From NCBI RefSeq assembly GCF_000143985.1, contig NC_014364.1, forward strand, positions 2,170,001-2,234,000: 64,000 nucleotides of DNA. The letters run 5' to 3'. A model generated the notes under the pieces. That model was given only the letters and a program-made list of their open reading frames with translations, did no database searches and had not been told where the DNA came from. Made by a program: the position numbers and the translations under genes. Each line of letters opens with the position of its first letter. The stretch's first letter is position 1. Shown piece after piece: positions 1 to 64,000 of the stretch. The DNA is from Sediminispirochaeta smaragdinae DSM 11293. GTDB lineage: Bacteria; Spirochaetota; Spirochaetia; DSM-16054; Sediminispirochaetaceae.

Positions 1-1
1 G

Positions 2-3000
2 CATTTTTCTTCCAGAGGCAGGATCACGTTTTCACTGAAAGGAGCTGAACAACCTTCCATTGCCGCCCCCTTTCAGGCATTGATCACGGCGGAAGGAACG
101 TGGAAAAGTAGTGACACTGCGGGAATCACCATCGGTCTTCGTGATCTCCAGTCTCCATTCATGACAATTCCTACGGTACGGTTTCATGCCAGCCTGGATG
201 GAGAAACACTCATTGTTGAGAAAGCGGCGGATCGCATTCCCCTTGATCTTAGTCTGAGTCACGATTTTTCCGAGTCTGTCACACAGCTTGAAATTCTATC
301 GGAAGCCTTTGTTCCGTCGTCGTTTCTATCCCTTCGGGGGGATTATGATTCGATTAACCCTTGGCTGCGTAATAGTTACAGCGGGAAGATGGAGTTTCGA
401 TACGATAAGAATCACTCAAGGCTAACGTATTCGACGGATATGGCCGCACAGTTGCGATATGTCTCCGGGTTTGAATTGCCATTTCCCCTCAATCATCATG
501 TTCAGATTGCGGCAACCGGTGATGAAAAGGGAATGAAAATCGACCTTTTACGTGTTACATCTTCGGATATGGATTTTCGTCTTTCAGGTACGGCGCTGTT
601 TTCCCCTCTTGTTTTTGATTTGGATCTTGATATTGGTCGTTTGGCCATTGACGAAAATCTTATTTCGGGGAAGGGCCGCCTATCGTATAATCGGAATGGA
701 TTGTTTCTTACATCGGATCATATGTCATACAACGATATCAAGCTCTCTAAGCTTGAGACATGGCTCTCGTTTGACTCGGCTGGGAGTAGCGATTTTTCTC
801 TACGCATGACGGTCCCGGATGAACATAGCGACAGACAGGGACATATCGCTGCAGAAGGAGAATTCAAGTGGAAGGATTCCTTTTATCTTGAAAGCTCTCT
901 TTCCATTCAATCAGTGCCACTTGTAAATTTTTATTCCGAACTTCAGCGGAGAGGGGTTGAGATTCCCTCTTTTATTCCCCCTTCTTATCTTGATATGGAT
1001 GGCTTTTTTTCTACAGACAAGAAGCGACTGAGCTATTCGGTCGTGGGGTTAAAGATCTCCGATGGATCTGCAGATCACTATCTCAGCCTCAGCGGCGCGG
1101 GAACTCTCGATGAGCATAGCATAAGGAACTTTGATCTCCGTTGGGGAGATTATGTCGCAGGAGGAAGCAGCACCTTCTATATCAGGGATCAAGCACTTCT
1201 TGCGGAAAGCGATATCACCGTCAATCAAATTTCCTATGGATTTACCGCATATTACAACTTCGGCAAAAGTTTGGTCCTCTCCGGAGATCATGGAAGCCGT
1301 CTTATTGCCCGATTTAAGGACGACGGCATCTATCTTGCGGCGGAAGCAGATGCCTTTCCCTTGCCGATTAAGCTAAAAGAATCAGCGAACATCTCTTTCT
1401 CTCTCCACGGTCGTTATCGCTCCCCGTCTTCATGGCAGCTCGTGTTGGATACGTTTCGTTTTACATCGTTTTTTGCCTTCGAAGGATCGGGTAGCATAGG
1501 AAACAACGCCGCTTTTCTTACCAATATCTCCTATCAAAGGGAAGGAGCACCGCTTCGAGGATCGATAAGTGCTTTTTATCCCGATAATAGTCCTCTGAAA
1601 GCGCAAGGATGGGTATCGCTTAGGGATCCGAAAGATGAAGAAACCTACCTTGGGGCTTTTTCCTTGGATCCCAACGGCTTTTCCGCAAATTTCGACATAC
1701 AAAATGCACCGCTTTCCAGATTTGCAATCGAGAAACCACAAGGGAAAATATCCGGAAAACTTATCGCAAAGGGTCCCTATCGCGATCCGGATTTCTCGGT
1801 CGACCTTTCCTTGGAAGATGGGCAGCAGGCCGACAAACCCCTGGAACTTGAGGTGCGGGCAGAAAAAAAGGGAAGTGAGCTTCAGCTCAAGTACGGACGG
1901 GGACGCTTTGGAAATCATGTTTTTCAGAAAATATCGGGACTCCTTATGCTCAATGACGGGTACATTACCCTTTCAGGTGAATATCGCCCCTATTATCAAA
2001 AAAAATTACAGTCGGTTGGTTTTTCACTCAAGGGACAAACGGCCCCGGTCAATCGGCTTTCAGCATTAGCCGATATAGTTCAATCATCGCTTTCGATGGG
2101 AGTAACTCTGGATCCTATTCTTACCTCCGACGGGACCATGGATCCCCAACACTACGAACTCAAAAAAGAAGAAGGTACTATCTCCGTTACAGGAGGGCCG
2201 CAAGAGGCAATCAATGGATATTATCGCAAAGGGGGAGATTTTTATCTAGGACTTTCCGACCCACTTCCCATAGTGGGCACCGTAAACGGCCAGTTGGTTG
2301 AAAAAGAAATTTCCGCCGATATCTCGCTTGTGTCTGCCGATCTATCGCTTTTGGACGGTATTGCCGATATTGGTTTCTTTGCCCTCCACGACGGAAGGGC
2401 CGAAGGAAGCCTGCATATCGAAGGGTCAATCAATGATCCTGCCTTTTCGGGAGCAATCTCTATCCAGGAGGCAAGGGCATCCAGCTCACTTTTCCCAGAC
2501 GAACTTTCTCCCTTTGATGCCTATGTACGTATGACCGATAAAGAGGTGTCGCTCATTGCCGAGCCCATTCGATCGGGGGACGCCACTCTTGATGTTTCCC
2601 TCGGCCTGACAATAGAACGATGGCTTCCCAGAAATTATAGTATCATCATACGTCCCGAAGGAGAGAATGGTGTAAAAACCGAGTATGCTATTTCCGGCGG
2701 GGGCGTAGATGTAACCGGCTATACCCGCGGAATCTTCGAAATATCAGGATCGGCTACAACCCTGAATCTTTCCGGTGATCTTGTCTTGAATGATGCCTCT
2801 ATCACCTTGCAAAATAGGCAAAACCAGAAAAAAAAGAACAGTCAGGAGACAAAACAACGAAGGAAGCGCGATTTCACTCTTGACCTGAAGATTACCAGCG
2901 GTAAACGGGTCGAATTCTTTTGGCCGACGATAAACTTTCCTATTTTAAGAAGCTTTGCGGAAACTGAACAATCGGTTATCATCCGATTTGATTCGGCCGA

Positions 3001-3772
3001 ACGTTCTTTCGGACTCAAGGGATCTATAGGGATTCAAGGTGGAGAAATATCCTATCTTCAGAGGAACTTCCTCATTACAAGGGGTGATATTGAGTTCAAT
3101 GAAAACGCGGACCGGTTTGATCCGAGATTATCGGTAGAGGCTGTTTTGCGTGAAATTGATGATGATGGTGAGCCCTTAAAAATCTATCTAACGGTTGATG
3201 ACCAGCCTCTGAGTAAATTCGAACCAAAATTCAGCTCTGATCCTGCCATGAGCGATGCCGAAATCATTACGATTCTCGGAGCTTCACTGCCAAGCAGAAT
3301 CGGAAGTGAAGCCATCGACCTCACAACCAGTCTTGCCCTTACAGGTTCACTGGTAACCCAGCTGGGTATCATCGGGACCTTTGAATCCAGAGTCAAAGAT
3401 GTTCTTAATGTCGATCTGTTTTCTATTCGGACCCAGATGATTCAGAATTTGATTATCGACAGGTTAGGCAGCGCCCTGGGAAATGAGGACTATGGAGGAA
3501 GCGATCTAAGTCAATACCTTGACAACACCACGATCTTTCTGGGAAAGTACTTTGGCAATGATCTGTTTATACAAGGAACACTGCAAATTCAGGCCAATCA
3601 GGTTACGGATCAAATTGTGAATAAAAACGATCTGTACATCAATTCCGAAATCAGCCTGGAGTGGAAAACGCCTCTTTTCCTTCTGGAATTGGCAATAGAA
3701 CCGGATTTCGAGAATCCTATCGATACTCTTGACAACACCAGTCTGGGCTTGTCATGGAGCTTTTCGTATTGA
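2..3772 (+). CDS. tamB: TamB-family translocation/assembly module protein, 5' end outside window
   Basis: TamB proteins span the periplasm and work with Omp85 proteins to insert outer-membrane proteins or move lipid between membranes. The frame is open from the first bases, so the start lies upstream; a TTG at 80 is unlikely to be the true start. About 1256 residues are visible, mostly repetitive beta strands as expected for the long hydrophobic groove. The last 350 residues carry the TamB (DUF490) domain, including the typical stretch around 3030-3110 (GEISYLQRNF, then GDIEF and a DPRLS motif), and the chain ends in an aromatic residue (WSFSY). bamA follows 25 bases later, which is the usual spirochaete arrangement and supports a joint role in outer-membrane biogenesis. 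The N-terminal membrane anchor is not in view. Confidence 0.88.
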   Translation, partial: HFSSRGRITFSLKGAEQPSIAAPFQALITAEGTWKSSDTAGITIGLRDLQSPFMTIPTVRFHASLDGETLIVEKAADRIPLDLSLSHDFSESVTQLEILSEAFVPSSFLSLRGDYDSINPWLRNSYSGKMEFRYDKNHSRLTYSTDMAAQLRYVSGFELPFPLNHHVQIAATGDEKGMKIDLLRVTSSDMDFRLSGTALFSPLVFDLDLDIGRLAIDENLISGKGRLSYNRNGLFLTSDHMSYNDIKLSKLETWLSFDSAGSSDFSLRMTVPDEHSDRQGHIAAEGEFKWKDSFYLESSLSIQSVPLVNFYSELQRRGVEIPSFIPPSYLDMDGFFSTDKKRLSYSVVGLKISDGSADHYLSLSGAGTLDEHSIRNFDLRWGDYVAGGSSTFYIRDQALLAESDITVNQISYGFTAYYNFGKSLVLSGDHGSRLIARFKDDGIYLAAEADAFPLPIKLKESANISFSLHGRYRSPSSWQLVLDTFRFTSFFAFEGSGSIGNNAAFLTNISYQREGAPLRGSISAFYPDNSPLKAQGWVSLRDPKDEETYLGAFSLDPNGFSANFDIQNAPLSRFAIEKPQGKISGKLIAKGPYRDPDFSVDLSLEDGQQADKPLELEVRAEKKGSELQLKYGRGRFGNHVFQKISGLLMLNDGYITLSGEYRPYYQKKLQSVGFSLKGQTAPVNRLSALADIVQSSLSMGVTLDPILTSDGTMDPQHYELKKEEGTISVTGGPQEAINGYYRKGGDFYLGLSDPLPIVGTVNGQLVEKEISADISLVSADLSLLDGIADIGFFALHDGRAEGSLHIEGSINDPAFSGAISIQEARASSSLFPDELSPFDAYVRMTDKEVSLIAEPIRSGDATLDVSLGLTIERWLPRNYSIIIRPEGENGVKTEYAISGGGVDVTGYTRGIFEISGSATTLNLSGDLVLNDASITLQNRQNQKKKNSQETKQRRKRDFTLDLKITSGKRVEFFWPTINFPILRSFAETEQSVIIRFDSAERSFGLKGSIGIQGGEISYLQRNFLITRGDIEFNENADRFDPRLSVEAVLREIDDDGEPLKIYLTVDDQPLSKFEPKFSSDPAMSDAEIITILGASLPSRIGSEAIDLTTSLALTGSLVTQLGIIGTFESRVKDVLNVDLFSIRTQMIQNLIIDRLGSALGNEDYGGSDLSQYLDNTTIFLGKYFGNDLFIQGTLQIQANQVTDQIVNKNDLYINSEISLEWKTPLFLLELAIEPDFENPIDTLDNTSLGLSWSFSY

Positions 3773-3797
3773 TAATGAACTATGCTAAGGAGTTTTT

Positions 3798-6341
3798 ATG
3801 CGATTTAAGCGCCTTCTCTCAATACTGTTGATTCTTACTGCCGTAACACTTAACCTTGCGGCGCAATCATCCGAATCGTGGTATCTAAACAAACCGATTG
3901 AAGATATTCGTTTCGAGGGCCTTTCTCATGTCAAACTTTCGGATCTTAAAGGTATTACACAGCAATACGTTGGACAAACTTTAACCGAAGGTCGTCTGAT
4001 TGATTTGCAGAGTAAACTCTACGCCCTCAATTTTTTTCAACGCTTTTCTGTAGATGCGGAGGAGGGTCGTAATGGAAAGAACAGCGTTGTCTTGGTGCTT
4101 ACCGTTACAGAACGGCCTATTGTTGATGAGATTATTATCGAGGGAAATAAGAAGGTCCGAACCGGCGAGATTCTCGATGCGGTACAATTGAAGCGGGACG
4201 ATATTGTTACTACGGTGAAAATCAAGGCCGATGAACAGGCCATAGCGGAACTCTATCGAGGTAAAGGGTATCCCGAAATATCGGTATCCTCCGGAACGCA
4301 GCTGAATGAAGCGACCAATACCATGAAAGTGACCTTCACGGTTATCGAAGGAAGTCAGGTACGAGTCCAGGAGATCAGATTTTCCGGAAATGAGTTTGTT
4401 TCAAGTGATACGCTGCGCGGAAAACTGACATCAAAAGAGCAGTCTCTCTTTTCCAGTGGAATCCTGAAAGAAGCCTCTCTGCAGCAGGATCGTTCGGCCA
4501 TCGAACGTTTCTATCAGGAACAGGGTTACATCGATGCAAAGGTCGTAAATATCGGCAGAGAGGTCGCCTCCGTTGAAAACGGAAGACAACTCATGATCCT
4601 GACCTTTTATATCAATGAGGGAAGACAATGGAAATTCGGGGGCATTACCTTCAACGGGAATCAGTTGTACTCAGATGATGAGCTTGGCACCTATATAAGG
4701 CTCGAACCGGGAGACGTAATCAACTATCCGCTTCTTCAGGCCGATCTTGCCCAAGTCTCTGACCTTTATTTCAATGACGGCTATATTTTCAATGCCATCG
4801 TGCCTAAAGAAAATCGTAACGAACAGGAAGGAACCATAGATTTTCTTCTCAACATCACGGAAAAGGGACGAGCCCATATTGAAGATGTTATTCTCAAGGG
4901 CAATGAAAAAACAAAGGATTTTGTTCTCTATCGGGAAATTCCTCTCGAGACTGGTGATGTATTCAGCAAGGACAAGGTACTCCAGGCAATGCAAAACCTT
5001 TACAATACCGGTCTGTTCTCGGCGGTCTCTCCCGAAACCCCATATGGCAGTGCAGAGGGCTTGATGGATCTTGTCTTTACGGTTGAAGAGGCAAGGACAA
5101 CCGATATTCAGTTCGGGATCACCTTTACCGGCGGAGTAAGTGAGTATCCCATTGTCGGTTTTCTCCAGTGGACCGACCACAACTTCAGAGGTGCGGGACA
5201 GGAGCTTTCCATAGGAGCGCAGGTTTCAAATAGCGAACAAAGTATCACCTTCAGTTTCAGTGATAACTGGCTTTTTGATAAACGTTTTTCAGGTGGTGTC
5301 AATTTCTCTTTCGCGCATAACCTCTACGACAATGTGCTTCAGGATGCCGAAGGGCCCACGTTTACGGAAGAACAGTACGATAACGATGAAGCGGCTCCCG
5401 ATCCCTACACCTCCCGCGAAGAATATGAAGACGCCATTGACGACGGTGAGTCGATCGATGATGCCTATCTGATGGAGTATGACCAATGGAAAATCAGTTT
5501 AGGAGCCAATGGGGGCTACACCTTTCATACCGATTATGGAAGGGTCGGCCTGCAAAGCGGATTGACTTCTTCCATCAGTTATGTTGACTACGATCCTGAC
5601 CTCTATACACCATACAATCCCTCCATAAGAGAAAATCTTCATACCTGGCTTTTTACGAACAAACTGTGGGGCAGCATCAACTGGGATACCCGTGACTATA
5701 TCTACAGTCCCACCAAGGGAGGCCTTTTAAGCGAAACCCTCACCTACACAGGAGGGCTCTTGTTTGGAAGTACTCATTACATTAAGACGCAGACAAAGGC
5801 TCAGAGGTTTTTACAACTCTTCGACATTCCAGTGGGAAAGGAGTGGAGTTTTCGTACCATCCTCGCCGCCCAAAGCAGCTTATCGTTTATTCTTCCCCAA
5901 TGGTACTACGATTCGGACACAGGAGAGTGGACAAGCGGAGTACATGCATCCGATAGTCAATTGCTCTATACCGATGGTATGACCATTGCCAGGGGATGGG
6001 ATATCGATAAGGGAAATGAGGCGCTCTGGGATAACTGGGTTGAACTAAGAATTCCCATAAGCGAAAAACTACTCTGGTCGGACTTCTATTTCAGTACCAC
6101 CGGTACATGGGATGATCTCGATATGTTTCCCGAGATGGGGATTGAGGATTTTAAGTTTTCCATGGGAGGCGGTATCAGGCTTATCATCCCCGGTTTACCC
6201 TTGGGCCTTTACCTGGTCAAAACCTTCAGTTTTGATGAGGGAGGTAATGTTCAGTGGGATGGAGGACCTATTTTTTCCGATCCCGATGATGACACAAAGG
6301 GGCTGAAGCTGGTACTCTCTCTTACGACGGGACTCTTTTAG
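3798..6341 (+). CDS. bamA: BamA, outer-membrane protein assembly factor (Omp85 family)
   Basis: This is the central beta-barrel insertase of the outer membrane. The 847-residue protein begins with a signal peptide (residues 1-22, ending LNLAA). Five POTRA domains follow at about 33-430, each with the alternating strand/helix pattern and GN-type turns (for example IIIEGNKKV, IRFSGNEFV, ITFNGNQLY, VILKGNEKT). The rest is a 16-strand barrel ending in phenylalanine (LTTGLF), the outer-membrane signature. The conserved loop-6 motif, RGF in most BamA, reads RGW here (732-734). A strongly acidic stretch at about 515-560 is probably a surface loop. A ribosome-binding site (AAGGAG) precedes the ATG. 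The gene sits between tamB and skp, so barrel, chaperone and TamB are likely co-transcribed. Confidence 0.96.
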   Translation: MRFKRLLSILLILTAVTLNLAAQSSESWYLNKPIEDIRFEGLSHVKLSDLKGITQQYVGQTLTEGRLIDLQSKLYALNFFQRFSVDAEEGRNGKNSVVLVLTVTERPIVDEIIIEGNKKVRTGEILDAVQLKRDDIVTTVKIKADEQAIAELYRGKGYPEISVSSGTQLNEATNTMKVTFTVIEGSQVRVQEIRFSGNEFVSSDTLRGKLTSKEQSLFSSGILKEASLQQDRSAIERFYQEQGYIDAKVVNIGREVASVENGRQLMILTFYINEGRQWKFGGITFNGNQLYSDDELGTYIRLEPGDVINYPLLQADLAQVSDLYFNDGYIFNAIVPKENRNEQEGTIDFLLNITEKGRAHIEDVILKGNEKTKDFVLYREIPLETGDVFSKDKVLQAMQNLYNTGLFSAVSPETPYGSAEGLMDLVFTVEEARTTDIQFGITFTGGVSEYPIVGFLQWTDHNFRGAGQELSIGAQVSNSEQSITFSFSDNWLFDKRFSGGVNFSFAHNLYDNVLQDAEGPTFTEEQYDNDEAAPDPYTSREEYEDAIDDGESIDDAYLMEYDQWKISLGANGGYTFHTDYGRVGLQSGLTSSISYVDYDPDLYTPYNPSIRENLHTWLFTNKLWGSINWDTRDYIYSPTKGGLLSETLTYTGGLLFGSTHYIKTQTKAQRFLQLFDIPVGKEWSFRTILAAQSSLSFILPQWYYDSDTGEWTSGVHASDSQLLYTDGMTIARGWDIDKGNEALWDNWVELRIPISEKLLWSDFYFSTTGTWDDLDMFPEMGIEDFKFSMGGGIRLIIPGLPLGLYLVKTFSFDEGGNVQWDGGPIFSDPDDDTKGLKLVLSLTTGLF

Positions 6342-6350
6342 GAGGATAAA

Positions 6351-6914
6351 ATGGTAAACTATATAAAAGGCAGAACGCAGAAAGCGGTTTTCCTGATTAC
6401 ACTTATGGTGATGGCTTTGTGGGGAGGGACTAGTGCCCTGCTAGCCGAAAAGCTAACCATGGTTGCGGTCGTCGATCTGACTAAGATTGTCAGCGACTAT
6501 TTCAAAGAGTCTACCGAGTGGCGGGAAATCGATGAATTGACGAAAAAAATGGAAGAGACGGTCCGCCAGCGGATGGATGAAATCAACGCCCTCAAGCAGC
6601 AGAAAATTGAAGCGGAGAATGCAAACGACGATCTCCTTGTTCTTAAACTTGAGGAACAGATCAGGAAAAAACAGGAATATCTGCAAGAGTACAACAAGAT
6701 TATGTCGGATAGGATACAAAGCAAAAAAGAAAATTTGCTGACAAGTTCGGACTTTTCCAGGGAGATCATCAAGACGGTCCAGTACATAGCGGAAAGTGAG
6801 GGATATTCCATCGTTTTTAGAAAAAAGGATCCTAATATTCTCTATTACAATTACGAAGTCGATATCACCAATAAGGTCCTGGACCATCTCCGCAGGACCG
6901 CCGGTTCCCGATAG
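6351..6914 (+). CDS. skp: Skp/OmpH-family periplasmic chaperone
   Basis: Skp proteins hold unfolded outer-membrane proteins in the periplasm and deliver them to BamA. The 187-residue product has an N-terminal membrane/signal segment (about residues 11-32, ending ALLAE). A short strand follows (VAVVDLTKIV, which matches the start of the OmpH fold), then a long charged coiled coil at about 50-125 that forms the tentacle, and a final strand region (GYSIVFRKKD). The length is in the family range. It starts 9 bases after bamA with a strong AGGAGG site, so the two are translated together. The match is by fold pattern and context rather than by strict motifs, as is normal for this family. Confidence 0.88.
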   Translation: MVNYIKGRTQKAVFLITLMVMALWGGTSALLAEKLTMVAVVDLTKIVSDYFKESTEWREIDELTKKMEETVRQRMDEINALKQQKIEAENANDDLLVLKLEEQIRKKQEYLQEYNKIMSDRIQSKKENLLTSSDFSREIIKTVQYIAESEGYSIVFRKKDPNILYYNYEVDITNKVLDHLRRTAGSR

Positions 6915-6929
6915 CAAAGCCTTTTAGCC

Positions 6930-9515
6930 ATGGCCTCGGAAACCCCCATGATGCAGCAATACCGGAGCCTCAAAGAGAGGCACCGGGATGCTGTTCTCTT
7001 TTTTCGCCTCGGTGACTTTTATGAGATGTTTGAACGGGATGCGGCAGAGGTATCGGCAATTCTCGGGCTGACCCTCACAAAGCGGAATGGGCTACCGATG
7101 TGTGGAATCCCCTACCATGCCGCCGGCACCTACATCCCCAGACTCCTTTGGGCCGGAAGAAAGATCGCCATCTGTGAACAGATCGCACTTCCCCAGGGAG
7201 GAAAGGGGATAGCGAAGCGGGAAGTGGTGGAAGTCATCACTCCAGGAACAGTTGTCGATGAAGATTTTCTTGACCGGGGAAGGAACAACTATCTTGCTTC
7301 CTTGGGGCAGATAGAAGGGGCTCTCTCTTTTTCTTATATTGATCTTTCCACTGGTGAGTTTGCGGCAACACTTCTTGGAAAGGAAAACCGCTTCGAAAAG
7401 CTGCGCAAAGAGCTTGCCAGGTTACAGCCCTCCGAGTTACTGGTTCAGGAAAGTCTGCTCGAAGAGGGACCGGAGACGGTCAGAATTCTGGAAGAACGGC
7501 AGATCTTGATAAACCGTTATCCCGACTGGTCCTATGACCTTGGTGACAGCGAAGCCCGCCTTCGCAGGCTTTTTGGTGTAACTAACCTTAAGGGCTTCGG
7601 CATCCTTCCTGATGACCATGCTATTTACGCCTGTGGCACACTTCTGGAGTATCTATCGGAAACGGCACATGACCATCTTCGCCACATAAGTTCGATAGTG
7701 CGTTACGAAGAGAGTGATTTTGTCGGTCTTGATGAATCAACTCAGCGGAATCTGGAAATCGTTTCAAATATGCGTGATGCCTCCAATGCGTATACACTTT
7801 TCCAGGTTTTGGACAAAACACGTACGGCTCCCGGTGCAAGAACCCTGAGAAGCAGGCTCCTTCATCCGCTTCGGGATATGAAGGCAATTACGCTCCGACT
7901 GGATAAGGTGGAAGAACTCTACAGAAACCAGATGATCCTTTCGGCACTGCGAAAAAAGCTTTCCGGAGTCCTTGATCTGGAACGGCTCTCGGCCAGAATC
8001 GCTCTTGGAAAGGCACATGCCAAAGACCTTGCGGCAGTCGCTTCCACGATCACCGTTATCCTCGAAATCGAGCAAGAGTTCGGAGAAATGAGGGTCCCCG
8101 GTTCGTGGATGTTGGCACAGGAGAACCGTTCCGCTGCCGAAGAGCTGGAAAAAGAACTACGCAGGGCAATCTGCGATGATCCCTCGGTACTATTGACCGA
8201 AGGTAATATGATACGAGAAGGCTACAGTGAGGAACTTGATCGCCTCAGGTTGCTAAAGCGAGATAGTCGCAAGGTTTTGGCGGACTATCTCGAAGATGAA
8301 AAGAACAGGAGTGGAATCGCCAACCTAAAAATCAAATATAATAAAATCATTGGACATTTTATTGAGGTCACAAAGGCAAATCTGTCACTCGTTCCCGATC
8401 ATTTTATCAGGCGGCAGTCCCTTGTAGGTGCGGAACGCTTTACTACCGAACGGCTGGGAGAGCTTGAGACGGAACTAAACAGTGCATCGGAAAAAATGAT
8501 CCAGTTGGAAAAAGAACTTTTCCTCTCTCTGCGAGAGTCCTGTGCCAGGCGTCTTCCCGTGCTTCACACCCTTGCCGAGTACATCTGCGATATCGATTTC
8601 TTTCAGGCCCTTGCCTATGCGGCAACCGTCCACGGTTATGTACGGCCGGACATTAATACCGGCAACGATATCGCCATACGGGAAGGACGTCATCCCGTTG
8701 TCGAGGCGGGACTCAACGCTGGGGAATTCATCCCGAATTCCATCGATATCGGGGCAAAGAAAAGCTTCGCATTGATAACAGGACCCAACATGGCCGGTAA
8801 ATCGACCTACCTCAGGCAGACGGCCCTCATTGTTCTGATGGCCCAGTGCGGTTCCTTCGTTCCTGCAATGGAAGCCACTATTGGTATCGTCGATAGAATT
8901 TTCTGTAGGGTCGGGGCCTCCGACAATCTTGCACGAGGAGAGTCGACCTTTCTTGTTGAAATGAATGAAACGGCCTATATACTCAGGACTGCGAGTGAGA
9001 AGAGCCTTGTTATCATGGATGAGGTCGGTCGAGGGACCAGCACGACCGACGGCCTTGCAATTGCATGGGCTGTTTCCGAAGCACTTATCGAACGAAAGAC
9101 AAAAACCCTTTTTGCAACCCATTTCCATGAACTAACCGAACTCCAACACGATTCGATACAAAAACTTCGACTTATGGTCAAGGAAGAGGGAGATCGGGTG
9201 ATCTTTTTAAAGAAGGTTGAAGAGGGGTGTGCCGCCGGTTCCTACGGTATCCATGTTGCTTCTCTTGCCGGTGTCCCGGATCCTGTTCTTTCCCGAGCCA
9301 GGCAGATTTTGGGAGAACTCGAACATAGGGATCGTCCGATTCCCAAAGATATGGTCCCTCAACGGAAATCACAGAAAAGTGATCTGCTTTTCAATGAAAA
9401 CGACTTGATCGAGAGCGAGATTATGAGTATCGATCTCGACAGCTTAACGCCGAAAAAGGCTCTTGATATACTCTATCGATGGAAAGAAGAGCTCGGTTCG
9501 GGAAGAATGAAGTAA
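6930..9515 (+). CDS. mutS: DNA mismatch repair protein MutS
   Basis: MutS recognises base mismatches and small loops and starts mismatch repair. The 861-residue protein has the mismatch-binding FYE motif (F30, E32) in GDFYEMF. It also has the connector and lever domains, an ATPase domain with Walker A GPNMAGKST (618-626), Walker B with the DEVGRGTSTTDG block, and an ATHFHEL switch motif. Length and order match MutS1. The ATG at 6930 has no obvious Shine-Dalgarno site, but the downstream TPMMQQY block aligns with the known N-terminus, so this start is right. The gene lies in the outer-membrane operon, as it does in other spirochaetes. No mutL is seen in the window. Confidence 0.97.
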   Translation: MASETPMMQQYRSLKERHRDAVLFFRLGDFYEMFERDAAEVSAILGLTLTKRNGLPMCGIPYHAAGTYIPRLLWAGRKIAICEQIALPQGGKGIAKREVVEVITPGTVVDEDFLDRGRNNYLASLGQIEGALSFSYIDLSTGEFAATLLGKENRFEKLRKELARLQPSELLVQESLLEEGPETVRILEERQILINRYPDWSYDLGDSEARLRRLFGVTNLKGFGILPDDHAIYACGTLLEYLSETAHDHLRHISSIVRYEESDFVGLDESTQRNLEIVSNMRDASNAYTLFQVLDKTRTAPGARTLRSRLLHPLRDMKAITLRLDKVEELYRNQMILSALRKKLSGVLDLERLSARIALGKAHAKDLAAVASTITVILEIEQEFGEMRVPGSWMLAQENRSAAEELEKELRRAICDDPSVLLTEGNMIREGYSEELDRLRLLKRDSRKVLADYLEDEKNRSGIANLKIKYNKIIGHFIEVTKANLSLVPDHFIRRQSLVGAERFTTERLGELETELNSASEKMIQLEKELFLSLRESCARRLPVLHTLAEYICDIDFFQALAYAATVHGYVRPDINTGNDIAIREGRHPVVEAGLNAGEFIPNSIDIGAKKSFALITGPNMAGKSTYLRQTALIVLMAQCGSFVPAMEATIGIVDRIFCRVGASDNLARGESTFLVEMNETAYILRTASEKSLVIMDEVGRGTSTTDGLAIAWAVSEALIERKTKTLFATHFHELTELQHDSIQKLRLMVKEEGDRVIFLKKVEEGCAAGSYGIHVASLAGVPDPVLSRARQILGELEHRDRPIPKDMVPQRKSQKSDLLFNENDLIESEIMSIDLDSLTPKKALDILYRWKEELGSGRMK

Positions 9516-9536
9516 TTTCTCTACTTTCTGCATATA

Positions 9537-10295
9537 GTGTATATGGACACTCTTCTTATCGAAGCCTTGCAGCTCTTGTTTCCGTCGCAATGTCTTCTCT
9601 GTGGAAGATCCTACACCCCTGATATCTTTCCACACCACGGTGGAGAACGATGGGCTCCCGTTCCTCTCTGCCGGACGTGCTTACAGGAGTTGGAACAGGA
9701 ATTACTTGACCAAGGCCAAGGGTGCAGTATCTGCGGAAGTCCCCTCGTCTCTGAGCAGAATATTTGTATGAGCTGCAGAAGACATTTTCCGTCTCTTCCG
9801 TCTTTTCGTTCCAATACCCCCCTTTTCCTTTATCGGGGAAAGGCAAAAGAGCTGCTTCGCTGGTATAAGTTCAGGAATCGGCGAGATCTTGCACCACTTT
9901 TTGCCTATCTTTTTGCCCAACGGGTCATAACACCATTTGGAATTCAGCTCACACTTGTTCCTGTTCCCTTTAGATCGGCAGGAAAGCGCAGTAGGGGCTG
10001 GGACCCTGTGGAAACGATCTGCCGCATCCTTTCCCATCACTATGGCTATAACGTGGCATATCTTCTCAAAAGACGTGGCAATCGACAGCAGAAAAAGATG
10101 ACCGCTGCCGAACGCAAGGTAAATATGCAAAAGGCAATTGTTATGAGGCGGCGGAGAAGACACCTTTCAGCCGAGTCGTATTATCTTATCATTGACGATG
10201 TTATGACAACCGGCGCAACGCTCCAGGCGTGTGCCGCGACTCTCAGAGATAACGGAGCAGAAAAAATCTCGGCAACGACCATAGTGGTGGATTGA
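9537..10295 (+). CDS. ComF-family phosphoribosyltransferase-like protein
   Basis: ComF-type proteins are linked to DNA uptake or to use of imported DNA; their exact reaction is unsettled. The 252-residue product has an N-terminal zinc-binding region with four CxxC pairs (CLLC, CRTC, CSIC, CMSC, between residues 17 and 80). Its C-terminal phosphoribosyltransferase domain carries the PRPP loop IDDVMTTGAT near residue 219. The start may be the GTG at 9537 or the ATG two codons later. It is the last gene of the tamB-mutS run; its stop codon overlaps the -35 box of the next promoter, so the next operon is separately controlled. Natural competence is not shown by anything else here. Confidence 0.85.
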   Translation: MYMDTLLIEALQLLFPSQCLLCGRSYTPDIFPHHGGERWAPVPLCRTCLQELEQELLDQGQGCSICGSPLVSEQNICMSCRRHFPSLPSFRSNTPLFLYRGKAKELLRWYKFRNRRDLAPLFAYLFAQRVITPFGIQLTLVPVPFRSAGKRSRGWDPVETICRILSHHYGYNVAYLLKRRGNRQQKKMTAAERKVNMQKAIVMRRRRRHLSAESYYLIIDDVMTTGATLQACAATLRDNGAEKISATTIVVD

Positions 10296-10320
10296 CTATT
10301 ATCATGTGTGCTGTTATCTT
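10292..10320 (+). promoter_or_regulatory. Sigma-70-type promoter for the rimP-nusA-infB operon
   Basis: TTGACT (10292-10297) and TATCTT (10315-10320) are separated by exactly 17 bases and together match the consensus well. The -35 box overlaps the stop codon of the upstream ComF gene. Transcription would begin near 10327, only about 22 bases before a terminator-like hairpin. The call is from sequence only. Confidence 0.65.
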
Positions 10321-10348
10321 ATATCTAACATTTCAGCATGCGGTCTGG

Positions 10349-10376
10349 AAGGAGTCGAAAACGACTCCTTTTTTAT
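10349..10376 (+). terminator. Rho-independent terminator/attenuator in the rimP leader
   Basis: A perfect 9-bp stem (10349-10357 with 10362-10370) closes an AAAA loop and runs directly into a T tract (six T, 10369-10374), the textbook intrinsic terminator form. It lies downstream of the 10292-10320 promoter and upstream of the probable rimP start. It would therefore stop read-through from comF and also attenuate the rimP operon. A leader terminator before rimP-nusA-infB is known in gammaproteobacteria (the rimP leader). An equivalent here would fit NusA-dependent feedback, which is inference. Confidence 0.8.
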
Positions 10377-10391
10377 TGCGGGAAAAAAGAC

Positions 10392-10865
10392 GTGGAATAC
10401 TTTTCAAAACATCAACAAGGCCCCCTTACCGGGGAGCTTGAGCCAATTATTGAAGGACTCGGCTATAAGACGGTAGAGGTTGCCGCAAAAAAAACCGGCT
10501 CACGCCATCATGTTTCCGTCATCATCAGTGGAAGAGACTCCGGTATAGGCTTGACAGACTGTGAAAAGGTGCATAAAGCCATTCTTCCCCGACTTGAAAT
10601 CCTCCTTGATGATAGGGATATCTATGTAGAAGTCTCATCACCAGGTATTTCAAGGAATCTGAAATGTGGTGCCGAATTTGGCATATTTGTTGGGTCGCTT
10701 GTGCGTCTCCTATTGGAGGGAGAAAACGAGTGGATTGTCGGACGAATCATGGAATCAGATGAACGAAAGGTTGTCATTGAAATGTCCGATGGAAAGAAAG
10801 AAGATTACTTGTACGACACGATACGCAAAGCAAAACTTGTGGATATACAGGAGGCAAAGAAATAG
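10392..10865 (+). CDS. rimP: Ribosome maturation factor RimP
   Basis: RimP helps mature the small ribosomal subunit. From the GTG at 10392 the product is 157 residues, close to the family length of about 150. It has the N-terminal alpha/beta domain (PIIEGLGYKTVEV, then VSVII and a DCEKVHKAI helix) and the conserved VEVSSPGISR block, followed by an SH3-like C-terminal barrel. An in-frame ATG at 10338 would place the terminator hairpin inside the gene and add a non-homologous basic tail, so I reject it. The stop codon is directly followed by the nusA start, as in most bacteria. Confidence 0.9.
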   Translation: MEYFSKHQQGPLTGELEPIIEGLGYKTVEVAAKKTGSRHHVSVIISGRDSGIGLTDCEKVHKAILPRLEILLDDRDIYVEVSSPGISRNLKCGAEFGIFVGSLVRLLLEGENEWIVGRIMESDERKVVIEMSDGKKEDYLYDTIRKAKLVDIQEAKK

Positions 10866-12356
10866 ATGGCCGCTGGTTTGGCAGAAGCAATCCGCTCCCT
10901 GGTTCAAGATCGGGGAATATCGGAAGAACTGGTAAGGAAAACCATTGAGGATTTTCTCCTTGCCGCTTATAAACGCAAATTTGGTACTACGGAGAATGCC
11001 GTTGTACGTTTTAGTGAGGATGGTAACGAGGTAGCGATTTTTGCTGCAAAAGAAATTGTCGAAAATGTTGAAGATCCTGTTACGGAAATGCCTCTAAAAG
11101 AGGCATTGACCTATAATGAAGAATGTGAAATCGGTGATGAGCTGCTTATTGAGATAAATCCGAAAGAGTTTGATCGTGTTGCCGTCCAGAGTGCAAAACA
11201 GAAAGCGAAACAAACATTACGGGAAATCCAGAAGGATACCCTCTATTCCGAATTCAAGGAAAAAGAGGGAGAGATGGTTATTGGTTATTATCAACGTGAA
11301 CGTAACGGCAATATCTTTGTCGATCTTGGTAAAATCGAGGGAATTCTTCCCCGACGCTACCAATCCCCTCGGGAGGTATATCGCCCCAATGATCGTATCA
11401 AGGCCCTTATTTACGAGGTAAGTAAATCCCCCTCTGGGCTCCAAATCGTTCTGTCGAGAACCCACACCGATTTTGTGAAGCGTATCTTTGAACTGGAAGT
11501 TCCGGAGGTATACGACAAAACCGTAGAGATCTTTAAAATTGTACGTGAGCCGGGATATCGGACCAAGATTGCTGTCTACTCAAACAGGGACGATGTAGAT
11601 CCCGTTGGTGCATGTGTCGGTATGAAAGGCGTGCGTATCCAGGCCGTGGTACGAGAGCTTGAAGGTGAAAAGATCGATATCCTGAAATACGACATTGATG
11701 CTCGCTCCTTCATTAAGAATGCACTCAGCCCAGCCGAGGTTCAAAACGTTGTCATCCTTGATGAGGCAAAACGTCAGGCTTTGGCCGTGGTGGAGGAGAA
11801 TCAGCTTTCTCTCGCCATCGGAAAGCAGGGCTTAAATGTGCGTCTTGCAAATCGTCTTGTCGACTGGAATATCGATGTAAAGACTATTGAGCAGTTTGAA
11901 GAGATGGATCTCTCCGCTGAGACAAAGAAGGAGCTAAATGCGCTCTTTAACGATGTTGAAGAGGATGATGAGAACGTCGAGGAGATCAGTCGTATTTCGG
12001 AGCTTCCGGGTATCAGCGAACGACTGTCGGAAATCCTCATGCAAAACGGCGTTGAACTTATCGAGACCTTGGTCGGGCTTTCGGGAGAGGATCTTTCAAG
12101 ACTGGAAGGCGTTACGGTACAGGATGTCGAAACGATACAAAACATTATTTCCGAAAATGTCGACATCATCGAGGAGCAGGAAGAGGAAGCCATTGCCCAG
12201 ACCGAGAGCCATGAGCACCTCGCCGAGGAAACATACGAGTGTCCCGAATGCGGACACCCGATTACCATAGATATGACCTCTTGCCCAAACTGCGGCGTAG
12301 GTTTAAGCTTTGAAGTCGAAGACGACAATGATGAAGACGAAGAAGAGGAGGAATAA
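10866..12356 (+). CDS. nusA: Transcription termination/antitermination factor NusA with C-terminal zinc ribbon
   Basis: NusA binds RNA polymerase and RNA and modulates pausing, termination and antitermination. The 496-residue protein has the polymerase-binding N-terminal domain (1-130), an S1 domain (about 135-200), and two KH domains (GMKG near 254; IGKQG near 320). A helix-hairpin-helix region follows at about 375-430 (SELPGISERL). Unlike E. coli NusA it then ends with a CPEC/CPNC pair (C459, C462, C473, C476) and a run of Asp/Glu. The four cysteines have zinc-ribbon spacing. What this tail binds is unknown. The gene directly abuts rimP and precedes infB, the standard order. Confidence 0.96.
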   Translation: MAAGLAEAIRSLVQDRGISEELVRKTIEDFLLAAYKRKFGTTENAVVRFSEDGNEVAIFAAKEIVENVEDPVTEMPLKEALTYNEECEIGDELLIEINPKEFDRVAVQSAKQKAKQTLREIQKDTLYSEFKEKEGEMVIGYYQRERNGNIFVDLGKIEGILPRRYQSPREVYRPNDRIKALIYEVSKSPSGLQIVLSRTHTDFVKRIFELEVPEVYDKTVEIFKIVREPGYRTKIAVYSNRDDVDPVGACVGMKGVRIQAVVRELEGEKIDILKYDIDARSFIKNALSPAEVQNVVILDEAKRQALAVVEENQLSLAIGKQGLNVRLANRLVDWNIDVKTIEQFEEMDLSAETKKELNALFNDVEEDDENVEEISRISELPGISERLSEILMQNGVELIETLVGLSGEDLSRLEGVTVQDVETIQNIISENVDIIEEQEEEAIAQTESHEHLAEETYECPECGHPITIDMTSCPNCGVGLSFEVEDDNDEDEEEEE

Positions 12357-12390
12357 GATTCCTCTCTAACGGGAGTAGTAAAGGAACTGT

Positions 12391-14949
12391 ATGGCTGAAG
12401 AACAAGATAAGAAGCAGAAACCGAAAGCAACCCTCATCAAGCATCGAAAACCGTCGGCAGGTTCTTTCTCACAGGAAGATCGCACGGATAAGAACGACAA
12501 GAAAAAGGTTGTCGTTGTAAAAAAGAAGACGAAGAAAACCGTGCCGAAGGTTGTTGCAAAGAAAGAGGAGCCTGTACCGGTCGAACAGGAAAAGCAAGCC
12601 GTCAGTTCCCCTCAGGCACCTCGGACAGCGGACTCTGGTCGGGGAACAGGAACAGAAGCTAGGCCACCCCAAAGACCGAGGCAAAACACTCATTCCCAGA
12701 CGAATTCTCGCCCTAATGGTCCACAGGATCGTCGTCCCTATAATCGTGATAGTCGTGACAACAATAGGGACAATCGTGATAATCGCGGTTTCCAAAATAG
12801 GAACTCACACCGGGAAGGAGGAAGCGATCAGCGTCGATCCTTTGACCGCAGACAGAGCGGCCCTGATGCCTCTCAGCAGAGGCGCAGCGGAGGCCCGGCT
12901 CCGAGACGACAGGGCGGAGCCCCTTCCGGCGGGCCACGCAGAGGTCCATCGGGACCTCCCCCTCGAGGCCCTCGTCGCGGCCCGGGCACAGCTCCTCAGG
13001 GCGGACAAAGAAGAGGACCCGGTTCTGCACCTGCCGGTGGTAAGTCCACAGATGATAGTCTGAGTGCAGGAAAAAAGCAGGGTGGAAAAAAATTCTACAA
13101 GGCTAAGAAAAAGACTGCCTATCAGAAATCAAAGAAGGATGATGTTCAGGAAAAATCCTTCCAGATAAAGAAAAAGCAGGTGAAGCGAGCCAATCCCGTA
13201 CCGAAAGAGATCGAGATCATGGAGGTCATTACGGTATCTGAGTTGGCTCGTAAGATGAACCTTAAGGCATCAGAGCTTATCGGTAAGTTGATGGAAATGG
13301 GGATGATGGTTACCATTAATCAACAGATCGATGCCGAGACCGCCGAGATTCTCGCTTCCGAATATAACTGCAACGTTAAGATTGTCAGCTTGTACGATGA
13401 AACCCTCATCGAGACTGAAAAAGACAATGATGAAGACCTTCGGGAACGTCCTCCGATTGTTACCGTCATGGGCCATGTCGACCATGGGAAAACCAAACTG
13501 CTCGATGCCATACGTTCCACAAATGTGGTGGCCGGTGAGTTTGGTGGTATTACCCAGCATATTGGTGCATATAAGGTAAAGGTCAGGGATCATGAGGTTG
13601 TCTTCCTCGATACTCCCGGTCATGAAGCTTTTACCCTCATGCGAGCAAGAGGGGCGCAGATTACCGATATTGTTATTCTTGTTGTTGCTGCAAACGACGG
13701 TGTAATGCCTCAGACGATCGAAGCTATCCACCACGCAAAGGAAGCCAAGGTTCCCATCATCGTTGCCGTCAACAAGGTCGATCTTGCCGATGCAAATATC
13801 GATCGGGTGAAACAGCAGCTTTCCGAGTACGATCTTATCCCGGAAGCTTGGGGAGGAAGTACGCTTTTCTGCGAGATTTCCGCCTTGAAAAAGACGGGAA
13901 TCGACAGCCTGCTCGAAACGGTCCTTCTTCAGGCCGAACTCCTTGAACTAAAGGCAAATTATACCTGCCGGGCCGAGGGAAAGGTTATCGAGTCCAAGGT
14001 TGACCATGGCCGGGGTATCGTCTCGACGGTTATTGTCCAGCGAGGAACGCTTCGGGTTGGTGACGCCTTTGTTGCTGGAGTCTACCCGGGAAAGGTGCGG
14101 GCGCTGTTCAATGATAAGGGTGAAAAAATCGACGAGGCACCACCGGCGACTCCGGTTGAGATTCTCGGTTTTACCGGAATTCCCGATGCGGGGAGTCCCT
14201 TTCAGGTTACAGAAACCGAGCGTCAGGCCCGTCAGGTTGGTGCCAAGCGCCAGGAACTCGAGAAACAGGGCGAGGCTCAAAACGTTAAAAAGATCACCCT
14301 CGATAACCTTTACGATTCCATCCAGGAAGGATCTATTCAGGAGCTTAAGGTTGTCGTAAAGGGAGATGTCCACGGATCGGTAGAGGCTCTGCAGACGGCA
14401 CTGGAAAAACTCTCGACGAAAGAGATTCATCTTGTCGTTATCCATGCGGCAGCAGGCGCCATCGTCGAAAACGACGTCAATCTTGCTGCAGCCTCAAATG
14501 CAATTATCGTTGGTTTCCACGTTCGTCCGACCCCGAAGGCCCAGATGATCGCCGAACGGGAAAAGGTCGATATAAGGAAATATAATGTCATTTACGACGC
14601 GGTCGAGGACATTCGGTCGGCAATGGAAGGAATGTTGGCACCCGACCTTCAGGAGGAGGTTATCGGTACCGTCGAAGTTCGGGATACCTTCAAGGTTCCG
14701 AAGATCGGGGTTATCGCCGGTTGCTACGTCACTAACGGAAAGGCGAGACGAAATGCTCTCGTTCGGGTCTATCGTGAGCATATCGAAATTCACTCAGGTA
14801 AGATCAGTTCGTTGAAGCGTTTTAAAGACGATGCAAAAGAAGTCGATGCAGGATACGAATGTGGTCTCGGTATTGAAAACTTCAACGATCTCAAGGTTGG
14901 TGACACCTTGGAGGTTTACGAAGTTCGGGAAATAGCAAAGAAGCTATAG
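12391..14949 (+). CDS. infB: Translation initiation factor IF-2
   Basis: IF-2 is the GTPase that brings initiator tRNA to the 30S subunit and promotes subunit joining. The 852-residue protein contains the G1 motif GHVDHGKT (361-368), the switch II motif DTPGHEAF (from 407) and NKVD. Domains II, III and IV follow, the last with the typical [11 protein letters not shown] block. The first 270 residues are low-complexity: lysine-rich at first, then rich in Arg, Gly, Asn, Asp and Pro with repeated RRGP units, before the short IF2-N helix module at about 275-330. Such tails vary between species. It sits between nusA and rbfA. Confidence 0.97.
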
Positions 14950-14956
14950 GAAACCG

Positions 14957-15307
14957 ATGGCTGAAAACATACGGCTGAGGAGGGTCGAATCTTCCATTCA
15001 AAATGAGATTGGAATGATGATCCTTCGGCAGATGATTAAGGACCCCCGTGTTACCGAAACTATGACGGTAACACGGGTGGAAGTTTCCAAGGATATTGCC
15101 TATGCAAAGGTGTATATCTCATCGCTGGCGGGGGAGCACTCCCTTGAAGAGGGTGTGCAGGCGCTAAATCACGCTGCCGGTTTTATTCAGGCTCGCGTAG
15201 CCCGTCAAATAAAGACGAAAAATACCCCAAAACTCCGTTTTTTTGAAGATCATTCGATTGAACTTGGAGTCGAGATGACCAGGAAGCTTGAGGAGTTGGA
15301 CCGCTAA
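14957..15307 (+). CDS. rbfA: Ribosome-binding factor RbfA
   Basis: RbfA is a cold-shock-linked factor that binds the immature 30S subunit and helps 16S rRNA maturation. The 116-residue protein matches the family in length. It shows the single KH-like fold, with an N-terminal helix carrying R-x-x-x-x-I-Q-x-E-I, the strand DPRVTETMTVTRVEVSKD and the strand IAYAKVYISSL. The C-terminal block KNTPKLRFFEDHSIE is also typical. The gene starts 7 bases after infB and is followed at once by truB, the classical infB-rbfA-truB order. Confidence 0.95.
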   Translation: MAENIRLRRVESSIQNEIGMMILRQMIKDPRVTETMTVTRVEVSKDIAYAKVYISSLAGEHSLEEGVQALNHAAGFIQARVARQIKTKNTPKLRFFEDHSIELGVEMTRKLEELDR

Positions 15308-15308
15308 G

Positions 15309-16208
15309 TTGAGATCCTCTGGGCTTATTCTTATAGATAAACCCGAAGGAGTTACCTCTTTCGGAGCGTTGTATCCAATAAAAAAACGACTCGGAAGAGG
15401 AATAAAAGTCGGTCACACAGGGACACTTGATAAATTTGCCTCTGGCCTGCTCGTTGTGTGTGCCGGAAGCTATACACGGCTTGCTGGTTTTATCACGACG
15501 GAAGATAAAAGTTACGAAGCAACCATTCTTTTCGGCAGCCAAACCGACACTCTCGACCCCGAAGGGCGCGTTATTCACCAAGCGCCGCTCCCTTGTCGTG
15601 ATAAGCTTTTTTCCGTAATTCATGACTTTACTGGTAATATATTACAGAAGCCGCCGCTTTTTTCGGCACTTCATGTAAAGGGAGAGCGGGCCTATAAACG
15701 GGCGCTACGCGGAGAAGCTGTGGAGATGGTTCCACGACCTGTGACAATCCACAATCTTGAAATCACGGCTTTCGATGGGGAGAAAGCCGTAATCAGGGTA
15801 ACGTGTTCAAAAGGAACCTATATACGATCTCTTGCCAGAGACCTTGCGCTTGCTGCCGGATCTTGTGGCTACCTTCTCTCCCTTCGGAGGACTCAACTGG
15901 GACGGTTTGCGGTTTGCGATGCGGTCGCCCCGGAGCTCTTTGATCCCGATCGCCATCTATCAGGTGGTTATCAATGGTTCTCCGATATGCAGGAGCACTT
16001 CGCCGTTGCTCGTGTCGATGAGCTCATGCACAGGCGTATCACCAACGGAATTATGCCTCCACAGACTTTTCTCTCCAAGGTATTTACGAACGAAGAGGAA
16101 GGGGTTTCGGAGCGACATTACCTCCTTTTTTCCGAAGAAGGAGCACTTGCTGCTTCTCTCAATCGTAGCGAAAAGGGGTTTGCCTTTGACTTTGTGGTTG
16201 GAACATAG
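15309..16208 (+). CDS. truB: tRNA pseudouridine(55) synthase TruB
   Basis: TruB converts U55 in the T loop of tRNAs to pseudouridine. The catalytic Asp lies in HTGTLDKFASGLL, where K replaces the usual P. Other family blocks are LILIDKPEGVTSF, the YEATILFGSQTDTLD region and CSKGTYIRSLARDL. From the TTG at 15309 the product is 299 residues. That start fits the family N-terminus and has a GAGGAG site about 10 bases upstream. An upstream in-frame TTG at 15288 would overlap rbfA further. A PUA domain is short or poorly conserved at the C-terminus. Confidence 0.93.
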   Translation: MRSSGLILIDKPEGVTSFGALYPIKKRLGRGIKVGHTGTLDKFASGLLVVCAGSYTRLAGFITTEDKSYEATILFGSQTDTLDPEGRVIHQAPLPCRDKLFSVIHDFTGNILQKPPLFSALHVKGERAYKRALRGEAVEMVPRPVTIHNLEITAFDGEKAVIRVTCSKGTYIRSLARDLALAAGSCGYLLSLRRTQLGRFAVCDAVAPELFDPDRHLSGGYQWFSDMQEHFAVARVDELMHRRITNGIMPPQTFLSKVFTNEEEGVSERHYLLFSEEGALAASLNRSEKGFAFDFVVGT

Positions 16209-16217
16209 GAAAGCAAG

Positions 16218-17015
16218 ATGGATATCTACTCTTGGGCAGAATTCATAGAAGATCCGCCTCATATTTCGCAGCAGTCGACAATCAGTGTGGGGGTGTTCGA
16301 CGGGGTTCACGCAGGTCATAAGCTGCTTATTTCTTACATGGAACGTTTTCCTCATACTCAGAAATGGATCTTCACCTTTTCCGAAAATCCGCGTCGCCTA
16401 TTGCGTTCCGGACACTTCCCCGGTGATCTTATGACAAAGTTCCAGAAAATAGAGGAGCTTAAGCGCTTGGGAATCACCAGTGTCGTTCTCATTGACTTTT
16501 CCAATGATTTCAGTAAACTGACAGGGAAGGATTTTTTTACTGCGATTATTAAGCGTATCCCGGTACATGCCGTTGTGCTTGGCGATAATTTTCGTTGCGG
16601 GAGGGGCGGTTCTACCAGTGCGTACGATGTTCGGGATTTTTTGACCTCCCGTAACATCGAGGTAATGATTCCCCGGCCATTGGCATGGCGGAACAGAACA
16701 ATAAGCAGTACGCGTATTCGAACGGCGATTCAGGAAGGCGATTTTGTCTCCGTTCGGATGATGACAGAAAGAGCTTTCACTCTCGACGTGGCCGACCTAC
16801 CTCAACGTACGGGAGTAGAAGCCATTACTATAGACAAAAAGGATGTACAGCAGGTCCTGCCGCCACCAGGGTCCTATCAGGTGTACATTTCGAAAAACGG
16901 TGAGCAAGCCGTTTTAACGACGCTTTCTATTGATGAAGCGTCCGTCAGATGGATCAGGCCCAACTGCTACAAAGGCCCTGTCCACAATATTCAATTCGTA
17001 ACGAACGAGGAGTGA
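16218..17015 (+). CDS. ribF: RibF-type FMN adenylyltransferase, riboflavin kinase domain not recognisable
   Basis: Bacterial RibF proteins usually join an FMN adenylyltransferase to a riboflavin kinase and make FMN and FAD. The N-terminal nucleotidyltransferase domain is clear: GVFDGVHAGH with HxGH at 31-34, the GDNFRCG block near 122 and SSTRIR at 163-168. After about residue 185 only some 80 residues remain, against roughly 125 for a kinase domain. The kinase PTAN-type motif and its surrounding glycine-rich strand are missing. It may therefore make only FAD, or have another adenylyltransferase role. It lies between truB and rpsO, a common position for ribF. Confidence 0.85.
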   Translation: MDIYSWAEFIEDPPHISQQSTISVGVFDGVHAGHKLLISYMERFPHTQKWIFTFSENPRRLLRSGHFPGDLMTKFQKIEELKRLGITSVVLIDFSNDFSKLTGKDFFTAIIKRIPVHAVVLGDNFRCGRGGSTSAYDVRDFLTSRNIEVMIPRPLAWRNRTISSTRIRTAIQEGDFVSVRMMTERAFTLDVADLPQRTGVEAITIDKKDVQQVLPPPGSYQVYISKNGEQAVLTTLSIDEASVRWIRPNCYKGPVHNIQFVTNEE

Positions 17016-17024
17016 CGTACAATC

Positions 17025-17291
17025 ATGTTGACCAAGGAAAAGAAGCTGGAGATCATCAAAGAGTTTGGCGGAAATGAGAAAAATAGTGGTTCGACCGAAG
17101 TTCAGGTGGCCCTTCTTACCGCTCGGATTGAAGACTTGACCGAGCATTTCAAGACACATAAAAAAGACCACGCGAGCAGGAGAGGTCTGCTCAAACTTGT
17201 AGGCCAGCGAAGAAAACTTTTGAAGTACCTTAAGCGTGTTAACCTTGACGGGTATCGGGCGCTGATCGAAAAGCTCAACCTCAGAAAATAG
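17025..17291 (+). CDS. rpsO: 30S ribosomal protein S15
   Basis: S15 binds 16S rRNA early in assembly of the 30S platform. The 88-residue protein matches the family length and shows the four-helix pattern, with the conserved [14 protein letters not shown] block, [19 protein letters not shown] and the LLKYLK segment. A GAGGAG site lies upstream. pnp follows 17 bases later; the rpsO-pnp pair is widely conserved, and in E. coli the transcript between them is cleaved to control pnp. No strong hairpin fits in this short gap. Confidence 0.98.
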
Positions 17292-17308
17292 TTATAAGGA
17301 TTTATTAC

Positions 17309-19402
17309 ATGCCACATCAAGTAACAGTTTCTATCGGTGGAAGGGATTTGATTCTGGAAACCGGACGAATGGCGAAGCAGGCAAACGGTGCCGTATTTGC
17401 CAAATATGAGGGTAGTGCGGTTCTTGCAACCGTCTGCTGCGGAAGTAGTCCCATGGAGAGTCTTGATTTTGTACCTCTCCAGGTAGAATATAATGAGAAA
17501 TATTATGCCGCCGGGAAGATACCCGGTGGCTTTCTAAAACGGGAAGGACGACCGAAGGATAAAGAAATTCTCGTAAGTCGTCTTATCGATCGCCCTATGA
17601 GGCCTCTTTTTTCCAAAGAATTCAAGCGGGAACTCCAAATCATCCCGACAACGGTGAGTGCGGATCAGATTAATCCACCCGATATTGTTGCCATGAACGC
17701 CGCAAGTGCTGCGGTCTGCGTATCTGATATTCCCTTTGCCGGTCCCGTGGGTGCCGTACGTATTGCCAATGTCGACGATGAGCTGATCATCAACCCAAGC
17801 TTCGACCAGATATCCCGATGCACCTTGGAAATAGTGGTAAGTGGTACCAAAGATGGTATTACCATGGTAGAAGGTGGTGCAAAAGAGGTACCTGAAGAAC
17901 TCCTGCTGTCGGCCATCGCACTTGCCGAACCGGCCATCAAAAAGCTTTGTGAAGCTCAGGAACAGCTTATGGCTCTGGCAGGCAAAGAGAAACTTCCACT
18001 GGTCGTTGAAGAGAAGAAACTTGAAAGACGACAGGAGATGTGGGATTTCGCTTATCCCAAGATGGAAGAGGCCTGTTTTGTAAAGGGCAAGATGAACCGA
18101 GGTGCTGCCGTTAAGGCCGTGAAGACGGAAACGGCGGAGGCCTTTGCCGACGATTTGAATGAAGATAATGAACGTCTTTTTAATGCTCTGATGGAAGAGA
18201 TGGAAACAAAGGTAGTCCGCAGCTCTATTCTTGATAAGGGAGTGCGAACCGACGGACGGGACCTCGAAACCGTTCGCCCCATCACCTGTGAAGTGGGAAT
18301 TCTTGACAGAGCCCACGGAAGTGCCCTCTTTACCAGAGGCGAGACCCAGTCCCTTGCGGTGACGACCCTGGGAACCGTCTACGACGAGCAGATGATGGAC
18401 AATATCGATGGTGATAAGACCTACGAAAATTTCATGCTCCATTACAACTTCCCACCCTTTTCGGTTGGAGAAACGGGACGCCTTACCACAGGAAGACGGG
18501 AGATAGGCCATGGGCACCTGGCCCACAGAGCCCTCGAAGCCGTTTTACCTCAGAAAAAGGATTTTCCCTATACCATACGCGTGGTAAGCGAGATTCTCGA
18601 ATCCAACGGCTCTTCTTCCATGGCTACGGTTTGCGGCGGAACCTTGAGTCTGCTTCATGCAGGAGTTCCCATACGAAAGCCTGTCGCGGGTATTGCCATG
18701 GGCTTGGTTAGTGAAGGGGATCGGGCAGCCGTTCTCACCGACATCCTTGGTGAGGAAGATCACCTCGGTGACATGGATTTTAAGGTTGCCGGAACCGAAG
18801 ACGGTATAACCGCCTTTCAGATGGATATAAAAATCGCTGGAATATCAAGCGATCTGATGAAACGTGCTCTCGAGCAGGCCAAAAAGGGCAGAATGCATAT
18901 CCTCGGTATCATGAATGCGACCCTCAAAGAACCGGTAAGTGATGTCTCCGACTTTGCCCCGAAGATTCTTTCCTTGAAGGTCGATGTCGACAAGATTGGT
19001 GCCATTATCGGCCCCGGGGGAAAAACCATAAAAGCCATTGCCGAACAGAGCGGTTCCGAGGTCAATATTGATGATAACGGTACCGTTACAATCTTCGGAA
19101 AGACAAAAGAAAAGGCCGAGAAGGCCAGAGAATTTATCAAGGCAATTGTGGAAGAACCCGAAGTAGGAAAGATCTATGAGGGAACGGTCAAGCGTATCAT
19201 GGATTTCGGTGCTTTCGTTGAAATTCTTCCCGGTAAAGAGGGCTTATGCCACATCTCGAAGCTCTCCAGAAAACGGGTGAATTCGGTAAGCGATGTTCTG
19301 GCCGTTGATCAGAAGATTCCGGTGAAGTTGATTGAGATCGATCGACAGGGTCGGCTCAATCTCAGCTACATCGATGCTTTGGAAGCCGAAGAGGCGAAAT
19401 AA
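17309..19402 (+). CDS. pnp: Polyribonucleotide nucleotidyltransferase (PNPase)
   Basis: PNPase degrades RNA 3' to 5' using phosphate and is part of the RNA turnover machinery. The 697-residue chain has two RNase PH domains (about 1-220 and 310-540), separated by an all-helical linker. The [15 protein letters not shown] block and the [16 protein letters not shown] block mark the second, active domain. They are followed by a KH domain with [11 protein letters not shown] (about 566) and an S1 domain (about 620-690, [15 protein letters not shown]). Length and order match the family. It is the last of the rimP-pnp ribosome/RNA group. Confidence 0.98.
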
Positions 19403-19435
19403 TTTCGATATAATAGGGAAAGGCGGTTCGGTCCA

Positions 19436-19873
19436 ATGACGAAGATTATTGTTCACGGAACATTTGATGCACAGCTGATGCCTCAGTATGCTTCGGCCCA
19501 TGCTTCTGGAGCCGATCTTCATGCCGATATCGCCAAGCCCGTAATCCTGCCGCCGGGGGAGCGTGCAATGATTCCCACCGGTGTCCGGATTCAGATTCCC
19601 GAGGGCTTTGAGGCTCAGGTGCGCCCCCGATCGGGACTTGCTGCCCGTAATGGGTTGACCGTGCTTAACACGCCCGGAACCATTGATTGTGATTACCGGG
19701 GAGAAATTAAGATCATTCTTATCAATCTTGGGCGCGAATCTTTTTCCGTTGAACCGGGGATGAGGATTGCGCAACTGGTGTTTGCGCCCGTTGTACAGGC
19801 TGAGTTCATACAAATAGAAGAGTTGGAACAGTCCGATCGTGGACATGGGGGCTTCGGCTCAACAGGAATATGA
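19436..19873 (+). CDS. dut: dUTP diphosphatase (dUTPase)
   Basis: The enzyme hydrolyses dUTP to dUMP, keeping uracil out of DNA and supplying dTMP synthesis. The 145-residue product has the five motifs of the trimeric family: [18 protein letters not shown], the catalytic-water-binding Asp region [22 protein letters not shown], and the C-terminal [10 protein letters not shown] that closes over the active site. Length is normal. Its last four bases (ATGA) overlap the start of lptF, so the two are translationally coupled although their functions are unrelated. Confidence 0.96.
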
Positions 19874-21015
19874 TCCTCCGGCACAAATCCTTACGGTTTC
19901 GGATTGCCGATGCATATTTACTGAAAGAGTTCTTCTTCTCCTTCTGTATTGCCTTCATTTTTTTCTTTTTTATCTTTTTCGTGAATCAGCTACTTCTACT
20001 TGCAGAGGAAGTTTTGTCAAAGCGAGTAGGGGTAACGAAGGTACTTCTTTTAATCCTCTATTCCCTTCCGGCCATTCTTGCCTTTACCTTTCCTTTTTCC
20101 GCCTTGCTCGGCACCGTCATGGCCATAGGACGATTTTCCTCCGATAATGAGATTACCGCTTTTCGTGCCCTTGGCGTTTCCCATCTCAGACTCTTTTTTC
20201 CCGTCATGTTGCTCGGCCTTATATTATCTGGAATTTCTTTTTTTTCAAATGATGTTCTTCTTCCGAGGGGGACGGTCCAGTTCGGAAGACTATACCGCGA
20301 TATTCTCTATTCGAATCCGGCCTTGGAATTGGAGCCTTATGCTGTCAGGCGCTATAAAGATACCGTTTTGGTAACCGGTGCAATCTCCGATAGGGAAATT
20401 TCCGATCTTGTGATCCTTGACCATGACGAAGATCAGAACGAAAGAATGCTTTCGGCAAAAAGAGCATATCTCGAGCAGGATGAAAAGGAAAACGGCGTTA
20501 TCAGCCTCAGACTTGAAGAGGTATTTGGACATACTGCAAAGAAACGGGAGGGGGATTTCGATTATTTTACCGCCGATACGATGGAATATAATATTCTCCT
20601 TTCCTCCTTTACCTATTCCATTAACAACCTGACTCCCCGGGAAATGAGTACAGCCGCCCTGTATGGGGAAATTCAGACGATGGAAGCGAAGAAAAAGGAG
20701 GATCAGAACAAAAAGCGATTTGACCGTACTCTACAGTTGTATAAAATTGAATTCTACAAAAAGCTTGCAATCCCTCTCGGCTGTTTTACCTTTATGTTTT
20801 TTGCTTTTCCTGCAGGCCTCTTACCAAAGAGAAGTGGAAGATGGGTTGGTTTTGTATTGGGCTTATTTGCCGCTGCCTTTTACTGGATGCTTCTGATTGT
20901 CGGTCAGACACTTGGTGTTCGCTTTCAGGTATCAGCAGCCTTGGCCATGTGGTTTCCCAATATCTTCATAGCCTTTATCGGATTGTTGATATACCTATCA
21001 AGGAGCCATCGGTGA
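19870..21015 (+). CDS. lptF: LptF/LptG-family permease (first of pair)
   Basis: LptF and LptG form the membrane part of the ABC exporter that pulls lipopolysaccharide or a similar glycolipid out of the inner membrane. The 381-residue product has three N-terminal membrane helices (about 20-40, 60-85, 100-120). A large periplasmic beta-jellyroll region follows, then three C-terminal helices (about 290-380), the YjgP/YjgQ layout. The start overlaps dut and the end overlaps the next gene. The ATPase partner lptB is not in this window. F versus G assignment is by gene order only. Confidence 0.85.
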
Positions 21016-22094
21016 AGAAGCTTGATCTGATGGTTCTAAGGGCGTTTTTCCATATATTGTTTCTTTCGCTCATGTTCTTTTCCTTTGTCGTGGTTCTGGT
21101 GGAACTCTTCTCAAATCTCTGGCGCTACCTGCAAAACGATGCAGCGCTTGCTGAGATACTTTTCACCTCACTTCTTTATTATCCCAAGGCAATCACCCTT
21201 GCCCTACCGCCCTCGATACTCTTTGCAATCGCCTTTACCCTTGGATCATATCAGGCGAATAACGAGCTGCTGGCACTATTCTCATCCGGAGTATCACTCC
21301 TCCGCTTTACGGTGCCGATTATCGTCTTGTCCGCCCTTTTATCTGTTGGTAGTTACTTTTTTCAGGAATATCTTGTTATCCCGAAAAGCGCTCAGAAGCA
21401 GATACTGACCGACCGCCTTTCCGGACGTTCTTCCGTGGGAAACAACAATAATGTCGTCATTCTTTCCGGTGAGGGAAGATTCCTTTACAAGATAGATTAC
21501 TATAATGCAAAAAACAGATCTCTGACCGGAGTCAGTGTACTTATACGCGATTCGCAAGGAAACTTCACGAAGCGGATAGAAAGTGAATGGGCACAGTGTG
21601 ATGAATCGGGGGAGTGGGTGTTTCATCGGGTAAGACTTTTTGAAGTTTTATCTGATAAGAGGGTTACGGAGCAATTTTTTCTCACCTATCGTAACCCTGA
21701 ACTTTCGGAATCTCCCTCGAGTTTCCGGAAACAGATAGGATCGGTTAATGAGCTGCAAAGAAAAGAGGCCCAAGTATGGATCGAACGGCTTCGAAAAAGC
21801 GGTAGTGAACGCTATCACAAAGAGTTGACGGCATACTACGAGCGTTTTTCGTTTTCCCTTACCCCGTTGATCGTAGCCCTTCTGTCCATCTCGTTAAGTG
21901 GATATTTTAAAAAGAATATTTTACTTATGAGTCTGCTTTCCAGCGTCATCGTTTCCGTGTTATATTATGTCAGCGAAATGGTCCTTGTACTCTTTGCCCA
22001 GTTGGGAATCATCAGACCGATTACCGGGGCATGGACCAGCGCTCTTCTATTTCTCTGTATCTCACTTTTTCTCCTGAAAAAGGCAAAATCTTAA
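21012..22094 (+). CDS. lptG: LptF/LptG-family permease (second of pair)
   Basis: This is the second YjgP/YjgQ permease, expected to pair with the preceding gene in glycolipid export. The GTG at 21012 overlaps the lptF stop and gives 360 residues with three helices near 10-120, a periplasmic domain and three helices near the C-terminus. The open frame continues upstream to 20841 inside lptF, but that would place an unrelated tail before the first helix, so I reject it. The pair precedes tgt and murJ, as I recall from Borrelia. Spirochaetes without LPS also carry such genes, so the cargo is open. Confidence 0.84.
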   Translation: MKKLDLMVLRAFFHILFLSLMFFSFVVVLVELFSNLWRYLQNDAALAEILFTSLLYYPKAITLALPPSILFAIAFTLGSYQANNELLALFSSGVSLLRFTVPIIVLSALLSVGSYFFQEYLVIPKSAQKQILTDRLSGRSSVGNNNNVVILSGEGRFLYKIDYYNAKNRSLTGVSVLIRDSQGNFTKRIESEWAQCDESGEWVFHRVRLFEVLSDKRVTEQFFLTYRNPELSESPSSFRKQIGSVNELQRKEAQVWIERLRKSGSERYHKELTAYYERFSFSLTPLIVALLSISLSGYFKKNILLMSLLSSVIVSVLYYVSEMVLVLFAQLGIIRPITGAWTSALLFLCISLFLLKKAKS

Positions 22095-22111
22095 ATAGCG
22101 GAGTATTTTTC

Positions 22112-23236
22112 ATGCTCACAATAGACCACAACGATACGCTTACGGCTGCGCGGACGGGAACACTTGCCTTGCCGCACGGAACAATTGAGGTTCCTGCCTT
22201 TATGCCCGTCGGAACGAACGGAACGGTAAAAGCGATTAGCCATGCAGCCGTCGACAATATGGGCTATCGCCTGATCCTCGGAAATACCTACCATCTCTAT
22301 CTCAGACCCGGGAAGGAGGTGTTTGAAACATACGGAGGTCTTCACGCCTTCTCGTCCTGGCCCCACAATATCCTCACCGACAGCGGAGGTTTTCAGGTTT
22401 TTAGTCTTGCACCCTTTCGAAAAATACGTGATGAGGGAGTTCGGTTTCGAAGTCACATAGACGGCTCCTACCATCACCTTACGCCCGAAAGTGTGGTTGA
22501 ATTTCAAAGAACCCTTGGCAGCGATATCATGATGTGCCTTGACGAATGTACCCCACCTGAAATCAGCTACAAAAAAGCCATTGAAGCATGCCGCCGAACA
22601 ACGGCTTGGGCGAAACGAAGCAAAGTGCGTTGGGATATAGAGCGGGAAGCGGGCTTTGAGGGAAAGCTATTCGGCATCATTCAAGGCAACTTTTTCAAGG
22701 ACCTACGGAAAATCAGCAGCGAAGAAATCATCGAACTTGATTTCCCCGGTATTGCCATTGGCGGTCTTTCCGTAGGAGAACCAAAAGAAACATTCGAAGA
22801 GTACCTTGCCTATACCTCACAATTCCTTCCATCGGAAAAACCACGGTACCTCATGGGAATTGGAACTCCCGACTACATTTTTGCCGCGGTAGAAAACGGG
22901 ATCGACCTTTTCGATTGTGTGTTTGCAACACGTACGGCAAGAAATGGGACAGTGTTTACGAAAGACGGTATGATAAACCTGAAAAAAGCCGGGCACGCAT
23001 TGGATAAAGGCCCTATTGAGGAGGGGTGTACCTGCCAGGCATGCACCAGGTACTCGCGCGGCTATATGCGCCATCTGTTTAAAGCCGGAGAGCTCTTTGG
23101 CCCCATGCTGGCGACCGAACACAACCTCCAGTTCCTCTATGACCTTATGGTCGAGATCAGACACTCAATTCGTGAAGATCGATTTTCCTCTTTCAAGAAG
23201 AACTTTCTCGACCGATATGTAAAAAAAGGAAACTAA
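22112..23236 (+). CDS. tgt: tRNA-guanine transglycosylase (queuine/preQ1 insertion)
   Basis: Tgt exchanges guanine 34 of tRNAs with GUN anticodons for preQ1, a step to queuosine. The 374-residue product shows the substrate-binding DSGGFQVF block (near 90) and GGLSVGEPKE. The nucleophile Asp268 lies in FDCVFATRTARNG (usually DCVMPTRNARNG). Zinc ligands lie in the CTCQACTRYSRGYMRHL region near 306-320. The ATG at 22112 has a GGAG site and matches the family start; an upstream in-frame start at 22031 would lie in lptG. No preQ1 synthesis genes are in the window. Confidence 0.95.
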   Translation: MLTIDHNDTLTAARTGTLALPHGTIEVPAFMPVGTNGTVKAISHAAVDNMGYRLILGNTYHLYLRPGKEVFETYGGLHAFSSWPHNILTDSGGFQVFSLAPFRKIRDEGVRFRSHIDGSYHHLTPESVVEFQRTLGSDIMMCLDECTPPEISYKKAIEACRRTTAWAKRSKVRWDIEREAGFEGKLFGIIQGNFFKDLRKISSEEIIELDFPGIAIGGLSVGEPKETFEEYLAYTSQFLPSEKPRYLMGIGTPDYIFAAVENGIDLFDCVFATRTARNGTVFTKDGMINLKKAGHALDKGPIEEGCTCQACTRYSRGYMRHLFKAGELFGPMLATEHNLQFLYDLMVEIRHSIREDRFSSFKKNFLDRYVKKGN

Positions 23237-23242
23237 AACCGA

Positions 23243-24829
23243 ATGAAGCAGTCGGAAACAACAACAGGAAAGCGTGACAGCACATTCTTTACAATGGTTG
23301 TCATGTTGTGCACTTTTGTATCCAGAATTCTTGGTTTTGTACGTACTGCCGTCATTACGGCAGTCTTCGGTGCAGGAGGTAAGGCGGATGTCATAAACGC
23401 CACCTTTGCGGTACCCAATAACCTGAGGAAGCTTTTGGCCGAGGGCGCCCTCAGCAGTGCCTTTATTCCGGTCCTGAGCGAAACAATCGTCAACGAAGAT
23501 GCCAAAAGAAGTCGATCCTCGCTTCTTGTAAGGACGCTTATTACATTTCAGTTGCTTATTCTGATACCCTTTACTATTCTTGCCATCATTTTTGCCGAGC
23601 CATTGGTACGACACGTGGTGACCCAGTTCAAGGATCCCGCCCAAATTGCGCTTTCTATCGACCTATTTCGCTATTTCATTGTCTATCTCCTCCTTATCAG
23701 CATCAGCAGTGTGCTAATGGGGCTCTTGAACAGCCACGACCGGTTCTTTATTCCGGCATTCACCCCCATCTTTTTTTCCATCTCGGTAATTAGTTCTATT
23801 TTGATATTTCATCGAAGTCTGGGGGTATTCTCTATGGCCGTCGGGGTTTTGACTGGCGGGGTGGGGCAAATCCTCTTTCAGATCCCTCAGGCCATGCGCT
23901 TGGGATATCGCTTTTCACCCTCTTTTCACTTTAGAAGCGATGACTTCGTAAAGATCCTGCACCGCTGGTTGCCGGTACTTGCCACCTCATCAATCTTTAC
24001 CATCAACCAGCAGATTGCCTATATTTTTGCCTCTGGCTTGACAACTGGAAGCGTTTCCGCACTCTCATACGCCATGGTGTTTTGGCAACTTCCCTTTGGA
24101 ATCTTTTCCGCATCGGTGACCACGGTCCTTTTCCCGAAGATGAGTAGACAGGCAGGTAATAACGACCTCTCCGGCCTTCGGGATACCCTTCAATACGGTA
24201 TCCGCTTTCTTTTTGTATTACTTATTCCCTCGGCCCTGTTCCTCTCCTTTTTCGGTAAGGAGACAATCAGCATGGCCTTGCAGCGCGGCAAATTCTATGC
24301 CGGCGATACCTTTCTGACGGCTTCGGTGTTGACAGGATACTGTTGGGGACTTTTCAGCGTCGGTGCCTTCAATTTCCTTCAGCGTTTTTTCTACTCCATC
24401 CGCAACTATCGCCTTCCATTTATCGTCGCCTGTGTGGTTGCCACGGTGGATATCATTTTCTCGCTTATTTTGAAAGAAACCGTTCTCGGTGTTACCGGTC
24501 TTGCCATTGCCAATTCCATCTCCTTCACCGTTGGATTTCTCATTCTGATATTCTTTGCCGCCAAGAAATTGAAGGGCTTCGATTCAAGAATGGTTTTCTC
24601 CACCATTAAGAAGGTTTCTCTTTCCATGATCCCCTTTCTTCTCTTCGCATATGCAGCCACTACCTATTTTGGAGGGTGGTGGGTCACAGGATCAAATATA
24701 AAGGGGGTCGTCTATCTCGGTGTGGAATTTTGTATCTCATCGGCTCTCATTCTGATGATGTATAAGCTTATGCAGGTCGAAATGGTCGATCGCATTTTTG
24801 CACTTTTGCGGATAAGGAAAAAACGATGA
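23243..24829 (+). CDS. murJ: Lipid II flippase MurJ
   Basis: MurJ (MviN) flips the peptidoglycan precursor lipid II to the outer face of the inner membrane. The 528-residue protein has about 14 hydrophobic helices. The conserved start reads VSRILGFVRTAVITAVFGAG, with a further N-terminal block NLRKLLAEGALSSAFIPV. Length and helix count are typical of the MOP exporter superfamily. It begins 6 bases after tgt and overlaps the next gene by 4 bases. Confidence 0.95.
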   Translation: MKQSETTTGKRDSTFFTMVVMLCTFVSRILGFVRTAVITAVFGAGGKADVINATFAVPNNLRKLLAEGALSSAFIPVLSETIVNEDAKRSRSSLLVRTLITFQLLILIPFTILAIIFAEPLVRHVVTQFKDPAQIALSIDLFRYFIVYLLLISISSVLMGLLNSHDRFFIPAFTPIFFSISVISSILIFHRSLGVFSMAVGVLTGGVGQILFQIPQAMRLGYRFSPSFHFRSDDFVKILHRWLPVLATSSIFTINQQIAYIFASGLTTGSVSALSYAMVFWQLPFGIFSASVTTVLFPKMSRQAGNNDLSGLRDTLQYGIRFLFVLLIPSALFLSFFGKETISMALQRGKFYAGDTFLTASVLTGYCWGLFSVGAFNFLQRFFYSIRNYRLPFIVACVVATVDIIFSLILKETVLGVTGLAIANSISFTVGFLILIFFAAKKLKGFDSRMVFSTIKKVSLSMIPFLLFAYAATTYFGGWWVTGSNIKGVVYLGVEFCISSALILMMYKLMQVEMVDRIFALLRIRKKR

Positions 24830-26208
24830 TCTCTTTTCACAAAAAACAGCTCACAATAATGGCGTTCTTTTGGTTCTTTGTTCTTGTGACATCTTCTCTT
24901 TCCCTCCTTTATGCCGAGGAAGACGATATGAAAAGCGTCTATGAAGAACGAAAAGAGACTATTGCATATGGTATTGATAGTGAAGTCTCTGCCCTCATTG
25001 ATGCGATCATAAAGGAGAAGGATGATCGCTTTGAGAATGAGCTGATGGATCTTTATCGATCAAGTCTCAATGAAACAGTCAAGGCCAAGATCATCTCATA
25101 CTTTGATGCCCTGGATCTTGATTCCGGACGAGATATTTTCTTTTCAACTCTCAGCGAAGAATGGGATCAGGATACATCATTCGATCTCGTATCAGCGGCG
25201 ATTACCTATCTAAAGAAGCGCCAGACAAAGGAAATTACCACATTTTTTGCTGAAACCCTTCTTCCTGACAGAAACGATCGAATATCCACTGCCGCTGTCT
25301 CAGCCATCGGGGATTCGGGAGACAGCTCTTTTTCCACATTACTTGAAGAGGAGCTTGACTCTTCCGACCTTTCCGACAACAAACGCGCCGAACTTATCAG
25401 CGCCATAGGAAAGCTTGGTGATGCACATGCGGTTTCCACACTTGTTGATCTTCTACTTGACGAGGGAGAGGATAAATCGATTCGCTGGCGTGCAGCCTCG
25501 GCTCTGGGAGAGATAGGCGGCGATTCCAGTTTGGAAGCATTGATGGAGGTCTTCGACAGCAGCGATCCTATTCTTCGAAGCAGGGCAACCGCCGCGCTGA
25601 CAAAATTCGATGGCCAACAGGCCGAACAGGCACTTATTCAGGCCTTACGTGACTCGTTCTGGCGCGTAAGGGTGGCGGCAGCCACGGCCCTTGGTGAACG
25701 TAAGTCGGAAGATGCGGTGGATATTCTGATCTACAAGGCAAAGAGTGACCCAGACATCAAAAATGTTCGATCCGCTGCAGTTTCTGCCCTGGGGGAAATA
25801 GGAAGCGGCAAAGCCTCCGACCTTCTTGTCGAACTCTACCTCGACAGCAAGGTCCCGATGGAAATCAGATCGCAATCGCTGATCGCTCTACTGAAAAGTG
25901 ACGAAGGAAAAGCCCTGACTGCTGTAGATTCGATAGTAAAAAACGTAACAGAATACGAGCGCCAAAAGGCTATTATCACCGAAACCGCCAAGATTTTAGC
26001 AATGACAAAATCTGATAGCCTGGAAGATATGTACAAAAAAATGCTTGCTCTCACCGATCGGCAGGAGATGGTTCTTTCTGCCCTTTCCGGTATCAGAATC
26101 AACAAAATAACAAGCCTCGAAGGAGAGGTCGAAAAGCTTACCGGCGAAGAGAATAATGCCCTCATTAGGAAACAGGCACTCTCGACTCTTGAAGCTCTTC
26201 GAAATTAA
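24826..26208 (+). CDS. Exported HEAT-repeat protein, function unknown
   Basis: The 460-residue product has a signal peptide (about residues 1-33, ending LLYAEED), so it is probably periplasmic. From about residue 90 to 420 it consists of HEAT-like repeats of roughly 31 residues with recurring patterns such as AAVSAIGDSGD, AASALGEIGGD, AATALGERKSED and AVSALGEIGSG. Such repeats form curved protein-binding surfaces. The ATGA overlap with murJ couples it to peptidoglycan synthesis, but no catalytic motif is visible and I cannot name a partner. It ends 40 bases before a convergent gene; no clear terminator is visible between them. Confidence 0.85.
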   Translation: MISFHKKQLTIMAFFWFFVLVTSSLSLLYAEEDDMKSVYEERKETIAYGIDSEVSALIDAIIKEKDDRFENELMDLYRSSLNETVKAKIISYFDALDLDSGRDIFFSTLSEEWDQDTSFDLVSAAITYLKKRQTKEITTFFAETLLPDRNDRISTAAVSAIGDSGDSSFSTLLEEELDSSDLSDNKRAELISAIGKLGDAHAVSTLVDLLLDEGEDKSIRWRAASALGEIGGDSSLEALMEVFDSSDPILRSRATAALTKFDGQQAEQALIQALRDSFWRVRVAAATALGERKSEDAVDILIYKAKSDPDIKNVRSAAVSALGEIGSGKASDLLVELYLDSKVPMEIRSQSLIALLKSDEGKALTAVDSIVKNVTEYERQKAIITETAKILAMTKSDSLEDMYKKMLALTDRQEMVLSALSGIRINKITSLEGEVEKLTGEENNALIRKQALSTLEALRN

Positions 26209-26248
26209 GCCTAAGCGAAGCGAAACTGAAAACTCTCCTTTCCCTTGT

Positions 26249-28282
26249 TCATTTTGGCAATCCGGGTTCATCGATCATATGCAACATGCGATTAAGAGAT
26301 TCAAGCGGTGAAATCCAGCGATGGAAGCGGAACTCGATGCTGACCTCATTATTTACCGCAAAGGTAATCGGCATATCAATGCACTCTGATTTCAGCATAT
26401 CGCCGTCACCAAATCCGAGAAACCTATCGGAGGACTCAGGTGTGAAAAAGAACTGTTCCCCTTGTCGGGTGAGCGTTCCAATTGACGAGGGAACAGGGTA
26501 GAGGAAGATAATAAAGGGAGAAGAGGCGGCACCACCGATCTTCAAGGTTTCCCCATCTTTCATCCATTTGATGTTTCGCCGTCCGATGAGACGGTTCTGA
26601 TCACGAACCACCATCTCCACAGCAATTTTGCCTTGAGCACGTGCGGAGACGATTTCTTTTATCGTGTACAGACCACTATCATGACGAGCAGAAGCAGAAA
26701 GGCTTACGGTACCCGTACTACGAAGCTTCGGAGGGAGATTTGTCTCTCCCGTAGTTGTTGTTGTTCTATAGAATTCGGGAAGCGGGCGTTCCTGCCGCTG
26801 ATAGGCCTGCAACGAATCGACAGCCTCGTGCATCCTTTCAGTCTGCCGGGATTGCGGCAGGTCACGGGAAACCGGAGTGTTTGTAAAAGCGGGAAGGGCT
26901 GCGGCATGCTTTTCAATTTTCGGGATATTGGGGCTCACCGAGCTCACGCGCTCCCTCTCTTTCGTCTCGCTATAAATTTCCTTGCTGACTCTGCTCTCTT
27001 TGTTATCTTCTTTATTGCCCGATGCCCTTCTGATGAGAAGGATCACAGGAACAAGAACAACAATCACGACGAGAAAAAAGAGAATCATGCGAAAAGGAGT
27101 TCCTCCTCCAACGATTCCTTCTCCTCGCACGACACGCACCGAAATAGTTGAAGACCTAGGGAAGGCACGTCCGGCATCCCCCAGACGAAGTTCTACATCG
27201 ATAGTTCCCTCTCCTTCCGAGACAGAAGAAGGAAGGGTGAGGTTCAATTTTACTCGTCGTTTAGCACCTGGGTTCAGTCCCAAAGAGACGGGCTTTTCGA
27301 GAGACGGGGTGCCGTTAATCAACAGGTCGTTGATCTTCACCGCCGCAGGTCCTTCAAGATGATTTCGTATATCCAGGGGAAGGACAAACTCTTCACCTAT
27401 TTTCCCTAAGGTGCGGGGAAAAACGATTTCGAGCTGTCCCGTTGCCCGGTAGGCAAACCCTTCGCCTTCGGGACTATATGGAACGGCTTCAACCCCGAGC
27501 TTATCACTGATGGTAGGTAAAAGGTTATTTCCCGGCTCCGGTCCCTGATCGGTTCGATCGGTTCCAGAGTCCGAGCCTGGCGCCACGGCCTCCTCCTGCG
27601 TCGCTTCAGGACGGACATCCATTTTATTATCGGAAGAAACGGTCCCGGGAGAAGAAGCGGCGTTATCGTTATCGTCGGAAGCGAGAGCCAGGTCACCCGA
27701 TAGGTCCGATTGCATAGAAGCATCGGAAGCTACGATCGGAAATTGAATGATATGGACCTTCCATCCGTTTCGACGCATGGATGCAGCGATATCTGAAACA
27801 TCTTCCCCGTTTCTTGAAGAAACGGGATAGGGAGAACCAGGAGGGGGATCATGAATACCGTCGGTCAAGATAAAAATTTCTTTCTGGGTCTCAAGAGGAA
27901 GATCCGAGGTATAGTCGTATAACTCCTTACATGCGGCAACGAGATCGGTATAGTGGCCAAGCGGCTGAAGCAACATCAGCCGGGCTATAACATCCTTGAT
28001 CTCCTCCACTCCTTTTAGCTTTCGGGATATCTCATATTCGGGGCGATCGGAAAAACTCAAAAGATGAAAACTGTCGCCAATCTTCAATTCTTCGGTTAGG
28101 ATTCGGTGGATCAGGTAGTCACGCGTAGCATCGAAATATGAAAACATGCTTTCCGACGTATCGATGAGAACCACCGCGTCGACAGACTGGGCCGTGAGAG
28201 CGCCACTTCCCGAAAAGATAAACAAAAGAAAGATGGCGACAGGTAACAACACCCGCCGCCTTCCGTCAGACCTTTTTTTCAT
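26249..28282 (-). CDS. VWA-domain membrane protein
   Basis: The 677-residue protein starts with a signal peptide (1-31) and then a von Willebrand factor A domain. The metal-binding site is visible as DTSES (D41), the Thr of GHYTDL and the Asp of LTDGIHDPP, so a metal-dependent adhesion site is probably functional. A region rich in Ser, Asp and Glu follows, then a beta-rich domain, a single membrane helix near residue 400, and a charged cytoplasmic part with a C-terminal beta domain of about 150 residues. This suggests a periplasmic sensing or binding domain linked through the membrane to a cytoplasmic module. It lies downstream of greA on the same strand, 32 bases away. Function unknown. Confidence 0.8.
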   Translation of the reverse strand: MKKRSDGRRRVLLPVAIFLLFIFSGSGALTAQSVDAVVLIDTSESMFSYFDATRDYLIHRILTEELKIGDSFHLLSFSDRPEYEISRKLKGVEEIKDVIARLMLLQPLGHYTDLVAACKELYDYTSDLPLETQKEIFILTDGIHDPPPGSPYPVSSRNGEDVSDIAASMRRNGWKVHIIQFPIVASDASMQSDLSGDLALASDDNDNAASSPGTVSSDNKMDVRPEATQEEAVAPGSDSGTDRTDQGPEPGNNLLPTISDKLGVEAVPYSPEGEGFAYRATGQLEIVFPRTLGKIGEEFVLPLDIRNHLEGPAAVKINDLLINGTPSLEKPVSLGLNPGAKRRVKLNLTLPSSVSEGEGTIDVELRLGDAGRAFPRSSTISVRVVRGEGIVGGGTPFRMILFFLVVIVVLVPVILLIRRASGNKEDNKESRVSKEIYSETKERERVSSVSPNIPKIEKHAAALPAFTNTPVSRDLPQSRQTERMHEAVDSLQAYQRQERPLPEFYRTTTTTGETNLPPKLRSTGTVSLSASARHDSGLYTIKEIVSARAQGKIAVEMVVRDQNRLIGRRNIKWMKDGETLKIGGAASSPFIIFLYPVPSSIGTLTRQGEQFFFTPESSDRFLGFGDGDMLKSECIDMPITFAVNNEVSIEFRFHRWISPLESLNRMLHMIDEPGLPK

Positions 28283-28314
28283 TCATTTTCCCCCATATGG
28301 AACGTTTTTGGTCC

Positions 28315-30999
28315 TTATGGCATTTCCGCAGCTTCTATTTTCAATACAGAATAATGATAGACTCTTTCATTGATCTCGAACTCAAGATCCTCACCCTCTT
28401 TGTGGTTCCACAGCTTACCTCCGAAGGGACTCAGATAACTGATAATATTCTCGTTCGGGTTCGATTCCCATGGACCAAAGAAGCTGTATGTCTCTTTCTT
28501 CTTTGTATCGAGGTTTTCCAAGGTGACTTTTGTGGCAAACGATATCTTAGAAGTATCGCGATCGGCCGGATCGAAGATAACGGCACGATCTATCTCATCC
28601 TTAAGCTTCTGCATCTGGATATTCAGCAGTTCCTGCTTCTCTTTTCCAGCCTTGTATTCGGCATTTTCCTTTAGGTCTCCAAGCTCGATGGCCGCCCCAA
28701 TCTCTTTTGAGGTTTCTTTCATCTCGACATCATTGATGTGCTGTAATTGCTGTTTCTTCGCCTCAAAGGTCTTCCGGGTGACAATAAGACCCCTGGAAAC
28801 GACTTCCGTTACCTTTTCTCCGTAAAACTTGAAGGAGGGGAAGCGTTCGAGAATCGTATGCTTCAGTTCAATCTTCACCGAGGGATCAAGCTCTTTCACA
28901 TCATTGATGAGGGTGAAAAGGCGATTAATGGAATCTTCGTCTGACTTTGCAATATATTCTTCAAGCTTTTTCTCTTTCAAGAGAAAGGTTTGAATTTGGC
29001 GGTTCAGTTTTCTGTTTTCCGCCACTTCCCGCTTATTGGATATTTCCCGAAAGGTGATGTCCAAGAGGTGCACCATGCCGATCAATACCTTTTCGTATGA
29101 AATATCGTAATCCTCATTCCAGCTTTTCTCGTCGATATTGCGGGCGACCCAGATAAAGGCCTCCCGTTTGTCGCGGTATTGATCAACCAGATTGGAGAAA
29201 AGTTCTTTCAGCTTTTCACCGTGCCCCCTGCTTTCAAGTTCGTCGGGAATATAGCGCGTAAGATAATGAGGGAAAAGACGCACAAAATAGTCGGGCCAGT
29301 TAGAAACGCTCTTTTTCAGACGATCAAGGAAATCCTTCTTGAGATCGGAGTCGTCGATGGCCTGAAACATTCCTTCGATATCGCCGATTTCCTGAATCAA
29401 CTCCTTGAACTTTATGGAGAAACCGGGGTTGAGAAAAGGGTATTCTCGAATCAAACGGCTGATGATCAGATAACTTGCAACGACCTGTTCATTAACCTGA
29501 TTGTATGCCTTGAGGAACCCCGCGAAATAGCCGAACATCTCTCCGAAATAATCCGATTCGGGATCGGAGTCTTTCAGGAATTCCCGCATGATTTTAAGAC
29601 GGCCGAAAAAGTGTTTTTCAGCCCGAAATCGGTTGAAGGTTTTCTCTTCAAAGCTGATGGGCGTATCTCTGACCACAAAATAATCGACCTTATCGGGGAG
29701 ATTTCCAAAGGAGGGATCGGTTTTTAATACCTGTCGTGCCTGGGTGGACCATGTTGACCATTCGCCCTGGCTCAAGACACTGTCGACCAGTTCCGCTTTT
29801 ATCTGTTTCATGTTGGCGGCATTATCAAAGCTTTTGATAACCGTCTTAAGGGCCCAGGGGATATCCTTCTTGATCTTGTCGTGCAATTTATCCTTGGGCC
29901 AGACAACCTTAAGCACCCAGATATGGTCCTTAGAAAGGCTGCCCAGGGCACTAACCGCCATTTTCAGGCTCATTTCGTGTCCACGCTTTCGAGCAAAATC
30001 GATCATAACCGAATCGCCCTTGATCTCCCGAATACGTCCGACCCCCCAAGTCCGGTGACAAACAAAGTTACCGGCATCAAAGGAGATATGCTTCTCAAAA
30101 TCGTTGATGGCATCATGGACGTTTCTCCAGTTTTGGTTAAGATTGGAGAGACGAATATACTCATCAAGATGACTATGCTCTTTATACTGCTGTTTAAAAC
30201 ACTCGACGATCTCTTTTCTGGCCCAGAGATTCTTAGAATCGTAACCGAGGATTCTCTTTAGAATGGTTATGGACTTATCCCAATCCTCGGCCGCACGGTA
30301 TTCGGCGTAGAGAGCCTCCAGCAACTGGCCGGCACGCTCCTCGCTGATGGTCTTTGCAACTTTCCGTTCGATATGGAAAAAGAAATCCCCTTCATGGGGG
30401 ATATATTCGATCAATTTTTGCCAAATATCCTTAACTTGAGTAAAAAGCCGCTTGTTGATGTAACGATGAATTGCCTTTTTATAGAAGTCGACGGCAGCAT
30501 CGATTTCGCCTTCTTCTTCCTTTTTCTCTGCAAGATGGCGGACGATATCTGCTTCTTCGTAATCAACCTTTATCAGGCGTTCCCAAACGCCATACTTTTT
30601 TTCCGTTTCATTTTCATGGTCGTAACATTCCGACAATGTGCGAAGAGCGAATTTGTTTTCACCGAAATCAAGGATACGGTTACACAGATATTCAACAACC
30701 GTCCACTTATGGTTGTCCGAGAAGATGGTAATCAACTTGACGAGGTTGGAATCATCAATCTGCTGTCTGCTCAGTGCAACAATACCGGCAATATAAAGTG
30801 CAATAATACTATTTTTCGTGTGGGTCAGATGCTCATCACAAAGCTCTTTTACCTCATCCTGGGCATCTTCATCTTCAAGAGCATCGATAAGGGCATCAAG
30901 CTCCTCAAAATTGCCAATAGAATAATTATTCAAGGTAGCCCTGGTCCATTTTTCCTCATTCAGAAGTTCGCCAATTTTCTGCATCTGCAATTCAGACAT
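28315..30999 (-). CDS. greA: Giant GreA-type transcription elongation factor with helical N-terminus and CarD-like module
   Basis: GreA stimulates transcript cleavage by backtracked RNA polymerase. Here the GreA core is only the last 160 of 894 residues: a coiled coil with the acidic tip GDLKENAEYKAGKE (around 774-787) and a C-terminal FKBP-like domain (YLSPFGGKLWNHKEG). The first 300 residues are helical and TPR-like. At about 305-365 a beta-rich segment, NFVCHRTWGVGRIREIKG and following, resembles the polymerase-binding CarD/TRCF domain. Oversized GreA proteins of this type are found in Treponema and Borrelia as I recall. It is transcribed together with the TPR gene upstream. The N-terminal parts may tether other factors to the polymerase, which is inference. 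Confidence 0.88.
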   Translation of the reverse strand: MSELQMQKIGELLNEEKWTRATLNNYSIGNFEELDALIDALEDEDAQDEVKELCDEHLTHTKNSIIALYIAGIVALSRQQIDDSNLVKLITIFSDNHKWTVVEYLCNRILDFGENKFALRTLSECYDHENETEKKYGVWERLIKVDYEEADIVRHLAEKKEEEGEIDAAVDFYKKAIHRYINKRLFTQVKDIWQKLIEYIPHEGDFFFHIERKVAKTISEERAGQLLEALYAEYRAAEDWDKSITILKRILGYDSKNLWARKEIVECFKQQYKEHSHLDEYIRLSNLNQNWRNVHDAINDFEKHISFDAGNFVCHRTWGVGRIREIKGDSVMIDFARKRGHEMSLKMAVSALGSLSKDHIWVLKVVWPKDKLHDKIKKDIPWALKTVIKSFDNAANMKQIKAELVDSVLSQGEWSTWSTQARQVLKTDPSFGNLPDKVDYFVVRDTPISFEEKTFNRFRAEKHFFGRLKIMREFLKDSDPESDYFGEMFGYFAGFLKAYNQVNEQVVASYLIISRLIREYPFLNPGFSIKFKELIQEIGDIEGMFQAIDDSDLKKDFLDRLKKSVSNWPDYFVRLFPHYLTRYIPDELESRGHGEKLKELFSNLVDQYRDKREAFIWVARNIDEKSWNEDYDISYEKVLIGMVHLLDITFREISNKREVAENRKLNRQIQTFLLKEKKLEEYIAKSDEDSINRLFTLINDVKELDPSVKIELKHTILERFPSFKFYGEKVTEVVSRGLIVTRKTFEAKKQQLQHINDVEMKETSKEIGAAIELGDLKENAEYKAGKEKQELLNIQMQKLKDEIDRAVIFDPADRDTSKISFATKVTLENLDTKKKETYSFFGPWESNPNENIISYLSPFGGKLWNHKEGEDLEFEINERVYHYSVLKIEAAEMP

Positions 31000-31017
31000 A
31001 ATCTGTTCTTCTCCGAT

Positions 31018-31980
31018 TTATGTGGTAAACTGTTCGTACACGGATTCATCAAGAAGCTTGATCTTCCGCAACACTTCCTCGACATTCTCGCGGGAATCTT
31101 TCGATCCGATATAATGATCGATAAGCCAGAAGTACCGATTCAGCAGTTCCGGTACAAGCAACGCCCTTCTTTGTTCGTCACGCTGCTCCCGAAGTTCTGT
31201 CTCGAGGGAATAGATTGCCTGTTTCAGGCGACCATATTCAAGGGGGCGCAACTCCCGCTTTATGTTAAACACCCCATACAGGACAGCATATACGGGCAGC
31301 CACACCTTTAACTCATTACCAGAATAGCCTAGAATGCGGATTCTTTCAATAAGCCGGACGATTAACTCTGATTCGATAAAATTGATGTCCACATCAAGCG
31401 GATTTATGAAAAAAGCCTCACGAAAGAAGGCCTTTGCAGCCTTCGTCTCATTCAAGAAGGCATAGCAATCGGCAAGTTCGGCAATGATTTCGGCATCCTC
31501 TCTTCGGCTCTGGCGGGCACTTTCGAGGAACTCCGCTGCCCGCTCATAATCTCCGGTTGCCTTTAGGCATCGTCCCATACGAAACAGCACATCGGGATCG
31601 GGAACAGCCGAATTTCGTAGGGCCTTCTGGTAGGATGCAAGAGCGGAGGAAAAAAGCCAAAGCCGACAGGCGTAGCTTCCCCCCTCAAAACGATAGTCAC
31701 AGCTTCGGAGATAGTTTAGAAAGTTCACCCACTCGCGAAACAGATATTCACCCCGTTCCATGACGTCGGTAATTGTTTCAAGGCGTGCGGCTCGGGGACC
31801 CCAAAATTTTACATATTTCAATGCAGAGATTACATCGACGTGCTCGAAATCGATCTCAAGGCAGGCTTCAAGCTGCTGCTCGGCTTCCTCAAAACGGCCG
31901 CTTTTCATCTGTTCGAGTATTTCCGTCATTCGTCGTCCAAGAATTTCCTGTTGTTGCTGTTTCGTGGAAAGGCTCCCCAT
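31018..31980 (-). CDS. TPR-repeat protein
   Basis: The 320-residue, highly charged protein has no signal peptide and is probably cytoplasmic. TPR-like helix pairs are visible at about 25-60 and 110-200 (for example DPDVLFRMGRCLKATGDYERAAEFLE and the related motif that follows). The C-terminal third is helical with a repeated LREQRDEQRR-type pattern. It is the first gene of the minus-strand operon, 18 bases before greA. A partnership with the TPR-rich GreA is plausible but unproven. I do not recognise a named family. Confidence 0.75.
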   Translation of the reverse strand: MGSLSTKQQQQEILGRRMTEILEQMKSGRFEEAEQQLEACLEIDFEHVDVISALKYVKFWGPRAARLETITDVMERGEYLFREWVNFLNYLRSCDYRFEGGSYACRLWLFSSALASYQKALRNSAVPDPDVLFRMGRCLKATGDYERAAEFLESARQSRREDAEIIAELADCYAFLNETKAAKAFFREAFFINPLDVDINFIESELIVRLIERIRILGYSGNELKVWLPVYAVLYGVFNIKRELRPLEYGRLKQAIYSLETELREQRDEQRRALLVPELLNRYFWLIDHYIGSKDSRENVEEVLRKIKLLDESVYEQFTT

Positions 31981-32001
31981 AACCGGTCCGTATATTCGTT
32001 T

Positions 32002-32029
32002 ATTATAACACGATCAAGGGTTTAGTCAA
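32002..32029 (-). promoter_or_regulatory. Near-consensus promoter for the TPR-greA-VWA operon
   Basis: Read on the minus strand, TTGACT (32029-32024) and a perfect TATAAT (32007-32002) are 16 bases apart. Transcription would start near 31995, leaving a leader of about 15 bases before the ATG at 31980. It is one of the best promoter matches in the window. Confidence 0.7.
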
Positions 32030-32064
32030 TGAAGTGGAATCAGGAAACAGGATGTTGCATTTTG

Positions 32065-32093
32065 TTGCGGTATGCCTTTCCCCATGGTACAAT
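32065..32093 (+). promoter_or_regulatory. Promoter for the molybdenum hydroxylase operon
   Basis: TTGCGG (32065-32070) and TACAAT (32088-32093) are separated by 17 bases. The predicted start is near 32100, 34 bases before the first ATG, and an AGAGGAGG ribosome site lies in between. It is divergent from the greA-operon promoter, with about 35 bases between the two -35 boxes, so one regulator could affect both. Confidence 0.55.
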
Positions 32094-32133
32094 AATGAAA
32101 ATGATACAAAAATATTAAAGAGGAGGAAAGGCT

Positions 32134-32925
32134 ATGGAGGTGTCTTCCTATGTGCGACCTCGGTCCCTTGATGAAGCCTATACGCTTCTTACCCAAAAAA
32201 ATGCTTTTGTCATAGGCGGAGGCGCATGGTCCAGGATGAGCTTACGACGCGTTGAAACAGCCATCGATCTCTCGTTACTTAACCTCAGATTTATTAAAAA
32301 AACGGATACGTATATCGAGATTGGCGCAATGACAACGGCACGGGAACTTGAGACATCATCAGAACTGGAAAAGACCTTCGGTTCCCTTTTTAAGGATACG
32401 GTCGCCCACATCGTCGGTGTGCAGATGCGGAATATCGTCACGATCGGAGGGACCGTGGCCGGAAAATACGGGTTTTCCGATCTGAATACCACCCTCCTTG
32501 CCTTGAACGCACGCATTGTCCCCTACAATGGAGAGGCTGTCGACTTTGAACAGTTCCTCCTCGAATCACATAAAGAAGCGTTTTTGATTGAGAAAATCGT
32601 GATCGACACCTTCGACACAAAAGGCGCATTTCAGTCGATACGCAACACTCAGGGAGATTTTTCCATTCTGAATGTTGCTGCTGCCAAGGCGGGAGGAAGC
32701 TGGCGTATCGCTGTCGGAGCCAGGCCCGGAGCAGCCAGACTCGCACGGGAAGGGGCGAAGGTTCTTGAAGGCCACGACACAATAGAGCTGGATCTGGCGG
32801 AAAAGGCGGCTAAAGTAGCGGCACAGGAACTTAGCTTCGGAAAGGATCTGCGGGCAGATGCAGCGTACCGACAAAACGTCTGCCTTCCCCTTGTCAGACG
32901 TGCCATCATGGAGGTTGCCGAATGA
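32134..32925 (+). CDS. Molybdenum hydroxylase, FAD-binding subunit (CoxM/XdhB-like)
   Basis: In this enzyme family the medium subunit carries FAD and passes electrons from the iron-sulfur clusters to an acceptor. The 263-residue product shows the family start (YVRPRSLDEAYTLL). The first flavin-binding loop is GGGAWSRM, where most members have AGGTDL or AGGQSL. The second is RNIVTIGGTVAGKYGFSD followed by LNTTLLALNA, in place of the more usual NLxxASPAAD. The CO dehydrogenase C-terminal domain follows. FAD binding is likely but the loops are divergent. The next gene overlaps by 4 bases. The physiological electron acceptor cannot be told. Confidence 0.88.
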   Translation: MEVSSYVRPRSLDEAYTLLTQKNAFVIGGGAWSRMSLRRVETAIDLSLLNLRFIKKTDTYIEIGAMTTARELETSSELEKTFGSLFKDTVAHIVGVQMRNIVTIGGTVAGKYGFSDLNTTLLALNARIVPYNGEAVDFEQFLLESHKEAFLIEKIVIDTFDTKGAFQSIRNTQGDFSILNVAAAKAGGSWRIAVGARPGAARLAREGAKVLEGHDTIELDLAEKAAKVAAQELSFGKDLRADAAYRQNVCLPLVRRAIMEVAE

Positions 32926-33377
32926 TCATCACCCTTACCGTAAACGGACAGGAAAAGGTCCACATGATCACCCCGGGTGCCATGCTCGTCGATGTACTTC
33001 GCTCGGCAGGGTACACCGAAGTCAAAAAGGGCTGTGATACCGGAAGTTGCGGCGTATGTACCGTCCTCCTTGACGGTCTACCCATCCTTTCATGCTCCTA
33101 TCTGGCAGCAAAGGCCGATGGCCACGAGATTACCACCATCCGTGGTATGGAAAAAGAAGCCGCGGAGTTTTCTGAATTTCTGGTCGGCGAAGGAGCAGAT
33201 CAGTGTGGTTTCTGCTCACCAGGGCTTGCGCTTACGGTCATGGCCATGAAAAAGGAATTGAAAGCCCCCAGTGATGAAGAGATCAAACACTACCTGGCCG
33301 GTAACCTCTGCAGATGCAGCGGTTACGAAGGCCAGCTGCGCGCTATCAAAAAATATCTGGAGGCCTGCCGTGGATAA
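32922..33377 (+). CDS. Molybdenum hydroxylase, [2Fe-2S] subunit (CoxS-like)
   Basis: The small subunit holds two [2Fe-2S] clusters. The 151-residue product has the plant-ferredoxin-type motif CDTGSCGVCTVLLDG with a further Cys (LSCSYL), and the C-terminal four-helix cluster motif CGFCSPG plus CRCSGY. All eight ligand cysteines are present. Start and stop overlap both neighbours, giving a tightly coupled FAD/FeS/Mo subunit order as in bacterial xanthine, nicotinate or aldehyde dehydrogenases. Confidence 0.95.
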   Translation: MIITLTVNGQEKVHMITPGAMLVDVLRSAGYTEVKKGCDTGSCGVCTVLLDGLPILSCSYLAAKADGHEITTIRGMEKEAAEFSEFLVGEGADQCGFCSPGLALTVMAMKKELKAPSDEEIKHYLAGNLCRCSGYEGQLRAIKKYLEACRG

Positions 33378-35703
33378 GCACTTCAACGAGGTTGGAAAAG
33401 CACGCCCCAAAATAGACGGAAAGGGCTTGGTCACAGGGCGCCCCGCCTATACCGACGACCTGGCATGCGGGGATGCCTTGGTGGTAAAAATTATTCGCAG
33501 TCCCCATGCCCATGCACGCATTATCTCGGTGGATACAAGTGATGCTCAAAAGGTTTCAGGATTTGTTTTGGCGCTGAGCTCTAAGGATGTCAAACGCATT
33601 CCGTTTACCCGTGCCGGCCAGGGCCATCCCGAGCCGAGTCCCCATGACAAATTCATTCTGGACGAATATGTTCGTTATGTGGGGGATGAAGTGGCAATAG
33701 TCGCGGCAATCGACGAAGAGAGTGCTGCCGAAGCCGCACGATTGGTAAAGGTCACATATGAGGTCCTCGATGCGGTCCTTGATTTTGAAGAAGCAATGGA
33801 TAATCCTACCGTCATTCATCCCGAGCCGGAGATCCACGACATGTTTCCCATCGGCTTTGAACCAAAACGCAATATTGCCGCTGCCTATGCAATGGAGATC
33901 GGTGATGTGGAGAAGGTGCTCGAATCAAGCGAGGTAAGCATAAAGGCTTCCTACCATACCCAGGCCCAGGCCCATGTGGCTCTCGAACCCCATACCGCAT
34001 ACACATACCTTGACCTCCACGGAAGGCTGAATGTGGTCACATCCACACAGAACCCCTTTCATACGCGACGACTTTTGGGCCAAGCCCTGGATATGCCTCT
34101 GCGTAATATCCGTATCCAGAAGCCGAGGATAGGTGGGGGCTTTGGTGCAAAGCAACACCTGCATGTCGAACCCTATGCCGCTTTGGTAACCCTTAAAACG
34201 GGAAAACCTGCAAAGGTGGTGCTAAGCCGCAAAGAGGTATTTGAGGCCACCTTTTCCCGCCATCAGATGCGAATAGATGTGGGCATAGGTGCTACTCGAG
34301 ATGGGCATATACGGGCCATCGACATGCATGTCCTTTCCAACACCGGAGCCTACGGCGAGCACGCACTGACCGTTTTCATGGTCGGAGGGTCCAAAACGCT
34401 TCCGCTTTACAATAAGGTTGAGGCAGTCCGTTTCGGTGGACAGATCGTCTATACCAATAAGGTTCCGGCAGGAGCCTATCGTGGATACGGAGCCATCCAG
34501 GGCAATTTTGCCTTGGAATCTGCCATAGATGAACTGGCAGCAAAACTTGGTATGGATCCCGTAGAGCTGCGGAAAAAGAATATGATCGCCGAAGGTCAAA
34601 CCAGTGAGGTTTTCAAGATCATGGGCGAAGGCGGCGAGGGGGTTGAGATGATCGTCGAAAGCTGCAAGCTTGATTACTGCGTCAAGCGAGGCTGCCGGCT
34701 TATCGACTGGCTTCCTTCACGACTTGCTTACGAGGTGGCTCCGGGTAGGATACGGGCAAAGGGAATGGCCATCGCCATGCAGGGATCCGGGATTCCTCTG
34801 ATCGATATGGGTTCCGCCAACCTCGAACTCCAGGACGATGGTTTTTTCAAACTGCACATGGGGGCCACCGATCTGGGAACCGGCAGTGACACGATTTTGG
34901 CGCAAATTGCCGCCGAAGAGCTTGGCGTAGACAGTGACGATATCATCGTCTACGCATCGGACACAGATCATACTCCCTATGATGTCGGAGCCTATGCATC
35001 AAGTACCACCTATGTTTCCGGTAATGCGGTTATCAGGGCTGCACAAAACATGAAAAAAGAGCTGTGCGCAGCCGCTGCGACGAAATTCTCCGTCGATGCA
35101 GACCAGGTGGAATTCGACGGAAAGGAGCTGAGAACAAAAGACGGTTCCAAGACAATCACGCTCAAAGAACTCAGTTTTGACCTGCTCTACCATGATGGGC
35201 TCAACATGAAGACCGTAAACGCCTCGGGCTCCTTTTCCGGAGAGAAATCCCCGCCCCCTTATATGGCGGGCTTTGTTGAGGTGGAGATCGATCTGGAAAC
35301 CGGGAAGGTCGATGTTCTGGATTACGTTGCCGTGGTTGACTGTGGTACACCCATCAATCCGCAGTTGGCCAAAATCCAGGTTGAAGGGGGGCTTTTACAG
35401 GGTATCGGCATGGCCTTGTACGAAGATGTCCAGTACACCGAGAATGGGCGTCTGCGTACCAATAACCTGATGCACTACAAGATTCCTTCACGGGAAGATG
35501 TTAAGAAGCTGACCGTCGAGTTTGCCGAAAGTTACGAACCCAGCGGCCCCTTCGGCGCAAAATCGGTGGGGGAGATCGGAATCGACACCCCGCTTGCCGC
35601 AATAGCCAATGCCATTTACAACGCAACGGGTGCGAGAATTCGGGAACTTCCCCTTACGCCTCCCAGGGTTCTTGCTGCAATCAGGGAAGCTGCACAAAGC
35701 TGA
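33370..35703 (+). CDS. Molybdenum hydroxylase, molybdopterin-binding catalytic subunit (XdhA-like)
   Basis: The large subunit binds the molybdopterin cofactor and oxidises an N-heterocycle or aldehyde. From the GTG at 33370 it has 777 residues; the frame is open upstream but that stretch lies in the FeS gene. Cofactor motifs include GGGFGAKQH, GAYRGYGAIQ, the GATDLGTGSDT loop and the C-terminal GPFGAKSVGE block, whose Glu is the likely catalytic base. The AYRCSFR loop of true CO dehydrogenase is absent, so CO is not the substrate. No cofactor maturation gene (such as the XdhC/MocA families) lies in the window. The substrate is unknown; purines are one option. Confidence 0.9.
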   Translation: MDKHFNEVGKARPKIDGKGLVTGRPAYTDDLACGDALVVKIIRSPHAHARIISVDTSDAQKVSGFVLALSSKDVKRIPFTRAGQGHPEPSPHDKFILDEYVRYVGDEVAIVAAIDEESAAEAARLVKVTYEVLDAVLDFEEAMDNPTVIHPEPEIHDMFPIGFEPKRNIAAAYAMEIGDVEKVLESSEVSIKASYHTQAQAHVALEPHTAYTYLDLHGRLNVVTSTQNPFHTRRLLGQALDMPLRNIRIQKPRIGGGFGAKQHLHVEPYAALVTLKTGKPAKVVLSRKEVFEATFSRHQMRIDVGIGATRDGHIRAIDMHVLSNTGAYGEHALTVFMVGGSKTLPLYNKVEAVRFGGQIVYTNKVPAGAYRGYGAIQGNFALESAIDELAAKLGMDPVELRKKNMIAEGQTSEVFKIMGEGGEGVEMIVESCKLDYCVKRGCRLIDWLPSRLAYEVAPGRIRAKGMAIAMQGSGIPLIDMGSANLELQDDGFFKLHMGATDLGTGSDTILAQIAAEELGVDSDDIIVYASDTDHTPYDVGAYASSTTYVSGNAVIRAAQNMKKELCAAAATKFSVDADQVEFDGKELRTKDGSKTITLKELSFDLLYHDGLNMKTVNASGSFSGEKSPPPYMAGFVEVEIDLETGKVDVLDYVAVVDCGTPINPQLAKIQVEGGLLQGIGMALYEDVQYTENGRLRTNNLMHYKIPSREDVKKLTVEFAESYEPSGPFGAKSVGEIGIDTPLAAIANAIYNATGARIRELPLTPPRVLAAIREAAQS

Positions 35704-35739
35704 ACATCTGTCCAAGGGAAGCAATAGAACCCTTCTTTT

Positions 35740-35780
35740 CTGCCTGTTCTCCCTTCCGGGGAACGGGCAGATTGCCTTTT
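35740..35780 (+). terminator. Probable terminator of the molybdenum hydroxylase operon
   Basis: A 13-bp stem with two G-T wobbles (35740-35752 with 35758-35770) closes a CTTCC loop. It is followed by ATTGCCTTTT, a weak T tract. Its place 36 bases after the stop and before rpe fits a terminator. Confidence 0.6.
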
Positions 35781-35807
35781 GAGATCGAATCTGGTAAAAC
35801 CTAAGGT

Positions 35808-36470
35808 ATGAACAATCAACCTTTAGTCGCACCATCGGTTCTTTCCGCCGATTTCGGCGATATTGCAGCTGCCATCGACCGAATTGAGGCATCACAGGCC
35901 GATATGGTCCATCTCGATGTGATGGACGGACACTTTGTCCCCAATATTACCTTTGGCCCCAAAATGGTGGCCGATATACGCAAGAGAACGAAATTGCCAT
36001 TGGATGTTCACCTCATGGTCGATAATCCCGAATCCCACGTCGATGCTTTTATCGACGCAGGGGCGGACTATATCACCTTTCATCTTGAAGCCGTTACCCA
36101 CGCACATCGCCTTATCCAAAGGATCAGGGATGCGAAGGTGAAAGCCGGCATATCCCTTGTCCCTTCCACTCCGGCCTCTGCCATCAGCGAGCTGCTTGAG
36201 GATCTTGATCTGGTTCTGGTCATGACCGTAAACCCAGGCTTTGGGGGACAGAAGCTCATTCCCGGCTGCCTTAGGAAGGTCACGCAGATAAAAACCATGT
36301 TCGAAGGAGCCTCGCCGATTCTTCTTTCCGTGGACGGAGGCATCAACCGGGATACGGTAAGGGCCGCAGTATCAGCCGGAGCCAATCTCCTGGTAAGCGG
36401 AAGTGCCTTTTTTCGGGCCGAAGATCCCGCCGAAGAGGTTCGATTTCTCAAAGCCGCTCTTTCTTCGTAA
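35808..36470 (+). CDS. rpe: Ribulose-phosphate 3-epimerase
   Basis: The enzyme interconverts ribulose 5-phosphate and xylulose 5-phosphate in the pentose phosphate pathway. The 220-residue TIM barrel has the motifs APSVLSADF, HLDVMDGHFVPNITFGP (metal ligand His and catalytic Asp), DVHLMV, the TVNPGFGGQ phosphate loop and SVDGGIN. The length is normal. It follows a terminator and may have its own promoter, but none is convincing. Its link to the three genes that follow is not obvious. Confidence 0.97.
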   Translation: MNNQPLVAPSVLSADFGDIAAAIDRIEASQADMVHLDVMDGHFVPNITFGPKMVADIRKRTKLPLDVHLMVDNPESHVDAFIDAGADYITFHLEAVTHAHRLIQRIRDAKVKAGISLVPSTPASAISELLEDLDLVLVMTVNPGFGGQKLIPGCLRKVTQIKTMFEGASPILLSVDGGINRDTVRAAVSAGANLLVSGSAFFRAEDPAEEVRFLKAALSS

Positions 36471-36512
36471 AGAAGCGGCCGTACAGGCCGATATATAGGA
36501 ACGGGAGAGTAG

Positions 36513-37460
36513 ATGATGTCAGAAAGCAAACGAATAGTGCCGTTCCTGCTCCTGCTGTTTATCGCTGGTTCGCTTCCACTTTTAGCACAGGAAGCCGGAG
36601 CAGGACGCATGAAAAGTGCCCTGGAGGCCTTCGGTTCAGGAACCTACCAGGATGCGCTTCTTGGTTTCCGCGAAGTTATTCTCGACAATGATGCGCAAAA
36701 GCTTCATGGAGCCGCCTATTATTGGTTGGCCCGTTCCGAAATGGCTCTGAAGAATTACGATGATGCAGCCCGGGATCTTGAGTATTTTCTCGAGAATTTT
36801 CCGAAAAGTAGTTTCTACCGGGATGGGAGCTACTGGAAGGGCAGGCTTCTGTTTCTGCAAAATGATTTTGATAATGCAATACGTGCCCTTTACGATTTTA
36901 TCGAGGCCTACCCGGACCATGAATTTGTTGCAAACGCCTACTACTGGATCGGTGAATCGCTTTTTGCCCTCGGTCATTTGGAAAAGGCCCAGCGAATTTT
37001 CAATCTGATCATCACCGATTATCCCGCCAGCTTCAAGGTCGAAGCATCGAGATACCGGCTTTCACTGATAGAGATGAAAGAGCGGGAAGAAGAGTTGATG
37101 CGTCTTTTGAAGATGAGTCATGAAGAGTATCTTTCAGCCCTTGAGGAGTTTCAGCGGCGGGAGAAGATGTACGACCAGGCCATCTCCGGATACCAGCGAA
37201 AGCTCACGGCCCTTACGGCCAACGATAAAGAGGCTCTGGTGCAGGAACTCTCTTCCGATCTCGATGCAAAAGAGCAGGAAATTGCCGATCTTAAACGCCA
37301 AATTAGTCAGCTTAGTCAAAGGGGCAATGAAGGAGTTGGATTTATTTCTGTCCCTGAAACGGCCGATTCGAGGGAAGAGCTCCTATCGTTAAAAATGAAG
37401 GCATTGACCCTGAAAGAGCTCTATATTGAGTGGCTCCTCGACCAGGAGGAGGGAAAATGA
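36513..37460 (+). CDS. Exported TPR protein, YbgF/CpoB-like
   Basis: The 315-residue product has a signal peptide (about 1-26, ending PLLAQ) and TPR units from about residue 35 to 190. These include AAYYWLARSEMALKNYDDAA and ANAYYWIGESLFALGHLEKA, the pattern of YbgF/CpoB and BamD-type proteins. A long coiled coil follows (about 195-275). A periplasmic protein-binding role at the envelope is likely. Unlike YbgF the coiled coil is after, not before, the TPRs. It overlaps the next gene by 4 bases. There is no tol-pal cluster here, so the partner is unknown. Confidence 0.8.
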   Translation: MMSESKRIVPFLLLLFIAGSLPLLAQEAGAGRMKSALEAFGSGTYQDALLGFREVILDNDAQKLHGAAYYWLARSEMALKNYDDAARDLEYFLENFPKSSFYRDGSYWKGRLLFLQNDFDNAIRALYDFIEAYPDHEFVANAYYWIGESLFALGHLEKAQRIFNLIITDYPASFKVEASRYRLSLIEMKEREEELMRLLKMSHEEYLSALEEFQRREKMYDQAISGYQRKLTALTANDKEALVQELSSDLDAKEQEIADLKRQISQLSQRGNEGVGFISVPETADSREELLSLKMKALTLKELYIEWLLDQEEGK

Positions 37461-38539
37461 AGATTATGAGGAATCGAAGGCTTTTGATGGCAACAGCCAT
37501 CATACTTTTTTTCTTTACATCCTTGTCTTTGCTTTCGGCTCTTGAGCTGAAAGATGGACGAATAAAGCTTGTTCTCAACGAAAACAACGGGAAGTTCGCC
37601 GCCTACTATGAAAAGACGGCTGCCTCCGGCGATTATATCCCCTTCTTCTTTGCTCGGGATCCCAGGACCACTGGCTTCGGTTTTCTTGTCGGCAACAGAA
37701 TCTACTCCATGGGCGAATCTTCAGGGTTTTCTTTAAGCACAGGGAAGGAAGCGGGCGGAGGCTATTTCTTGTGGAAGTCCAACGCCTTTACGGTAAAAGA
37801 ATCCTTTCGCTTTATCGAATCGGAAAACTCACCCTTAAGCGATGGTTTCGCAATAACCATTACCATAACCAACATTACCGACAGGCCGCAGACGATAGGA
37901 GTGCATTATCTTTTTGATACCTATCTTGGAGAGGAAGACTCGCGTCATTTTGTCACCGACGGGGGGCTGGCTATACAGGGTGAAACCGAATATACGGCGA
38001 TGTTGCCCGGCTACTGGGTCTCTCCCTCCGAAATATCCGGCTTCGGTGGATTGCAGGGAATGGTGCAGGGGCGAGGTTTGTCGGTTCCGGATAGGATAGT
38101 TTTTGCAAACTGGAAACGGCTTCAGGAAAATACCTGGAATTTTTCGGTACAGTCCTCAAGGAACTTTAATATGTTACCCTATTCGGTAAACGACTCGGCC
38201 GTATGCTACTATTATCTTCCGAAAAAAGTGGCTCCCGGTGAAAAGCGAGACATAAGCCTTGCCTTCGGCCTCTACAGCGGCAGCCGGTTCTCGGCTTCCA
38301 CAGGAGAGAAATCATCGGATATTGAAGAGCTCTACAATAAAACGGTGGATAAGGGAGGACTTGCACCCGATGATACCAGAGGCCAGGTGACCGAGGATCT
38401 GGCAACGGTGAACGACCTCATCGATAAGATAGATGAATTGCTTACATATCCAGAGAGTGTAAACGAAGAGGATATTGAAGTCTTACATCAAATTTTCTCG
38501 ACCCTTGACCAGCGCAAAGCGACCTACGAACGAAGGTAG
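37457..38539 (+). CDS. Exported beta-rich protein, function unknown
   Basis: From the ATG at 37457, which overlaps the previous stop and has an AGGAGG site, the product is 360 residues. A signal peptide covers about 1-29 (LSLLSALEL). The body is beta-rich with many aromatic and glycine residues and looks like a carbohydrate- or ligand-binding sandwich (for example DGFAITITITNITDRP and GVHYLFDTYLGEED). The last 60 residues are a charged helix. No known catalytic motif is visible. Coupling to the TPR gene before it suggests a shared envelope complex. Confidence 0.72.
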   Translation: MKIMRNRRLLMATAIILFFFTSLSLLSALELKDGRIKLVLNENNGKFAAYYEKTAASGDYIPFFFARDPRTTGFGFLVGNRIYSMGESSGFSLSTGKEAGGGYFLWKSNAFTVKESFRFIESENSPLSDGFAITITITNITDRPQTIGVHYLFDTYLGEEDSRHFVTDGGLAIQGETEYTAMLPGYWVSPSEISGFGGLQGMVQGRGLSVPDRIVFANWKRLQENTWNFSVQSSRNFNMLPYSVNDSAVCYYYLPKKVAPGEKRDISLAFGLYSGSRFSASTGEKSSDIEELYNKTVDKGGLAPDDTRGQVTEDLATVNDLIDKIDELLTYPESVNEEDIEVLHQIFSTLDQRKATYERR

Positions 38540-38551
38540 TTATTTGGTATC

Positions 38552-39646
38552 ATGGCAACGAAACCTTTCTCGAAAGCGGCGAAATTTTTCAGGCAGCGAC
38601 ATTACGAACAGGTAATCAGACTGCTTGAGCCGCAGGTCTTCCGTTTTCGAGAAAGCTTCAATTTTTACTATCTTTTGGGTTTCTCCTGCCTTCATATGGG
38701 CGACTTTGGGAGTGCCTACACCTATCTGAAACGCGGTCACGATATTAAACCTACCGACATCGAAACCCTTCTTGGACTTGCCTCGGTCCATTTAAAACGG
38801 CAGGAGACGGCGAAGGCAATTGAGCTGTGGCTCGAAGTCCTTGATTCCGATCGAAAAAATCAGTATGCACTTCGGGGACTGCGATTACTGAAAAAGAACA
38901 GTGATCCTGAGTTTATTATCGATTATACGGAATCCGGTAAGCTCGAACGCCTCATACCTCAGCCGGCGAGAACCTTTCCTCTATACCGTCTCCTTCTTGC
39001 CATCCTGCTTGCCGGCGTTGTTGCCGTACTTTTACTCGTTGCCCCATTTTCTCCCCTACGTATCACAAAGTCTGTAAGTGAGACATACCTGCCGGCCCTG
39101 GATATCGGTGACATCCCCAAGTTGACAGAGGTCGAAAAGAGTAATCATCCCTTCTCCTTCAGCGAAATGGAGATCCAGGAACTATTCGAGTCCATGGGGC
39201 GCTATTTTCGTGCCGGCCGGGATAACATGGTACGACGTGAAATTAATCGAATCCTTCTCTCCAACGCATCAGAGCCGGTTCGCGAAAAAGCCCGCTTTCT
39301 CATCGCCTCGCTGAAGGCACCTAGCTTCTCCAATTTTAAAGACAACTTTGCATACCGAGAAGTGATAAAGGAACCGGCCCTTTACGCAGGGTGCCATGTG
39401 GCTTGGAAGGGTGCTGTCAGTAATCTTCAGATCGGAGAACATGCCATCCAATTTGATCTTCTCGTCGGTTACGAAACCGGCCGTGTTCTTGAAGGGCAGG
39501 TCCCGGTAACGCTTCCTTTTTCTGTCCGTATCGACCCCGAACTGCCTATTGAGGTCCTTGGAAGTGTTGCACTCACCGGAAATCAAGACATTCCTTTTTC
39601 TCTTACGGCCCTTTCCGTACATCAGTTTCTCAAGGAGCAGCAATGA
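38552..39646 (+). CDS. TPR protein with one central membrane helix
   Basis: The 364-residue protein has TPR-like helices at the N-terminus (residues 5-120, with HYEQVIRLLE, CLHMGDFGSAYTYLKRG and LASVHLKRQETAKAIELWLE). One membrane helix follows at about 147-170 (LLLAILLAGVVAVLLLV), then a C-terminal domain of about 190 residues. The TPR part is probably cytoplasmic and the C-terminal part outside. It is the third of three uncharacterised envelope-type genes and overlaps dtd by 4 bases. Confidence 0.75.
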   Translation: MATKPFSKAAKFFRQRHYEQVIRLLEPQVFRFRESFNFYYLLGFSCLHMGDFGSAYTYLKRGHDIKPTDIETLLGLASVHLKRQETAKAIELWLEVLDSDRKNQYALRGLRLLKKNSDPEFIIDYTESGKLERLIPQPARTFPLYRLLLAILLAGVVAVLLLVAPFSPLRITKSVSETYLPALDIGDIPKLTEVEKSNHPFSFSEMEIQELFESMGRYFRAGRDNMVRREINRILLSNASEPVREKARFLIASLKAPSFSNFKDNFAYREVIKEPALYAGCHVAWKGAVSNLQIGEHAIQFDLLVGYETGRVLEGQVPVTLPFSVRIDPELPIEVLGSVALTGNQDIPFSLTALSVHQFLKEQQ

Positions 39647-40092
39647 GAGCGGTAGTACAACGGGTAAAACGATGTACCGTTACCGTAGAGGGGCAGACCG
39701 TGGGTGAAATAGGCCATGGTCTTTTGGTCTATCTGGGCGTTGAGCATGAAGACGGAGAAAAGGACCTCTCCTATCTTGAGGAAAAAATCAGCGGCCTGCG
39801 CATATTTCAGGACGAGGCAGGAAAAATGAACCTCTCGGTGCTTGATGTCGAAGGTTCCATCCTCGTGGTTTCTCAGTTTACCCTTTGCGCGGATACCAGA
39901 AAAGGGAAGCGTCCAAGCTATAACTTTGCAGCCGATCCCGAAATAGCGAGGAAACTCTACCGCGAAATGGCGGAGCGGTTTTCCCGTCGAGGTATCCACA
40001 CAGAGACGGGAAAATTCGGCGCTTCCATGGATGTTGATTATATCAATCAGGGTCCGGTCACAATCCTTCTCGACTCACGAAAGCGTTTCTGA
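39643..40092 (+). CDS. dtd: D-aminoacyl-tRNA deacylase
   Basis: Dtd removes D-amino acids (and glycine mischarged on tRNA-Ala) from tRNAs. The 149-residue product has the two active-site motifs, SQFTL in the middle and NQGPVT near the end (usually NxGPVT), and the start MRAVVQRV typical of the family. It overlaps the preceding TPR gene by 4 bases and precedes recA by 53 bases. Confidence 0.96.
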   Translation: MRAVVQRVKRCTVTVEGQTVGEIGHGLLVYLGVEHEDGEKDLSYLEEKISGLRIFQDEAGKMNLSVLDVEGSILVVSQFTLCADTRKGKRPSYNFAADPEIARKLYREMAERFSRRGIHTETGKFGASMDVDYINQGPVTILLDSRKRF

Positions 40093-40145
40093 TAGGATAA
40101 ATCATACGGGCGCTATTGTGCGTATACAGTCGAAGGGGGAGAAGT

Positions 40146-41291
40146 ATGGCAAAGAAAACGATGACGGCTTCAGCTTCTTACGAAAATAGGGAAGAGAAAG
40201 AGAAGGCGCTGGAAGCAGCCCGTCTGCAGATTGAAAAGCAATTTGGGAAGGGTTCTCTCATGAAGCTCGGCGGTGAGAATCGTCAGGGTAATATTGAAAC
40301 AATTCCCTCCGGATCGATTCTCCTTGATGCCGCCCTGGGGGTCGGAGGCTATCCCAAGGGACGTATCGTCGAAATATACGGCCCGGAATCGTCGGGAAAA
40401 ACAACGCTGGCTCTCCATGCCATTGCAGAATGCCAGAAGCAGGGAGGCATCGCCGCTTTCATTGATGCCGAACATGCCCTCGACCCTGTCTACGCCCGAA
40501 ACCTCGGCGTCAATATCGATGAGATGTGGGTCAGCCAGCCGGATACCGGTGAGCAAGCCCTGGAGATTGCCGAAAGCCTTGTCAGGTCCGGAGCCGTGGA
40601 TATTATCGTCGTGGACTCTGTGGCAGCCCTTACTCCCCAAGCGGAAATCGAGGGCGATATGGGTGATTCCCACATGGGATTGCAGGCGCGTCTTATGAGT
40701 CAGGCCCTCCGAAAGCTTACGGGCATTATCTCCAAGAGCGGAGCTTGTCTTATCTTCATTAACCAGATCCGAATGAAGATCGGGGTAATGTTCGGAAACC
40801 CGGAAACGACTACCGGAGGTAAGGCGCTTAAATTCTACTCCTCTGTGAGAATTGAGGTACGGAGAATCGAGACCATCTCCAAGGGGGCTGATGAGGCGAT
40901 CGGTAACCGAGTACGAATAAAGATTGCCAAAAACAAGGTTGCTCCTCCCTTTAAAAAGGCCGAACTTGAAATTATCTTTGGCAAAGGAATCTCGGCCAGT
41001 GCAAGTTTGCTTGATGCGGCGTTGAAATTCGAAGTCATTCAGAAAAGCGGTTCCTGGTACTCCTACGGTGAAGAAAGAATCGGTCAGGGACGGGAAAATG
41101 CAAAACTCTTCCTTGAGACGAATGCCGATGTGGCAGAGGAAATCGATAAAAAGGTTCGTGTACTCCTTTTCCCCGAACCTACGCCGGAAACCAAGCAGAA
41201 GGAAGTGCCCAAGGAGGAAGACAAATCCGCTGAACGAAAATTACCGAAATCCAAGAAGAGCGAGCCGGCCGAAGAGACGGAGCTTTTTTAA
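40146..41291 (+). CDS. recA: Recombinase RecA
   Basis: RecA forms filaments on single-stranded DNA for homologous recombination and induces SOS. The 381-residue protein has Walker A GPESSGKT (79-86), the [12 protein letters not shown] Walker B region, the DNA-binding loop [15 protein letters not shown] and the [18 protein letters not shown] loop. The C-terminus has an extra Lys/Glu/Pro-rich tail of about 35 residues. The ATG at 40146 follows a GGGGGAGAAG site; a GTG at 40116 in frame would add an unrelated tail. scpA begins on the base after its stop codon. No convincing LexA site is seen upstream. Confidence 0.98.
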
Positions 41292-42101
41292 ATGGCAGAA
41301 TTGACCGAAACCGATGCCGTTGTATCGAGTTCGGAAAGCAAGCAGCGATTCAAACTTGGTGAGTTCGAAGGTCCGCTCGATCTCTTGCTTTTTCTGATCC
41401 GAAAAAACGAAGTCAATATCTACGATATCCCCATTGCCGAAATAACCGATCAGTACATCAGTTATCTGGAATATGCTACTAGTATTGATCTTGATGATCT
41501 GACCGAATTTTATCTTCTTGCCTCGACATTGCTCTACATTAAAAGTCAGATGCTGCTTCCTGTAGAAGTCGATTTCGGTGAGGATTACGAAGATCCCAGG
41601 CAGGAACTTGTCGAACGGCTTATCGAGTATCAGAAATTTAAAGAAATCAGTAAGTTAATGGAAGAAAAAGAGCGTGCATCCGAATGGACCATCGAACGAA
41701 AAAAGAAACAGCGCACCCTTCCGTTCTCCGAGGAAGACGACATCTGGGAGCAGATTGAGGTTTGGGACCTATTGAAAAGTTTTTCCACTATGATCGGGAC
41801 CCTTTCACACGAACGAATCATCGATCTCTATGAAGAGGTCACCATAAATGAAAAAATCAGCCTGATTCATGAATTACTGGAAGGAAAGGATCATTTTTTG
41901 TTTACCGATCTGATAAAAAAGGAAACATCGACGATGGAGGTCGTGTGTGCCTTTCTTGCAATCCTGGAAAGCGTTAAAATCAAATTGATTTCCATCTTTC
42001 AGAACCGTCTTTTCGGTGATATACAGATTAGAAAACGTGTGCCCCTGCCTGGAGAACATTTTGAGGCCTATGATTTTTCAGACGAGGATACACAGGAATA
42101 A
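41292..42101 (+). CDS. scpA: Segregation and condensation protein ScpA (kleisin)
   Basis: ScpA is the kleisin that bridges SMC heads in the condensin complex. The 269-residue product has the family N-terminus (KLGEFEGPLDLLLFLIRKNEVNIYDIPIAEITDQYISYL), followed by the LASTLLYIKSQMLLP block and a C-terminal winged helix (TMEVVCAFLAILESVKIKLI). It begins directly after the recA stop codon and is followed by scpB, so recombination and chromosome folding genes are transcribed together. smc is not in the window. Confidence 0.95.
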   Translation: MAELTETDAVVSSSESKQRFKLGEFEGPLDLLLFLIRKNEVNIYDIPIAEITDQYISYLEYATSIDLDDLTEFYLLASTLLYIKSQMLLPVEVDFGEDYEDPRQELVERLIEYQKFKEISKLMEEKERASEWTIERKKKQRTLPFSEEDDIWEQIEVWDLLKSFSTMIGTLSHERIIDLYEEVTINEKISLIHELLEGKDHFLFTDLIKKETSTMEVVCAFLAILESVKIKLISIFQNRLFGDIQIRKRVPLPGEHFEAYDFSDEDTQE

Positions 42102-42104
42102 GAG

Positions 42105-42647
42105 GTGATGAAACTGGACCGGGAAACAGCATTGATAGAAGCCATTTTATTTCTCGAGGGAGACCCGATCAATACGAAGCAGCTGGTAAAATTCTCGAAC
42201 CTCTCCCTTGAGGTGGTGGAGCACGCCCTTACGCAGCTTCACGAACGCTATGCTTCGGAGGATTCCGGCATCGAACTGGTGGAAGTCGGAGGCGGGTGGC
42301 AGTTGGTTCCGAAGGCCGAGCTATGGGATTATCTCAAAGATCGCTATGGCAAGCACAACGATAACAAGCTCTCCCGTGCGGCCCTTGAGACACTTTCGAT
42401 CATCGCCTATAGTCAGCCGATAACTAGAGGGGAAATTGAGAACATCAGGGGTGTTTCCGCCGATAGCATGATCAAACTCCTTCAGAATCGGGGATTGGTC
42501 AAGGGCATTGGAAAAAAGGACGTTCCTGGAAAGCCGACCCAGTACGGCACAACAAAGGAGTTCCTCAAGCTGTTCAGACTTAAAAGTATATCCGACCTTC
42601 CGAAACTTGATGATATAAATAGGGATCGGTTCGAACTGAATGGATAA
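42105..42647 (+). CDS. scpB: Segregation and condensation protein ScpB
   Basis: ScpB dimers bind ScpA and complete the SMC condensin. The 180-residue protein shows two winged-helix domains and the conserved block SRAALETLSIIAYSQPITRGEIENIRGVSAD split over the second. It also has the C-terminal GRPxxY-like KPTQYGTTKEFL. Start is GTG at 42105 or ATG at 42108. It overlaps the next gene by 8 bases. Confidence 0.95.
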   Translation: MMKLDRETALIEAILFLEGDPINTKQLVKFSNLSLEVVEHALTQLHERYASEDSGIELVEVGGGWQLVPKAELWDYLKDRYGKHNDNKLSRAALETLSIIAYSQPITRGEIENIRGVSADSMIKLLQNRGLVKGIGKKDVPGKPTQYGTTKEFLKLFRLKSISDLPKLDDINRDRFELNG

Positions 42648-43395
42648 GGACGATAAGAAAAAGAGGCCGGATGAGGCCGTGAGGCTTCAGCTCTACCTGG
42701 CAAGAAGCGGAGTAGGCTCACGCAGGGCCTGCGAGAAGCTTATCAGCGAGGGATGCGTCAGGGTAAACGGGCAAGTAGCCAACTCCCAGGGAATAAAGGT
42801 TGTTCCTGGAAGGGATAGCGTTACCTATCGAGGCAAGCCTGTCTTTCCCACTGGCAAACACTACTACATCGCTCTCAACAAACCTGTTCGTTATCTTTGT
42901 ACCCATTATGATTTGGAGGGGCGTCCCTTAGCCGAAGACCTTATAAAGGGGAAGTTTCCGGTCCGTCTTTTTAATGTGGGACGACTTGATTTTCTTTCCT
43001 CCGGTTTGATTTTCTTTACCAACGACGGCGAATTCGCCAAAATCATCACCCATCCCTCGCACGAGATCGAAAAGGAATATGTAGTGGAGACTGCGAAACG
43101 GCTTAGTTCAGAGCTATTGGAAGAGTTCCGCAAGGGGGTCGTTGTAGAAGGCGAGCTCTACCGTATTCATGCATACAACATTATCTCTCCGGTGAAAGTC
43201 AAAATCGTTCTGAGGGAAGGCAAAAACAGGGAAATCAGAAAACTCTTTACCAGTAAAAACATAAAGGTAAAACGCCTGCACAGGGTGCGCATCGGCCCCG
43301 TTCAGATAGCAGGCATGCATCCTGGTGAGTTCAGAAATCTCAAACCCAAAGAGATTGCCTGGTTCATGAAACAGCAAAAGGGAGAAAAAAGGTGA
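42640..43395 (+). CDS. RluB/RsuA-family rRNA pseudouridine synthase
   Basis: These enzymes turn a specific uridine of rRNA (23S U2605 for RluB in E. coli) into pseudouridine. The 251-residue product has an N-terminal S4 RNA-binding domain (LQLYLARSGVGSRRACEKLI). Its catalytic domain has the Asp in GRLDFLSSGLIFFTNDGE, and the ALNKPVRYLCT and EGKNREIRKLF blocks. scpAB-rluB order is common in bacteria. RluB is more likely than RsuA by that context, but the target base cannot be fixed from sequence. Confidence 0.92.
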   Translation: MDKDDKKKRPDEAVRLQLYLARSGVGSRRACEKLISEGCVRVNGQVANSQGIKVVPGRDSVTYRGKPVFPTGKHYYIALNKPVRYLCTHYDLEGRPLAEDLIKGKFPVRLFNVGRLDFLSSGLIFFTNDGEFAKIITHPSHEIEKEYVVETAKRLSSELLEEFRKGVVVEGELYRIHAYNIISPVKVKIVLREGKNREIRKLFTSKNIKVKRLHRVRIGPVQIAGMHPGEFRNLKPKEIAWFMKQQKGEKR

Positions 43396-44066
43396 TCGTA
43401 GCAATCGACGGACCGGCGGGGGTCGGGAAAAGTACCATTGCAAAAGCCATTGCGCAGAGAAGCGCTTTTTTTTATATCAGTTCAGGAAAATTCTACCGGG
43501 CGGTCACCCTTTATGCCCTCGAACAGGGGATTGATGTTGAAAAGAAAGAGGGATTGGTCGATCTCGTGGCCTCCCTCTCTTTTTCAATACGACAAGGTGA
43601 ATTGTATATCGGAGCCCGTAATGTGGAGCCCTTCCTCCATACCGACCGTATCGACGCATTGGTAGCGACCGTTAGTGCGTATCCTCCCTTACGAGAGGAA
43701 ATCAATAAGGCGCTCCGAAAAACTACCGCGGAGATGAATGTTGTCATGGAGGGAAGGGATATCACGACTGTCGTTTTTCCCGATGCAGAGGTAAAGATAT
43801 TCTTGGATGCCAGTGTAGAGACCAGAGCAATGCGCAGGTTCAGGCAGGGAACCAGTGAACTCTCCTATGACGAACTCGTCGACTCAATCAGAAGTCGGGA
43901 TACCATCGACAGAGAGAAACCGGTGGGCGGACTCAAAGTCGCCGACGATGCTCTCTATATAGATAGCTCGGACTTGACCATAGATCAAGTTTGTGAGAAA
44001 GTGGTACAAGAAATATTCAGAGCTGAACAAAAGGTAAACCAGGAGAAAGATGGTAGTGATGACTGA
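43392..44066 (+). CDS. cmk: Cytidylate kinase
   Basis: Cmk phosphorylates CMP and dCMP. The 224-residue product has the P-loop GPAGVGKST (about residues 7-15), a short CMP-binding insert and the GRDITTVVFPDA block (family GRDIGTVVFP). It also has the RRFRQG lid region and the RDTIDREKPVG motif that closes over the substrate. It starts with GTG overlapping the previous stop, and the next gene, rpsA, overlaps its end by 17 bases. The cmk-rpsA pair is conserved in E. coli and many other bacteria. Confidence 0.95.
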   Translation: MIVAIDGPAGVGKSTIAKAIAQRSAFFYISSGKFYRAVTLYALEQGIDVEKKEGLVDLVASLSFSIRQGELYIGARNVEPFLHTDRIDALVATVSAYPPLREEINKALRKTTAEMNVVMEGRDITTVVFPDAEVKIFLDASVETRAMRRFRQGTSELSYDELVDSIRSRDTIDREKPVGGLKVADDALYIDSSDLTIDQVCEKVVQEIFRAEQKVNQEKDGSDD

Positions 44067-45765
44067 GAAGGATTCCGAGAAAAGCACAGACATTCAGGCT
44101 TCTCTGCAGGAAGAGTACCTGAAATCTCTCGAAGAGTTGGAAGAAGGTCAACTCGTCGAGGGGTCCGTAATCCAGGTCGGACCGGAAAATGTTTTTGTCG
44201 ACGTGGGTTATAAATCCGAGGGTAAGATCCCTCTTTCTGAATTCGAAACCACACCCGAGATTGGTGATATCGTTAATGTTGTTCTTGTTCGCAAGGAAGG
44301 AAAAGGCGGACAGGTTGTCGTTTCGAAAAATAAGGCCGACGTTAAACTCTTTTGGAAAGAGCTTCGAGAGGCTTTTGACAATGAGCAGCCCGTTGAAGGC
44401 ACCTTTGACAAGGTGATCAAGGGCGGGTTTGAAGTCGATTTGGGACATGGCGTTAGAGGTTTCTGTCCCATGTCGAAAACCGATGTACAGCGGGTGGAAA
44501 ATCCCGATGAGTACATCGGCCTGAAGGGCAAGTTTCTAATCGACAGGCTTTACAGCGACAACAAACTGAAGATTGTTCTGTCTCGCCGCGGCTTTATGGA
44601 GCGTGATATCGCCGAACGGAAAGAGAAGTTTTTCAGCGAAACCTCCATAGGCGATGTGGTCACAGGAACGGTAAAAAGCTTTACCAGTTTCGGTGCCTTT
44701 ATCGATCTCGGCGGATTCGACGGTTTGCTTCATATCAATGATATGAGTTGGGGGCATGTCACTCGCCCGAAGGATTATGTCAAGAAGGGACAGGAAGTTG
44801 AGCTGAAGGTGATCAAGCTTGATCCAGAGGAGCAGAAGATCAATCTTTCGCTTAAACACTTTACCCCGGATCCATGGCTTGCTTTCGAAGCGAAGTACCA
44901 GGTTAACGATATTGTTAAGGGAACCGTAACCAAGCTTACCGATTTCGGTGCTTTCATCGAACTTGAAGAAGGAATTGAGGGGCTTGCACATATTTCCGAG
45001 CTTTCGTGGGTTAAGCGGATCAACCACCCCAAAGAGGTGTTGAATATCGGTGATGAAGTCGATGTGATGATACTTTCCTACGACATCCAGCAGGGTAGGG
45101 TGAGCCTCGGTCTAAAACAGGTTCGTCCAAATCCGTGGGATACCATTGCCGACTCCTATCCCGTAGGTACCAGGCTCACCAGAAAGGTAGTCAAAATTAC
45201 CAATGCAGGGGCCTTTGTGGAGCTTGAAGAGGGAATCGACGGCTTCCTCCATTCCGATGATCTCTCATGGACCCGGAAAATCAAGAATCCCGGTTCTGTT
45301 TTGAAGGCCGGTGAAGAGATTGATGTAGTTGTTATTAGTGTCGATGAGGAAAGTCATCGGATTCGGCTCGGTGTAAAGCAGCTTGAAGAGGATCCCTGGC
45401 AGAGCCTCAGAAAAACCTATCCCAAGGGGAGCGTTATTGAGGGAGAAATCACCAGCGTTACCGATTTTGGGGTGTTTGTGCGCGTTCCCGGCGGCATCGA
45501 AGGGTTGATTAATAAGTTCAATCTTACTCAACCCGGCGAAGAAGTAAGCGATGAAGTACTCTCACGCTTTAGCCCCGGTGAAAAAATCACCTGTCTTGTG
45601 ACGGACATTAACCCGCACAGTCAACGGTTGAGTCTCTCCATTCGTGAATACCAGAGAAATCTTCAGCGAAAGGAAATTTCCAAGTATATCCACGATGAAG
45701 ATGAGGAAACAACCGTCACCTTTGCCGACATCTTGAAGGAGAAGGGTGATTCGCTCGACTCATAG
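44050..45765 (+). CDS. rpsA: 30S ribosomal protein S1 (six S1 domains)
   Basis: S1 holds mRNA on the small subunit. Six consecutive S1 domains are visible over 571 residues. Domains 1 and 2 are divergent and bind the ribosome (GSVIQVGPENVFVDVG; GTFDKVIKGGFEVDLG). Domains 3-6 are RNA-binding, with clear GAFIDL/GAFIEL/GAFVEL/GVFVRV cores and HI or LH contact residues. This matches E. coli S1 in number of domains, unlike the shorter Firmicutes forms. Start is the ATG at 44050 with an AGGAGA site; ATG at 44059 is possible. Confidence 0.95.
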   Translation: MVVMTEKDSEKSTDIQASLQEEYLKSLEELEEGQLVEGSVIQVGPENVFVDVGYKSEGKIPLSEFETTPEIGDIVNVVLVRKEGKGGQVVVSKNKADVKLFWKELREAFDNEQPVEGTFDKVIKGGFEVDLGHGVRGFCPMSKTDVQRVENPDEYIGLKGKFLIDRLYSDNKLKIVLSRRGFMERDIAERKEKFFSETSIGDVVTGTVKSFTSFGAFIDLGGFDGLLHINDMSWGHVTRPKDYVKKGQEVELKVIKLDPEEQKINLSLKHFTPDPWLAFEAKYQVNDIVKGTVTKLTDFGAFIELEEGIEGLAHISELSWVKRINHPKEVLNIGDEVDVMILSYDIQQGRVSLGLKQVRPNPWDTIADSYPVGTRLTRKVVKITNAGAFVELEEGIDGFLHSDDLSWTRKIKNPGSVLKAGEEIDVVVISVDEESHRIRLGVKQLEEDPWQSLRKTYPKGSVIEGEITSVTDFGVFVRVPGGIEGLINKFNLTQPGEEVSDEVLSRFSPGEKITCLVTDINPHSQRLSLSIREYQRNLQRKEISKYIHDEDEETTVTFADILKEKGDSLDS

Positions 45766-45770
45766 AAGGT

Positions 45771-47273
45771 ATGCTTAACGTCGATGCACAACGGCTTGAG
45801 ACCCTCATTGAGATCAATGAGCTTATTAATACAGATTTTCAGGATAGTCGTTCCCTCCTGACGAGAATACTCGAGTCAGCCACACGGCTGACTGGGGGGG
45901 AGGCTTCTTCACTTCTTCTTTTAGATCCGGTAAATCGTAAACTCTACTTTGAAATAGCCTTGGGATCGAAGGGTCCCGAAATGAAACGGTTTAGTCTCGA
46001 TCTGGGTGAGGGGATTGCCGGTTGGGTTGCACAGCACAACCGCTCGCTCATTGTAAATGACGTTGAAAATGACAAACGTTTTTTTGCGCCGATAAGTAAA
46101 ACGATTGGGTTTAAAACCGATTCAATTCTTGCCGTTCCGATGCGACTTCGGGAACAGTGTATCGGCGTCATCGAAATTGTCAACAGGAAAGAGGGAAATG
46201 CCTTTTCCCAAGATGATTTGCAGTGGCTCGAGGTCTTTGCTAACCAGGCTGCCTTAGCCATTCAGAATGCAAAGGAGTACCAAAAGCTTCTTGAAGAGGT
46301 ACATCAATTGCGCCACAAGGTCGACGATAGCACCGAATTCCATCATTTTGTCGGTACCAGTAATCTCATTCGAGAAAAACTTGAGCTTGCACGAAGAATC
46401 GGTGCAACAGAATCCTCTGTCCTTCTTATAGGAGAAAGCGGAAGCGGAAAAGAGCTGTTTGCAGAACGGATACATCTTGAAAGCATGCGTAGAGAAAAAC
46501 CCTTCATACGAGTCAATTGTGCAGCTCTTCCTGAACATCTTCTCGAAAGTGAATTATTCGGTCATGTAAAGGGTGCCTTTACCGATGCATCGAAAGAACG
46601 CATAGGGAGATTTGAACTTGCCGACGGCGGAACCATTTTTCTGGACGAAGTAGGGGAACTGCCTCTTTCGGTTCAGGCTAAGCTCCTGAGGGTGATTCAG
46701 CATCAGGTTTTCGAAAAGGTCGGCAGCAGTGAACCATGCAGGGTTGATACACGAATCATTGCGGCTACCAATAGAAATCTCGAAGAGGCAATGGATAAGG
46801 GGCTATTTCGGCAGGATCTTTACTACCGCCTTAATGTGCTTCCTTTCGTCGTTCCTCCATTGAGGGATCGACCTGAGGATATCCCCGTACTTGCCGATTA
46901 TTTTTTTAGAAAGACAAAGCGTGAACTGGGGCGTACCGTCTCGGGATTTTCGGCAGAAGCGATGGATGCTCTGCTTTCCTACCGGTGGCCGGGGAACGTC
47001 CGGGAATTGGAAAATGTCGTTGAACGAGCCATTGTTATCTCTACCCACGAGTTGATACGCCCGGAGGACCTTATGTTACCGGGCTCATCGTCCCTTACCC
47101 CCGATGCCTATGCAGGAAGCAGCCTAAAGGAGGCTGTCCTTCAGTTTAAGCGACATTTCATTACCAAAGCATTGGAAGAACATAACTGGAACCAGACCGA
47201 TACCGCAAAAGCGGTGGGAATACAAAGAACATATTTATCCAAACTGATAAAGGAACTGGAAATCTCTCGATAG
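45771..47273 (+). CDS. Sigma-54-dependent transcriptional activator with GAF sensor domain
   Basis: The 500-residue protein has an N-terminal GAF domain (about 15-165), where a small molecule may bind, and no receiver domain. Its AAA+ domain has Walker A GESGSGKE (221-228), the sigma-54 contact loop GAFTDA (268-273, usually GAFTGA) and the GGTIFLDEVGEL Walker B. A Fis-type helix-turn-helix (TDTAKAVGIQRTYLSKLIKEL) ends the chain. It needs sigma-54 in the cell. It starts 5 bases after rpsA. Its targets are not visible; no -24/-12 promoter was recognised in the window. Confidence 0.93.
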   Translation: MLNVDAQRLETLIEINELINTDFQDSRSLLTRILESATRLTGGEASSLLLLDPVNRKLYFEIALGSKGPEMKRFSLDLGEGIAGWVAQHNRSLIVNDVENDKRFFAPISKTIGFKTDSILAVPMRLREQCIGVIEIVNRKEGNAFSQDDLQWLEVFANQAALAIQNAKEYQKLLEEVHQLRHKVDDSTEFHHFVGTSNLIREKLELARRIGATESSVLLIGESGSGKELFAERIHLESMRREKPFIRVNCAALPEHLLESELFGHVKGAFTDASKERIGRFELADGGTIFLDEVGELPLSVQAKLLRVIQHQVFEKVGSSEPCRVDTRIIAATNRNLEEAMDKGLFRQDLYYRLNVLPFVVPPLRDRPEDIPVLADYFFRKTKRELGRTVSGFSAEAMDALLSYRWPGNVRELENVVERAIVISTHELIRPEDLMLPGSSSLTPDAYAGSSLKEAVLQFKRHFITKALEEHNWNQTDTAKAVGIQRTYLSKLIKELEISR

Positions 47274-47297
47274 ATCAAAGGAGTAGATAGTAGGATC

Positions 47298-47981
47298 ATG
47301 GCAAAAATCTACGATGAAAAAACAGCAACGAGTACATCCGCGAAGATTGCATCCGGGTTACACAAATACCGCAAGGTAATTCTCTACACGCTTATCGCCG
47401 TTGCGGTGATTCTTGCTGCCTTGGCGATTGCTTCGGTACTTAAGCAGCGAAAAACCGATGCAGGAACCATAGTTGCCGAAGAACTTCAGGAAAGCTACGC
47501 AAAGTGGCTTCAGGCTTCCGACGATGAAAAGGCTTCTCTCGAGAAAGAGGTTGTCGCTAAGGCCGACGCTATCAAGGCAAAATACCGCGGGACCTTTCCC
47601 CATCAGCGGGCGCTCCTTGTATTGGGAAACCTTGCCTTCGAAAAGAGCCAGTGGGATGATGCGCAAAAGGATTTCGCCGAACTTGCTAAGGAGTATCCCA
47701 AAAGTTACCTCGCCCCTGTTGCTCTTATGAACCAGGCGACTGCACTTGAAGAAGCTGGTAACAATAAAGAGGCAGTCGAAATTTACCAGAAAGTCTTTGA
47801 TACATATAAAGAAACCAGCCCCGATGCACCGCGGGCCCTTTTTTCTATTGCAAGGCTCTATGAAACAACCGGGCAGAAAGAGGCCGCCCTTGATGCCTAC
47901 AGGGAAGTCGCCGACAGCTTCCCAGACAGTGATTGGACAAAACTGTCCAGGGATCGTATAATCTACCTGGAAACACATTAG
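47298..47981 (+). CDS. Membrane-anchored TPR protein, YfgM-like
   Basis: The 227-residue product has a cytoplasmic tail, one membrane helix at about 28-49 (VILYTLIAVAVILAALAIA) and then TPR units to the C-terminus (ALLVLGNLAFEKSQWDDAQK, APVALMNQATALEEAGNN, ALFSIARLYETTGQKEAAL). This layout resembles YfgM-like accessory factors of the Sec translocon. No fused BamB is present. The function is inferred from layout only. It follows the sigma-54 activator by 24 bases. Confidence 0.8.
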   Translation: MAKIYDEKTATSTSAKIASGLHKYRKVILYTLIAVAVILAALAIASVLKQRKTDAGTIVAEELQESYAKWLQASDDEKASLEKEVVAKADAIKAKYRGTFPHQRALLVLGNLAFEKSQWDDAQKDFAELAKEYPKSYLAPVALMNQATALEEAGNNKEAVEIYQKVFDTYKETSPDAPRALFSIARLYETTGQKEAALDAYREVADSFPDSDWTKLSRDRIIYLETH

Positions 47982-48000
47982 TGGGGAGAGGCAGCGCAGA

Positions 48001-50382
48001 ATGAAAACCGCAAGAAAGCGTTTACCATTTTTCGAAACCCATTTCTTCGGTTTTTTCATTGCGCTGCTTGTCGTTGTTTTTTTCGCACTTATTAATAATT
48101 ACACCTCGTTTTTCAGTAATATCGAAGATAAGGTCCTTGATCTGCATTTTCGTTACAAAGATGTCTACGAAAACAAAAGTAGACAGGAAGGGGTGTATGA
48201 AGTAGCCGAGAATCCGAATATCAATAAGGACATCCTTATTGTCGGCATCGACTTTCGTACCCTTAACCGGTTGGGCCGTTGGCCCTTTCCCCGTTATACC
48301 CATGCAGCGCTTTTAAACACCTTTTCGCGTATTCAGGACCAAAGCCAGCGGGAGCGGTCGGTCTTTCTGGATATCTTTTTCAACGAACCTGCGGACAATG
48401 CCATAGACGACGTTATTCTCCTTGAAAGCATGGGAGAAAACGGCAGGGTCTTTCTCGAGACTTTGATGGACGAGGTTCCGCCTCCGAAGGAAGATGCGAC
48501 AGGGCTTTTCGAACGACAAAACACCCTCATTCAAACCCACGGGGCAATTAATAATATCCAAGGTGATTGGAAGTCGATGATCAGCTTTCCGGGCCTCCAG
48601 CCTCCGTTGAGCCCTTACGGAAGAAAGGCCGCAGGATTCGGTCATGCAAATTACCTTAAAGATGCCGATGAGGTATTCAGGCGCCAACCTTTGATCGTAA
48701 AATCATCCCAACTGCTTGAGGAAATTCCACTCCAGAATATCACGCCGGGATTTTCTGTGGATGAGGATCACTTTCAGCGACTGGCGTGGACCGATGAGAC
48801 GGGGGGGCAACACAACATACCGTACCCCATCACCGAAAAAGTACTTGAAAAGATTTCTGCCGAGATCGATGCAAAATCACCAAAACGGGTAGTGGACAAC
48901 GATGGGGACGGAGAACCGGACGAGAGCTATTCCATCGTAAAACTTTATCAGGATCGTTTTCTGCCCTCTATAACCCTTTCCCTGGCGCTTGACTATTTCA
49001 ATAAGCGGATTGACGACATTGAGATTGTCCTCGGGAAACAGATTCATATTCCCCAGCCGCAGTACTTCGATGCGGAAAAAAATATCTGGGTTCCCTATCA
49101 AATGCTTCTTAAACCGGCTCTCTACGATACGGACGGGAATGAGGTCGAAGCTGCAGAAACAAAGGTTCTTCATGATATAAACATTCCGATAGACAGAGAC
49201 GGGAACATGCTGATCAACTTTATGGGCTTTCCCAGTTTTGCCACTACCGGATCACGTCAAACCTTCCCTGTACGTTCTTATTCCGCCTATGCCTCAAATC
49301 CCCCGGGACTTGACCCGGCAAAATGGCCGAGAACAAGGGCCCTTACCAATAAGATCGTCATGGTCGGAGCCTTTGCCCGCGGGATTGCCGACGATGAAAA
49401 GCCGACCCCCTTCGGCCTGATGTATGGTGTTGAGATCCATGCAAACGCCCTCAATACCATTCTCATGAATAAATTCATCCATAGCGTGCCCTTTTGGGTC
49501 AATCTACTGGTCTTGGCTGCAATGGTATTTCTGGTGAGTCTGCTCAGCTCCAGATTCTCGACAATCTGGGCCTTTATAGCCCTGCTCCTGCTGGTCGCAT
49601 CCCTCTTTATCACCGCTTCGATCCTTTTCGACCGCAGTGCCCTTCTTCTTGAATTCACCACACCGGCCCTTGCCTCGCTTTTTGCCTTTCTTTCCATTAT
49701 TGCCTACAGGGCCATGACGGAAGAGAAGGATAAACGGCGCATCAGATCGATGTTCGGAACCTATGTCAGTCCCAAGGTCGTCGACCAGATCCTTGCCAAT
49801 CCCCCCGAGCTCGGTGGGGTGGACAAAGAGCTGACCGTCTTTTTTTCCGATATACGAGGCTTCACCACCATCAGCGAAAGCATGACACCCCAGGAGCTGG
49901 TAAAAATCCTCAACCGCTACCTTACGGCCATGACCGATATTGTTCTGGAACACGAGGGGACCTTGGACAAGTACGAAGGTGATGCCATCATGTGTTTCTG
50001 GGGCGCTCCGGTATCTCAGAGCGACCATGCCCTACGGGCCTGCAAATGTGCGGTTCAGCAGCTTGAGGCCCTTAAAAAGCTGAATGCACAGCTGCCGGAA
50101 TCGCAGCGGATCGATATCGGGATAGGTATCAACTCGGGAATCATGACCGTCGGTAATATGGGAAGTACTCAGCGTATGGACTATACCCTTATCGGGGATA
50201 ACGTCAATCTGGGCGCACGGCTTGAGGGTACGAACAAAGCCTACCACACAAACATTATCATCAGCGAATACACCTACGGCCTCGTTAAGGACCACGTTAT
50301 TGCCCGTGAACTTGACAATATCAGGGTTAAGGGTAAAAACAAGCCGGTACTCATTTATGAACTCATTGATTATCTGGAGTAA
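48001..50382 (+). CDS. CHASE2-domain adenylate cyclase (class III)
   Basis: The 793-residue membrane protein has a first helix at about 18-40 and an extracytoplasmic CHASE2 domain (about 60-480). Three helices follow at about 498-570, then a class III nucleotide cyclase domain (about 605-785). Metal ligands are the Asp of FFSDIRGF (near 616) and the Asp of YEGDAIMCFWGAP. The Lys in DKYEGD and Asp in MDYTLIGDNVN suggest ATP rather than GTP as substrate. The sensor contains a calcium-loop-like DNDGDGEPDE at 299-308. It probably makes cAMP in response to an external signal. The next gene starts inside its last codons. Confidence 0.92.
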   Translation: MKTARKRLPFFETHFFGFFIALLVVVFFALINNYTSFFSNIEDKVLDLHFRYKDVYENKSRQEGVYEVAENPNINKDILIVGIDFRTLNRLGRWPFPRYTHAALLNTFSRIQDQSQRERSVFLDIFFNEPADNAIDDVILLESMGENGRVFLETLMDEVPPPKEDATGLFERQNTLIQTHGAINNIQGDWKSMISFPGLQPPLSPYGRKAAGFGHANYLKDADEVFRRQPLIVKSSQLLEEIPLQNITPGFSVDEDHFQRLAWTDETGGQHNIPYPITEKVLEKISAEIDAKSPKRVVDNDGDGEPDESYSIVKLYQDRFLPSITLSLALDYFNKRIDDIEIVLGKQIHIPQPQYFDAEKNIWVPYQMLLKPALYDTDGNEVEAAETKVLHDINIPIDRDGNMLINFMGFPSFATTGSRQTFPVRSYSAYASNPPGLDPAKWPRTRALTNKIVMVGAFARGIADDEKPTPFGLMYGVEIHANALNTILMNKFIHSVPFWVNLLVLAAMVFLVSLLSSRFSTIWAFIALLLLVASLFITASILFDRSALLLEFTTPALASLFAFLSIIAYRAMTEEKDKRRIRSMFGTYVSPKVVDQILANPPELGGVDKELTVFFSDIRGFTTISESMTPQELVKILNRYLTAMTDIVLEHEGTLDKYEGDAIMCFWGAPVSQSDHALRACKCAVQQLEALKKLNAQLPESQRIDIGIGINSGIMTVGNMGSTQRMDYTLIGDNVNLGARLEGTNKAYHTNIIISEYTYGLVKDHVIARELDNIRVKGKNKPVLIYELIDYLE

Positions 50383-51163
50383 GGCCTCAAGAAAACGGGC
50401 TACTGCTCTATATGGTTTTTTCATTGTACTTCTTACTCTGCTTTGTACCAACTGCGGAATTCCTACGGTTGTCTATCTGGAAGCGCCGGATAAAATCGGA
50501 ACAGTTAATGATGGCGTAGATTTCTATAATGCATATACAAATGACCCTGATGTCTTTTTAGGATATGAAATTTTCTACTGCATTTCCGACTCTACCCGTG
50601 ATGATTGGGAATCGTATGCTGAAACATATCTTACCAACTCAACTATCGGTAACCCAGGGAGCTCTCTGATGGAATACAGTTATGGCTACTCAGGCTTAAG
50701 CCATAACTTCCGCAGATTATTTGCAGGTGAGACAAGTGACACCAGTGACTCAGAGTACATCAATGTTATGATTCCGGTTGATCCTTCAACGGTCTCAACA
50801 ACAGGAGGAGAAAAGGTTCGATTTACGATTGAGAGAGATACTGCAGATACTGATAAACTGTCCATAACGGCTCGGTCATATGACAATTCGACATTAAGGA
50901 ATATAATGGCAGCTCCGGAATCATCACTTTACAATGACAATACACGAACGCTTTATAGGAAGGTGTATACCAGTAGTAGTGACAAGCCTACTGTAAAAGA
51001 AAAGTTTTTTGATATTGCTGCTTCGGATGATGATTGTTCGGTATCTACTGGGCAAGCAATTTATATTGCGTTTTTTGTCGTGACAACGGGATTTGATATA
51101 GGAGAAGGGCATTTGGTAAGTGATATTACCTATATTGGCTCGATGGATGGAACAGTAAATTAA
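50357..51163 (+). CDS. Predicted lipoprotein, function unknown
   Basis: From the ATG at 50357, which overlaps the cyclase gene by 26 bases, the product is 268 residues. A positively charged start is followed by a hydrophobic stretch and a lipobox-like LCTNC with Cys33, so it is probably a spirochaete-type lipoprotein (spirochaetes tolerate relaxed lipoboxes). The mature part is rich in Ser, Thr, Asp and Tyr and looks beta-sheet-forming. It lacks any motif I recognise. Base use looks more A/T-rich than in the genes before it. The frame is open further upstream within the cyclase gene, but that part is not coding for this protein. Confidence 0.7.
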   Translation: MNSLIIWSKASRKRATALYGFFIVLLTLLCTNCGIPTVVYLEAPDKIGTVNDGVDFYNAYTNDPDVFLGYEIFYCISDSTRDDWESYAETYLTNSTIGNPGSSLMEYSYGYSGLSHNFRRLFAGETSDTSDSEYINVMIPVDPSTVSTTGGEKVRFTIERDTADTDKLSITARSYDNSTLRNIMAAPESSLYNDNTRTLYRKVYTSSSDKPTVKEKFFDIAASDDDCSVSTGQAIYIAFFVVTTGFDIGEGHLVSDITYIGSMDGTVN

Positions 51164-51213
51164 GAAATAGTTAACCATTTGCGCATTTTCTAAAGGAGGA
51201 AAAGGATTTCACC

Positions 51214-51519
51214 ATGTTTGATTATTATCTTCTTATCGGCCTTATCTATACGATTATAGGATTCTTCTTTGCGCTTCTCTATTATTTTGTCTTCAAAAAG
51301 CCGATCTTCGGACGTTTCGTAGGTGCACTTATTGTGGCGTTGGTCGGATCTTTTTTTGGCGGGGTTGTTGAATACCTTTTTTCCGATCTTATACATTCGC
51401 TTACCAATTTTGCCGGAGTAGTGAATATTTTTCCGCCGATCATCGTGTCTATCATCTTCCTTCAGATCTTCTCCAGTGTGGGTGCAGGGAAGAAGAATCG
51501 TGATAAAGAAGATAGATAA
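51214..51519 (+). CDS. Small membrane protein, function unknown
   Basis: The 101-residue product has three predicted membrane helices (about 5-27, 33-58, 68-90) and a short basic/acidic tail (GAGKKNRDKEDR). Glycines in RFVGALIVALVGSFFGGVV recall GlsB/YeaQ-type small membrane proteins, but the match is weak. A strong AAGGAGG site precedes the ATG. It lies 14 bases upstream of the response regulator and may belong to the same transcript; whether it interacts with the kinase is unknown. Confidence 0.7.
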   Translation: MFDYYLLIGLIYTIIGFFFALLYYFVFKKPIFGRFVGALIVALVGSFFGGVVEYLFSDLIHSLTNFAGVVNIFPPIIVSIIFLQIFSSVGAGKKNRDKEDR

Positions 51520-51533
51520 TCCCTGGAGGGGGC

Positions 51534-53159
51534 TTGTTTAGATTAGTCATAGCAGATGATGAACATAGGGTTTGTCAGCTCATCCAAAATATAATTCCCT
51601 GGAATGATTACCAAGTCCAAGTTTCCGGTACGGCGTATAACGGGATCGATGCATTTCGGCTGATTCAGGAAGTTCAACCCGATATTGTGATAACAGACAT
51701 CCGTATGCCCGGATATGACGGGATAACCCTCATCGGTAAAAGTAAAGCACTCTATCCCGATATCAGTTTCATTATCGTGAGCGGTTACAGAGACTTCGAA
51801 TATGCACAAAGTGCCCTGAAGTTCGGGGCGGATGATTATCTTCTCAAGCCGATATCGGGTGAAGAAATAAAACGTATCATCATGAAGGTACTCGCCAAGA
51901 AAATGGAGCAGGAAGAAAAATATCAACATGAAAACAGGCTCCAGAGTGAACTTCTCAAAAGCAGGGAGACCTTACGAAAACAGTTTGCAAAGGACCTTAT
52001 CGATAGGGAATGCCGTGTTGATAGAGACGCCTTATCCGATATTCAGGATCGCTACCTTATTCGTTTCCACAGTCCCTACTTCCAAGTGATTATCGTTCGG
52101 CTGGACAATCTTGAGCCGTTGCAAGACTATGAACCCGATAGAATCATCGATACAATACGAGAAAAAGTTGAGATTGCCGCCTCTGCATGTTTAGGGGGCT
52201 TGGTTCATGACGTATTTTGTACCTTCACCAGTTTTAGCATTATCTACATCCTGAATACCAAAGAGAAGAACGGCCTATCCTATAGGGATGAAGAAGAGCT
52301 CTTTGAAGCAGCATCCCAGAAACTTACGGAATATGGCAAATGGAAGGTTTCCATCTGTATCGGTAGACCCGTTCACGCATTTGAGAGGCTTTCCGATAGT
52401 TATGCCGATGCACTTCTTGCATTACGACAACGTATTTTTCATGTAGGAAGAAAGATTTATCACTGGAACTATGTGTCCGATCTTGAAAAAGAACTTCTCA
52501 AGTTCGATCTCCCTGGTTTTGAAAAAAGAATTACCACCATATTAGGCAACGAAGATATCTCTCAGATAAAGAACGATCTTAAAGAGTTTTTCTCTTCGAC
52601 ACCGATTTTTCACCGCATATTCAACCCCGATACGCTTCAGTACCTGTGTACGTACGTAACGGACTCTGTTATCAAAAAGCTGCAAGCCATGGGCAGTGAT
52701 GAAGAGCCTGTCTTATCCGTTAGAAAAAAGGCAGGGTTCATACTTGACGTATCATGTAGCATTGAGCTTTTGTTCACTCGCCTGATTCATCTCTATGTCC
52801 AGGTACTTGAAGATACCCTTACCTCAAAAAGGATCCAGGCCTACAAGCCGATCAGAATAGCAATTGAATATATCGAAAAGCACCATGCCGAAAGCATCGA
52901 TTTGAAATTAGTTGCAAAAGAAGCGGGATTCAATCCCATCTATTTCAGTTCATTATTCAAAAAAGAGACTGGTATAAATTTCAAAGACTATATCCAGCAA
53001 AAGAGAATCGAAACGGCTAAGGAACTGCTTTTATCAAGCAACCAGACCATACTGGCAATCAGCGAGAAGGTCGGGTATAAGGATGTTCGGTATTTCAGTA
53101 AGATATTTACAAAAATAGTCGGTATCAAACCTCATATGTACCGAAAAGTCTATGGCTAA
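51534..53159 (+). CDS. Response regulator with AraC-type DNA-binding domain (YesN-like)
   Basis: The 541-residue protein has a receiver domain (1-120) with the acidic pocket ADDE, phospho-acceptor Asp55 in VITDIRMPG and Lys105 in LLKPIS. A middle region of about 300 residues follows, and the chain ends in two AraC helix-turn-helix motifs (about 440-541, with LKLVAKEAGFNPIYFSSLFK and ILAISEKVGYKDVRYFSKIF). This is the YesN layout that controls sugar uptake genes in Gram-positive bacteria and spirochaetes. The start is TTG at 51534 with a GGAGGGGG site. Its end overlaps the kinase gene by 8 bases. The likely targets are the transporter genes downstream. Confidence 0.93.
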   Translation: MFRLVIADDEHRVCQLIQNIIPWNDYQVQVSGTAYNGIDAFRLIQEVQPDIVITDIRMPGYDGITLIGKSKALYPDISFIIVSGYRDFEYAQSALKFGADDYLLKPISGEEIKRIIMKVLAKKMEQEEKYQHENRLQSELLKSRETLRKQFAKDLIDRECRVDRDALSDIQDRYLIRFHSPYFQVIIVRLDNLEPLQDYEPDRIIDTIREKVEIAASACLGGLVHDVFCTFTSFSIIYILNTKEKNGLSYRDEEELFEAASQKLTEYGKWKVSICIGRPVHAFERLSDSYADALLALRQRIFHVGRKIYHWNYVSDLEKELLKFDLPGFEKRITTILGNEDISQIKNDLKEFFSSTPIFHRIFNPDTLQYLCTYVTDSVIKKLQAMGSDEEPVLSVRKKAGFILDVSCSIELLFTRLIHLYVQVLEDTLTSKRIQAYKPIRIAIEYIEKHHAESIDLKLVAKEAGFNPIYFSSLFKKETGINFKDYIQQKRIETAKELLLSSNQTILAISEKVGYKDVRYFSKIFTKIVGIKPHMYRKVYG

Positions 53160-54222
53160 AGCACGTAGAGCCGCTAATCGAACCATCGCTGCCGCTTTAT
53201 TAGTTCATCTTTCGTGTATCTTGTTTCTTACACTTGTCCTGATTGCCTCCTTTATTTTCGATTTCTTTCATTGCGCGCTTGGTCTAAGCTTCGAAGTCCT
53301 GCTTATCGTATTATACCTCTACTGTCTTGCCTCTTTTATTAAACATGTGTATACACCGTTGAAAAAGGTCGAAGAGGCAATGGAGCAACTATCAAGAGAA
53401 GAAGACACCGACATTTTTCGGGCCTTTGAGATCGATTCCAATGATACAGGGGGAGCACTTTCAACTCACTTTGCCGAGCTTATACAACTGCTTAAAGAGT
53501 CTCTTAATCGGGAATATACGGCCGATATCCTTAAGAAAGAGGCTGAACTCAACGCCTTACAAAGCCAGATAAATCCGCACTTTCTGTATAATGTCTTGGA
53601 TGCCATCCGCGGACATGCCTTAACCGAGGGCGTTACGGAAATTGCCGATATGACGGAAGCCCTTTCAAAATTGTTTCGCTATAGCGTCAGCCATTGGGAA
53701 AGCGAGGTTACCCTTGACCGTGAACTGGTTAATGTGCAGAACTATTTTAAAATTCAGCAATACCGGTTCAACAACAAATTCGATTTACGCATACTGATAG
53801 AAGATAACGAAGAGAATACCCTCTCTTGCTATATTCCAAAACTAACACTTCAACCCATTATTGAAAATGCGATCTATCATGGGCTTGAAATGAAAATGGG
53901 CAGGGGATTGGTAACGATACGAACCAAACTGACGGAAAAACTACTCTTAATCGAAATTAGCGATGATGGGGTAGGAGTCGAGCCCGGATCGCTTGAGAAG
54001 ATAAATAATTCCTTTAAAGAATGGAATACCATCAAAATAAAAGATAAAGAAACAGGCGGCAGTGGGATCGCCCTTACAAATGTGAATAGTCGTATCAAGA
54101 TGATGTATGGAGAAGAGTATGGACTCTATATGTATAGCACCCAGAATATAGGATCAATGATAGAAATTCTGCTTCCAATTCGCGGGCAGGAGGAAAAAGA
54201 AAGGAAAGAGCGTGGCGGGTGA
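53152..54222 (+). CDS. YesM-family sensor histidine kinase without extracytoplasmic sensor domain
   Basis: The 356-residue kinase has two membrane helices (about 11-38 and 43-66) joined by only about five residues, so no external domain exists. A linker and the His_kinase domain follow, with the phospho-acceptor His143 in INPHFLYN. The ATPase domain has the N box IIENAIYHG and the G-box region SDDGVGV plus GSGIALTNV. YesM kinases usually have about 570 residues with a large periplasmic sensor; this one lacks it, so the input must come from the membrane or cytoplasm, perhaps from the adjacent transporter. The next gene overlaps by 11 bases. Confidence 0.92.
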   Translation: MAKARRAANRTIAAALLVHLSCILFLTLVLIASFIFDFFHCALGLSFEVLLIVLYLYCLASFIKHVYTPLKKVEEAMEQLSREEDTDIFRAFEIDSNDTGGALSTHFAELIQLLKESLNREYTADILKKEAELNALQSQINPHFLYNVLDAIRGHALTEGVTEIADMTEALSKLFRYSVSHWESEVTLDRELVNVQNYFKIQQYRFNNKFDLRILIEDNEENTLSCYIPKLTLQPIIENAIYHGLEMKMGRGLVTIRTKLTEKLLLIEISDDGVGVEPGSLEKINNSFKEWNTIKIKDKETGGSGIALTNVNSRIKMMYGEEYGLYMYSTQNIGSMIEILLPIRGQEEKERKERGG

Positions 54223-55684
54223 ATTATTACGAATCAGAGAACTCACGACAGGTCGTTTTCACGGCTCAGCTTTGCATGAATTCCGATTACAAATCTTCGA
54301 TCAAGAACTTTTTGGCCTTGTAGGGCTAAACGGCTCGGGTAAGAGCACTCTTGCCGGGATTTTCGCAGGAGAAATTCCCGTAAAGCAGGGTATGCTTTTT
54401 TTTGATGGGAACAAATACGATTGGACTGTACAGAAGATTTCTCGAACGTTTTTTGAGCGTGTGGGGCTTTATGTTGTTCGAAATGAAACACGCCTCATAG
54501 GCAATCTTAATATTGCCGAAAATATGTCCATTTCTTTTACACCGCATCTACGAGACATATGGAAAAATCCTGGTAAACAGGAAAAAGTGGTCACCGCAGT
54601 CCTCCATGAGTTTGTACCGACACTTAAGCCTTACGAGAAGGGATGTACGCTTCCACTTGCCGTTCATTGGGAACTCGGAATGCTAAAAGCCTATATGAAT
54701 GGTGCAAAACTTATCATACTCGACAGAATTTTTGAATTTTGTAGTAAGAGCGAACAACATGAACTTTTCACCTTGATACATAGACTGAATCAGAAGGGCA
54801 CAAGCTTTCTCATTACCTATAATAAAGTTGCTCCTATTCTTGAAACATGTGACAGGGTTGCCGTGGTACGGGACGGTACACTATCTGCGATCATCCATAA
54901 GGACGATTACGATCCAAAACTGGTGGCACTTCATTTGCTTATCGGTCAGGATTATATCGGCCGGGAGGCTGTTAGAAAAGCGGACGACAAAACGGAAAAA
55001 AAACCTCTTATGGAAATTCGTAATCTATGTGCAGGTGTTGAATTGCAAAATTTTAGCTTTACTCTTTATAAAGAGGAGATCCTTGGAATTTCTGACCCGG
55101 TACAGGAAAAAACCACAGCGCTCTTACGTGTGTTGAATGGAAGCAAAACTCCGGAAAAAGGAGAGATATACGTACATGGCAAGCCTGTTGTTTTCGGAAG
55201 CGAACATCATGCACTTCGCTATGGCATCGGTATTGTTTCCGAAAAATTTTTCGACAACCTTTTCTTTCGTGATCTGTCTACAGGTGATAACCTCATACTT
55301 TCTGTCGCAAAAAGAGCTTCTCGTTTTTTGGGCTATTTTCCTTCCATGATGGAGCAGTATTTCAGAAGAAGATATCCCACGGAAATAGGTATTCCGGGGC
55401 AACTTGCGGAAAGGCCGGTAAAATTTCTCGAACAGGATTTGCAATTCATTCTTGCATTGCATATGAGAATCCTTAGCGGTGCAAAGGTATTTCTCCTGGA
55501 AAACCCGGTACGTAGTGCCGACCTGGTAACCAGGAATATGGTATATCAAAAGATAGATTCACTCAGAAAGAAAAAGATGGGAGTCATTTTTATTTCTGCG
55601 GACTATTCTGAGCTCGATGGTTTTTGCGATAGGATTATTCAATGCGACAGTCAAGGGATAATAGGAGGTGATAAGAGGCCATGA
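54212..55684 (+). CDS. Degenerate double-domain ABC ATPase (pseudo-ATPase) of the RbsA family
   Basis: The 490-residue protein has the length and two-domain layout of RbsA/MglA ATPases. In domain 1 Walker A is intact (GLNGSGKST, 38-46). The Q-loop reads RNET (90-93), the signature LPLAV (147-151), Walker B ends LDRIF (D171 kept, catalytic Glu replaced by R172), and the switch His is replaced by Asn204. In domain 2 the P-loop position reads SDPVQEKTT, the signature FLEQD, and Walker B LLENP. It could bind a nucleotide in one site but should not hydrolyse ATP. The frame is intact with no stop or frameshift, so it is a maintained pseudoenzyme and not debris. It lies between kinase and permease, overlapping both, which suggests a regulatory part. 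Confidence 0.85.
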   Translation: MAGELLRIRELTTGRFHGSALHEFRLQIFDQELFGLVGLNGSGKSTLAGIFAGEIPVKQGMLFFDGNKYDWTVQKISRTFFERVGLYVVRNETRLIGNLNIAENMSISFTPHLRDIWKNPGKQEKVVTAVLHEFVPTLKPYEKGCTLPLAVHWELGMLKAYMNGAKLIILDRIFEFCSKSEQHELFTLIHRLNQKGTSFLITYNKVAPILETCDRVAVVRDGTLSAIIHKDDYDPKLVALHLLIGQDYIGREAVRKADDKTEKKPLMEIRNLCAGVELQNFSFTLYKEEILGISDPVQEKTTALLRVLNGSKTPEKGEIYVHGKPVVFGSEHHALRYGIGIVSEKFFDNLFFRDLSTGDNLILSVAKRASRFLGYFPSMMEQYFRRRYPTEIGIPGQLAERPVKFLEQDLQFILALHMRILSGAKVFLLENPVRSADLVTRNMVYQKIDSLRKKKMGVIFISADYSELDGFCDRIIQCDSQGIIGGDKRP

Positions 55685-56634
55685 AAAAAATCTCACGACT
55701 ATTACACCATAATATTCTTCTTATCTTCCTGATCCTTGCCGTTGAGCTGCTATTTCTAAGGCTATCACTGCCTCGATTTTTTTCCTTGGGAACACTTTTG
55801 AGTTTTGGAAGGCAAACCGCTATTACAGCCATTCTGGCTATTGGTATGGGAATTGTTCTTATCAGCGGCGGTATCGATCTTTCCCTGGGTGCGATTGTTT
55901 CTATGATAGGAATGGTAGCGGCAACCTTTATGGTTCGCCTCAACCTACCCATTCCCATCGTCGTACTTTCCTGTATTCTTTTAGGGGGCCTTCTTGGAGC
56001 CGTAAACGGTTTTATCTGTGCCAAAGTAAGAATCCATCCCTTTATTCTTACGACTGCATCGGCAGTTATCTATCGAGGCGCTGCAAATATTCTAAGCAAT
56101 GGAATGCCCATATACGGGCTTCCCGGGAATTTCCTACAGATCGACAAATATCATCTTTTCGGCATACCGGTATCGGTATTAATACTTCTTATGTGCCTTC
56201 TGATGGGAAACTATCTACTAAAAAAAACCTACCTCGGAAAGTATATATATGCTATTGGACTCGACGAAAAAAGCGCGGAATATGCCGGCATAAATTCCAG
56301 ACAAATAAAGATCATTGTGTATTGTATCTCCGGCTTTTTCTACGGCATTGCTAGTATTCTACTTTTAACAAGGATAGGTTCCGCGCAACCGACAGCCATG
56401 AACGGAATTGAACTGGATGTTCTGGTTGCAGCCGCCATTGGCGGCATCGGGTTTAAAGGAGGGAGGGGCCACCTGCTTAACATTATACTCGGAGTATTTG
56501 TCATGGAAATTTTTGGTGACACCCTTATTGTTTTTAACGTTGGGGAATATTATCGGAGTATTTTTAAAGGGATTGTGCTTCTCATTGCACTCTTTGCAGA
56601 TGGAGCCCTCCGAAACGATAGAAATATCAGCTAA
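55681..56634 (+). CDS. ABC transporter permease, RbsC/AraH family (first)
   Basis: The 317-residue permease has 8-10 hydrophobic helices and the family motifs SGGIDLSLGAIVSM near residue 60 and AAAIGGIGFKGGRG near 250, where the ATPase-coupling loop of simple-sugar importers lies. It starts inside the end of the degenerate ATPase (ATGA overlap) with an AGGAGGTGATAAGAGG ribosome site, so both are made in fixed ratio. A second, different permease follows two genes later. Whether it pairs with the degenerate ATPase, with the ordinary one, or forms a mixed dimer cannot be told. Confidence 0.9.
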   Translation: MKKISRLLHHNILLIFLILAVELLFLRLSLPRFFSLGTLLSFGRQTAITAILAIGMGIVLISGGIDLSLGAIVSMIGMVAATFMVRLNLPIPIVVLSCILLGGLLGAVNGFICAKVRIHPFILTTASAVIYRGAANILSNGMPIYGLPGNFLQIDKYHLFGIPVSVLILLMCLLMGNYLLKKTYLGKYIYAIGLDEKSAEYAGINSRQIKIIVYCISGFFYGIASILLLTRIGSAQPTAMNGIELDVLVAAAIGGIGFKGGRGHLLNIILGVFVMEIFGDTLIVFNVGEYYRSIFKGIVLLIALFADGALRNDRNIS

Positions 56635-56683
56635 TTACCATCTTTTTCTTAATTTCATCACCATCAATCTATAATCTGTCACA

Positions 56684-56712
56684 TTGCGGGACAAATTTTG
56701 CGATGCTATCAT
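56684..56712 (+). promoter_or_regulatory. Internal promoter before the ordinary ABC ATPase gene
   Basis: TTGCGG (56684-56689) and TATCAT (56707-56712) are 17 bases apart, with a predicted start near 56719 and the GTG start codon at 56746. A TGTC/GACA inverted pair (56677-56680, 56690-56693) brackets the -35 box, and TTGCG recurs at 56698. These are possible operator halves for the AraC-type regulator, which is speculative. The 111-base gap is by far the largest inside this locus. Confidence 0.5.
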
Positions 56713-56745
56713 CGTAATTGAAGAAAATCCGGAAAGGGGTTTATC

Positions 56746-58272
56746 GTGTCCGATCCTATTCTCGAAATGAAAAACATCACGAAAAGTTTCTCAGGTGTCA
56801 AGGTCTTGGACAATGTGCAATTGACCGTCATGCCCGCTGAGGTACATGCACTCATGGGGGAGAACGGGGCAGGAAAATCAACACTCATGAATATTCTCCG
56901 GGGGATATATCAACCTGATGGTGGTGATATCTTTTTAGAAGGGAAAAAGATCATTAATCATAATCCGAAAGAGGCCACGGAACATAGAATCTCAATGATT
57001 CATCAGGAACTTCATCCCATTTTGGATATGAATGTTGCCGAAAACATCTTCCTCGGTAGAGAAATAAAGAGGGGTACCGATGGGATTTGCAGCATTGTTA
57101 ATAAAAAGAGAATGAAGGAAGAGGCCCAAAAGCTTTTTGATGTGATAGGAATAGCGATCAATCCCTCGATCCTCATGCGTAATCTCAGCGTGGCCCAGTG
57201 TCAACTTGTAGAAATTGTTAAGGCAATTTCCATCTCTGCAAAAATAGTCATTATGGATGAACCGACATCGGCCTTAACAGAAAAGGAAGTCGACCTTCTT
57301 TTCAAGCAGATAGACAAACTCAGATCGGGTGGAGTTTCGGTGATTTATATCTCTCACAAGATGGATGAGATATTTCGCGTTGCCGACTCCATAACGGTCC
57401 TCAGGGATGGCCAATTTATTGGTAGTGATAAAGTAGGAAATTTAGATAAGAACAATCTTATTAAGATGATGGTAGGAAGAGAACTTACCGAAATATTTCC
57501 GAAAGCAGAGGCACGTATCGGGGAGGTTGTTCTTGAAGCTCGGCACTATACTTGGGAGAACAAGGTGAAAAATGTCAGCTTCTCACTGCGCCGTGGCGAA
57601 ATATTAGGGATAGCAGGTCTAGTCGGTGCGGGTAGAAGCGAGTTGGTTGAAACGCTTTTTGGGGTTCATCCCAATTATGATGGCAAGTTGTATATCGAAG
57701 GGAAGCATGTCGACATCAGAAAAACCGGCGACGCCATTGTTCATAAGATTGCTTTGATCACAGAAGATAGAAAACAGACGGGTTTAAACCTTTCGGCTTC
57801 CATCGAACAGAATATTACGCTTGTGTCGTTAGAACAGCTTTTTCCGCATGGCATTATCAACAAAAAAAAGGAAGCATTGGTTACGGAAAAAAGTATGCAA
57901 CGGCTCGGAGTAAAGGCCGGTTCAAGAAGTGTAAAAACCGTTTCGTTAAGTGGAGGAAATCAACAAAAGGTAGTCATAGCAAAGTGGTTACTTGCAGAAC
58001 CGGAGATAATTATCATGGACGAACCGACCAGAGGTATCGATGTCGGTGCCAAACGAGATATCTATTTGCTTTTGGGAGAACTTGTTCAAGCCGGTAAGGC
58101 TGTATTGATGATCTCGTCTGAGATCCCCGAAATTATGGGTGTTGCAGATCGTATTCTTGTTATGGCCGAAGGACGAATTACCGGAGAACTTGATCGCAAA
58201 GATTTCTCTCAAGAGAAGATTATGTATTTTGCTTCACAATTCGACAAAGGAAATGAGAATGAAGAAAATTAG
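56746..58272 (+). CDS. Simple-sugar ABC transporter ATPase (RbsA/MglA family), catalytically intact
   Basis: The 508-residue protein drives sugar import by ATP hydrolysis. Domain 1 is complete: Walker A GENGAGKST, Q-loop IHQELHP, signature LSVAQ, Walker B IVIMDEPTSAL and the His of YISHKMDEI. Domain 2 has the family-typical altered P-loop GLVGAGRSE, a good signature LSGGNQQK and Walker B IIIMDEPTRGID. It starts with GTG after a GGAAAGGGG site. The next gene overlaps its last 20 bases. Together with the permease and binding protein that follow it makes a complete importer. Confidence 0.95.
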   Translation: MSDPILEMKNITKSFSGVKVLDNVQLTVMPAEVHALMGENGAGKSTLMNILRGIYQPDGGDIFLEGKKIINHNPKEATEHRISMIHQELHPILDMNVAENIFLGREIKRGTDGICSIVNKKRMKEEAQKLFDVIGIAINPSILMRNLSVAQCQLVEIVKAISISAKIVIMDEPTSALTEKEVDLLFKQIDKLRSGGVSVIYISHKMDEIFRVADSITVLRDGQFIGSDKVGNLDKNNLIKMMVGRELTEIFPKAEARIGEVVLEARHYTWENKVKNVSFSLRRGEILGIAGLVGAGRSELVETLFGVHPNYDGKLYIEGKHVDIRKTGDAIVHKIALITEDRKQTGLNLSASIEQNITLVSLEQLFPHGIINKKKEALVTEKSMQRLGVKAGSRSVKTVSLSGGNQQKVVIAKWLLAEPEIIIMDEPTRGIDVGAKRDIYLLLGELVQAGKAVLMISSEIPEIMGVADRILVMAEGRITGELDRKDFSQEKIMYFASQFDKGNENEEN

Positions 58273-59221
58273 GAATTTTATGTCGCTACACTCAATGCGG
58301 GAGTTGGGAATTGTTTTTGTTTTTGCTGCAATCCTCCTGATTCTCATAATCCTTTCGCCAAATGCTTTTGCGAGGCCTGCCAATTTAATCAATATCATCA
58401 AGCAGGCTTCGATAAACGGCATTCTTGCCATGGGCATGATGTTTGTCATCATTAGCGACGGTATAGACCTTTCCGTGGGATCCATTGTTGCCCTGACAGG
58501 GGTCGTTTCTGCAAGTTTTGCACATCCCGGCGAGTATCCACTTATCGTTCCCATTATCCTCGCCCTTAGCATCGGTCTTTTTGTCGGATGGCTTAATGGA
58601 GTAGGGGTTGCGGTTGGAAATATCCCGGCCTTCATTGTTACATTAGGAATGATGACCATGATACGGGGAGTTGCCTTAATTGTAAGCAGAGGAGCCCCTG
58701 TCTTCGGCGTTACCAAAGCCTATGAATTTATTGCAGGTGGCTTTCTTTTTGATCGTATTCCGCTTCTTGTGGTCTATTTTACCATTATTACCTTAATAAG
58801 CGCATATATACTTACAAAGACGGTTTTCGGCAGAAGGGTCTATGCCGTCGGTGGTAACGATATCTCAGCGGCTTTTTCCGGAATTAACGTAAAGAAAATT
58901 CGCATCTCAGTGTACATGATTTCAGGACTTCTGGCAGGATTTGCCGGCTTGCTTCTTGCATCGAGAACCGTTTCTGGAAATCCGACAGCTGGACAATCTT
59001 ACGAACTTGATGCAATAGCAGCCGCTGTTATCGGTGGTGTAAGCATGTCCGGCGGTTCAGGAAAATGGTACGGCACGGTTATCGGTGCGCTCTTAATCGC
59101 TGTGATAGGAAATGGCCTTGATATTCTGAATGTGTCATCTCATTACCAATTGGTCATCAAGGGGGCAATCATCATTTCCGCCGTCCTTCTTGATGTAAAA
59201 GGAAAGGAAAAAGCGGCATAA
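58253..59221 (+). CDS. ABC transporter permease, RbsC family (second)
   Basis: From the ATG at 58253 the product is 322 residues, with a short basic start, about 9 membrane helices and the family motifs SDGIDLSVGSIVALTG and AAVIGGVSMSGGSG. The frame is open upstream to 58139 but only inside the ATPase gene. ATPase and permease overlap by 20 bases. It is the likely main permease for the ordinary ATPase. Confidence 0.93.
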   Translation: MRMKKIRNFMSLHSMRELGIVFVFAAILLILIILSPNAFARPANLINIIKQASINGILAMGMMFVIISDGIDLSVGSIVALTGVVSASFAHPGEYPLIVPIILALSIGLFVGWLNGVGVAVGNIPAFIVTLGMMTMIRGVALIVSRGAPVFGVTKAYEFIAGGFLFDRIPLLVVYFTIITLISAYILTKTVFGRRVYAVGGNDISAAFSGINVKKIRISVYMISGLLAGFAGLLLASRTVSGNPTAGQSYELDAIAAAVIGGVSMSGGSGKWYGTVIGALLIAVIGNGLDILNVSSHYQLVIKGAIIISAVLLDVKGKEKAA

Positions 59222-59260
59222 CGCCGTTTGAAATAACTTTAACGACGAGGAGGATTCTTT

Positions 59261-60202
59261 ATGAGAAAAGTCTTACTAATGGCAATGGGCATCATGTTGA
59301 TGACATCAAGTCTCTTGTTTGCCGCAGGATCGGCAGAAGATGGGGATGCAAAGCCAGAGAGATATGCGCTTATGATGAGTCACATGACAAATGCCTTTAC
59401 CATGGAATTATCAGATGCCGTAAAATCAAAGGCAAAAGAGTTGGGTGTCGATCTTACCGTCTTCGACGGCGGCCAGGATGTTTCAAAGCAAATTAGCCAA
59501 GTAGAATCGGCAATAAACCAAGGCTATGCCGGCATTCTCATTGAGCCGGCTTCGGTAGATGGAATCAAACCAGCGGCAGAAGCGGCAAAGAAAGCAGGGA
59601 TTCCTTTAATTACCGTTAATCAGCGGATCACCGATCAGGAACTTGCCAGTGCCTATGTTGGTGCAAATCCGGTTGAAGGTGGCGAACTTGAAATGCGTAC
59701 CGCTGCAGAAGCAATTGGGGGAAAGGGGAAAGTTGCTTTCCTTCTTGGACCTCTTGGTTCGGATGCACAGATAGGCAGAACTCAAGGATACTACAATGTT
59801 CTGAAAGAGTATCCGGGAATCGAAGTCGCATACGAACAGAGCGCAAATTGGCGGACAGACGAGGCCTTAAAGCTCGTAGAGAATTGGTTACAGACTGGTG
59901 TGGAACTAAAGGCAATTGTGGCCAACAACGACGGTATGGCCCTTGGAGCCCTTAAGGCTGTAGAAGATGCAAAAATGCTTGATAAAATTAAAATCTATGG
60001 TCTTGATGCAACACCTGATGCACTTGCTGCGGTTAAAGAAGGTCGTTTGTCTGCAACAATTTCACAGAGCACCACAGAACAAGGCCTGGTCGCCATGGAA
60101 ACCATTGTCAAAATAGTCAATGGGGAGAAGGTTCCAGCCGAGATAATCGTCGGCCACACCTTATTGGATAAAAAGGCAGTCGACCAAATGGCAAAAAACT
60201 AA
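59261..60202 (+). CDS. Sugar-binding protein of the ABC transporter (RbsB-like)
   Basis: The 313-residue protein has a signal peptide (about 1-22, ending LLFAAG) without a lipobox Cys, so it is probably a soluble periplasmic protein. The type I periplasmic binding fold is clear (YALMMSHMTNAFTMELSDAVK, then DLTVFDGGQD, GILIEPASVDG, KAIVANNDGMALGALKAVED and YGLDATPDALAAV). It belongs to the ribose/galactose-binding cluster. The exact sugar cannot be assigned from sequence. A strong GAGGAGG site precedes it. It is the only binding protein of the locus and may serve both permeases. Confidence 0.93.
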   Translation: MRKVLLMAMGIMLMTSSLLFAAGSAEDGDAKPERYALMMSHMTNAFTMELSDAVKSKAKELGVDLTVFDGGQDVSKQISQVESAINQGYAGILIEPASVDGIKPAAEAAKKAGIPLITVNQRITDQELASAYVGANPVEGGELEMRTAAEAIGGKGKVAFLLGPLGSDAQIGRTQGYYNVLKEYPGIEVAYEQSANWRTDEALKLVENWLQTGVELKAIVANNDGMALGALKAVEDAKMLDKIKIYGLDATPDALAAVKEGRLSATISQSTTEQGLVAMETIVKIVNGEKVPAEIIVGHTLLDKKAVDQMAKN

Positions 60203-60220
60203 AAAAGAGAATACTTTTAA

Positions 60221-60276
60221 AAGGTAAAGGCTGTTCCGTGTCTCCACGAAAGGTGGATGGAATTAGCCTTTACCTT
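60221..60276 (+). terminator. Long hairpin after the sugar-binding protein gene
   Basis: A perfect 12-bp stem (60221-60232 with 60265-60276) is extended by inner stems of 4 bp (60234-60237 with 60259-60262) and 5 bp (60243-60247 with 60253-60257). No T tract follows, so it is not a classical terminator; it may end or protect the transcript of the transporter operon. Confidence 0.45.
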
Positions 60277-60280
60277 AACA

Positions 60281-60429
60281 TAGTGTTCCGAATCCTGGTG
60301 GTCGTAGCGTCCCAATTCTTTTTCTTTCCATCAATTACAAGAGTACAGGTGCAAAAGATCACGTAATCCGGGAAATGAAAGGATTTCTCCGGGGGAAACG
60401 GCATAAAACCACCAGGATTCCGGACACTA
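60281..60429. mobile_element. Small inverted-repeat element, MITE-like or insertion-sequence remnant
   Basis: Two 22-base ends (60281-60302 and 60408-60429) are inverted copies with 20 of 22 bases identical; they read TAGTGTTCCG and, inverted, TAGTGTCCGG at their outer ends. The element is 149 bases and has no transposase. Similar TTTACCT-type words lie just outside both ends (60269-60275 and 60432-60438), perhaps an imperfect target duplication, but the match is not clean. A short minus-strand frame across it has no recognisable product. Confidence 0.5.
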
Positions 60430-60620
60430 CTTTTACCTAAATCATCAATCAACATCATCATAAACACTTATACTTGAAACGCCCAAAATATCCCCTAATA
60501 ATTTACTTCCCATAATGTATATTCTGTCTACTAAGATTTATATTTATAGGAGGCACGGGTAATAATTAGCTCTTTTCTCTTTTATGAAATTTCAACAAAA
60601 GCAAGATCTCTCTCATCCCG
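60430..60620 (+). other. mazG upstream region
   Basis: This A/T-rich stretch holds a likely promoter (60474-60502) and an AGGAGG ribosome-site-like sequence at 60548-60553 that is not followed by any ATG, GTG or TTG at usable distance. An ATG at 60584 opens a 38-codon frame that overlaps mazG in another frame; I do not think it is a gene. Nothing else is recognised. Confidence 0.5.
60474..60502 (+). promoter_or_regulatory. Probable mazG promoter
   Basis: TTGAAA (60474-60479) and AATAAT (60497-60502) are separated by 17 bases and each matches the consensus at 5 of 6 positions. The leader to the first possible start codon would be about 110 bases. Confidence 0.5.
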
Positions 60621-61487
60621 TTGTCAGAAGATGGAAAAATCGTTACACTTTTTGGCATGACGACACCGACAATAGAAGACGAAACATTGTATACAGATGC
60701 TAAAAGCCCCGATCAGGCATTTTCCCGACTCGCGGCAATTATTAAACTGCTTCGAGGCCCTGGAGGCTGTCCATGGGACAAAAAGCAGACCATCTCATCG
60801 ATGGCTCCTCAACTATTGGAAGAGACCTATGAGGTTATTGATGGAGTCAAGGAAGAAGACCTTGCCAATACGCGGGAAGAGCTTGGTGATGTTTATCTTG
60901 TAACGACTATGATGGCTCAAATCTTATCTGAGGATGGCCTAAGCTCTCACACCGAAATTCTGAATGAGGTGTGTAATAAATTGATTCGTCGCCACCCACA
61001 TGTCTTTTCCGGAGCGACTGCAGAAAACCCAGAAGAGGTCCTTAAACTCTGGAACGACGTAAAAGAAAATGTTGAGGGGAAAAAGAAACCTACTTCGATT
61101 CTTGCTTCTGTGAAACGGTCGCTACCCCCACTTGAGCGGGCTTACAAGCTTCAGAAAAAGGCTGCCAAGGTCGGCTTTGATTGGACTAATTCTCATGATG
61201 TATGGAAAAAGATACAGGAAGAGTTTGATGAGTTGGTAGAAGCTTATGAAGAGCATGATAAGGATCATGCCGAGGAAGAACTGGGCGATTTCCTTTTTTC
61301 GGTTATCAACATATGCCGTTTCCTTGATATAGATCCGGCTCTTGCTCTTCACCGTGCTAACCAGAAGTTTTTTTCTCGCTTCACCTATGTTGAGGATAAA
61401 ATGAAAGAGGCAGGATACCAACTCTCGAAGGAGTATATGGCTGCTATGGAGCGGTTTTGGAACGATGCAAAAACCGAAGGCCTATAA
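60621..61487 (+). CDS. mazG: Nucleoside triphosphate pyrophosphohydrolase MazG
   Basis: MazG hydrolyses (d)NTPs to monophosphates and is linked to nucleotide-pool cleaning and stress. The 288-residue product has the two tandem MazG domains. The first carries GPGGCPWDKKQT, LLEETYEVIDGV and REELGDVY; the second carries IQEEFDELVEAYEE and EEELGDFLFSVINICR, with the metal-binding Glu/Asp residues in place. The start is uncertain: TTG at 60621 has no ribosome site, and ATG at 60657 gives a 276-residue protein that keeps all domains. It ends 15 bases before a convergent gene. Confidence 0.92.
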   Translation: MSEDGKIVTLFGMTTPTIEDETLYTDAKSPDQAFSRLAAIIKLLRGPGGCPWDKKQTISSMAPQLLEETYEVIDGVKEEDLANTREELGDVYLVTTMMAQILSEDGLSSHTEILNEVCNKLIRRHPHVFSGATAENPEEVLKLWNDVKENVEGKKKPTSILASVKRSLPPLERAYKLQKKAAKVGFDWTNSHDVWKKIQEEFDELVEAYEEHDKDHAEEELGDFLFSVINICRFLDIDPALALHRANQKFFSRFTYVEDKMKEAGYQLSKEYMAAMERFWNDAKTEGL

Positions 61488-61502
61488 AGCCCACATAAGA
61501 AG

Positions 61503-64000
61503 CTATGAAGGAAAAGCTGAAAAAAACTGCTCATAGCTAATCAGTTCGGACTCCGGAGATCCACCTCCCCTGCCTTTGTCATTTCGTTTCCTGGTAAGTG
61601 TTGCAGTACGAGTAACAATGAACTCCGGGAAAAAGTTTTTGGCTTCTTGTGAAAAACCTTCCATATAATAGCGCAGATTTCCGTCCTTTCGTCCTGTATC
61701 GGCAAGATAAAGTCTAAGGCTCTCTTTTTCCCAATTAACCGAAGAGCCGCTGGGAAGAGCCGCCTTTAGATAATCGTACAGCAGATTCAGACGATCATTC
61801 CGTTCCGCTTCTATCGTATATACAGAGCCACCATAGGCTGCCATGAGCGAAACCTTTTTCTCACCGGCAGGCGGAGCGTAAACCTCTGAACACATTGAAA
61901 CAGCAAAACCATCGGGAAGTACATTATTCAATTTTCTCACAAGTCCCAGGAAGCCGTCTTCACGCTCTTTCTTTTCATCATCACTATCAAGAAGAATATT
62001 GACCATCAGATATTCCGCATTCGATTCAACACCGAGCATCAGCGGATTCGCAAAACTCAGTTTCGGTTTCGGATTAAAACCTTGAGAAAAAGCAAGTCTG
62101 ATCTGCGCACGCTGAAATGATCGCTCAAAGATCGTCATTGTATTAATGTGGCTTAAAAAAGAAGCCTTTCCCGTTTTACTAAAACGACAGAGAAGCGTCA
62201 GCTGGGATTCGTTCTCAATGGACCTTTCTTTTATCGACGAATTCTGAGGCTCAGGCCCTGTTACAGAGGCTTCCGTTTCAACGATTGAAACATCTGAGAC
62301 GCAGATTCCACAGTTATGATCACAGGGAACAGAACAGATGGAGGTTAACACAGCCTCCTTCGCTTGCTTCTTTTCACGCTTAAGAAAACCCTTTCCGACA
62401 CCAAGATCAATGCTATCCCACGGCAGGCTCTCGTCAAGGCTCTTTTCTTCCAGAATCTCTTTCGTAATGTTCCAGCCGGAATTTGCAAAGAGATCCCGCC
62501 AGAGATCCCGTTTGACATGCTCTTCCCATGCGTCGAGACCCGCTCCACGCTTAAAAGCTTGCTCGATCAAGGCTCCAACCCTAGCGTCCCCCCTGGACAG
62601 AACCCCTTCAAGGGTCGAAATAAAGGGATCATGATAGTTTAACTTTACCGGCCCTCTCCGGAAACGCCCCTTAAGTCGCTGCAGTTTTTCGGAAGCTTCT
62701 TCTTCGTGAAGCTGACGCGACCACTGGAATGGCGTATGGGGTTTGGGAATAAATGTTCCGACATTCACATTGATAGGCATCCGCACACTTTGCTGAATCT
62801 CTTCAATATAGTCACCAATGAGATCGACTTCATTCTCGGCATTACCTATAGGCAGACCTATCATAAAATAAAACTTTGCCAAGCGCCATCCGGACTGTTT
62901 GGCTGTCCTGAGGATATCGATCACTTGTTCGATGGGAACACTTTTATTGATCGTTTTCTGCGCATTATCTCCCGGTACCTCGATGGCAAAGGTCAAACCG
63001 CTTTTCCTAACCCTTGAGATTTCCTGGAGAAGCGGCAGGGTGAAACTGTTGACTTTCAGGGAGGGTAAGGAAAACGATACGCCATCGGAGGCGTATCGTT
63101 GATTGAGTAGCGTGATAAGCTGATGGATATGGCTATAATCCCCTGAAGAAAGAGAAGAGAGTGTGATCTCGCGATAACCGGCACACCGGACCAAGAATTC
63201 CACCTCTTCAAGAATATGCTCAAGGGGTTTTTCACGTTTCTGGCGATAAAAATATCCGGCATGGCAAAAACGGCACCCATTAGGGCAGCCGCGCATAATC
63301 TCAACGACACCATGGTCTTGTACCACCTTGATATTCGGGACAGGTACAGGGCCAAGGGAAGCAGTGCCGAATCCCTGCCAGGAAGCACGAATTGTCATCT
63401 CACTCTTTTCTGGGTACCATATATGCTTGCTTGCACGCAGCAGGCTGATGAGGGAATCCCTATCAGCGCCCTGCTTCTTAGCATCCGCAAGTTGTGAAAC
63501 AAGGTTGGAGAATACGCTCTCTGCCTCTCCGATAAAAACCCCGTCGAAGAAAGCCCCGAAAGGCGTAGGATTTGTTACAGCCGGACCGCCTGCAATAACG
63601 ATGGGATCCCCTTCCCTTCTCTCTTTGCTGTGAAGGGCTACCCCGCCTGCATGGAGGACATGTAAAATAGTCGTGGCGGATAATTCATATCCGATGGAAA
63701 TACCGAGAAGATCGAGGCGGTTGAGGGGAATCCCATTTTCGAGGGTAAAAAGAGGTATACTGTGGACCAAAAGTTCTTCCTCGAAATCAAAGGCAGGAGC
63801 AAAAACACGCTCGCAGGCAACATGTTCTAAAGCGTTTAAACTGCCGTACAATATCTTTACGGCATTATTTGACATCCCGATTTCATAAAGATCCGGGAAA
63901 CAGATTCCGACGCGATATAACCCAGCGAGTTCTTTACGGATCATGCCGTATTCACCACCGACATATCGACCGGGCTGCAGAACTTGATGGAGGATACCGC
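61503..64000 (-). CDS. Radical SAM protein fused to DUF2344 domain, 5' end outside window
   Basis: About 831 residues are visible and the frame is open to the window edge. The internal ATG at 63944 is probably not the start, since the residues before it (QPGRYVGGEYG) match the conserved N-terminus of the TIGR03960-type radical SAM family. A B12-binding-like region comes first, then the cluster motif CPNGCRFCHAGYF (CxxxCxxC) near 63260. The C-terminal DUF2344 (TIGR03936-type) domain begins around 62190 with LCRFSKTGKASFLSHINTM. These are uncharacterised proteins, often next to ribonuclease G and ribosomal protein L21 genes, which may lie outside this window. The substrate is unknown. Confidence 0.88.
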   Translation of the reverse strand, partial: GILHQVLQPGRYVGGEYGMIRKELAGLYRVGICFPDLYEIGMSNNAVKILYGSLNALEHVACERVFAPAFDFEEELLVHSIPLFTLENGIPLNRLDLLGISIGYELSATTILHVLHAGGVALHSKERREGDPIVIAGGPAVTNPTPFGAFFDGVFIGEAESVFSNLVSQLADAKKQGADRDSLISLLRASKHIWYPEKSEMTIRASWQGFGTASLGPVPVPNIKVVQDHGVVEIMRGCPNGCRFCHAGYFYRQKREKPLEHILEEVEFLVRCAGYREITLSSLSSGDYSHIHQLITLLNQRYASDGVSFSLPSLKVNSFTLPLLQEISRVRKSGLTFAIEVPGDNAQKTINKSVPIEQVIDILRTAKQSGWRLAKFYFMIGLPIGNAENEVDLIGDYIEEIQQSVRMPINVNVGTFIPKPHTPFQWSRQLHEEEASEKLQRLKGRFRRGPVKLNYHDPFISTLEGVLSRGDARVGALIEQAFKRGAGLDAWEEHVKRDLWRDLFANSGWNITKEILEEKSLDESLPWDSIDLGVGKGFLKREKKQAKEAVLTSICSVPCDHNCGICVSDVSIVETEASVTGPEPQNSSIKERSIENESQLTLLCRFSKTGKASFLSHINTMTIFERSFQRAQIRLAFSQGFNPKPKLSFANPLMLGVESNAEYLMVNILLDSDDEKKEREDGFLGLVRKLNNVLPDGFAVSMCSEVYAPPAGEKKVSLMAAYGGSVYTIEAERNDRLNLLYDYLKAALPSGSSVNWEKESLRLYLADTGRKDGNLRYYMEGFSQEAKNFFPEFIVTRTATLTRKRNDKGRGGGSPESELISYEQFFSAFPS

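Follow-up and report, generated by a model that had tools for sequence, protein, structure and literature searches.

Two-component systems that borrow parts of ABC transporters for signal perception have been described in two settings. The histidine kinase BceS has no sensing domain and reads the transporter BceAB (PMC10314905). In the CuaD-CuaSR and XylFII-LytS systems, a transporter-like binding protein serves as sugar sensor (PMC10384115). We describe here a gene cassette of the spirochaete Sediminispirochaeta smaragdinae DSM 11293 that differs from both, because it uses an inactive motor subunit. With the Bce-type modules (BceAB-BceRS) it shares a kinase devoid of a sensor domain, ABC machinery as the proposed sensor and a transporter as output (PMC10314905). 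However, BceAB itself acts as the sensor and is an active transporter for antibiotic resistance, whereas here a separate, inactive importer-type ATPase is combined with a YesM-type kinase. A Bce-type system relies on a BceB-type permease with a large external domain and on an active BceA-type ATPase, while the permeases of our locus are of the RbsC type (BPD_transp_2) and the linked ATPase is inactive by motif. In Bce-type modules the transporter is also bound to the kinase and needed for signalling. With XylFII-LytS-YesN and CuaD-CuaSR the cassette has in common a kinase, a regulator, a transporter-derived third component and, as we propose, control over a sugar ABC transporter (PMC10384115). 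Their third component is an external binding protein that docks on a large external domain of the kinase; here it is a relative of cytosolic-type ATPases, and the kinase has no external domain. We found no prior description of such a cassette in a limited search of the open-access literature, in line with the first-pass annotation of this DNA, which knew of no described simple-sugar system of this design. The inactive protein, termed pseudo-ATPase in the following, probably has a signalling role not described before, namely to inform the cell when the real transporter should be made.

Gene order and junction repeats of the cassette

The window, i.e. the whole stretch of 64,000 nucleotides that was analysed, contains the cassette on its forward strand. 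The first gene encodes a YesN-type response regulator (51534-53159) with a receiver and an AraC-type HTH (Pfam Response_reg, HTH_18), followed by the YesM-type histidine kinase (53152-54222) with His_kinase (PF06580) and HATPase_c domains. This domain composition is that of YesM/YesN two-component systems in general. The kinase has 356 aa and, judged by hydropathy, two TM segments joined by a loop of about 12 aa. Downstream lie the pseudo-ATPase (54212-55684), the RbsC-like permease PERM1 (55681-56634; BPD_transp_2), an ordinary RbsA-type ATPase (56746-58272), a second RbsC-like permease, PERM2 (58253-59221; start codon inferred), and an RbsB-like periplasmic binding protein (59261-60202; Peripla_BP_4). 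The pseudo-ATPase gene shares 11 nt with the kinase gene (54212-54222) and 4 nt with the permease gene (55681-55684); that both ends overlap had been noticed in the first-pass annotation. Upstream of the cassette, 48001-50382 encodes a membrane protein that, judged by eye, appears to combine a CHASE2-type sensor with an adenylate cyclase-like domain.

Two distant orthologous loci retain all seven genes in the order YesN-YesM-pseudo-ATPase-PERM1-ATPase-PERM2-binding protein. The shorter order YesN-YesM-pseudo-ATPase, together with transporter genes, recurs in the mapped loci, with the position of YesN conserved in L016, L017, L136, L108 and others. A permease of the PERM1 type beside the pseudo-ATPase is found in the window's clade only; in the other clades the cassette leads directly into the ATPase or binding-protein gene of the transporter, and most clades have one permease per operon. 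The earlier view of a pseudo-ATPase set between kinase and sugar permease therefore describes a general arrangement on the kinase side (38 of 39 family members, see below), whereas the permease flank is specific to the window's clade. Since PERM1 is confined to this clade, a universal sensory pair of pseudo-ATPase and PERM1 is ruled out. PERM1 is about 60% identical to its orthologues, compared to 84% for PERM2, and its divergence rate resembles that of the sensory genes. It is not a degenerate permease, because 20 of the 22 best conserved permease columns are kept. One PERM1 loop carries a conserved GLDE[KR][ST]AEY where other RbsC-type permeases mostly show GxN, and the pseudo-ATPase might dock at this loop.

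In all four loci of the window's clade, PERM1 and the ATPase gene are separated by a gap with a conserved block composed of a direct repeat with 21 bp spacing and an element resembling an extended -10. The candidate YesN operator of the window reads TCTTAATTTCATCAC / TCTATAATCTGTCAC, then ATTGCG (56647-56688, forward strand), and the candidate extended -10 of the transporter promoter, a consensus reading of the aligned upstream regions, is TGCTATCAT (56706-56714, forward strand). The second repeat half with its ATTGCG tail is unique in the whole genome at up to 3 mismatches. Repeat strength reaches 13/15 in L016 (1 of 200 shuffles as good) and 12/15 in L017 (0 of 200); in the window the repeat is weak by itself (9/15, with 83 of 200 shuffles as good), so that the case for it is made by conservation and by the related loci. 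A different pair occupies the same junction in the large clade introduced below, namely AAAGAATnnACCCCT twice at 20-22 bp, with scores of 16-23 out of 26 at almost every locus; for random stretches of the genome the mean was 13.9 and the maximum 17, a control that is unmatched for AT-rich clostridia and is set against a consensus partly read from the scored loci. No direct repeats above shuffles were found before YesN. The junction repeats are compatible with control of the transporter half by an AraC-type regulator, and the protein binding there is presumably YesN.

The pseudo-ATPase and its family

The pseudo-ATPase gene starts with GTG and encodes 490 aa without any internal stop. The reference for its motifs was an alignment to 79 ordinary RbsA proteins. 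The Q-loop Gln, which is residue 87 in the ordinary ATPase of the window, is conserved to 100% in them, and so are Glu172 and His204. In half 1 of the pseudo-ATPase the canonical Q-loop Gln is replaced by N91, the catalytic Glu by R172 and the switch His by N204, and the first signature reads LPLAVHW compared to LSVAQCQ in the window's ordinary ATPase. The Walker A of this half, GLNGSGKST (residues 38-46, 54323-54349), is the sole intact nucleotide-binding motif and is invariant in four orthologues. In half 2 the former Walker A has become DPVQEKTTA (residues 295-303, 55094-55120), LEQDLQFI stands for LSGGNQQK and ENPVRSAD for DEPTRGID. Position 295 is Asp in 92% of the 39 pseudo-ATPases described below and an invariant Gly in the 79 canonical proteins; Asp295 is thus a mark of the family. 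From the motif set of an active RbsA-type ATPase (Walker A, Q-loop, signature, Walker B with Glu, switch His) the pseudo-ATPase has thus kept the half-1 Walker A only, while the ordinary ATPase downstream has all motifs. The first-pass annotation had described exactly this: a protein of full RbsA length with an unbroken frame, a half 1 reduced to a perfect Walker A, a half 2 stripped of nearly all motifs and an intact ATPase nearby. Its residue numbers agree with the alignment.

Profile models convey the same picture. Pfam detects one ABC_tran domain with 63.6 bits in the pseudo-ATPase, compared to 174.5 bits in two stretches of the ordinary ATPase. The NCBIfam models AraG, RbsA and MglA match over the full length, all below their curated cut-offs (586-850 bits), and the best sugar ATPase score is 155.5 bits against a cut-off of 689. 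An AF2 model computed with 21 relatives (pLDDT 83, pTM 0.64) has a complete tandem-NBD fold, and among solved structures the DppD chains of peptide importers come nearest (TM 0.70-0.74). The pseudo-ATPase therefore resembles the tandem ABC ATPases of monosaccharide importers, RbsA, MglA and XylG, which have about 500 aa, in length, fold and full-length model match, but differs from them in the missing Q-loop Gln, signature, catalytic Glu and switch His, in scores far below cut-off and in forming a separate clade.

In a search of 198 genomes of this class, later widened to 395, a clear orthologue is present in four: this genome, a sister species (95% identity) and two genomes from two other genera of another family (55 and 52%). 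The remaining matches there are ordinary RbsA proteins with less than 30% identity. All four orthologues share GLNGSGKST, AVHW in the signature, LDRI-EFC in Walker B, ITYNK at the switch His and DPV in the half-2 Walker A. Comparison with the sister species gives a dN/dS of 0.122 (95% 0.076-0.181), beside 0.114 for YesM, 0.165 for YesN and 0.081 for the ordinary ATPase. A second pseudo-ATPase copy in this genome has 0.138. The check for purifying selection called for in the first-pass annotation hence came out positive, and the replaced motifs are not the result of chance decay, because they are the same in orthologues of 52-55% identity and the dN/dS is 0.122.

A scan of genome contigs recovered only the known orthologues and ordinary RbsA proteins; the wider family emerged from a motif table of 130 RbsA-like proteins. 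It contained two further degenerate proteins of the same length, from this genome and from a Clostridiales genome, and in both cases YesN and a short YesM kinase immediately precede the gene. With a profile of these degenerate proteins, more members were identified in spirochaetes and in the family and class of the Clostridiales genome. In a leave-one-out test, 21 members score at least 393 bits and ordinary RbsA proteins reach at most 341. Above this gap are hits in 11 of 357 spirochaete-class genomes, with one or two copies, and in 12 of 371 genomes of the clostridial class. After removal of duplicates 39 pseudo-ATPases from spirochaetes and Clostridia remained, the clostridial family being, as we take it, Lachnospiraceae. 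In a tree computed without the motif columns, a branch with SH-aLRT 98 sets all 39 apart. A single origin is likely on these alignments, although the three groups that they form may be drawn together in part by their long branches: the window's clade (4 members) and a clostridial clade (5), which both retain Walker A, and a large mixed clade (30) with Walker A degraded in the members inspected. The transporter ATPases of these loci mostly fall into three separate clades of ordinary RbsA that match the three pseudo-ATPase groups. The large clade includes the second copy of this genome (L136: 5710-7176, minus strand; about 2832712-2834190 of the genome), which has no Walker A at all and is part of a second, independent cassette with YesN, a short YesM, ATPase, permease and binding protein (genome 2827000-2839000). 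Paralogues in this genome were read from stretches of it. The proposal that ATP is bound without hydrolysis could still hold for the window's clade and for one of the clostridial clades, whereas the degraded Walker A of the largest clade rules out ATP binding as a family-wide property. Nucleotide dependence either differs between the clades or is irrelevant.

Linkage to YesM kinases without a sensor domain

A YesM-type kinase ends directly upstream on the same strand in 38 of the 39 pseudo-ATPase loci, but in only 1 of 190 ordinary RbsA loci (Fisher p 4e-41). The search profile made no use of neighbours, so that no selection effect enters this count, in which related loci are not independent. 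Conservation beside YesM/YesN genes, on which the first-pass annotation had staked its reading, is therefore strict. In the lone exception (L192, 1468-2955) the gene upstream of the pseudo-ATPase is ileS; this contig might be chimeric or rearranged. In L159 (1-1500) the kinase gene upstream is split over frames, by a sequencing frameshift or a recent loss, and the pseudo-ATPase is still open. The kinases share their history with the pseudo-ATPases: the YesM tree has the same three subfamilies, and distances in the two families are correlated with a Mantel r of 0.947, a value that 0 of 5000 permutations reached.

All intact linked kinases measured have two hydrophobic segments and a loop of 3-14 aa in a hydropathy scan. 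The window's kinase is thus of the intramembrane-sensing type, with two TM segments, a very short loop and no sensor domain. Of the eight YesM-type kinases of this genome, the two that are linked to a pseudo-ATPase are the shortest, with open frames of 367 and 350 codons compared to 505-659 codons in the six unlinked ones. Among the five unlinked kinases that were read, four carry external segments of 144-280 aa and one was read without a first TM segment. Compared with these ordinary YesM kinases, the linked kinases lack the usual sensor.

Proposed function, alternatives and origin

We consider it rather likely that the pseudo-ATPase is a dedicated third component of the YesN-YesM system, which couples the state of the transporter or its permease to the sensor-less kinase and so controls the adjacent monosaccharide transporter. 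The protein would descend from a monosaccharide importer ATPase that lost its hydrolysis motifs and kept the complete tandem-NBD fold. We infer that, in the manner of an ATPase, it would dock on a permease of the RbsC type, which is PERM1 in the window and the transporter's own permease in other clades, contact the membrane-embedded kinase and relay to it the state of permease and binding protein. Phosphorylated YesN would then bind the direct repeat before the ATPase-permease-binding-protein genes, and the real transporter would be turned up. As the kinase is devoid of an external sensor domain, such docking and relay seems the most likely arrangement, and it is supported by linkage, sensor-less kinases, congruent trees, dN/dS, gene order, repeats, fold and the precedents of BceS, CuaD and XylFII. 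Against it speaks that most clades have a single permease, for which a docked pseudo-ATPase would compete with the real ATPase. The uneven retention of Walker A among the clades and the weak repeat of the window also count against it. The regulatory subunit of the first-pass annotation is well supported by the linkage contrast, tree congruence, selection, the sensor-less kinases and the candidate operator, whereas its ATP-binding and permease parts had to be corrected.

Linkage and co-evolution are with the kinase, and PERM1 is absent outside the window's clade; both would suit a cytosolic scaffold, or a ligand sensor of the kinase (for nucleotide, sugar phosphate or the kinase's own domains), that works without permease contact. 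The membrane part of the kinase is small, so its input may indeed be cytosolic. However, the retained tandem-NBD shape exceeds the needs of a scaffold, and the cassette adjoins RbsC/RbsB-type transporter genes in loci with readable flanks, which makes this explanation unlikely. RbsA length and fold combined with absent hydrolysis motifs would also be expected of a dominant-inactive subunit that occupies the permease and throttles transport, and in most clades the operon has one permease to compete for. Kinase linkage would then reflect co-regulation only, which is insufficient to account for a kinase tree that mirrors the pseudo-ATPase tree and for the sensor-less kinase; we regard this possibility as improbable.

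The perfect half-1 Walker A and the well-preserved PERM1 could point to a still active ATPase with unusual motifs that forms a second transporter with PERM1. This is highly improbable, given that three residues found in every one of the 79 ordinary RbsA proteins are absent, both signatures are gone and even Walker A is degraded in the largest clade. Loss of catalytic motifs might finally indicate a decaying pseudogene or an assembly artefact, but all 39 frames are open, free of the frameshifts and stops that would have spoken against a maintained gene, and with a dN/dS of 0.12 and identical replacements in distant orthologues the chance of this is negligible; a pseudogene is ruled out.

One cassette bears on the origin of the pseudo-ATPases. 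The only ATPase with ordinary motifs behind a YesM kinase, including a strong half-2 Walker A, is that of L167/L223. In L223, YesN (7252-8883), YesM (8940-10118, with a 26-aa loop) and ATPase (10072-11523) face a divergent operon of binding protein, permease and ATPase. In the ATPase tree this protein forms the sister lineage of the pseudo-ATPases, and its kinase takes the corresponding position among the kinases, both trees being rooted for drawing only. The simplest reading of these sequences would be that an extra active ATPase joined the kinase first and lost catalysis later, with L223 as a possible ancestral state; this order is a lead, since no further such cassette with an intact ATPase was among the top matches in 200 genomes. 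More tentatively, at somewhat less than even confidence, we propose that these cassettes represent a novel class of three-component sugar sensor: a dead importer ATPase on a permease would relay the conformational state to a sensor-less YesM kinase, and the class would have evolved from an active second ATPase (the L223 state) and later dispensed with nucleotide binding in its largest branch. If so, bacterial sugar importers donated their motor subunit, and not only their binding protein, to signal transduction, and the input to YesM kinases without sensor domains would be explained. The intact, early-branching cassette makes the order of linkage first and loss of catalysis later testable. Pseudo-ATPases are easily mistaken for transporter ATPases because of their full-length model matches, and the motif set together with the linkage lets annotators separate them. 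Among the ATPase reading frames of L011-L015, several RbsA-like proteins carry GENGSGKS, and in their half 2 LDGP substitutes for DEP; these are perhaps a half-inactive transporter family.
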